Virus record (IMG/VR): IMGVR_UViG_3300032092_000213
Span: 1 to 25,662 of that record
Strand: one strand, 5' to 3'
DNA from: a virus
DNA length: 25,662 nucleotides
Of the stretch, positions 1 to 25,662 are shown piece by piece (position 1 is the stretch's first letter; every line of letters begins with the position of its first letter). The notes below the pieces were generated by a model. That model was not told the origin of the DNA and ran no database searches. It saw only the letters and a program-made list of their open reading frames with translations. Made by a program: the position numbers and the translations under genes.

Positions 1-1
1 T

Positions 2-175
2 GAAACTGTATTGCCTGATTTAATTGGTGAATGGAAGAACAATGAAAGCGATGAGACCATATACAAATCGTTGTCGATGGGTGATATGTTGCCCACTCTT
101 GTTAAAGCCATCCAAGAACAACAAGCCTTAATCACAGCCCTGACAGCACGAATCACAGCATTGGAAACACCATGA
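2..175 (+). CDS. Tail fibre-like protein, C-terminal fragment (5' end outside window)
   Basis: The window opens inside a gene whose last 57 codons are read in frame 2 up to a TGA. The end of the protein reads as a short globular part followed by a helical tail with the pattern LPTLVKAIQEQQ and a repeat of TALTARI/TALE type. This ending is typical of phage tail fibres whose C-terminus is an S74-type intramolecular chaperone or trimeric coiled coil; such tails assist trimerisation of receptor-binding fibres. The catalytic part of any S74 domain is outside the window, so self-cleavage cannot be judged. The stop overlaps the next start (ATGA). Position just before a lysis cassette fits a fibre gene at the end of a tail module. 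The role is inferred from a short fragment. Confidence 0.6.
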   Translation, partial: ETVLPDLIGEWKNNESDETIYKSLSMGDMLPTLVKAIQEQQALITALTARITALETP

Positions 176-327
176 ACGAAATCAAACTCTCAACCAACTT
201 GGTAAATGCCATCCTGCAATACCTTGGAACACGCCCATACACTGAAGTGTTTCAGGTCATAGAGGCAATCCAAAAAGAAGCGAAGAAACAAAATGAAGCT
301 ATTCAAACTTCCGACGACTCTCTCTAA
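172..327 (+). CDS. Small conserved phage protein, unknown function (51 aa)
   Basis: A 51-codon ORF starts in an ATGA overlap with the fibre gene and ends in TAA inside the next gene, so it is tightly embedded in the operon. The protein begins MNEIKLSTNLVNAILQYLG and continues as one or two amphipathic helices with a Lys/Glu-rich second half. I recall similar small proteins in phage tail/lysis regions, but none with a known role. No signal peptide, membrane helix or metal site is visible. It may be translated by coupling to the fibre gene. The coding call rests on overlap with both neighbours and a plausible composition; function is unknown. Confidence 0.6.
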   Translation: MNEIKLSTNLVNAILQYLGTRPYTEVFQVIEAIQKEAKKQNEAIQTSDDSL

Positions 328-505
328 TGGCGTCATAGAGCCGGCACACGAAATTGAAATCGTGTGCGCAAGCTGTGGCTACGACCTGGACGAGGCAGAG
401 CTCGAGGCGGACACCTGCTCTGATTGCAATACTCCCCTTGACCTCAAGAAGAGCACCTCTATCCAGGTCACAACCATCCCAGCCGCTTCTGGCTCCACCA
501 TGTAA
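293..505 (+). CDS. Small zinc-ribbon protein (70 aa)
   Basis: The 70-residue product has two CxxC knuckles, C25-A-S-C28 and C42-S-D-C45, separated by an acidic helix. This is the layout of a rubredoxin-like or zinc-ribbon fold binding one Zn ion. The ends are short and flexible, with a Ser/Thr-rich tail. The ATG lies 35 nt inside the preceding gene, preceded by a purine-rich but weak ribosome site, suggesting translational coupling. The stop is ATG-TAA and abuts the next gene. Zinc ribbons of this size in phages can act in protein-protein or nucleic acid binding, but nothing in the sequence picks one. The fold is a fair inference from the four cysteines; the function is unknown. Confidence 0.65.
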   Translation: MKLFKLPTTLSNGVIEPAHEIEIVCASCGYDLDEAELEADTCSDCNTPLDLKKSTSIQVTTIPAASGSTM

Positions 506-519
506 ATGAGCACGCGCAT

Positions 520-1194
520 GTGGACCCACTCAGCATCCTCTTTGCAGCCAATGCTTGTGTCGCCGCTATTAAGCAGGGATGCAAGCTATACAAAGACGCT
601 AAAACGTCTTTCATGGAAGTCAAAAAGACTGTTGATGAAGTTGTCTCGGATGCCAGGGCAGTCAGAAGTTTCTGGCAAAAGCTCTTTGGAACAGGCCCCA
701 AGCCAGCCTCCCAAGCCAAGTCTGTGGCGAAAAAGAAGGAAGCCTACGTTGCCGTTGACGAAACCCAAGTCATGTCGGACATCGTTACGCAGCTTACAAA
801 ACTTTTCAGGCTTGAGGAACAGTTAGCAACTCACATTCGAGAGGAAGAAGAGAAGAGTCGTAACGTATACGACCCTGATGCCAACTTAATGGAAGCTGCC
901 CTGCAACGTGTATTGGCGCAGCAGCAGATGGCGGAGTTGATAGTGACAGTAAGGGAAACGATGGTGTACCAGTCCCCACCTGAGTTGGGTGCGCTGTACA
1001 GCAAAGTGTTTGAGATGCGAGATGTCATCAGGGCAGAACAAGACAAAGCAAGGAAGAAACGGGATGATGAGTCATGGCAACGCAAGGAGGAAGAGCGGCT
1101 TCTAAGGGAAAGGCAGGCGTATCTGCTGGCGACTTTCCTATTCCTCCTATATATGTGGTTGCTCCTCGGCCTCTTGCACAGGATTGGGAAGTAG
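520..1194 (+). CDS. C-terminally membrane-anchored phage protein upstream of holin (224 aa)
   Basis: The protein has a hydrophobic N-terminal segment (residues 4-17), a long charged, helix-rich middle with likely coiled coil around residues 90-200 (runs of Glu/Arg/Lys), and a single strong transmembrane helix at about residues 200-219 followed by a short basic tail. That is a tail-anchored topology. Its place immediately before the small membrane protein, holin and endolysin suggests a link to lysis or to the host envelope, but I do not recognise the family. The start used is GTG at 520. The frame stays open upstream to 442 but offers no other canonical start, and the ribosome site is weak, so initiation may be coupled to the stop at 503-505. 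The function is unknown. Confidence 0.6.
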   Translation: MDPLSILFAANACVAAIKQGCKLYKDAKTSFMEVKKTVDEVVSDARAVRSFWQKLFGTGPKPASQAKSVAKKKEAYVAVDETQVMSDIVTQLTKLFRLEEQLATHIREEEEKSRNVYDPDANLMEAALQRVLAQQQMAELIVTVRETMVYQSPPELGALYSKVFEMRDVIRAEQDKARKKRDDESWQRKEEERLLRERQAYLLATFLFLLYMWLLLGLLHRIGK

Positions 1195-1196
1195 TT

Positions 1197-1379
1197 ATGG
1201 GATGGATAGCAGCATGTGTACTGGTTGTGTTTTTGCTTCCCTTGCTTGGAATGCTGTACATGGATGTACTGCAAACCAAAAAGGAAGCCCAAGCGCAGGT
1301 TGAAAAGATGGAAAAATTGCGTAGACAAGTCGAAAAGGAAAAAAGAGATGATTCCAATAGTCGCATCCCTCCTCGGTAG
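1197..1379 (+). CDS. Small membrane/coiled-coil protein, spanin (Rz-like) candidate (60 aa)
   Basis: Starting at ATG 1197, two bases after the previous stop, the 60-residue product has an N-terminal transmembrane helix (about residues 3-22, WIAACVLVVFLLPLLGMLY) and then a highly charged coiled-coil segment rich in Glu, Lys and Gln. This N-in helix plus periplasmic coiled coil is the layout of inner-membrane spanins and other small lysis accessories. It overlaps the holin start by 32 nt. An in-frame ATG at 1074 would add 41 residues, but these overlap the end of the upstream gene and look less natural, so 1197 is preferred. No lipobox partner (o-spanin) is visible embedded or downstream, so the spanin role is only a candidate. 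Confidence 0.55.
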   Translation: MGWIAACVLVVFLLPLLGMLYMDVLQTKKEAQAQVEKMEKLRRQVEKEKRDDSNSRIPPR

Positions 1380-1860
1380 CCTGGCCGAAAACGGCCTTGG
1401 GCTGCTCTCCAGTGCCATCCAAGCCAAAGGCAAAGAGATGGTTGAGAAAACACTTGGTGTAAAGATTCCTGACGACCCAACACCTGAAGATGTGAGCAAG
1501 CTGCGCCAGCTTCAGTTTGAGCATGAAGAGCGCCTGTTGGAACTGGGTATTGAGAAAGCCAAGATGGAGTTGGCTGAACTTCAATTGTTTGCGGATGCCG
1601 CCAAGAACGAGGATGACAACGTCACAGACCGCTGGAAATCGGATATGAACAGTGATTCTTGGCTATCCAAGAACATTCGTCCCATGAGCTTGATTGCCAT
1701 CTTTTCAGGTTACTTTCTGTTTGCCATGATGTCTGCCTTTGGCTATAACGCCAACGAGTCTTATGTATCCCTGCTTGGGCAGTGGGGCATGTTGATTATG
1801 GGCGCTTACTTTGGCGGCAGAACCATTGAAAAATTAGCCGAAATGAAAGGCAGAAAATGA
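1348..1860 (+). CDS. Holin, 3TM (GTA-type holin) family (170 aa)
   Basis: From ATG 1348, preceded by a purine-rich GGAAAAAAGAG, the product has 170 residues. It starts with a hydrophobic/amphipathic segment (MIPIVASLLGSLAENGLG), has a long charged helical middle, then two transmembrane helices near the C-terminus, the second followed by GAYFGGRTIEKL. The GxYFGGRxxEK signature and the 'NIRPMSLI' lead-in match what I know of the phage/GTA 3TM holin family. Holins accumulate in the inner membrane and open it at a set time, releasing or activating the endolysin. The neighbour downstream is an M15 peptidase that starts in an ATGA overlap, a classic holin-endolysin pair. The longer ORF upstream of 1348 is an out-of-operon extension and is not used. 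Confidence 0.82.
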   Translation: MIPIVASLLGSLAENGLGLLSSAIQAKGKEMVEKTLGVKIPDDPTPEDVSKLRQLQFEHEERLLELGIEKAKMELAELQLFADAAKNEDDNVTDRWKSDMNSDSWLSKNIRPMSLIAIFSGYFLFAMMSAFGYNANESYVSLLGQWGMLIMGAYFGGRTIEKLAEMKGRK

Positions 1861-2198
1861 GTTTAAGTACCGAACAAGCCGCGTTTTTGCTGGACATGTG
1901 CAAGCTAATCCAGTACGCTACAGACCAGGGATTCGTGGTGACCGGCGGGGAACTTGCCCGTACCCCCGAACAGCAAGCCATTTATTTCAAGACGGGGCGT
2001 TCCAAGACAATGAATTCCATCCATCTAAAGCGCTGCGCCATAGACTTGAACTTCTTCAAGGACGGAAAAATCATCTGGGACAAAGGCGTCCTTGCGCCAT
2101 TGGGCGCTTACTGGGAGACCTTGCATCCAAAGAACCGTTGGGGTGGCAACTTTAAGTCCCTTGTTGATTGCCCTCACTTTGAAAGAAATGTAGGCTGA
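1857..2198 (+). CDS. Endolysin, M15-family peptidase (VanY/L-Ala-D-Glu type; 113 aa)
   Basis: The 113-residue protein carries the M15 zinc-peptidase residues: S54-I-H56 with D63 (SxHxxxxAxD pattern) and a second D104-x-x-H107-F-E near the C-terminus. H56, D63 and H107 would bind Zn, and the region before H107 supplies the catalytic acid. Such small phage M15 enzymes cut peptide cross-links or stem peptides in peptidoglycan and serve as endolysins. There is no signal peptide, so it should depend on the holin gene just upstream, with which it overlaps by ATGA. The length is close to that of compact single-domain phage M15C enzymes, with no cell-wall-binding domain. The choice between carboxypeptidase and L-alanyl-D-glutamate endopeptidase cannot be made from sequence by eye. 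Confidence 0.85.
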   Translation: MSLSTEQAAFLLDMCKLIQYATDQGFVVTGGELARTPEQQAIYFKTGRSKTMNSIHLKRCAIDLNFFKDGKIIWDKGVLAPLGAYWETLHPKNRWGGNFKSLVDCPHFERNVG

Positions 2199-2199
2199 G

Positions 2200-2391
2200 A
2201 TGAAGGCAAAACCCAAAAAATCCACTGTTAACGCTGCGGGCAACTACACAAAGCCTACTCTGCGCAAGAAGATCGTGTCTCAGGTAAAAGCCGCCGCGAC
2301 ACAAGGCACAGGCGCGGGAGAGTGGTCGGCCAGGAAAGCCCAGCTTGTGGCTAAGAAGTACAAGGCGGCGGGCGGAGGCTACCGAGATTGA
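2200..2391 (+). CDS. Small Lys-rich conserved phage protein (63 aa)
   Basis: A 63-residue, strongly basic protein starts one base after the endolysin stop. Its core pattern KPTLRKKIVSQVKAA followed by GEWSARKAQLVAKKYKAAGGG is one I recognise as a recurrent small phage protein of unknown role, found near structural and lysis genes. The sequence suggests two basic helices joined by a Gly-rich turn. No membrane segment or metal site is seen. The composition would suit nucleic acid binding or a minor virion component packed with DNA; that is inference. The stop overlaps the TTG start of the next gene. Confidence 0.65.
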   Translation: MKAKPKKSTVNAAGNYTKPTLRKKIVSQVKAAATQGTGAGEWSARKAQLVAKKYKAAGGGYRD

Positions 2392-2621
2392 AAGCTCCAC
2401 AGAAATCTCTAAAAGACTGGGGTGACCAAAAATGGCGCACTAAGTCGGGGAAGCCTTCGTCAAAAACAGGGGAGAGGTATCTCCCTGAGGCAGCTATCAA
2501 GTCTTTGTCTCCTGCGGAATATGCAGCTACGACCAAGGCCAAGCGCAAGGGCAAGGCGGCAGGAAAGCAGTTTGTAGCTCAACCAAAGAAGATTGCAAAG
2601 AAAACAGCAGGATTTAGATAA
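2388..2621 (+). CDS. Small basic protein, DUF5872-like (77 aa)
   Basis: This 77-residue protein begins with TTG in a TTGA overlap with the previous stop. It contains the pattern SLKDWGDQKWRTKSGKPSS, then TGERYLPEAAIKSLSPAEYA and a Lys-rich tail GKQFVAQPKKIAKKT. The 'KW.TKSGKPS ... GERYLP.AA...LS..EYAATT..KR' order is what I associate with DUF5872, a family of unknown function common in phages. It is extremely basic, so it may bind DNA or a nucleic-acid-rich partner in the particle. Its genetic neighbours are the endolysin upstream and the tail/connector gene 3 nt downstream. The function is not known. Confidence 0.65.
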   Translation: MKAPQKSLKDWGDQKWRTKSGKPSSKTGERYLPEAAIKSLSPAEYAATTKAKRKGKAAGKQFVAQPKKIAKKTAGFR

Positions 2622-2624
2622 GCC

Positions 2625-4478
2625 ATGGCACTCGCACGAATTGTTCTCAAACCTGGTGTAGACAAACAAAACACCGAGTACGGCGCGGAAGGCGGCTGGA
2701 TTGACTCGGACTACGTGCGCTTTCGCTATGGCCTGCCTGAGAAGATAGGCGGTTGGACACAGTTTAGTGAGACCGCTGCCTACTTAGTTGGCATGGTCAG
2801 TGAGATATACACCTGGAATGGTTTAGATGGTTCGCCCTACATGATCGTGGGCACCAACAGGAAACTGTATGCTCTGTATGGAGCCTTGTGGGGGGACATC
2901 ACGCCTATTCGTAGAACTGCCACAGGCGTTACCTTTGATACAAATAACACTTCAACCACCGTCACAGTGAACGATACGGCACATGGCTGTATCGTTGGGG
3001 ACTTCGTTACGTTCTCAAACGTCACAGGAAATCCGGGAGGCATCTCCAACGCCAGTCTGACAGGCGAGTTTGAGATTCAGTTGATTACAAACGCCAACGA
3101 GTACACCATCCTCTCTCCGGCTGCTGCCACGTCCACGGTTAACGCCGCAGGCACTGCGGATGCTGCATACCAGATCAACGTCGGCACGGCCGTTAGCGCC
3201 GTTGACTACGGCTGGGGCGTGGGCACGTGGGGCGCGAGCACCTGGGGAACACCAAGGCCCTCCTCTACTTCTGTGACCCTTGATTCGAGAGTCTGGCAGT
3301 TTGATAATTTTGGCGAGGACGTTGTATGCCAGATTGCAAACGGCGCTATCTATTTGTTTGATACAAGCGCAGGTATTACCACACGTGCTACGGCCATCGC
3401 AGGCGCTCCAACAAAGAACACCTATGCGGTTGTGTCTACCCCAGACAGACACTTGGTGTGCTTTGGCACGGAGTCCACGATTGGCACCCCGTCCACACAG
3501 GACCCCATGTTTGTTCGCTTCTCCAATCAGGAGGACATTAACAGCTTTGTTGAGAGTGCGACGAACACGGCCGGCGGACAACGGCTCACGGACGGCAACC
3601 ACATTGTTTCTGCTGTTCGCTCCAGAGGTCAGATTTTGATATGGACAGACAGTGCTTTGCATGGTATGCAGTACATCGGTCCTCCTTACACTTTTGGCTT
3701 TCAGCAACTAGGCTCTAACTGCGGCCTGATCGGTCCGCATGCCTCTGCTGACGTCAACGGCGTTGCGTTTTGGATGGACAAAGACGCCTTCTTCATGTTC
3801 GACGGAACTGTTAAAAAGCTCGCCTGTACTGTTCAGGATTACGTCTTCAAAGACATCAACGTTGTCCAAAACGCCAAGGTACACATTGGCGTCAACACTC
3901 AGTTTAATGAGGTCACCTGGTGGTATTGCTCGTTCACTGCTGACTACATTGATCGGTTTGTGACGTACAACTACTTAGAGAATGTCTGGTCCGTGGGCAG
4001 CATGCCTCGTACCGCGTGGACAGACTCGGGAACGTACAGCAACCCGACTGCGTCCGAATACTTCCCCGACAGCACCGCCGCCACGATTACCACAATCAAT
4101 GGCCTGACCGCTGGTCGCTCACTGATATACAACCAGGAAGATGGAAAGAACGGCAATGGATCGGCCATTACCGCTTACATCAAGTCTGGTTACTTTGACA
4201 TTGGCGATGGCGACCAGATGCTGTTCATGAAGCGATTCATCCCTGACTTCAAGAACCAAGAGGGCAACCTGACTGTTCACTTGTTGTTGCGTCCCTACCC
4301 TCAGGCCAGTGCGAGTCCCAGTTCTTTGGACCCGTACATCATTACCCCAAGCACGCAAAAGGTGGACACTCGCGCGCGCGGAAGACAGATCAGCTTGCGC
4401 ATTGAGAGCAACGAGGTAGATACCAATTGGCGTTATGGAACGTTGCGCGTTGACATCCAACCGGATGGATTGAGATGA
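2625..4478 (+). CDS. Virion structural protein, tail/connector-type beta-rich protein (617 aa)
   Basis: This 617-residue protein opens with PGVDKQNTEYGAEGGWIDSDYVRFRYGLPEKIGGW, recalling large structural proteins of podovirus-like environmental phages and, distantly, P22 gp10-type head-tail stabilisation proteins (names from memory). Residues roughly 100-190 form an inserted Ser/Thr/Val-rich beta domain with a HGCIVGDFVTFS segment, followed by a Trp-Gly stretch (YGWGVGTWGASTWG). The rest alternates short beta strands with aromatic-Gly turns, as in a beta-propeller. It has six cysteines, unlike the block that starts at 5605. It is followed by ATGA overlap with another structural gene. Structural identity is fairly safe; the exact place in the tail (stopper, nozzle or adaptor) is inference. 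Confidence 0.7.
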   Translation: MALARIVLKPGVDKQNTEYGAEGGWIDSDYVRFRYGLPEKIGGWTQFSETAAYLVGMVSEIYTWNGLDGSPYMIVGTNRKLYALYGALWGDITPIRRTATGVTFDTNNTSTTVTVNDTAHGCIVGDFVTFSNVTGNPGGISNASLTGEFEIQLITNANEYTILSPAAATSTVNAAGTADAAYQINVGTAVSAVDYGWGVGTWGASTWGTPRPSSTSVTLDSRVWQFDNFGEDVVCQIANGAIYLFDTSAGITTRATAIAGAPTKNTYAVVSTPDRHLVCFGTESTIGTPSTQDPMFVRFSNQEDINSFVESATNTAGGQRLTDGNHIVSAVRSRGQILIWTDSALHGMQYIGPPYTFGFQQLGSNCGLIGPHASADVNGVAFWMDKDAFFMFDGTVKKLACTVQDYVFKDINVVQNAKVHIGVNTQFNEVTWWYCSFTADYIDRFVTYNYLENVWSVGSMPRTAWTDSGTYSNPTASEYFPDSTAATITTINGLTAGRSLIYNQEDGKNGNGSAITAYIKSGYFDIGDGDQMLFMKRFIPDFKNQEGNLTVHLLLRPYPQASASPSSLDPYIITPSTQKVDTRARGRQISLRIESNEVDTNWRYGTLRVDIQPDGLR

Positions 4479-5182
4479 GTAAGATCACCAACGTTCGACT
4501 GCCCAACGCATCACCTGACTATGATGCGTCGCAGTTCAACCAACTGGTGCGATCCCTTGAGCAGGTTATTCTTCAACTCAACAACACGTATACACCTGTC
4601 ACCAGTGAAAATACTGCCGGTACTGCAACATGGATGGCCATGAACAGCGGAGCGGGAGGCGGGTTTGCTGGCGGTATTCGTGGGTTTCAAAACAGCAACG
4701 GCATCATCTTGCCTCAGGCAATGATGATCTCGGACCAGGACCAGACAAACGCCAGTATTACAGCGGAGAACCTGCTTACGTTTGCCCCCGCGTTCTCCAA
4801 CGGCATCAGCGTGGAGAGCGGCTCACGGATCAAGGTTCCCTGCGCGGGCCAGTACCTGGTAACATTTACCTTGCAGGTGACAAACCGCAGCAATACAGCG
4901 GGTGAGTTTGAGGTGTGGGCCAAGGACACCGGGGTCAACTACCCCTTAAGTAACACGCGCTTTGACGTTCCTGCCCGTAAAAGCGCCAGTATTTGGTCCC
5001 ACATAGTTCCAGCGATTACTGGTATTTTCACTGTAGATGATCCTACCAACGATTATTTAGAGGTTGCCTGGTGGTCAGACAACCTTGACATCTATTTGGA
5101 GCACTATGCCGCTGGCACGAGCCCCACGCGCCCTGCCATTCCATCAGTGATTCTTACCATCAACTTTGTATCGGCAAACTGA
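4475..5182 (+). CDS. Putative virion decoration/tail protein, beta-sandwich type (235 aa)
   Basis: The 235-residue protein starts in an ATGA overlap with the previous gene. The N-terminal 50 residues are helical and polar and could be an anchoring segment (FNQLVRSLEQVILQLNNTY). The remainder is rich in short beta strands, including KVPCAGQYLVTFTLQVTNRS and a C-terminal LEVAWWSDNLDIYLEHYA, resembling jelly-roll or C1q/TNF-like heads found in phage fibres and decoration proteins. No catalytic motif is seen. Together with the 110-residue gene after it, it sits between the connector-type protein and the internal-virion block, a usual location for minor tail components. The fold call is by eye only. 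Confidence 0.55.
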   Translation: MSKITNVRLPNASPDYDASQFNQLVRSLEQVILQLNNTYTPVTSENTAGTATWMAMNSGAGGGFAGGIRGFQNSNGIILPQAMMISDQDQTNASITAENLLTFAPAFSNGISVESGSRIKVPCAGQYLVTFTLQVTNRSNTAGEFEVWAKDTGVNYPLSNTRFDVPARKSASIWSHIVPAITGIFTVDDPTNDYLEVAWWSDNLDIYLEHYAAGTSPTRPAIPSVILTINFVSAN

Positions 5183-5184
5183 TC

Positions 5185-5517
5185 ATGGCAAATAAATACT
5201 TTCGAAAATTCCTGACCCCAGCGGCTGCGACTGAGACCACGATTTACACCGCGCCAGCCGCCAATACGGCGGTGCTTTCGTCCTTGCGGGTGACAAACAG
5301 AAACGCCTCCACAACAGCCCTGACGGTCAACGTTTACCCGCTTGGCGCAGCCACTGCGTACTGTTTGCTGAAGGGCTATGCACTGCCAACGAACCAGACT
5401 TTGGATGTCTTGAGCGGGGTGCCTTGCATATTGGAGGCAACCGACGTGATTAAAGTCACCAGTTCACTGGCGACCGTTGACTTTTACCTGTCCTATTTAG
5501 AGATGGACAGGAACTAG
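5185..5517 (+). CDS. Small beta-rich structural protein (110 aa)
   Basis: The 110-residue product has the look of one compact beta-sandwich: TIYTAPAANTAVLSSLRVTN, then ALTVNVYPLGA, then a DVIKVTSSLATVDFYLSYLE end. The pattern of an 'Y.AP..T..V..l.v.N' strand pair is common in small phage proteins encoded next to tail fibres, perhaps decoration or fibre-adaptor subunits; I cannot name a family. It begins 2 nt after the previous stop, so it is in the same operon. Its last codons overlap the -35 box of a candidate promoter at 5504-5533. No membrane segment or signal peptide is present. Confidence 0.6.
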   Translation: MANKYFRKFLTPAAATETTIYTAPAANTAVLSSLRVTNRNASTTALTVNVYPLGAATAYCLLKGYALPTNQTLDVLSGVPCILEATDVIKVTSSLATVDFYLSYLEMDRN

Positions 5518-5533
5518 GGAAATGCGACATAAT
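5504..5533 (+). promoter_or_regulatory. Candidate sigma70-like promoter before internal-virion genes
   Basis: TGGACA at 5504-5509 (5 of 6 to TTGACA) is followed after 18 bp by CATAAT at 5528-5533 (5 of 6 to TATAAT). The -35 lies in the last codons of the 110-residue gene, and the start point would be near 5540, giving a leader of about 65 nt before ATG 5605. It would add transcription of the four large proteins. Support is only consensus match and location. Confidence 0.45.
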
Positions 5534-5602
5534 TACAGCCATATTCGCGTCCTTTCCCGACGCGCGGCCCATGGGGCCTTTGGCATCAACTGGAAAGGAT
5601 AA
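5522..5602 (+). CDS. Possible 26-residue micro-ORF filling the intergenic gap
   Basis: An ATG 4 nt after the previous stop opens 26 codons that end in TAA 2 nt before the next start, so it fits the gap exactly. The peptide starts MRHNYSHIRVLSRRAAHGAF and is basic and aromatic. An AGGGA lies close upstream but with short spacing. The same bases also carry a promoter -10 and two hairpins, so the ORF could be accidental. A third reading is a coupling ORF that carries ribosomes across the gap. Weak evidence for a protein of its own. Confidence 0.25.
   Translation: MRHNYSHIRVLSRRAAHGAFGINWKG
5546..5578 (+). other. Two tandem RNA hairpins in the leader of the 775-aa gene
   Basis: CGCGTC (5546-5551) pairs with GACGCG (5559-5564) around a 7-nt loop, and GGCCC (5566-5570) pairs with GGGCC (5574-5578) around a 3-nt loop. 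They are one base apart and are followed by a spacer with AAAGGA before ATG 5605. No T-run follows, so they are not intrinsic terminators. They may be an RNA stability or processing element in the leader, or chance GC-rich pairing. Confidence 0.4.
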
Positions 5603-5604
5603 TC

Positions 5605-7932
5605 ATGGCGAATGAAGGCATCATGGCGGCTCCCATGCCCATGCAACAACAGCAACCCCCACGAGGCTACGTCTCAAGCTTAGACGCGTACAACGCGGCA
5701 TCTTCTGCTATGCAGGAGACCGATCCGCAGGCCTTTGGCGAATACAAATCTGCCATTGGCTCTAGCCTATCAAAACTTAATCTCAAGCCCAGCGAGATAG
5801 AGGCCTTTGTCACGCTGCTTGAGTACATGTTGCAGTATCCAGACCAGTACAAAGAAGTCATCCGTGCGGGTATTGAAGCGGGGGCGATTGAAGAAGGTGA
5901 CTTCCCAGCTGAGTTTGATCAAGGGTTCGTCTCCACCATGCTTGCTGCTTTGAACGAGCAACGCATTCAACAAGCACAGAACGTCTCCCCAGAGGCCATG
6001 GGCCCCGGACCACAAGAACCCATGGCGATGAAGAGTGGTGGATTGGCAGACGCTGCCAAAGCACTGCAAGCCAAAGGCCGTGGACGAGACACCATTCTTG
6101 CCCACATCACACCACAAGAAGCCGAAATGCTGCGTAGAGCAGGCGGCCTTGGGACAACCAATCCGTATACAGGTTTAAAGGAATACGGCTGGCTAAGTGA
6201 CGCGTGGAATGGCGTTAAAGACACTGCAAAAAGTGCAGTCAACGTTGTAAAAGATGTCGCTAAGAGTGATATTGGGCGGATTGCTTTAACAATTGGCGCA
6301 ACCATGGCTCTGGGTCCAATTGCAGCGGGCTTTGGTATTGGCACCGCTGGCACGGCAGCAATTGTTGGTGGCGGCATGGCCGCATTGGGCGGTGGAAGCG
6401 TTCAAGATATTCTCAAGGGCGCGGCTATGGGCTACATTGGCGGCACAATTGCGCCGTCTATCAGTAGCTACATGCCTGGTGCGGCTGGTAGCTTGCTCAA
6501 CCAGGGCCTCACGGGTGCCGCGTTGGGCACAGGTTTTGGCCTTGTTTCGGGCATGTCTCCACAACAGGCATTGAGAGCAGGTGCAATTGGTGGCGTAACA
6601 GCCGCAGGTGTTGGTTATGGTCAGCAAAAGGGCTATTTGCCTGGTGGCCAGGCTGGCGGAACACGGACCGAGGCTCCTGCCGAAGGATCAGACCTGTCTC
6701 TTGGCCCAATCGAGGGTACAGGCGGCGTAGGTACCGCTACAGAGAACCTAACACCTGTCATGCGTCAGGATGCTTTGACTGGACAGCAGTTCTCTGTTGG
6801 CATGGACGGGAAAGAATATCTTGTCTACAAAGATGCGGCTGGAAACAATCAGTATGTCCGTGCTGATGCAGTAAATCCAACACAGCCAATGGCCTCTAAT
6901 GTGGCACAAGCCTCTCCGGTCACACTTTCTAGAAATATCCCAGGCGCGACACTCTCTTCTGAAGTCTTGGGCCAACAAACCCCTAATACCTATTACACAG
7001 GTGGAGGGCAAAGCCCAGGTGCCATTAGTATGCGAGACGTTTCTCTTGGAACTGAAATCGGGGGCCCAAGATACGATGGTCCTGCTCCAGTAGAAGACAG
7101 AAGCAGTTATTCCCTTGGCGCAAGAGGAGAGCAAGTCCTTGCCCCTGTAAAAGATTTTTACAATCAAAACTTTGCTCCTGACCGTCCTTCCATACAGGCA
7201 GGAAATGAACAGGCTGCTCTTGCAGGAGATAAGGCAGTAGCTGACTACCGAGTGAGAATGGAATCCGCAGGGATTAAGCCTACTTCAGCAGGAGCAGAAG
7301 CTGCCTATGACGCTGCCTATGAAGCCAATGCTCCTGGCTTCTTTACTAAGTATGCTCCTCTGGCCGCAGCCGGGCTGGGTGCAACGTACTTAGCTGGCGG
7401 GTTCGAGAAGCCTCCTGTGGACGACACACCTATATACGACCCTGCTTACGTAGGAACGGATTACATGCGAGACAACCCACAGTTGTTCTCTGGCAGCTTG
7501 TATAACTACCAGTCCCAGGGTGCGGGCGCATATGATCCCTCTCGCGCAACTACCTATGCGGGCGGTCAAGGTGCTGCTGCTCCAGGAGTAGTTACACCCA
7601 CTGGGATCATGCAGGCACAATATCTCCCTGAGTATGGCCGTCGTCGGACACAGGCTCTTCAGCAATACTACTACTCTCCATTCATTGGTACAGCAGAGCC
7701 AATAATGGCCGCCAAGGGCGGATCAATTAGGGAATTCCCTCGTAAGACAGGACCGATCAACGGCCCTGGAACAGGAACTTCGGATGATATTCCTGCTATG
7801 TTGTCAGACGGTGAGTTTGTATTTACCGCCAGGGCCGTGCGCAATGCTGGAAATGGAAGTCGCCGTAAAGGTGCTGCACGGATGTACAAACTCATGAAAT
7901 CGCTTGAAAAAGGCGGAATGGTGAAAGGCTGA
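5605..7932 (+). CDS. Large virion protein, putative internal/ejection protein (775 aa, no cysteine)
   Basis: Residues 50-115 are a compact helical region (IEAFVTLLEYMLQYPDQY). Residues around 140-200 hold a recurring phage motif: GGLADAAKALQAKGRGRDT, ILAHITPQEAEMLRRAGG and TNPYTGLKEYGWL. Residues about 225-330 are Gly/Ala-rich and hydrophobic with GxxxG-like spacing, suited to membrane insertion. A long Gly/Ser/Gln-rich linker follows. The last 80 residues carry GPGTGTSDDIPAMLSDGEF and GNGSRRKGAARMYKLM, another motif recurrent in phage structural proteins. The protein lacks cysteine, like its three downstream neighbours. Size, order and hydrophobic segment suggest a protein ejected with DNA; a tape-measure role is the main alternative. 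AAAGGAT lies 5 nt before the ATG. Confidence 0.6.
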   Translation: MANEGIMAAPMPMQQQQPPRGYVSSLDAYNAASSAMQETDPQAFGEYKSAIGSSLSKLNLKPSEIEAFVTLLEYMLQYPDQYKEVIRAGIEAGAIEEGDFPAEFDQGFVSTMLAALNEQRIQQAQNVSPEAMGPGPQEPMAMKSGGLADAAKALQAKGRGRDTILAHITPQEAEMLRRAGGLGTTNPYTGLKEYGWLSDAWNGVKDTAKSAVNVVKDVAKSDIGRIALTIGATMALGPIAAGFGIGTAGTAAIVGGGMAALGGGSVQDILKGAAMGYIGGTIAPSISSYMPGAAGSLLNQGLTGAALGTGFGLVSGMSPQQALRAGAIGGVTAAGVGYGQQKGYLPGGQAGGTRTEAPAEGSDLSLGPIEGTGGVGTATENLTPVMRQDALTGQQFSVGMDGKEYLVYKDAAGNNQYVRADAVNPTQPMASNVAQASPVTLSRNIPGATLSSEVLGQQTPNTYYTGGGQSPGAISMRDVSLGTEIGGPRYDGPAPVEDRSSYSLGARGEQVLAPVKDFYNQNFAPDRPSIQAGNEQAALAGDKAVADYRVRMESAGIKPTSAGAEAAYDAAYEANAPGFFTKYAPLAAAGLGATYLAGGFEKPPVDDTPIYDPAYVGTDYMRDNPQLFSGSLYNYQSQGAGAYDPSRATTYAGGQGAAAPGVVTPTGIMQAQYLPEYGRRRTQALQQYYYSPFIGTAEPIMAAKGGSIREFPRKTGPINGPGTGTSDDIPAMLSDGEFVFTARAVRNAGNGSRRKGAARMYKLMKSLEKGGMVKG

Positions 7933-7934
7933 TC

Positions 7935-9041
7935 ATGGCTACCGAAACAACACAACAAATCGTCCGGGAAGCCCCGGAAATTGAAGCCTATAAGCTTGAT
8001 CTACTAAAGAAAGCCAAGGCACTGGCTTTTAACGAAGGCCGTACGCCTTTAGCTGAACAACTTCCAGGCTACAACGTAGCTGGCTTTGCTCCTGCTCAAC
8101 AGACGGCGATGAATGCTGCGATAACGCAGGGGATTGGAGCCTTTGACCCATATCTGACTTCTGCCAACCAAGCGGTAACCCAGGCCTACGGAACAACAGG
8201 TGAGGCGGCCAATGTCTTGCGTGGAGCAGACACCCGAGATCAGTATGCCGGAGCTCAAAACGTCCTGACCGCAGGCATCGGAGCAATGACACAGGGTGCT
8301 GGTCAATATGACCCCACCATGGCGGCACAGTTCATGAACCCGTATCAGGCTCAGGTCACGCAACAGGCCCTAGCAGAGATGCGTCGTCAAGGCGACATTG
8401 CACGTCAGGGTACGGCGGCCCAAGCTGTTCGCTCCGGTGCCTTTGGTGGCACCCGTGAAGGCGTACAGCGCGCAGAGATGGAGCGGGGTCTGCAAGACGT
8501 GATGTCGCAGCGCATCTTCCAAGACTACGCACAGAACTATGGCCAAGCTCAACAGGCTGGCATGGGAACCTTTGAGGCTGCCAAACAAAGGCAACTGTCT
8601 TTGGGACAGGGCCTTGGCCAAGCGGCCGCAGGCATTGGTTCACTCGCTGGTCAGGAATTTGGTCAAGGTGCACAAATGTCGTCAGGCCTTGGACAACTGG
8701 GCGCACAACAGGGCCAAATTGGTATCCAACAAGGGGCCCTTGGTCAAACCGCACAATCAATGCGTCAAGGCGACATCAATTTCTTGTACAACGTTGGCCA
8801 GTCTCAACAAGCGTTGAACCAGCAGACGTTGGATGCACAGCGTGCGACGGAGTTGCAAAAGGTATATTCGCCCTACCAACAGGCGGCCTTCTTGTCAGAC
8901 ATTTACAAGGGCGCACCATCGACTCAGATGTCAACGGCGGCGGCCAGCGTGCCCTCTGCCAGCCCGTTCCAACAAGCCGTAGGAGTGGGATTGGGTGGAG
9001 TTACAACTGCCGCTGCGGCAAAGAAAGCAGGACTCTTTTAA
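7935..9041 (+). CDS. Gln/Ala/Gly-rich internal virion protein candidate (368 aa)
   Basis: The 368-residue product is unusually rich in Gln, Ala and Gly and has no cysteine. It is mostly predicted helical, with a conserved-looking central part (residues about 120-200: MAAQFMNPYQAQVTQQALAE, then RSGAFGGTREGVQRAE) that I recognise from structural genes of podovirus-like environmental phages. Residues about 215-290 carry imperfect Gln-Gly repeats (GQGLGQ, GLGQLGAQQGQIGIQQGALGQ), giving a regular amphipathic surface. The C-terminus is Ala-rich. It starts 2 nt after the previous stop. It sits between two other cysteine-free large proteins, in the position of an internal core or ejection protein. 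The exact role is inferred from context. Confidence 0.55.
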   Translation: MATETTQQIVREAPEIEAYKLDLLKKAKALAFNEGRTPLAEQLPGYNVAGFAPAQQTAMNAAITQGIGAFDPYLTSANQAVTQAYGTTGEAANVLRGADTRDQYAGAQNVLTAGIGAMTQGAGQYDPTMAAQFMNPYQAQVTQQALAEMRRQGDIARQGTAAQAVRSGAFGGTREGVQRAEMERGLQDVMSQRIFQDYAQNYGQAQQAGMGTFEAAKQRQLSLGQGLGQAAAGIGSLAGQEFGQGAQMSSGLGQLGAQQGQIGIQQGALGQTAQSMRQGDINFLYNVGQSQQALNQQTLDAQRATELQKVYSPYQQAAFLSDIYKGAPSTQMSTAAASVPSASPFQQAVGVGLGGVTTAAAAKKAGLF

Positions 9042-9050
9042 GAGGGTAAT

Positions 9051-11102
9051 ATGAAAAACAAAATGATGGAACAAGACGCCGAAAACATGGGCATCATGGC
9101 CGGTTTTAAGGACATGATGGAGATGGAAGACGACGATACGGAAGACACAAGCGAAGAGGACCGTGTTGCCTCTGAGGTCATGGGCCGTTCGCCAAAGTCT
9201 CCTGAAATTTTGATGAACAACTTACGCGGGGACATGCGCTCAGTCGAAGCGCGTATTGATGAACTGGCGGACATGGTCGGGTACCGTGCTGCTAAGGACA
9301 CGCCCCAAGAAGTGCTCGCTCTTTTACAACCTGTTCTTGCCCAACAGCAAGGCATTGGTGCTGCTCCTGCTTCAGCCGAACTGATGCAAGGTCCCCAGCC
9401 TCCAATGGCACCTCCTCCTGGAATGCCCCCTGAGATGATGCCTCCGGGCGCTCCCCCTGAAGCTGCCCCTGGCGGTATGCCTCCTGAGATGATGGCGGCA
9501 CTCATGGGCGGTGCTGGTGGCCCACAAGGCATGGCAGGTCCTCCTCCACCTGAGACGGGTGGTATTGCGGGCGCGCCTCCCATGGCTATGGCAAGAGGCG
9601 GCTATGTTCAAAATTTTCAGGCAGGGTCTACTGAGGACGGAGTGACCCCTGCCGATGAAACAGTCCCAAGCGAAAGAGAAGCACCTTTACTTAAATACCC
9701 CACCAACATGGTTTCTGCTGCCCAACAAGGCATGCAAGAGTTGATTGCAAGGCAGCCACAAACGGTTCCCGATCTGGGGGCATTGGCTCGTGGGCGTGAG
9801 CCTGCATACCGCACGATTCTTGGTGACACCAAGGGCGCGAGCGAAGCACAGATGTTGTTTGCTCTCGGCCAACGGGCCTTTAACTTTGGCGCAAACGTCG
9901 ATGACCAAGGCCGTCCGTTGCGTGGAAGCTTTGTTTCTCGCATGGCGGGTGCGGTCAGAACCCTGCCTCAGGACATGATGGCCCGTGCAGCGGAGATTGA
10001 CAAAGGCGAGCGCGCTATCAAGATGGCCGCGTTGCAGGCTTCTGAGAAGGACATTGATCAAATCCAAGCAGCAAACAATGAGCTCATAAAACAAAAGAGG
10101 GCTTTGTTTGGGGACATCATCAAGTCCGAAGCACGCGTTGCCGCAGAGAAAGAAAAGAACCTTAACAAGCCGCCAAAGGGTCCGTTTGGTAGCGGTGTTA
10201 CAGGCGAAACATTGAACATCTTCACTAAGATGGCACCGGACTATGCCGCTGGAAAACTAGACCCAGAGCAGGACCGTGTTTTCTTGGCAGCAGTGACAAA
10301 CTACACGCAGCCTCAAACCCGAGTGGAAGAGAGAACTGATCCCGTAACTGGAAACAAGAGCTACGTGACAATAGAATCGCGCCCAGAGCTTCCTTCTTTT
10401 GTGCGCTCTGCACTCCAGTTGCGTGGAACAGTGCTTCCAAATACGTCTGCGGCTCCCGCTCCCGGTGGCGGAAAGCCCGGAGGAGCAAAACCGCCTGCCG
10501 CTCCTCCCGGTGCCGCTGGAGACATCAGCGGGACTCCCGGAACAGTGCCTGCTGATGTACCTGCCGAAGCAAGGGACGCCTATGTAGCGCTCAAGACACC
10601 TAAGGACCAGAAGACATTGTGGAATCAACGCGGTTTGGTAGCAGGTCCTGTTCAATACCTTAAGACAATGCCTGTCCTGCGTGTCTTTGGTCAAGTGGAT
10701 GCCCAAGCCGATGAGGCACGTACCTTCTTTGATTCAGCAAGACGCTCCCTGATCAAGGCGTTGGCAGCAAACCCACGCTATCCTGTTTCAGAGATGCAGG
10801 CGATTGAAAAGGAAATAGACATTGCTCCAGCGTTTTTTGACAATCCAAACTCCCTAGGCAATCGCTTAATTGGTATTGAGGACTTCCTTAATCAGCGTCT
10901 AAAAGCTGCCGAAAGAGATGCAGTCAATCCAGATTTCCCTGTAGCATCTAGACAGGCTGCGTTGGATGAAATAAAAGAACTCAAAAACTTTAATAAAGTA
11001 GCTGGAATTCCTCCTCGCGTGTATACCATTGAGGAAGTGCAGGCACTTCCTAGTGGCACAAACTTTTTGTGGAATGGTAGAGAATCAAAGTGGAAGAAAT
11101 AA
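9051..11102 (+). CDS. Large virion protein with Pro/Met-rich linker, internal virion candidate (683 aa)
   Basis: The start at 9051 has a good AGAGGG ribosome site. The first 35 residues are Met- and acid-rich, residues 55-100 form helices, and residues about 115-185 are a Pro/Met/Gly linker in which GMPPEMM occurs twice (residues 124-130 and 142-148). A GGYVQNFQAGS motif follows, of the sort often seen in phage structural proteins. The C-terminal 450 residues are helical, with a second Pro/Ala/Gly linker near residues 465-505. There is no cysteine. I see no enzyme motif. Polyproline stretches imply dependence on elongation factor P for efficient translation. Its place in the block of large structural genes suggests an internal or tail-associated particle protein. 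Confidence 0.55.
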   Translation: MKNKMMEQDAENMGIMAGFKDMMEMEDDDTEDTSEEDRVASEVMGRSPKSPEILMNNLRGDMRSVEARIDELADMVGYRAAKDTPQEVLALLQPVLAQQQGIGAAPASAELMQGPQPPMAPPPGMPPEMMPPGAPPEAAPGGMPPEMMAALMGGAGGPQGMAGPPPPETGGIAGAPPMAMARGGYVQNFQAGSTEDGVTPADETVPSEREAPLLKYPTNMVSAAQQGMQELIARQPQTVPDLGALARGREPAYRTILGDTKGASEAQMLFALGQRAFNFGANVDDQGRPLRGSFVSRMAGAVRTLPQDMMARAAEIDKGERAIKMAALQASEKDIDQIQAANNELIKQKRALFGDIIKSEARVAAEKEKNLNKPPKGPFGSGVTGETLNIFTKMAPDYAAGKLDPEQDRVFLAAVTNYTQPQTRVEERTDPVTGNKSYVTIESRPELPSFVRSALQLRGTVLPNTSAAPAPGGGKPGGAKPPAAPPGAAGDISGTPGTVPADVPAEARDAYVALKTPKDQKTLWNQRGLVAGPVQYLKTMPVLRVFGQVDAQADEARTFFDSARRSLIKALAANPRYPVSEMQAIEKEIDIAPAFFDNPNSLGNRLIGIEDFLNQRLKAAERDAVNPDFPVASRQAALDEIKELKNFNKVAGIPPRVYTIEEVQALPSGTNFLWNGRESKWKK

Positions 11103-11105
11103 GCC

Positions 11106-14100
11106 ATGGCAACTCCTGAAGAAATTCAAAAGCAACTTGATGCTCTGACTTTGCCCGACACAGGAGGAGGCCAGCCGCCTCCTGCGTTAATGCAAGGCCG
11201 TCGTCCTGTTCCCGCTACCAACGCAGCAGATCAGTTAAAAGCGTTGCAACAAATTTCTCAGTCGGAGTTTCCAACACTTGGCGAAAAAGGCGAGGCTCTT
11301 GGCCAAGGTATCAAGATGGGTGTGCAAGAGAATGCCCCCATTTCCGCTGGCGGCATGCTTGGCCTGCGGGCAGGTACTATGCTCGCGCCCTTCATGGGCC
11401 CTGCCGCGCCTTTGGGCCCTCCCTTAGGTTTTGTTGGTGGACTTCTGGGTGGCGCAGGCGTGAACTACGCTTTGCAACAGATGTTCCCTGAGGAGTATGA
11501 AGAGCCTCCTCTGCGGGAAGACTTGCTCTCTGTGCGTGAAGGTGGCCGCACGTTTGGTACATCGATTGCGTTTTCTCCATCGCTCTATTTCCTACCCAAA
11601 TTCACCGGTAACCGCGTCTCACGGTTCATCTCCTCCATGGGCGAGTCTGCTCGCAAGTCACCAATTAGCTTTGGTACTGCTGAAACAATCGCGGCCGCCG
11701 GATCAGGGACAGGAGCCTTCTTTGCAGAAGAACTTTTCCCTGGTCAAAAAGGTGTGCGTTTTGGCGCGGAAGTAACAGGCGGCATCTTTGCCCCAGGCCG
11801 CTTCGTGGTTAACTCAGTTGGTGACGTAACCGACTGGGCGAAGAACCTTAGAAACTCCACAAGTGCCTCGGCCAAAGAGGGAAAAGCCGCTGCTCGCTTG
11901 TATGAGATTTTGAATGGCACAGGAGAGAATATTCCTCTGCTTATTCGCCGCTTGGAGCAACCTACTACAGGGGGAGCTACGCCAACAGCCGCACAGAAAA
12001 CAGGAAACATTACTTTGTCTGCTCTGGAAACATCGCTTGCTCGTACCAATGCGGAGTTCTCTGGCCAAACAGTAAAACAGGGCGAAGACTCCCTAATGGC
12101 ATACAAACTGTTGGTCCAGAAGCTGAGAGAAATAGGCACTCCCGATGCTTTGCGCAAAGCAGCTCAGATGGAACAAGATGCCCATACCGCCATGCTGAAT
12201 GGCCGTCTTGCGGCGGCGGATGCAACAGCGGCCAGCAAGATTGCCAAAATTTCCAAGGACACACCTGCTGCTCGTAGAGAAATTGGCGACATCGTAAAGA
12301 CAGAAACAGAGCTTGCACTGCGCCAAGCACGGGACATGGAATCCGAGTTGTGGGCCGAGGGCCTTCGTCAGATTGCCCCTGTCAAACGTGTCCAAGCGCC
12401 TCCAAAAAAGGTCCCTATGGAGGGACCAGAGGCCGAAAGAATCTACCAAAAAACAGGCCAATGGCCCATGATTACTCTGCGCGAGACAGTGGTCAAGGGT
12501 GCCGAGATCAAGCCTACCAACACAAGCCGTGCGTTCTTGGACTCAACCCTGAACATTGCTGACGTTGTCTACAAGAACACCACCCCAAAGATAGTCAAGG
12601 ACATCATTCGCACCTTTGGTATTGATGATGCCTCGGTCATGAAGTACAAGCTTGGCCGCAATACAGATGAGTTCATGGAAACAGGGCAAGTGCCTGAACG
12701 CTTTGTTCCAAGACTCAACGAGATGGATGTTGGCGAGATGGTCAACTACCGAAGCAACCTGTTGTCTCTTGCGCGCGAAGCCGCAGGCAAAGGTGAGATG
12801 GGCGACGCAAGGTTTTACGGCACGCTTGCCGAGGGCATCCTCAAGGACTTGGAGACACTGAAAGCTCCTGCGTTTGACCAAGCAAGAAACTTTTCCAAGG
12901 CACTTAACGATACGTTCACTCGTACCTTTGCCTCTGATGTAAGTATTTCTGGACCAGGTGCAAAAACTATGGGTGGGGCAGAACGCATGCCCGCAGAGAT
13001 ATTGGTGTCCAGAGCGTTTGGCTCCAATGCTGACGTGACAGCAATGCGCATGAACGAGATTGAAGACTCAGTGAAATTCATGCGTACTCAATACGATGAT
13101 GCAGTCAGTAAATTTGGAAAACGTAGCAAACAGGCTTTGGCCTTGAAGCCTCAAGCAGATTTGGCAGACATACAAGTGGCCTCTATTCGAGACGCACAAG
13201 ATCGTGTGTATCGTTTGGCGGCAGCAAAGGCAATTGACCCCGTAACTGGTCGTTTGAATCCTCGCATGCTGGAGAAGTTTGCTGCTGAGAACCAGCCTAT
13301 GCTGGAGAAGCTGGGCATCTATGCCGACTTGCAAGACGCGAAAAGAGCAGAACTTGCATTCCGTGCAATACAGGACCAGAACAGCGAAATCAACAAGACC
13401 ATCGCGAATCAATCTGCGTTTGCTCAGGTGTTGAAGTTTGAGAACCCAACCAATGCTGTCATTGATGCGCTCAACAGTAAGTTCCCTGTCAAGAACATTT
13501 CCAACATAGCCAAGCTTGCAGGTGCTGGTGGACCAGATGCAGTCAACGGGCTGAAGTCCACTTTGTTTGACTACGCCTACACCAAAGCAGGTGGAGATGG
13601 ACGCTTCAGCATCCAGGCTTTCAACGATGCATTGTTGAAACCCCTTGGCCAGGGTCAGCCCTCGATTGTCAACATCATGCGAAGCCAGGGTCTCATAACC
13701 CCACAAGAGGTGAACAACCTTAAGCGCCTGATGATTCCAATGATGCGTGTTGAAAAGGCCATGGGCAACAAGAATGAGCTAAACAAAATCCTCGACGGCG
13801 CAGGTGCTGTAGAAGAGTTGGCCATGCGCATCGTCGGTGCCAACATCGGTACTTCCGTCTCGGGCGGCGGCCCAGGCTCCTTGATCGCTGCCTCTGCCGG
13901 TTCGAAGTACGTGCGTGAAATCTTTGACAAGATGCCTAACTTTATGGTGCGCAGTACCATAGAAAAGGCCCTGCAAGACCCTCAGATGATGGCTGCCCTG
14001 TTACGCCGTGGCGTGAACAAGCAGCAAGAGGCAGGCTTTGTTGAAAATTTCACTCAATTGCTTGGCCGTACGATAGCCACTCGAATCCCAGCACCTTTGG

Positions 14101-14360
14101 GCATTTACGAGAGCGAAGTCCCCAGAGCGAATTTGATACAAACTGGGCCTCCTGGTTCTCCCCCACCAATGCGAAAGTTGCCGCCAGCGGCTCCTTCTAA
14201 AGGCGTTCCTGGTCTCTTTGACAAGAAACCTGGTGCGCAGGCCCCTGCTGCTCCCGGCGCTCAGTCGTCAACCAGTCGTGCAATGTTCCAGTCGCTATTC
14301 CCCAATGACTCCATCAGTCCGATGCTGGCGTCTCAGGGTGCTGCACCGCCTGCTGCTTAA
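11106..14360 (+). CDS. Very large internal virion protein candidate, gp16-like by context (1084 aa)
   Basis: At 1084 residues this is the largest gene. Residues about 78-125 form a Gly/Pro-rich hydrophobic stretch (PAAPLGPPLGFVGGLLGGAG), and another hydrophobic region lies near residues 190-230, after which the protein is almost wholly helical with many Lys/Glu/Ala repeats, ending in a Pro-rich tail. No cysteine is present in the whole chain. I see no lytic transglycosylase or peptidase motif, unlike T7 gp16, whose size it approaches. As last gene of the structural operon with membrane-active segments, it may be the main DNA-ejection channel protein. Its last 47 nt overlap the 3' end of the convergent nuclease gene, with no terminator visible between them. 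Confidence 0.55.
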   Translation: MATPEEIQKQLDALTLPDTGGGQPPPALMQGRRPVPATNAADQLKALQQISQSEFPTLGEKGEALGQGIKMGVQENAPISAGGMLGLRAGTMLAPFMGPAAPLGPPLGFVGGLLGGAGVNYALQQMFPEEYEEPPLREDLLSVREGGRTFGTSIAFSPSLYFLPKFTGNRVSRFISSMGESARKSPISFGTAETIAAAGSGTGAFFAEELFPGQKGVRFGAEVTGGIFAPGRFVVNSVGDVTDWAKNLRNSTSASAKEGKAAARLYEILNGTGENIPLLIRRLEQPTTGGATPTAAQKTGNITLSALETSLARTNAEFSGQTVKQGEDSLMAYKLLVQKLREIGTPDALRKAAQMEQDAHTAMLNGRLAAADATAASKIAKISKDTPAARREIGDIVKTETELALRQARDMESELWAEGLRQIAPVKRVQAPPKKVPMEGPEAERIYQKTGQWPMITLRETVVKGAEIKPTNTSRAFLDSTLNIADVVYKNTTPKIVKDIIRTFGIDDASVMKYKLGRNTDEFMETGQVPERFVPRLNEMDVGEMVNYRSNLLSLAREAAGKGEMGDARFYGTLAEGILKDLETLKAPAFDQARNFSKALNDTFTRTFASDVSISGPGAKTMGGAERMPAEILVSRAFGSNADVTAMRMNEIEDSVKFMRTQYDDAVSKFGKRSKQALALKPQADLADIQVASIRDAQDRVYRLAAAKAIDPVTGRLNPRMLEKFAAENQPMLEKLGIYADLQDAKRAELAFRAIQDQNSEINKTIANQSAFAQVLKFENPTNAVIDALNSKFPVKNISNIAKLAGAGGPDAVNGLKSTLFDYAYTKAGGDGRFSIQAFNDALLKPLGQGQPSIVNIMRSQGLITPQEVNNLKRLMIPMMRVEKAMGNKNELNKILDGAGAVEELAMRIVGANIGTSVSGGGPGSLIAASAGSKYVREIFDKMPNFMVRSTIEKALQDPQMMAALLRRGVNKQQEAGFVENFTQLLGRTIATRIPAPLGIYESEVPRANLIQTGPPGSPPPMRKLPPAAPSKGVPGLFDKKPGAQAPAAPGAQSSTSRAMFQSLFPNDSISPMLASQGAAPPAA

Positions 14361-15018
14361 ACTGCTCGACACGCTTCATCCAGGCATCCTTGTGGTTCTG
14401 AAATTCACGGCCAGTGGTCGTGAATTCTTGCGTCGTACCGTTTTGAACGCACACCAGGACAGCCCCAAAATCGATATTCGTGCCGTGGACAATGTCATGG
14501 GCCAAAGCATAGGCGGCAAGTTGATGAAAATAGTCCTCAATCCACTCCGCACGCTTAGGTTTGACTGACTGCTTGAAGTCAACAATGGCTGGTCGCCCAC
14601 GGTACACGCCCACAAAGTCTGTTGTCCCTGCATATTCCCCAGGGTAGTAAAGAGACACCTCGGACCCCCATATTTCTGACATATAGGGAAAGTAAGTGTT
14701 AATTAACTTGTATCCCATCTCATAACCTTTAGTCATAAGCCAGTTAGTTGGACGTGGTAAATCCCTATAAGCAATCATGCGCTCGATGACGTTGTGCATG
14801 TGAGTGCCAATCGTGGCGGCTTCGTTTTTAATACGCTCCGCTTCCTCCTCACCAACCCTCGCGGCCCACGCGTCAAGGTGCGCTCGGTCCTTCGTAGCCG
14901 ACAGGATACGGGTGACGCTTGGCAATCTGTCGTCGCCGTAGACACGTCCCTCAGGTGCGTTTATTTGTTCGAGCTTTTCGTACACATAGAGCTTGCGAAT
15001 GGGGATTAAATCAACCAT
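14314..15018 (-). CDS. PD-(D/E)XK exonuclease, RecB/Cas4-like (234 aa)
   Basis: Motifs of the RecB-like nuclease superfamily are in order: G71-T-H73 with E79 (GTHMHNVIER), E120, G131-T-T-D134, then I145-V-D147-F-K149 as the core D-x-K, and Q166-x-x-x-Y170 (HQLAAY). These would bind Mg and cut DNA, most likely as a 5'-3' or 3'-5' exonuclease that makes single strands for recombination or degrades host DNA. The ATG overlaps the last 13 nt of the SNF2-like gene and has GGAGAGG upstream, so the two are one operon. The 3' end overlaps the convergent structural gene. Its polarity cannot be told from sequence. The length is normal for a compact phage enzyme. Confidence 0.88.
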   Translation of the reverse strand: MVDLIPIRKLYVYEKLEQINAPEGRVYGDDRLPSVTRILSATKDRAHLDAWAARVGEEEAERIKNEAATIGTHMHNVIERMIAYRDLPRPTNWLMTKGYEMGYKLINTYFPYMSEIWGSEVSLYYPGEYAGTTDFVGVYRGRPAIVDFKQSVKPKRAEWIEDYFHQLAAYALAHDIVHGTNIDFGAVLVCVQNGTTQEFTTTGREFQNHKDAWMKRVEQFKQQAVQHPETPASD

Positions 15019-16460
15019 TGTTTAAATTCCTCTCCCATCACCTGGGTGGCAATGTCAATTTTGTCGCGCAGGGCCTTGACAATCTTTTCGTCAATCGTTC
15101 CGACGGCAATCAGGTCAATGTAGGTCACGTTTTTTGTCTGGCCAATGCGGTGCGCCCGGTCTTCCGATTGCAGGCGCTTTTCCAAGTCAAAGCTGTTGCT
15201 GTAGTAGACCATCGTGTGCGCAGCGGTCAGGGTCAAACCATAGCCCCCTGTGCTTGGGTTACCCACAAAGAAGCGCATCTCGCTATTGGGCTTTTGGAAC
15301 TCTTCCAGGACACGTTTTCGCTCGTCGTCGTCAGTGTCCCCGTAGTACATGCCAACAGAGTTCATGCCGTACTCCTTTGACAGGGCCAGCTTGATGGCTT
15401 CGATGTCATGGCGGTAGTTGGCCCAGATGATGATCTTGCCGTCGGTCTCCTCGATAACAGACAGGAGCTCGCCAATCCGGTTGTTGGGCAACTCAATGAC
15501 TTCCCCGTTGTCCAGCTTCACGTGGCCACAGACGATCTGATGCAAACGCATCAGCTGCGTAAGTGCATTGACCGTGCTGGTAACGCCTCCCTCAAACTGG
15601 GACAGCGCCATGGACTTCATTTGCAAGTACGCACGTTTTTGCTCGTCAGTCAAATCCACTTCCCGCTTGACGTACAGCTTATCGGGCAGGTCCAGGCACT
15701 CCTCTTTGGTTACCCGAAAGCTGAAGCGATCAAGCTTCTCCTTGAGCTCGTCCAGCCGGCGGTATCCAACGACCTGTTTGAAGCTGTGAGTCGCCACACT
15801 GCGCTCAATCACAACGGCATAGCGCGCCTGGAACGAGTAGTAGCTTGCCGCATTCAGGCAGTTGGGCGACAAGAAGGCACATTGCTGGTACAAGTCCATG
15901 GGGGACTTGGTCACAGGGGAACCCGTAGCAATGCGCTTGAACCGCGCACCACGGCCCACCTTTTCAGTGCTCTTGGACCGGGCCGAGGTAGGTGTCTTGA
16001 TGGTGGTGCTTTCATCAATCACCATCATGGCGTCATGGCACAGCAAGAACCGGCCAGCGTATTTGGACCCCCTGGCCGTGGAAAACGCCTCAATGTTCAT
16101 GACCAGGATTTTTAGGTCCTCCGTGATGTCAAACAAGCTGTTCAAAGCCTGTTCTTCAGCCTTTCTTGGCTGAGGATTCCATATCGCCATGCGGTATTGC
16201 ACATGTTCGGGTATGTGCTTAGGAATCTCCGTGTCGAACCAGTTTCGGTAGACACCTTTTGGTGCTACGATCAACACCCCGTTTAGCAATCCCTTGTCGT
16301 AGAGCATGGCGAAATTGTTGATGAGCATGTAGCTCTTACCAGTTCCCATATCTGCAAACAAAGCTGCTACCGGGGCGCTCCAGTGGCGTTGAAGGTAAGC
16401 CTGTTGATGGACAAAAGGCTTGTTCCTAAAGGGATAAGTTTCTAAAAAGTTGTCAGTCAT
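15006..16460 (-). CDS. SNF2-like superfamily 2 helicase/translocase (484 aa)
   Basis: Starting at ATG 16460 the product has 484 residues. It shows motif I D37-M-G-T-G-K-S43, motif II D149-E-S-T152 (DExx), motif III T179-G-S-P, then in the second RecA lobe KIIIWANYRHD, NPSTGGYGLTLTAAHTMVYY and EDRAHRIGQTKNVTYIDLI, the SNF2/RapA-type motifs V and VI. Such enzymes translocate on double-stranded DNA and remodel protein-DNA complexes rather than unwind. It lies just upstream of, and overlaps, the nuclease gene, suggesting joint action at DNA ends, replication forks or recombination intermediates. The start was chosen because AGGAAG stands 7 nt upstream; the longer frame to 16592 would run through the divergent promoter and the opposite gene. 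Confidence 0.88.
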   Translation of the reverse strand: MTDNFLETYPFRNKPFVHQQAYLQRHWSAPVAALFADMGTGKSYMLINNFAMLYDKGLLNGVLIVAPKGVYRNWFDTEIPKHIPEHVQYRMAIWNPQPRKAEEQALNSLFDITEDLKILVMNIEAFSTARGSKYAGRFLLCHDAMMVIDESTTIKTPTSARSKSTEKVGRGARFKRIATGSPVTKSPMDLYQQCAFLSPNCLNAASYYSFQARYAVVIERSVATHSFKQVVGYRRLDELKEKLDRFSFRVTKEECLDLPDKLYVKREVDLTDEQKRAYLQMKSMALSQFEGGVTSTVNALTQLMRLHQIVCGHVKLDNGEVIELPNNRIGELLSVIEETDGKIIIWANYRHDIEAIKLALSKEYGMNSVGMYYGDTDDDERKRVLEEFQKPNSEMRFFVGNPSTGGYGLTLTAAHTMVYYSNSFDLEKRLQSEDRAHRIGQTKNVTYIDLIAVGTIDEKIVKALRDKIDIATQVMGEEFKQWLI

Positions 16461-16481
16461 TTCTTTCTTTCTTCCTGGGGG

Positions 16482-16510
16482 TTGCAGTCCAAGTTTTTGT
16501 AGTGTACACT
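16482..16510 (+). promoter_or_regulatory. Candidate promoter of the replication operon (TTGCAG-17-TACACT)
   Basis: TTGCAG at 16482-16487 is followed by 17 bp and TACACT at 16505-16510, with 17 nt from the -10 to an AAGGAG ribosome site before GTG 16539. Each box alone is only a moderate match to sigma70 consensus. The strong support is that the same boxes, spacer and -10 to SD distance recur at 23558-23586. Confidence 0.55.
16501..16510. promoter_or_regulatory. Palindromic operator candidate AGTGTACACT
   Basis: AGTGTACACT is a perfect 10-bp palindrome lying over the -10 box in the 78-bp divergent region, followed by GATCACT so that CACT/AGTG half-sites recur. A dimeric repressor bound here would block the plus-strand promoter. 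Because it is symmetric, it also places a TACACT on the minus strand in front of the helicase gene, though the matching minus -35 (TTTCTA) is weak. Operator status is inference. Confidence 0.4.
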
Positions 16511-16538
16511 GATCACTCATCTTTAGAAAGGAGAATTT

Positions 16539-16898
16539 GTGATAACTGAAAAAAGCGCAACTGTCTACGTGATCCAAGAGACATTGCAGCACAACATATC
16601 AGGCGCGATGGCATATGGGAACATTGAAATAATGCTTCCTGATAATGCTCAGATTGCCTTTTCGAGTGTGCCAACAGTGCGAAGAATTCAACGCAAGTTG
16701 GAAAAATTCAGCGATGCAGATTATTTGTTGTTGATCGGAGACCCCTCTGCCATTGGTATTGCATGCGCTGTTGCCGCATCTAGAAACAATGGTAGATTCA
16801 AGTGCCTCAAGTGGGACAAGCGAGAGAAACGCTACATACCAGTCGAGGTTGATTTATTTAAGAAAGGAGAACCCTATGAGTCTTACGACCCAGTTTGA
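16539..16898 (+). CDS. Conserved phage protein, first gene of replication operon (119 aa)
   Basis: The start is GTG at 16539 with AAAGGAG 6 nt upstream, one of the best ribosome sites in the window. The 119-residue protein contains YGNIEIMLPDNAQIAFSS, PTVRRIQRKLEKFSDADYLL and LIGDPSAIGIACAVAASRN, then KWDKREKRYIPVEVDL. I recognise the order 'GDP.AIG.A.A......R...LKWDr....Y.P.ev' from phage genomes, where it accompanies replication genes, but no function is known to me. It looks like a small alpha/beta protein with no catalytic triad or metal site. It is the first gene after the divergent promoter, so it should be made early. It overlaps the next gene by 23 nt. Confidence 0.7.
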   Translation: MITEKSATVYVIQETLQHNISGAMAYGNIEIMLPDNAQIAFSSVPTVRRIQRKLEKFSDADYLLLIGDPSAIGIACAVAASRNNGRFKCLKWDKREKRYIPVEVDLFKKGEPYESYDPV

Positions 16899-17430
16899 AC
16901 AAGATGCCGATGCTCTCAAAGTACAGGACACCGATTTGGTTGGTGTTGCTGCAATGGCCAAGCGTGCAAAAGAACTCGAGAAAGAATTAGAAGACCTTGA
17001 AGAGACTGTGAAAGAGAGAAAAGCACAGTTTCGTAAGTTGACTGAAGAATCTATTCCAGAGGTGCTGGCGCAGATGAACCTGAGGTCATTCAAAATGGCC
17101 GACGGCTCTTCAATTGAAGTCAAGCCTTTCTACAGCGCATCGATTCCAGAAGCACGCCGTGCGGAAGCCTTTCAATGGCTACGTGAACGTGGCATGGATG
17201 ACATCATTAAGAACACTGTCAGCGTCCGCTTTGGACGTGGCGAAGACGAGCTCTGCTCTCGTCTATTGAATCTGCTTGGTGAGTCCGGCTACCCTGCCGA
17301 ACAAGCCGAGAAGATAGAACCCATGACCCTCAAGGCATGGGTTAAAGAACAGGTGGAACGAGGAAACGAGTTTCCCACCGAACTTTTTGGCGCATTCATT
17401 GGCCAAAAGGCAACCATTAAATCCGCTTAA
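16876..17430 (+). CDS. Conserved phage coiled-coil protein of replication operon (184 aa)
   Basis: The start is ATG 16876, with AAAGGAG 7 nt upstream inside the previous gene; a longer in-frame extension to 16753 would overlap that gene by 146 nt and is not used. Residues 25-60 form a strong coiled coil (AKELEKELEDLEETVKERK). Residues about 65-120 are a mixed domain with KMADGSSIEVKPFYSASIP and a conserved-looking GMDDIIKNTVSVRFGRGED. The C-terminal part ends with FGAFIGQKATIKSA. This layout occurs in many phage replication clusters, next to the SSB-like protein that also follows here. It may bind nucleic acid or an enzyme of the replisome; that is inferred from neighbours only. Confidence 0.7.
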   Translation: MSLTTQFEQDADALKVQDTDLVGVAAMAKRAKELEKELEDLEETVKERKAQFRKLTEESIPEVLAQMNLRSFKMADGSSIEVKPFYSASIPEARRAEAFQWLRERGMDDIIKNTVSVRFGRGEDELCSRLLNLLGESGYPAEQAEKIEPMTLKAWVKEQVERGNEFPTELFGAFIGQKATIKSA

Positions 17431-17451
17431 ACGAAAAAAGGAAATCGAATC

Positions 17452-18225
17452 ATGGCTAAAACAGACGTAGCAACCAAGGACACATCAACTGCAATCGCAA
17501 TGATGAGTAATTTTGAACAAGATGCCGCATCAAGCTTTGCCGGCATGGGCCAGGAAGACTTTGCGCTTCCATTCTTGAAACTGCTCACCAATACTTCTCC
17601 AGAGGTGGGTGAGATTGACGGTGCCTTACCCGGCATGATCTACAACTCCGTGACAGGCGAGTTGTATGACGGCAAGAAGGGCATTACCGTGGTCCCTTGC
17701 GCTTATGTACGTCAGTACATTGAGTGGGCTCCACGCGGCAGTGGTAGCGGTGGTGCACCCATCCATATCTATCCTGCAACCAGCGATATCTTGACAAAGA
17801 CGCATCGCGATCCGTCCGACAACAAAGAGTACTTGGACAACGGCAACTACATTGAGAACACCGCCAATCACTATGTGATGGTGATTGACTCTGCGGGCGT
17901 CCCAAGCCCTGCATTGATTGTGATGAAGTCCACGCAACTCAAGAAGTCGCGCAAGTGGAACAGCATGATGCAGTCAGTGAAGATGCAAGGAGCGAACGGC
18001 ATGTTCACGCCTCCCATGTACAGCCAGATGTATCGCCTGAGCACTGTTGGTGAATCAAACGACAAGGGTAAGTGGTTTGGTTGGGAAATCGAGCGTATTG
18101 GCCAAGTGGACAAAGACGACATTTATCTGAATGCAAAAGCCTTTGCAAACCAGGTGAGCGTTGGCGACGTCAAGGTCAAGCACGAGGGCGATGCTGAATC
18201 CGCAGGAAACAAAGCGCCATTCTGA
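17452..18225 (+). CDS. Conserved phage replication protein, ssDNA-binding candidate (257 aa)
   Basis: The 257-residue protein has a disordered start, then DFALPFLKLLTNTSPEVGE, GALPGMIYNSVTGELYDG, GITVVPCAYVRQYIEW, NHYVMVIDSAGVPSPALIVM and KSRKWNSMMQ, ending in an acidic-polar tail closing with APF. It has alternating beta strands as in an OB-like core. I recognise the family as common in phage replication clusters; it is sometimes labelled single-strand DNA binding, but I cannot confirm that from motifs. The terminal Pro-Phe after a charged tail recalls the SSB tip that recruits partners. Its neighbours are the primase and helicase. AAAGGAA precedes ATG 17452. Confidence 0.65.
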   Translation: MAKTDVATKDTSTAIAMMSNFEQDAASSFAGMGQEDFALPFLKLLTNTSPEVGEIDGALPGMIYNSVTGELYDGKKGITVVPCAYVRQYIEWAPRGSGSGGAPIHIYPATSDILTKTHRDPSDNKEYLDNGNYIENTANHYVMVIDSAGVPSPALIVMKSTQLKKSRKWNSMMQSVKMQGANGMFTPPMYSQMYRLSTVGESNDKGKWFGWEIERIGQVDKDDIYLNAKAFANQVSVGDVKVKHEGDAESAGNKAPF

Positions 18226-18230
18226 TAATC

Positions 18231-18299
18231 GGGGCCAAAAGCGGATGCTGCGTGACTCTGAAGTGAAGCGCATAGTAAGCAGTGCAGCGAGTAGGCCCC
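18231..18299 (+). other. Nested stem structure before the primase gene
   Basis: In the 93-bp gap, GGGGCC (18231-18236) pairs with GGCCCC (18294-18299). Inside it GCTGC (18247-18251) pairs with GCAGC (18284-18288), extendable by two G-U pairs, and ACT/AGT can close an inner 4-nt loop (18255-18264). It is not followed by a T-run, so it is not a terminator, and it has no T-arm, so it is not a tRNA. It may be a structured leader or processing element. It overlaps a 25-codon ORF that offers a rival explanation. Confidence 0.4.
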
Positions 18300-18322
18300 A
18301 CCTACCCGAGAAAGCAGAATGA
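18245..18322 (+). CDS. Possible 25-residue micro-ORF coupled to primase
   Basis: ATG 18245 opens 25 codons ending in a TGA that overlaps the primase start as ATGA (18319-18322), the same junction type used by known genes here. The peptide begins MLRDSEVKRIVSSAASRPH. The primase itself has only a weak ribosome site (GAGAAAGCAG), so termination of this ORF could supply ribosomes to it. The ribosome site of the micro-ORF is also poor. Whether it makes a stable product is open. Confidence 0.35.
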   Translation: MLRDSEVKRIVSSAASRPHLPEKAE

Positions 18323-19848
18323 CCGACATCACACGGTTCAAGGCCATATTCTCTGGACTAGATATTGCCTATGGAACATACAAAATTGAAGGATCGCGCG
18401 GGGATGGAAAGCAGGCCGGGAAGGCCGTTGTTGTCCGCAAACCCCCAACCGACGATCTCTGGGAAAAGCATCTCACCGGTGTTGAACCAAGTCTTGGAAT
18501 TATCCCGATCAGGGCGGATAACTCCTGCATCTGGGGCTGTATTGATATTGACCAGTATCCACTGGATCATGCTGGGCTAGTCAAGAAAATCAAAAGCCTG
18601 GAGTTGCCTCTTGTTGTTTGTCGCAGCAAGTCAGGTGGCGCGCATGTCTTCTTGTTTACCAAGGAGCCTATTGCCGCCGTACGCATGCAAGAGTATTTGA
18701 AATCTTCTGCCGCATTGTTGGGAGAAGCTGGACGCGAAATATTTCCGAAACAAGCCGAGATTTTGGTTGACCGTGGCGACACGGGCAACTTCCTTAACCT
18801 GCCGTATTTCGGTGGTGACCAGACCATGCGCTACGGCATCAAGGAAGACGGCAGTGCCGCTACCTTGGAAGAGTTCTATGAGATGGTCGATGCCAACATA
18901 CAGGGAACTGACCTGGTTGTGCCGGCCCCTCCAAAGAAGTCCGAGCAGGTTATTCCGGACGGCCCTCCTTGTTTGCAGGCCCTGTGCACGCAAGGCATTC
19001 CGGAAGGTGGCAGGAACAATACCCTGTTCAACGTGGGCATCTACCTCAAGAAGATTCACCCTGTTAATTGGGAGAACCCTCTGATTGAGCACAACTTCAA
19101 GTACGTCCACCCGCCGTTGCCAAACAACGAAGTACAGATACTGGTCAAACAACTCAACAAGAAAGACTACCGGTACAAGTGCAAGGACGCGCCGCTCAAT
19201 TCTTTTTGCAACTCTGGACTTTGCAGAACTCGCAAACATGGGGTCGGGGCCAACGGACCTGATGCACCACAACTGTCCTCTTTGTCAAAGTACAACTCCG
19301 AGCCACCACTATGGTTCTTGGATATCAATGGCAAGCGTATCGAGCTCGATACCGATCATCTGTACAACCAAAACATGTTTCAAAAGGCATGCGTTGACAA
19401 GATCAACGTCTTGCCTCCGACGTTGCGCAAACAAGATTGGGAGCAGATGCTCAATGCGTTGCTCAAGGAAATGGTGGAGTCTGAACAGATTCATGAGGCC
19501 ACCGACGACACAAGCATCACAGGACGCTTTGTGGACCTGCTGGAAGAGTTCTGTACTCACTTGCAACAGGCCATGGACCGCGATGAGATTTTGCTTGGCC
19601 GCCCCTGGACAGATGAAGAAGAAGCCAAGACCTATTTCCGCATGAAGGATTTAGAAGCTCACCTGAAGCGCAACAACTTCGTGGGCCTGACCGCTCCGAA
19701 GATGGCACAACGTCTACGAGACCTTGGTGGAGAACCCATTCCACTGTTCCTCAAGGGCCGCGCAACACGGTGCTGGCGCTTGCCAGGATTCAAGAAACAA
19801 GACGCGCCTTTTAACACCCCCGAACAAAAGAAACGGAGCCCATTTTGA
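18319..19848 (+). CDS. Archaeo-eukaryotic primase, TOTE-type AEP (509 aa)
   Basis: The catalytic AEP residues are visible: D76-I-D78 in CIDIDQY, then S105-G-G-A-H109 in KSGGAHVFLF, and E140-I-F-P-K-Q145 with NFLNLPYFGG, the pattern I know for the primase domain of TOTE conflict systems. This domain would make primers, or act as a primase-polymerase, on phage single-stranded DNA. Residues 215-310 hold PPCLQALC, GGRNNTLFNVGIYLKK and a Cys group C288, C297, C302, which with C218 and C223 may form a metal or iron-sulphur site. The C-terminal 190 residues are helical and resemble a helicase-loading or winged-helix region. The protein ends in SPF. A small protein and a UvrD-like helicase follow. 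There is no DnaG/TOPRIM primase in the window. Confidence 0.85.
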   Translation: MTDITRFKAIFSGLDIAYGTYKIEGSRGDGKQAGKAVVVRKPPTDDLWEKHLTGVEPSLGIIPIRADNSCIWGCIDIDQYPLDHAGLVKKIKSLELPLVVCRSKSGGAHVFLFTKEPIAAVRMQEYLKSSAALLGEAGREIFPKQAEILVDRGDTGNFLNLPYFGGDQTMRYGIKEDGSAATLEEFYEMVDANIQGTDLVVPAPPKKSEQVIPDGPPCLQALCTQGIPEGGRNNTLFNVGIYLKKIHPVNWENPLIEHNFKYVHPPLPNNEVQILVKQLNKKDYRYKCKDAPLNSFCNSGLCRTRKHGVGANGPDAPQLSSLSKYNSEPPLWFLDINGKRIELDTDHLYNQNMFQKACVDKINVLPPTLRKQDWEQMLNALLKEMVESEQIHEATDDTSITGRFVDLLEEFCTHLQQAMDRDEILLGRPWTDEEEAKTYFRMKDLEAHLKRNNFVGLTAPKMAQRLRDLGGEPIPLFLKGRATRCWRLPGFKKQDAPFNTPEQKKRSPF

Positions 19849-20120
19849 ATGATGATGAACGCCCCCTGAAGATGGATAACTTTGAAGATTGCTTCATAGG
19901 CACTTGTTGCACATGGCACGGCAATCAAAGAGTCGAGCGGCTGATATACAGCGGCGACAAGATGGTGGACAAGCTCACCGCAGAGGAAGACGGCATGGAC
20001 ATACATGAGGCCTTGGAGTACATCGAGTTCAATATCGAAGGTGCTTACGTAGGTCCGCATACTCCGATCATCTTGTGGGAATGCACCCTGGAAGATATCG
20101 AGGAACGTTATGGAGATTAG
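19845..20120 (+). CDS. Conserved small phage protein between primase and helicase (91 aa)
   Basis: The start is TTG 19845 in a TTGA overlap with the primase stop, supported by GGAG seven bases upstream; the next in-frame ATG is nine residues on. The 91-residue acidic protein has FEDCFIGTC, then a Tyr/Asp-containing segment (LIYSGDKMVDKLTAEEDGMD), HEALEYIEFNIEGAYVG and TPIILWEC. I recognise the 'dgm...EA.Eyfefn..gayvG..tP' order from many phages, always as a hypothetical protein. It has four cysteines but not in a clear metal-site spacing. It overlaps the helicase start by 11 nt. It may be an accessory replication factor, inferred from location only. Confidence 0.7.
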   Translation: MNDDERPLKMDNFEDCFIGTCCTWHGNQRVERLIYSGDKMVDKLTAEEDGMDIHEALEYIEFNIEGAYVGPHTPIILWECTLEDIEERYGD

Positions 20121-21612
20121 AAAAATCTTCGGCCCTCCCGGCTCTGGCAAGACGACGTTCTTACTGAATATCGTTGAGCAGGAACTGGGGGACGGCGTTC
20201 CCTCATTGAACATTGGCTACTTTTCTTTCACCAAGAAGGCGGCCAACGAAGCACGGGACCGCGCCATCGCCAAATTCCCATCGCTCAATCCAGACCTTGA
20301 CTTCCCCTGGTTTCGCACACTTCACAGTCTGGCCTACCGCTGTCTTGGCATCGGCACAAAAGACATGATGTCGCCAGAAGACTACAAGGCCTTTGCCAAA
20401 GAAGCCGGCATTGAACTCTCCATCGAGAACGGTGACGAGGACTTCATGGTGAAGGTGGACAACCCAATCCTGAACGAGATCAACATCGCACGGATCAAGG
20501 GCCTGGACCTACGCACGCACTACAACCAAAGCAGCATGGACATTGAGTGGTTCCACTTTGAGTTTGTGGAGCGCGCTTACAGGCACTACAAGCAAAGCAG
20601 AGCGCTCTTAGACTTCACTGACCTGCTTGAGCAGATCGTGCACCAACCTGAGCGGCTCCCTAAACTGGACGCGCTGATCATCGACGAGGCACAAGACCTC
20701 TCCCGTTTGCAGTGGGACTTGGTGACAGAGTTGGCCAAGAGGTCAAAGCGTTCTTTTTTAGCCGGGGATGATGACCAGGCCGTCTATAACTGGGCAGGGG
20801 CCGACGTCGATAGTTTTCTAAACTTTAACGGCGCAATCACCATCCTCGATCAATCGTACCGCGTGCCTGCCAAAATCCACGCGATTGCAAACACCATTGT
20901 GCACCGCATCAAAAAGCGCCAGCCAAAGGTTTGGAAAGCCCGCGAAGAAGAGGGCCACATCCATTACTACAACGACTTCTCCCATGTGGACATCAGCCAC
21001 GGCAACTGGCTAATTCTTGCCAGTACCAACTACATGCTCTCGGAGATGCACACCTGGATCAAAAGCCAGGGCTTGCTGTTCGAGCGCCACGGACAACGGA
21101 GCATCTCAGAAGGCATCCTGTCTGCCGTGTTGGGCTGGGAGAACCTGCGACGCGGCAAAGAATTGCCGTTTCCCGTTATCAAAAACATCTACAAGTATTT
21201 GGGCTCCGACTTTGTCAAGCACGGGTACAAAGGATTACGGCTCGCGGACCCTAATGGTGCGTACAGTATAGAACGCCTGCGACAAGAACAAGGGCTCCTG
21301 GCCCCCGACATCATTTGGCACGAGGCATTGCTCAAGATCGGTGAAGACAAACGCGACTACATCATCGCCCTCTTGCGGCGCGGCACAAAGCTCACGGGAG
21401 CTATTCCAATTAAGCTGTCCACGATCCACGGAGCCAAGGGTGGCGAGGCGGACAACGTGTTACTGCTCGGGGACCTTTCCACGCGCTTTGCCAAGGAGTA
21501 CGAGCGCAACTCAGACGACGTGAACCGACTGCTGTATGTGGGCATCACGCGCGCCAAGCAAGCACTGCACTACGTGCTTCCAAAGAATGAATTAAAGGGG
21601 TTTCGCCTGTGA
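20110..21612 (+). CDS. UvrD/PcrA-like superfamily 1 DNA helicase (500 aa)
   Basis: All SF1A helicase motifs are readable: Walker A G8-P-P-G-S-G-K-T-T16, motif Ia near FRTLHSLAY (68-76), Walker B I190-I-D-E-A-Q195, motif III G219-D-D-D-Q-A-V-Y-N-W-A-G-A-D, motif IV QSYRVP (248-253), motif V STIHGAKGGEADNVLLL (437-453) and motif VI LLYVGITRAK (474-483). It should unwind DNA 3' to 5' with ATP. At 500 residues it is shorter than UvrD or PcrA (about 720), with reduced 1B/2B insertions. It lies between the primase and the polymerase, starts inside the previous gene and ends in a GTGA overlap with the polymerase, so it is probably a replisome helicase. Confidence 0.93.
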   Translation: MEIRKIFGPPGSGKTTFLLNIVEQELGDGVPSLNIGYFSFTKKAANEARDRAIAKFPSLNPDLDFPWFRTLHSLAYRCLGIGTKDMMSPEDYKAFAKEAGIELSIENGDEDFMVKVDNPILNEINIARIKGLDLRTHYNQSSMDIEWFHFEFVERAYRHYKQSRALLDFTDLLEQIVHQPERLPKLDALIIDEAQDLSRLQWDLVTELAKRSKRSFLAGDDDQAVYNWAGADVDSFLNFNGAITILDQSYRVPAKIHAIANTIVHRIKKRQPKVWKAREEEGHIHYYNDFSHVDISHGNWLILASTNYMLSEMHTWIKSQGLLFERHGQRSISEGILSAVLGWENLRRGKELPFPVIKNIYKYLGSDFVKHGYKGLRLADPNGAYSIERLRQEQGLLAPDIIWHEALLKIGEDKRDYIIALLRRGTKLTGAIPIKLSTIHGAKGGEADNVLLLGDLSTRFAKEYERNSDDVNRLLYVGITRAKQALHYVLPKNELKGFRL

Positions 21613-23474
21613 AAACAATGCCTATGTTTCCAACACTCACTGAGTGGGTGCCACCGGAAACTTTCCCTAACCTGTCCACCGCCAAGGAGATTGCAATTGA
21701 CCTCGAAACTTGTGACCCGCATATGGAATCTTTTGGGCCGGGATGGCCCCGTAATGACGGCTTCATTGCTGGTTACGCTGTGGCTGTTGACGGTTGGAGC
21801 GGATACTATCCTGTTGCTCATGGCGGTGGTGGCAATCTTGATAAACGTCTTGTTGAGCGGTGGGTAAAAGATGTCTTGGCTACTGACGCTGACAAGATCA
21901 TGCATAACGCGGCTTATGACTGCGGTTGGCTTAGGGCCAATGGATTCACCGTCAACGGGCGAATACTTGACACCATGCTTGCTGCCCCACTACTGGATGA
22001 GAACCGCTTCTCGTACAGCCTCAATGCGCTTGGCTTCGATTATCTTAAAGAGGTCAAGTCCGAGGCCGCTCTCAAACAGGCTGCTGCCGACTTTGGCGTT
22101 CATCCCAAGAAAGAATTATGGAAGCTACCCGCCATGTACGTCGGAGAGTACGCCGAGCAAGACGCGGCGCTGACCCTGAAACTGTGGCAACACTTTAAGA
22201 CCAAGATGCGCCAAGACGAAGTTGAATCAATCTTCGACCTGGAGACAGCCGCCTTTCCAGTGCTGTTGGAGCTCACCTTGAAGGGCATTCGCTTTGACCG
22301 AGAAAGGTGTGAACAGACTATCCACAAACTTATCCAACGGGAAAAGGCCATCTTTGCAGAGCTCAAGTCTTTGTGTGGAGGAACTGTGGATATCTGGGCG
22401 GCCGCAAGCATCGCCCATTCGTTTGACAAGTTGGGGATTGCTTATGGCAAGACCGCCGCCGGCGCGGCAAGCTTTACAAAAGGCTTTCTCGATTCCTGCG
22501 ACCACCCCGTGGCCAAGCTGATTGTCGAAGCGCGCGAGACCAACAAGACCCACAGCACGTTCTTGCAGCCTTACCTCGACTTCAGCGCCAAGACAGGCAG
22601 AATCCACCCACACGTGAACCAGATGCGCAACGACGAAGGCGGCACGATCACGGGCCGTCTGTCTATGAACAGTCCCAACCTCCAACAAGTGCCCGCGCGC
22701 CACGAGATCATCGGGCCCATGGTGCGCTCACTCTTCCTACCTGAAGAAGGGCAGATGTGGGCGGCCAACGACTTCTCGTCCCAAGAACCACGGCTCTTGG
22801 TGCATTACGCCACGCTCTTGGACCTGCCCGGTGCAGAGAAGATGGCCGAGGCCTACCGGGAAAATCCCGATACCGACTTTCACCAAATGATTGCCGATAT
22901 GGCCGGAATCAAGCGAAAGCAAGCCAAGACCATTGGCCTGGGCCTGATGTACGGCATGGGCAAAGCAAAGCTGGCGCATGAGTTGGACCTGCCCGTGGAA
23001 GAGGCCAGCGAGTTGATTGGCACCTTTCACACCAAGGTGCCTTTCCTTAAAGGAACTGTGAACGCGGTCATGAAGCGGATCGAACATCCAGCGTCTGGTG
23101 GGTCCGTCAGGACGCTCCTGGGACGCAAATGCCGCTTCCCGTTGTACGAGCCGGTGCAGTGGGGCGTGAACAAGGCGCTTCCCTACGAGCAGGCCATCGT
23201 GGAATACGGCCCAAGGATCAAGCGCGCGGCTACCTACAAGGGACTGAACAAGCTGATCCAGGGGTCAGCCGCCGACCAGACCAAAGCGGCCATGGTGGCC
23301 TTGCACAAGGCGGGGTTTCACTTGATGCTCCAGGTTCACGACGAGATCGCCCTGAGTGTCAACACGCCTGAGGAAGCACGCGAAGCGGCCCATATCATGG
23401 CAACCGCCGTTGACTTGGAAGTCCCGTCCCGGGTGGACGTGGAGATGGGCCCAAGCTGGGGTGAGGCCAAGTAA
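21609..23474 (+). CDS. Family A DNA polymerase with 3'-5' exonuclease (621 aa)
   Basis: The N-terminal proofreading domain has D31-L-E33, N100-x-x-x-D104 (HNAAYDCGWL) and Y181-x-x-x-D185. The polymerase domain has TITGRLSMNSPNLQQVP (346-362), motif A D388-F-S-S-Q-E393-P-R, motif B R436-K-Q-A-K440-TIG-L444-GLM-Y448-G, and motif C H577-D-E579. All catalytic residues are intact. Leu444 equals Phe762 of E. coli Pol I. At 621 residues with no 5'-3' exonuclease domain, it is a typical phage replicative polymerase. The start is GTG overlapping the helicase stop; an ATG three codons on is an alternative. It is the last gene before a strong terminator. Confidence 0.95.
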   Translation: MKTMPMFPTLTEWVPPETFPNLSTAKEIAIDLETCDPHMESFGPGWPRNDGFIAGYAVAVDGWSGYYPVAHGGGGNLDKRLVERWVKDVLATDADKIMHNAAYDCGWLRANGFTVNGRILDTMLAAPLLDENRFSYSLNALGFDYLKEVKSEAALKQAAADFGVHPKKELWKLPAMYVGEYAEQDAALTLKLWQHFKTKMRQDEVESIFDLETAAFPVLLELTLKGIRFDRERCEQTIHKLIQREKAIFAELKSLCGGTVDIWAAASIAHSFDKLGIAYGKTAAGAASFTKGFLDSCDHPVAKLIVEARETNKTHSTFLQPYLDFSAKTGRIHPHVNQMRNDEGGTITGRLSMNSPNLQQVPARHEIIGPMVRSLFLPEEGQMWAANDFSSQEPRLLVHYATLLDLPGAEKMAEAYRENPDTDFHQMIADMAGIKRKQAKTIGLGLMYGMGKAKLAHELDLPVEEASELIGTFHTKVPFLKGTVNAVMKRIEHPASGGSVRTLLGRKCRFPLYEPVQWGVNKALPYEQAIVEYGPRIKRAATYKGLNKLIQGSAADQTKAAMVALHKAGFHLMLQVHDEIALSVNTPEEAREAAHIMATAVDLEVPSRVDVEMGPSWGEAK

Positions 23475-23524
23475 AGGTATGATTGAGGGGAAGCTTCTTG
23501 CAGTTGCTTCAGTCAGTCTCCTTT

Positions 23525-23556
23525 ATAGGCTAGGGTAACTCCTAGCCTATTTTTTT
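23525..23556 (+). terminator. Intrinsic terminator after DNA polymerase gene
   Basis: ATAGGCTAGG (23525-23534) and CCTAGCCTAT (23541-23550) form a perfect 10-bp stem with a 6-nt loop, followed by a run of seven T (23550-23556). This is a textbook Rho-independent terminator 50 bp after the polymerase stop. It ends the replication operon and sits directly before the next promoter. Confidence 0.93.
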
Positions 23557-23557
23557 G

Positions 23558-23586
23558 TTGCACGATTTAAAGATTTTCGATACACT
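23558..23586 (+). promoter_or_regulatory. Candidate early-operon promoter (TTGCAC-17-TACACT)
   Basis: TTGCAC (23558-23563), a 17-bp spacer and TACACT (23581-23586) begin one base after the terminator T-run. AAGGAG starts 17 nt after the -10 and ATG 23615 follows. The box pair, spacer and -10 to SD distance equal those at 16482-16510, and the base after the -10 is G in both. A promoter is required here because the terminator isolates the downstream genes. Confidence 0.7.
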
Positions 23587-23614
23587 GCAAGCCAGATCAC
23601 AGAAAGGAGAGTCA

Positions 23615-23938
23615 ATGACTTTAAAGAAACCAGGAAGAAACATTCCGCCCGTACAGCGCATCAAGCCTTGGATGTCCGTTGCTATTCGCATGGAGACTTA
23701 CGCCAAGCTGAGAGAAATGAGCGAGTTCTATGGCAGGGGCATGGGGGACCAGATGCAAATCTTGGTAGACCCGGCGTTCGAGATTGCATTAAAAGCGGCC
23801 GAAGAACGAGAGGCCATCATCGAGAGTGGTGAAACACCCCCACCAAAACCCAAGCCAAAAGCGCGTCTCAAAAAAGGTAAACAGGTTGCTAAACATGTAC
23901 AAGTCAAACGTCCAGTTGTCCGTAAATATCATCTTTGA
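23615..23938 (+). CDS. Putative ribbon-helix-helix DNA-binding protein (107 aa)
   Basis: ATG 23615 has an AAAGGAG 5 nt upstream, and the product has 107 residues; the longer frame to 23555 runs through the promoter and is not used. Residues about 19-60 read as a beta strand (MSVAIRM), a helix (ETYAKLREMSEFYG), a Gly turn (RGMG) and a second helix (DQMQILVDPAFEIAL). This matches a ribbon-helix-helix (Arc/MetJ/CopG) domain, which dimerises through the strand and reads palindromes. The last 35 residues are a Pro/Lys/Arg-rich tail (PPPKPKPKARLKKGK) likely to bind DNA nonspecifically. As first gene after the early promoter it could be the phage regulator, perhaps acting on the TACACTG/AGTGTACACT elements. 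This is inference from fold pattern and position. Confidence 0.6.
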   Translation: MTLKKPGRNIPPVQRIKPWMSVAIRMETYAKLREMSEFYGRGMGDQMQILVDPAFEIALKAAEEREAIIESGETPPPKPKPKARLKKGKQVAKHVQVKRPVVRKYHL

Positions 23939-24143
23939 TAGGTTGCCTCCCATGGAGGTTGACGGCTCATGGCTCCCGGAGCAGGTGGACATCAAATCCA
24001 TCTATCTGGAAGCAGCCTCTATTCGCAGTAAGAATGGACGTGGGCGCATCGACATCACACGTGCATTCAGCCCGGAAGAAATAATAAACTTCGAGGACGA
24101 GATCGCAACCCGGCAACTGTTGTTGCCTTTTGAGGAAAATTAA
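23895..24143 (+). CDS. Hypothetical early protein (82 aa)
   Basis: The likely start is ATG 23895, with AGG about nine bases upstream, overlapping the previous gene by 44 nt; the frame is open farther up to 23826 but that extension would lie wholly inside the upstream gene. The 82-residue product starts MYKSNVQLSVNIIFDRLPPM and has a central part (VDIKSIYLEAASIRSKNGRG) and an acidic helix near the end (SPEEIINFEDEIATRQL). No known motif is seen. It sits in a tight row of small early genes, a usual place for host-takeover proteins. Confidence 0.6.
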   Translation: MYKSNVQLSVNIIFDRLPPMEVDGSWLPEQVDIKSIYLEAASIRSKNGRGRIDITRAFSPEEIINFEDEIATRQLLLPFEEN

Positions 24144-24416
24144 ATGATTGTCAACAGACTGATGCACGTGTCTCAAATGACACGGGACAAGGACCTGTCG
24201 GCCCTGCTCAAGGAAGCGGCGGATTTGATAGAGAACTTGCAGACATGGAAGATACGTTGGGCGGAAAGAGACCTGGCCTATCAGCACCTGTATGAAGAGT
24301 ACAAGCTGGTTTGTGCAAAGCTTGACCCAACCCACATACAGTCTTATCAAACAATGGCCCAGCGGAGGAAAAAGCTAGAGGCACAAAAGAAACAAGAAGA
24401 GGAGAACAAACCATGA
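24144..24416 (+). CDS. Hypothetical helical/coiled-coil early protein (90 aa)
   Basis: The ATG follows the previous stop directly. The 90-residue protein is almost fully helical: residues 15-60 (KDLSALLKEAADLIENLQTW and on) suggest a helical hairpin or coiled coil, and the last 20 residues are a Lys/Glu/Gln-rich helix (RRKKLEAQKKQEEEN). The middle has LYEEYKLVCAKLDP. There is no enzymatic motif. The end overlaps the next gene by ATGA. Such small coiled-coil proteins in early phage operons often bind a host enzyme, but no target can be named. Confidence 0.6.
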   Translation: MIVNRLMHVSQMTRDKDLSALLKEAADLIENLQTWKIRWAERDLAYQHLYEEYKLVCAKLDPTHIQSYQTMAQRRKKLEAQKKQEEENKP

Positions 24417-24613
24417 AGATTTCTCAAGTACGATTCGACGAGTTCATCGGCCCACGGTCCTTTGCTCAGGATGACAGTTGGTCTGCCACAGTGTGGCAAC
24501 ACGCCTGGGACGCCGCTCTCGAGGAGGCTGCAAAAAGATTCGATACAATGCCCACAACGGATAATTCTGGTGTATCATCCGCTCAATACCTAAGAAAGAT
24601 GAAAGGAGAATGA
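24413..24613 (+). CDS. Hypothetical early protein (66 aa)
   Basis: The 66-residue product starts in an ATGA overlap. It has a Trp-rich middle (DSWSATVWQHAWDAALEEAA) that should form an amphipathic helix, and a polar tail. I do not recognise a family. The final codons overlap the ribosome site (AAAGGAG, 24602-24608) of the next gene. The coding call rests on the tight overlap on both sides. The 3' part holds two -10-like hexamers without matching -35 boxes; these look accidental. Confidence 0.55.
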   Translation: MKISQVRFDEFIGPRSFAQDDSWSATVWQHAWDAALEEAAKRFDTMPTTDNSGVSSAQYLRKMKGE

Positions 24614-24614
24614 A

Positions 24615-24881
24615 ATGCCATTTAAGCCACTGCTTCGCGCATTCCCCAGTGTTCTCGTGAGAGACAGTAGGGGCATGTTGCTGAGAGATTATTTTGCGTC
24701 TGACGCCATGAAGGGGTTGTTGTCCGATCCCGACTGGAGACGGGACATGGACTTTGACGACACTGCTCGCGCCGCGTACAGCCAAGCTGACGCAATGTTG
24801 AGAGTGCGTGAAGAGAAACAAGAGACGCAAGAGGAAACTGTTCCCCCCGGCACCTTAGTCGAGACAGGGAGCGAAGAATGA
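24615..24881 (+). CDS. Conserved small phage protein (88 aa)
   Basis: The start is ATG 24615 with AAAGGAG upstream. The 88-residue acidic protein has RGMLLRDYFASDAMKGLL, then a WRRDMDFDDTARAAYSQADA segment and MLRVREEKQE, ending in a Glu-rich tail. The 'DYFA..A...LL........D.A..AY..ADaMLr.RE' order is one I recognise from many phages as a small accessory protein of unknown function, typically encoded near recombination or early genes. It should be helical. No metal site or membrane segment is visible. The end overlaps the next gene by ATGA. Confidence 0.65.
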   Translation: MPFKPLLRAFPSVLVRDSRGMLLRDYFASDAMKGLLSDPDWRRDMDFDDTARAAYSQADAMLRVREEKQETQEETVPPGTLVETGSEE

Positions 24882-25081
24882 ATTGCCCGGAATGCGGAGC
24901 CTGGACCACGATCAGCGAGACACGCCTGACAGTCATGCGCTACAGGCGCAGACGAGAGTGCGGCAACGGACACAAATTCACGACTGAAGAAGTCGTGGTT
25001 TCACAAGAACAACTCGACTCAGAGTTGAGTGGACGCTTAAAGGCCTTTCGAGAGAAAGAAGCCCCACGCAACTGCAAATGA
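24878..25081 (+). CDS. NrdR-like zinc-ribbon protein (67 aa)
   Basis: Residues 1-38 read C3-P-E-C6-G, then a gap with ISETR, then RRRREC28-G-N-G-H32-KFTTEE. This closely follows the N-terminal zinc ribbon of the ribonucleotide reductase regulator NrdR (CPxC...RRRxCxxCxxRFTTxE), but the fourth ligand appears to be His32 and not Cys. The ATP-cone domain of NrdR is absent; instead a short charged helix follows. It could bind DNA as a stand-alone ribbon, perhaps to interfere with nucleotide-pool control, or be a general phage zinc ribbon. The start overlaps the previous stop as ATGA. The resemblance is clear; the function is inferred. Confidence 0.72.
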   Translation: MNCPECGAWTTISETRLTVMRYRRRRECGNGHKFTTEEVVVSQEQLDSELSGRLKAFREKEAPRNCK

Positions 25082-25106
25082 TTTTTTAACCACAAAGGAG
25101 TTTCAC

Positions 25107-25607
25107 ATGAGTACCAAGCTTTCCGACAAGGCCCAAAAGGTCTATGAGTTTTTCAGAAAAAACCCCTCCGCAAGTGCTTCTGCGACAGCGGCCAAGCACA
25201 AGATGAGCATCTCCAACGTCTACAAGATGCGCGCCCGCGCCTTGGAAGACTTGAGGAATTTTGTCGCCCCGGAGATGCTGCCGATGCCTGAGGTGAAGTC
25301 CTCTTGGCAAAAGGTTGTTGAGGAGGTTGAGAGCGTGAGTGTTGACAAGACACTTGACGCACGTGCAGAGATGTATGGCAAGTTCAAGGATGGTGCGGCT
25401 TTGATGCAGTCCATCAAACGCGAGTTGTCGGCCCACGCGGCCAAGCATGGCAAGACCTTTGCCGATGACCAGTGGGAAGCTCTTGAGATGATCGTCCACA
25501 AGATTGGGCGCATTGTCAACGGCGACCCCGACGTTGTTGACCACTGGGTGGACATTGCCGGCTACGCTACCTTGATTGCCGAGAGGCTTGAAGGTAACGC
25601 CCGTTAA
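25107..25607 (+). CDS. HTH plus DUF6378-like protein (166 aa)
   Basis: ATG 25107 has AAAGGAG 6 nt upstream. Residues about 10-50 form a helix-turn-helix-like segment (SASATAAKHKMSISNVYKMR), as in small regulators that count on a 'number of steps' HTH. Residues about 84-162 hold ARAEMYGKFKDGAALMQSIK, then DQWEALEMIVHKIGRIVNGD and DHWVDIAGYATLIAE, which match DUF6378, a phage family of unknown function. The DH.VDIAGY ending has conserved acids and His that could bind a metal or nucleotide, as in MazG-like folds; this is a guess. The combination of HTH and DUF6378 in one chain suggests a DNA-linked role. Confidence 0.72.
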   Translation: MSTKLSDKAQKVYEFFRKNPSASASATAAKHKMSISNVYKMRARALEDLRNFVAPEMLPMPEVKSSWQKVVEEVESVSVDKTLDARAEMYGKFKDGAALMQSIKRELSAHAAKHGKTFADDQWEALEMIVHKIGRIVNGDPDVVDHWVDIAGYATLIAERLEGNAR

Positions 25608-25609
25608 TC

Positions 25610-25662
25610 ATGATCGAGGTCATTCGCGCCTACATGGGAATAGCCCGGGGCACCCACGGGGA
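25610..25662 (+). CDS. Start of a further gene (truncated by window end)
   Basis: ATG 25610, 2 nt after the previous stop, opens a frame that stays open for 17 codons to the window end (MIEVIRAYMGIARGTHG). The ribosome site is weak (AAGG too far upstream), but tight spacing to the DUF6378-type gene is the pattern of this operon. Too little is present to assign a family. Confidence 0.4.
   Translation, partial: MIEVIRAYMGIARGTHG

Follow-up and report, generated by a model that had tools for sequence, protein, structure and literature searches.

Two sites in the window (the whole stretch of DNA analysed, a 25.7-kb virus record) share one layout of promoter boxes and ribosome site, and both are likely to be promoters of the host σ70 type: the second (hereinafter designated site 2) plain and one-way, the first (hereinafter designated site 1) compact and bidirectional, with a dyad over its -35 element that would be transcribed as a hairpin in the helicase mRNA. 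Comparison with related viruses makes a conserved bidirectional promoter, one switch for genes in both directions, the best reading of site 1. The divergent arrangement and the -10 element readable from both strands formed no part of an earlier note on this DNA; the new promoter class claimed there is not borne out, and the first site is more interesting than the second.

Plus-strand genes run up to 14360 and are followed by a two-gene minus operon, a plus-strand replication operon, a terminator and a further plus operon from 23615 (Table 1). Site 1 (16461-16538) sits between the divergent SNF2-like helicase/exonuclease operon on the minus strand and the replication operon on the plus strand, the latter (16539-23474) encoding gp32-like, gp33-like and gp34-like proteins, a primase, a UvrD-like helicase and the DNA polymerase.

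Table 1 Genes and predicted promoter, ribosome-site and RNA features around the two sites
Feature	Positions	Strand	Remarks
PD-(D/E)XK-type exonuclease	14314..15018	-	Second gene of minus operon; phrog_298, E=6.4e-53
SNF2-like helicase	15006..16460	-	First gene of minus operon; phrog_62, E=5.6e-121; start codon 16460
Predicted hairpin, 5' end of minus transcript	16474..16493	-	CUUGG (16493-16489), 10-nt loop, CCAGG (16478-16474)
Site 1 plus -35, TTGCAG	16482..16487	+	TTGACA in some relatives
Site 1 minus -10, TACACT	16501..16506	-	Overlaps plus -10 in palindrome AGTGTACACT (16501-16510); predicted start ~16494
Site 1 plus -10, TACACT	16505..16510	+	Spacer 17; predicted start ~16517
Tentative minus -35, TTTCTA	16524..16529	-	Weak, 3/6 to consensus; overlaps plus-strand ribosome site
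Site 1 ribosome site AGAAAGGAG	16525..16533	+	14 nt past -10 (AAGGAG at 17 nt)
Pam3 gp32-like protein	16539..16898	+	First gene of replication operon; PF23992 E=3e-28, phrog_5888
DNA polymerase	21609..23474	+	Last gene of plus operon; phrog_17, E=8.3e-117
Intrinsic terminator	23525..23556	+	11-bp stem (23525-23550) then T run; strongest terminator-like site of this half
Site 2 -35, TTGCAC	23558..23563	+	Behind DNA-polymerase operon terminator
Site 2 -10, TACACT	23581..23586	+	One-way: TCGA before -10, no A at -4; predicted start ~23593
Site 2 ribosome site AGAAAGGAG	23601..23609	+	Ahead of gene at 23615

TTGCA-N18-TACACT occurs exactly twice in the window, at 16482-16510 and 23558-23586, and at both sites AAGGAG begins 17 nt past TACACT (16528 and 23604) as part of the shared sequence AGAAAGGAG, which is used also at 16861, there without such a promoter ahead. 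The identical spacing at two levels, to which the earlier note had drawn attention, is confirmed: chance would yield 0.09 matches to TTGCA-N16-20-TACACT in the window, and none of 100 shuffles held two. Since the pattern was chosen post hoc, conservation in relatives is stronger evidence than this estimate. That one site arose as a recent copy of the other is not supported, the spacers being identical at just 2 of 18 bases and the sites otherwise unrelated outside the boxes. Read as hexamers, both sites are TTGCAn-N17-TACACT, which is the optimal σ70 spacing; agreement between the sites in this respect is therefore less remarkable than at first sight. The boxes are moderate σ70 matches, as had been proposed (-35, 3/6; -10, 4/6; in total 7/12 consensus bases at each site), and a consensus promoter scan requiring 9/12 reports neither site.

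Relatives were gathered by DNA polymerase, by the pattern and by the gp32-like protein. Of 109 distinct helicase/gp32 intergenic regions, orthologous to that of site 1, 104 have the promoter layout, with a gap of 14 between the -10 and a AGAAAGGAG-type ribosome site in 90 of the 104. Twelve of these 104 sequences carry TTGACA in place of TTGCA, which identifies the box as a -35 element. The spacer is 17 or 18 for TTGCA/TTGCG and 16 or 19 for TTGACA. Nine relatives (L237, L242, L246, L247, L252, L262, L014, L016 and L025) combine the stronger TTGACA with the poorer spacers (19/16), whereas TTGCA goes with 17/18, as if promoter strength were held moderate. A MerR-type promoter with a 19-bp spacer was considered for the TTGACA-N19 variants and rejected, the dyad being centred on the -35 and not in the spacer. 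A scan of viral contigs (spacers 10-26, gaps 5-30) gives, among the matches listed, sharp peaks at spacer 18/19 and gap 14, nearly all of them in the two orthologous places, site 1 and site 2. The earlier note had taken lack of conservation in related phages as evidence against itself; on checking, the boxes proved conserved. Judged from the relatives, both sites are under selection, and both look like promoters of the operons downstream.

The five regions without a recognised layout are those of marine (pelagiphage-like) relatives (L057, L059, L066, L067 and L071), in which the helicase/gp32 gap holds TTGACA and TGTCAA facing each other; these viruses apparently rely on a pair of TTGACA promoters that overlap completely in opposite orientation, not on a shared -10. 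In PaMx11, RHph_I65, Bhz59 and Pam3 (L279, L280, L282 and L283) the helicase, gp32, gp33 and gp34 homologues are co-directional. Because helicase and gp32 are co-directional there, we propose that the divergent order in the window's lineage may be derived by inversion of a helicase/nuclease cassette. The closest named genome (DNA polymerase 76% identical) is that of Phage DSL-LC04, an uncultured phage whose genome was assembled from Dishui Lake and which is placed in the proposed 'Dishuiviridae' (PMC10611076). Its gene order is divergent as in the window, and it carries TTGCA-N18-TACACT-N14-AGAAAGGAG once, without the window's second copy after the DNA polymerase. The word promoter is absent from the main text of the paper describing it (PMC10611076).

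Only near relatives (polymerase ~90% or above) retain site 2, and the spacers there have diverged. Variants of the site include TTGCG (L009) and, in a 79% relative (L012), a shifted spacing; more distant relatives have other sequences at this position. Another group of relatives (L024, L032, L033, L035 and L042) shows, between the polymerase stop and an AGAAAGGAG site, an imperfect inverted repeat (GTATAT...ATATAC) that encloses a possible TANNNT; this could be some other promoter, or an operator.

The 10-mer at the site 1 -10 is AGTGTACACT in 69 of the 104 distinct sequences, AGTCTACACT in 15 and AGTATACACT in 5; AGTGTACAGT, ATTGTACACT and AGTGTATCAT occur 4 times each, along with three singletons. 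Through all this variation, TANNNT is kept on the minus strand in 103/104, the minus hexamer being TACACT, TAGACT, TATACT, TACAAT or TATATT, all of the TANNNT form. Several 10-mer variants break the palindrome, which favours two hexamers over one operator. Among 27 representatives whose leaders score below 72% similarity to one another, A stands at -4 before TACACT in 26, against a background of 33%; at site 2, with a terminator upstream and no divergent gene, the base is T, not A, in 11/11. Placing +1 seven nt past each -10 predicts divergent starts 23 bp apart. Common start spacings of bidirectional bacterial promoters are given as 18, 10 and 23 bp (PMC12825309; see also PMC10268837; both cite Warman et al. 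2021). The candidate minus -35 averages 3.26 consensus matches in the representatives against 2.46 ± 0.18 in shuffled sequences, a difference confounded by overlap with the AGAAAGG Shine-Dalgarno sequence; even so, 4/6 positions match in three members whose ribosome site is displaced.

The plus -35 of site 1 falls in the loop of a dyad, that is, of a predicted minus-strand hairpin. Its arms change across relatives (CAGGG/CCCTG, CAGGAC/GTCCTG, CGGGG/CCCCG, CGGAC/GTCCG, GAGCACT/AGTGTTC and others), and in most representatives the first arm has its first base between +1 and +4 of the predicted helicase transcript. When halves were swapped between lineages among the 27 representatives, the mean energy was -3.95 ± 0.36 kcal/mol as compared with -6.28 kcal/mol for the native sequences, and 0 of 300 swaps reached the native hairpin energy; the arms co-vary. 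The hairpin in the window itself is weak (-4.2 kcal/mol). A column-based consensus fold of the site 1 relatives yields no structure and a fixed-register pair count is weak, shifted registers scoring equally well, because the stems shift by one or two bases and the loop length varies. Rfam returned nothing relevant, its one weak match (mir-208) lying far below the cut-off. The dyad spans ~15-19 nt with a loop of 3-12 nt, and such variation in span speaks for an RNA hairpin rather than a fixed operator bound by a dimer; the dyad is probably the 5'-terminal hairpin of the helicase mRNA. Emory, Bouvet and Belasco (1992, among the references of PMC3997798) reportedly found that 5'-terminal stem-loops stabilise mRNA in E. 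coli, as in the ompA and papA leaders.

Four other explanations can be set against this reading, two of which concern both sites. The first, that weak σ70-like sequences agree here by coincidence, draws on the moderate boxes and on a pattern picked after the fact; given the expectation of 0.09 and boxes conserved inside diverged spacers, we regard its probability as negligible. The other is a phage-specific class, in which a dedicated activator or a modified polymerase reads TTGCA-N18-TACACT together with a fixed ribosome-site distance. The two matching copies in the window and near relatives and the strict 17-nt distance to AAGGAG fit such a class, but copy number rules out its genome-wide form. 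The count covers 16 relatives (40-63 kb), namely the complete DSL-LC04 and viral contigs for the most part of unestablished completeness: 14 have a single TTGCA-N16-20-TACACT and 2 have none, and the sole copy is always the divergent helicase/gp32 site. The reversed-pattern control gives one match in all, and when 2 mismatches are tolerated its counts are roughly those of the motif. Because the motif is present at most once per relative genome, as against two copies in the window, it is not a genome-wide promoter class, and the further copies ahead of operons that the earlier note had looked to were not found in the 16 relatives. Sigma region 4 homologues were found in none of 10 relatives and in 14/14 control genomes; a search for T7-type RNA polymerase had no match in the relatives and none in the controls either, which thus provided no positive control. 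TTGACA in the same region of relatives, together with the sigma region 4 result, counts against a modified polymerase and makes a host σ70-type polymerase the best explanation. The distance to the ribosome site is held while the intervening sequence drifts, which a short leader explains equally, and a phage-specific class is on balance very unlikely. A sigma-G-like factor was also considered: DSL-LC04 carries an annotated 'RNA polymerase sigma-G factor', and the window counterpart (19845-20120) matches only phrog_13182 (function not known), with no Pfam family and no sigma homology, for which reason the annotation is probably wrong.

The remaining two concern site 1. It might be a one-way plus promoter with an incidentally palindromic -10, the helicase operon relying on read-through or on a promoter within gp32. 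The weak minus -35 is compatible with this, but the minus-strand TANNNT is kept in all but one of the distinct sequences, a σ70-like scan reports no minus-strand site in 16463-16900, and the marine relatives differ, with inverted TTGACA boxes in the same gap; we consider a one-way site 1 improbable. Alternatively, the dyad might be a DNA operator for a phage repressor with drifting specificity. It covers the -35, many versions are near-perfect palindromes centred on TTGCAA, and a G-U versus A-C test, at 8 to 6, does not separate RNA from DNA. Against this, span and loop vary, unlike a fixed dimer site, the dyad position tracks the predicted minus start, and no repressor gene was identified in the window. 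An operator is thus unlikely, though it deserves some weight. The same evidence divides the earlier suggestion of a dedicated regulator: the dyad over the -35 speaks for it at site 1 only, and the variable span speaks against a conserved dimeric operator.

For the preferred reading, a host σ70-type promoter at each site, we envisage that transcription would restart at site 2 behind the DNA-polymerase terminator, and that at site 1 sigma would engage one shared near-symmetric -10 from either strand. In the plus orientation this would produce the replication operon transcript from ~16517, and in the minus orientation the SNF2-helicase/exonuclease transcript from ~16494, whose dyad copy would form a hairpin at the helicase mRNA 5' end, probably slowing decay. 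More tentatively, and with considerable doubt, site 1 could be a double-duty element: a shared -10, a plus -35 placed in the stabilising hairpin of the minus mRNA and a minus -35 placed in the plus ribosome site would couple the amounts of replication and recombination proteins without a regulator protein. As far as the sequences tell, the kinds of component are already known and the nesting of the parts, as predicted here, is unusual. If the reading is right, the relatives would amount to a natural collection of about a hundred versions of a single bidirectional promoter, changed independently on the two strands, which would serve tests of how sigma chooses its orientation and how two operons are balanced, and a promoter box and an mRNA 5' structure would be evolving under joint constraint.

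Site 1 resembles the bidirectional σ70 promoters of bacteria in its shared near-symmetric -10 and in the distance between its predicted starts. Unlike them, it is in a phage, joins two whole operons, is predicted from sequence, and has one direction's -35 within the other's predicted 5' hairpin. As in the 5'-terminal stem-loops of ompA and papA, a short stem-loop would lie between the ribosome site and the predicted 5' end, at most a few nt from the latter; the predicted hairpin of site 1 differs from those leaders in also containing an opposite-strand promoter element. Both sites are similar to the host-read σ70 promoters of phages without their own polymerase, in the elements (TTG..., 17-18 bp, TANNNT) as well as in their position near operon starts and behind a terminator, and differ from them in that TTGCAn replaces TTGACA in most members.
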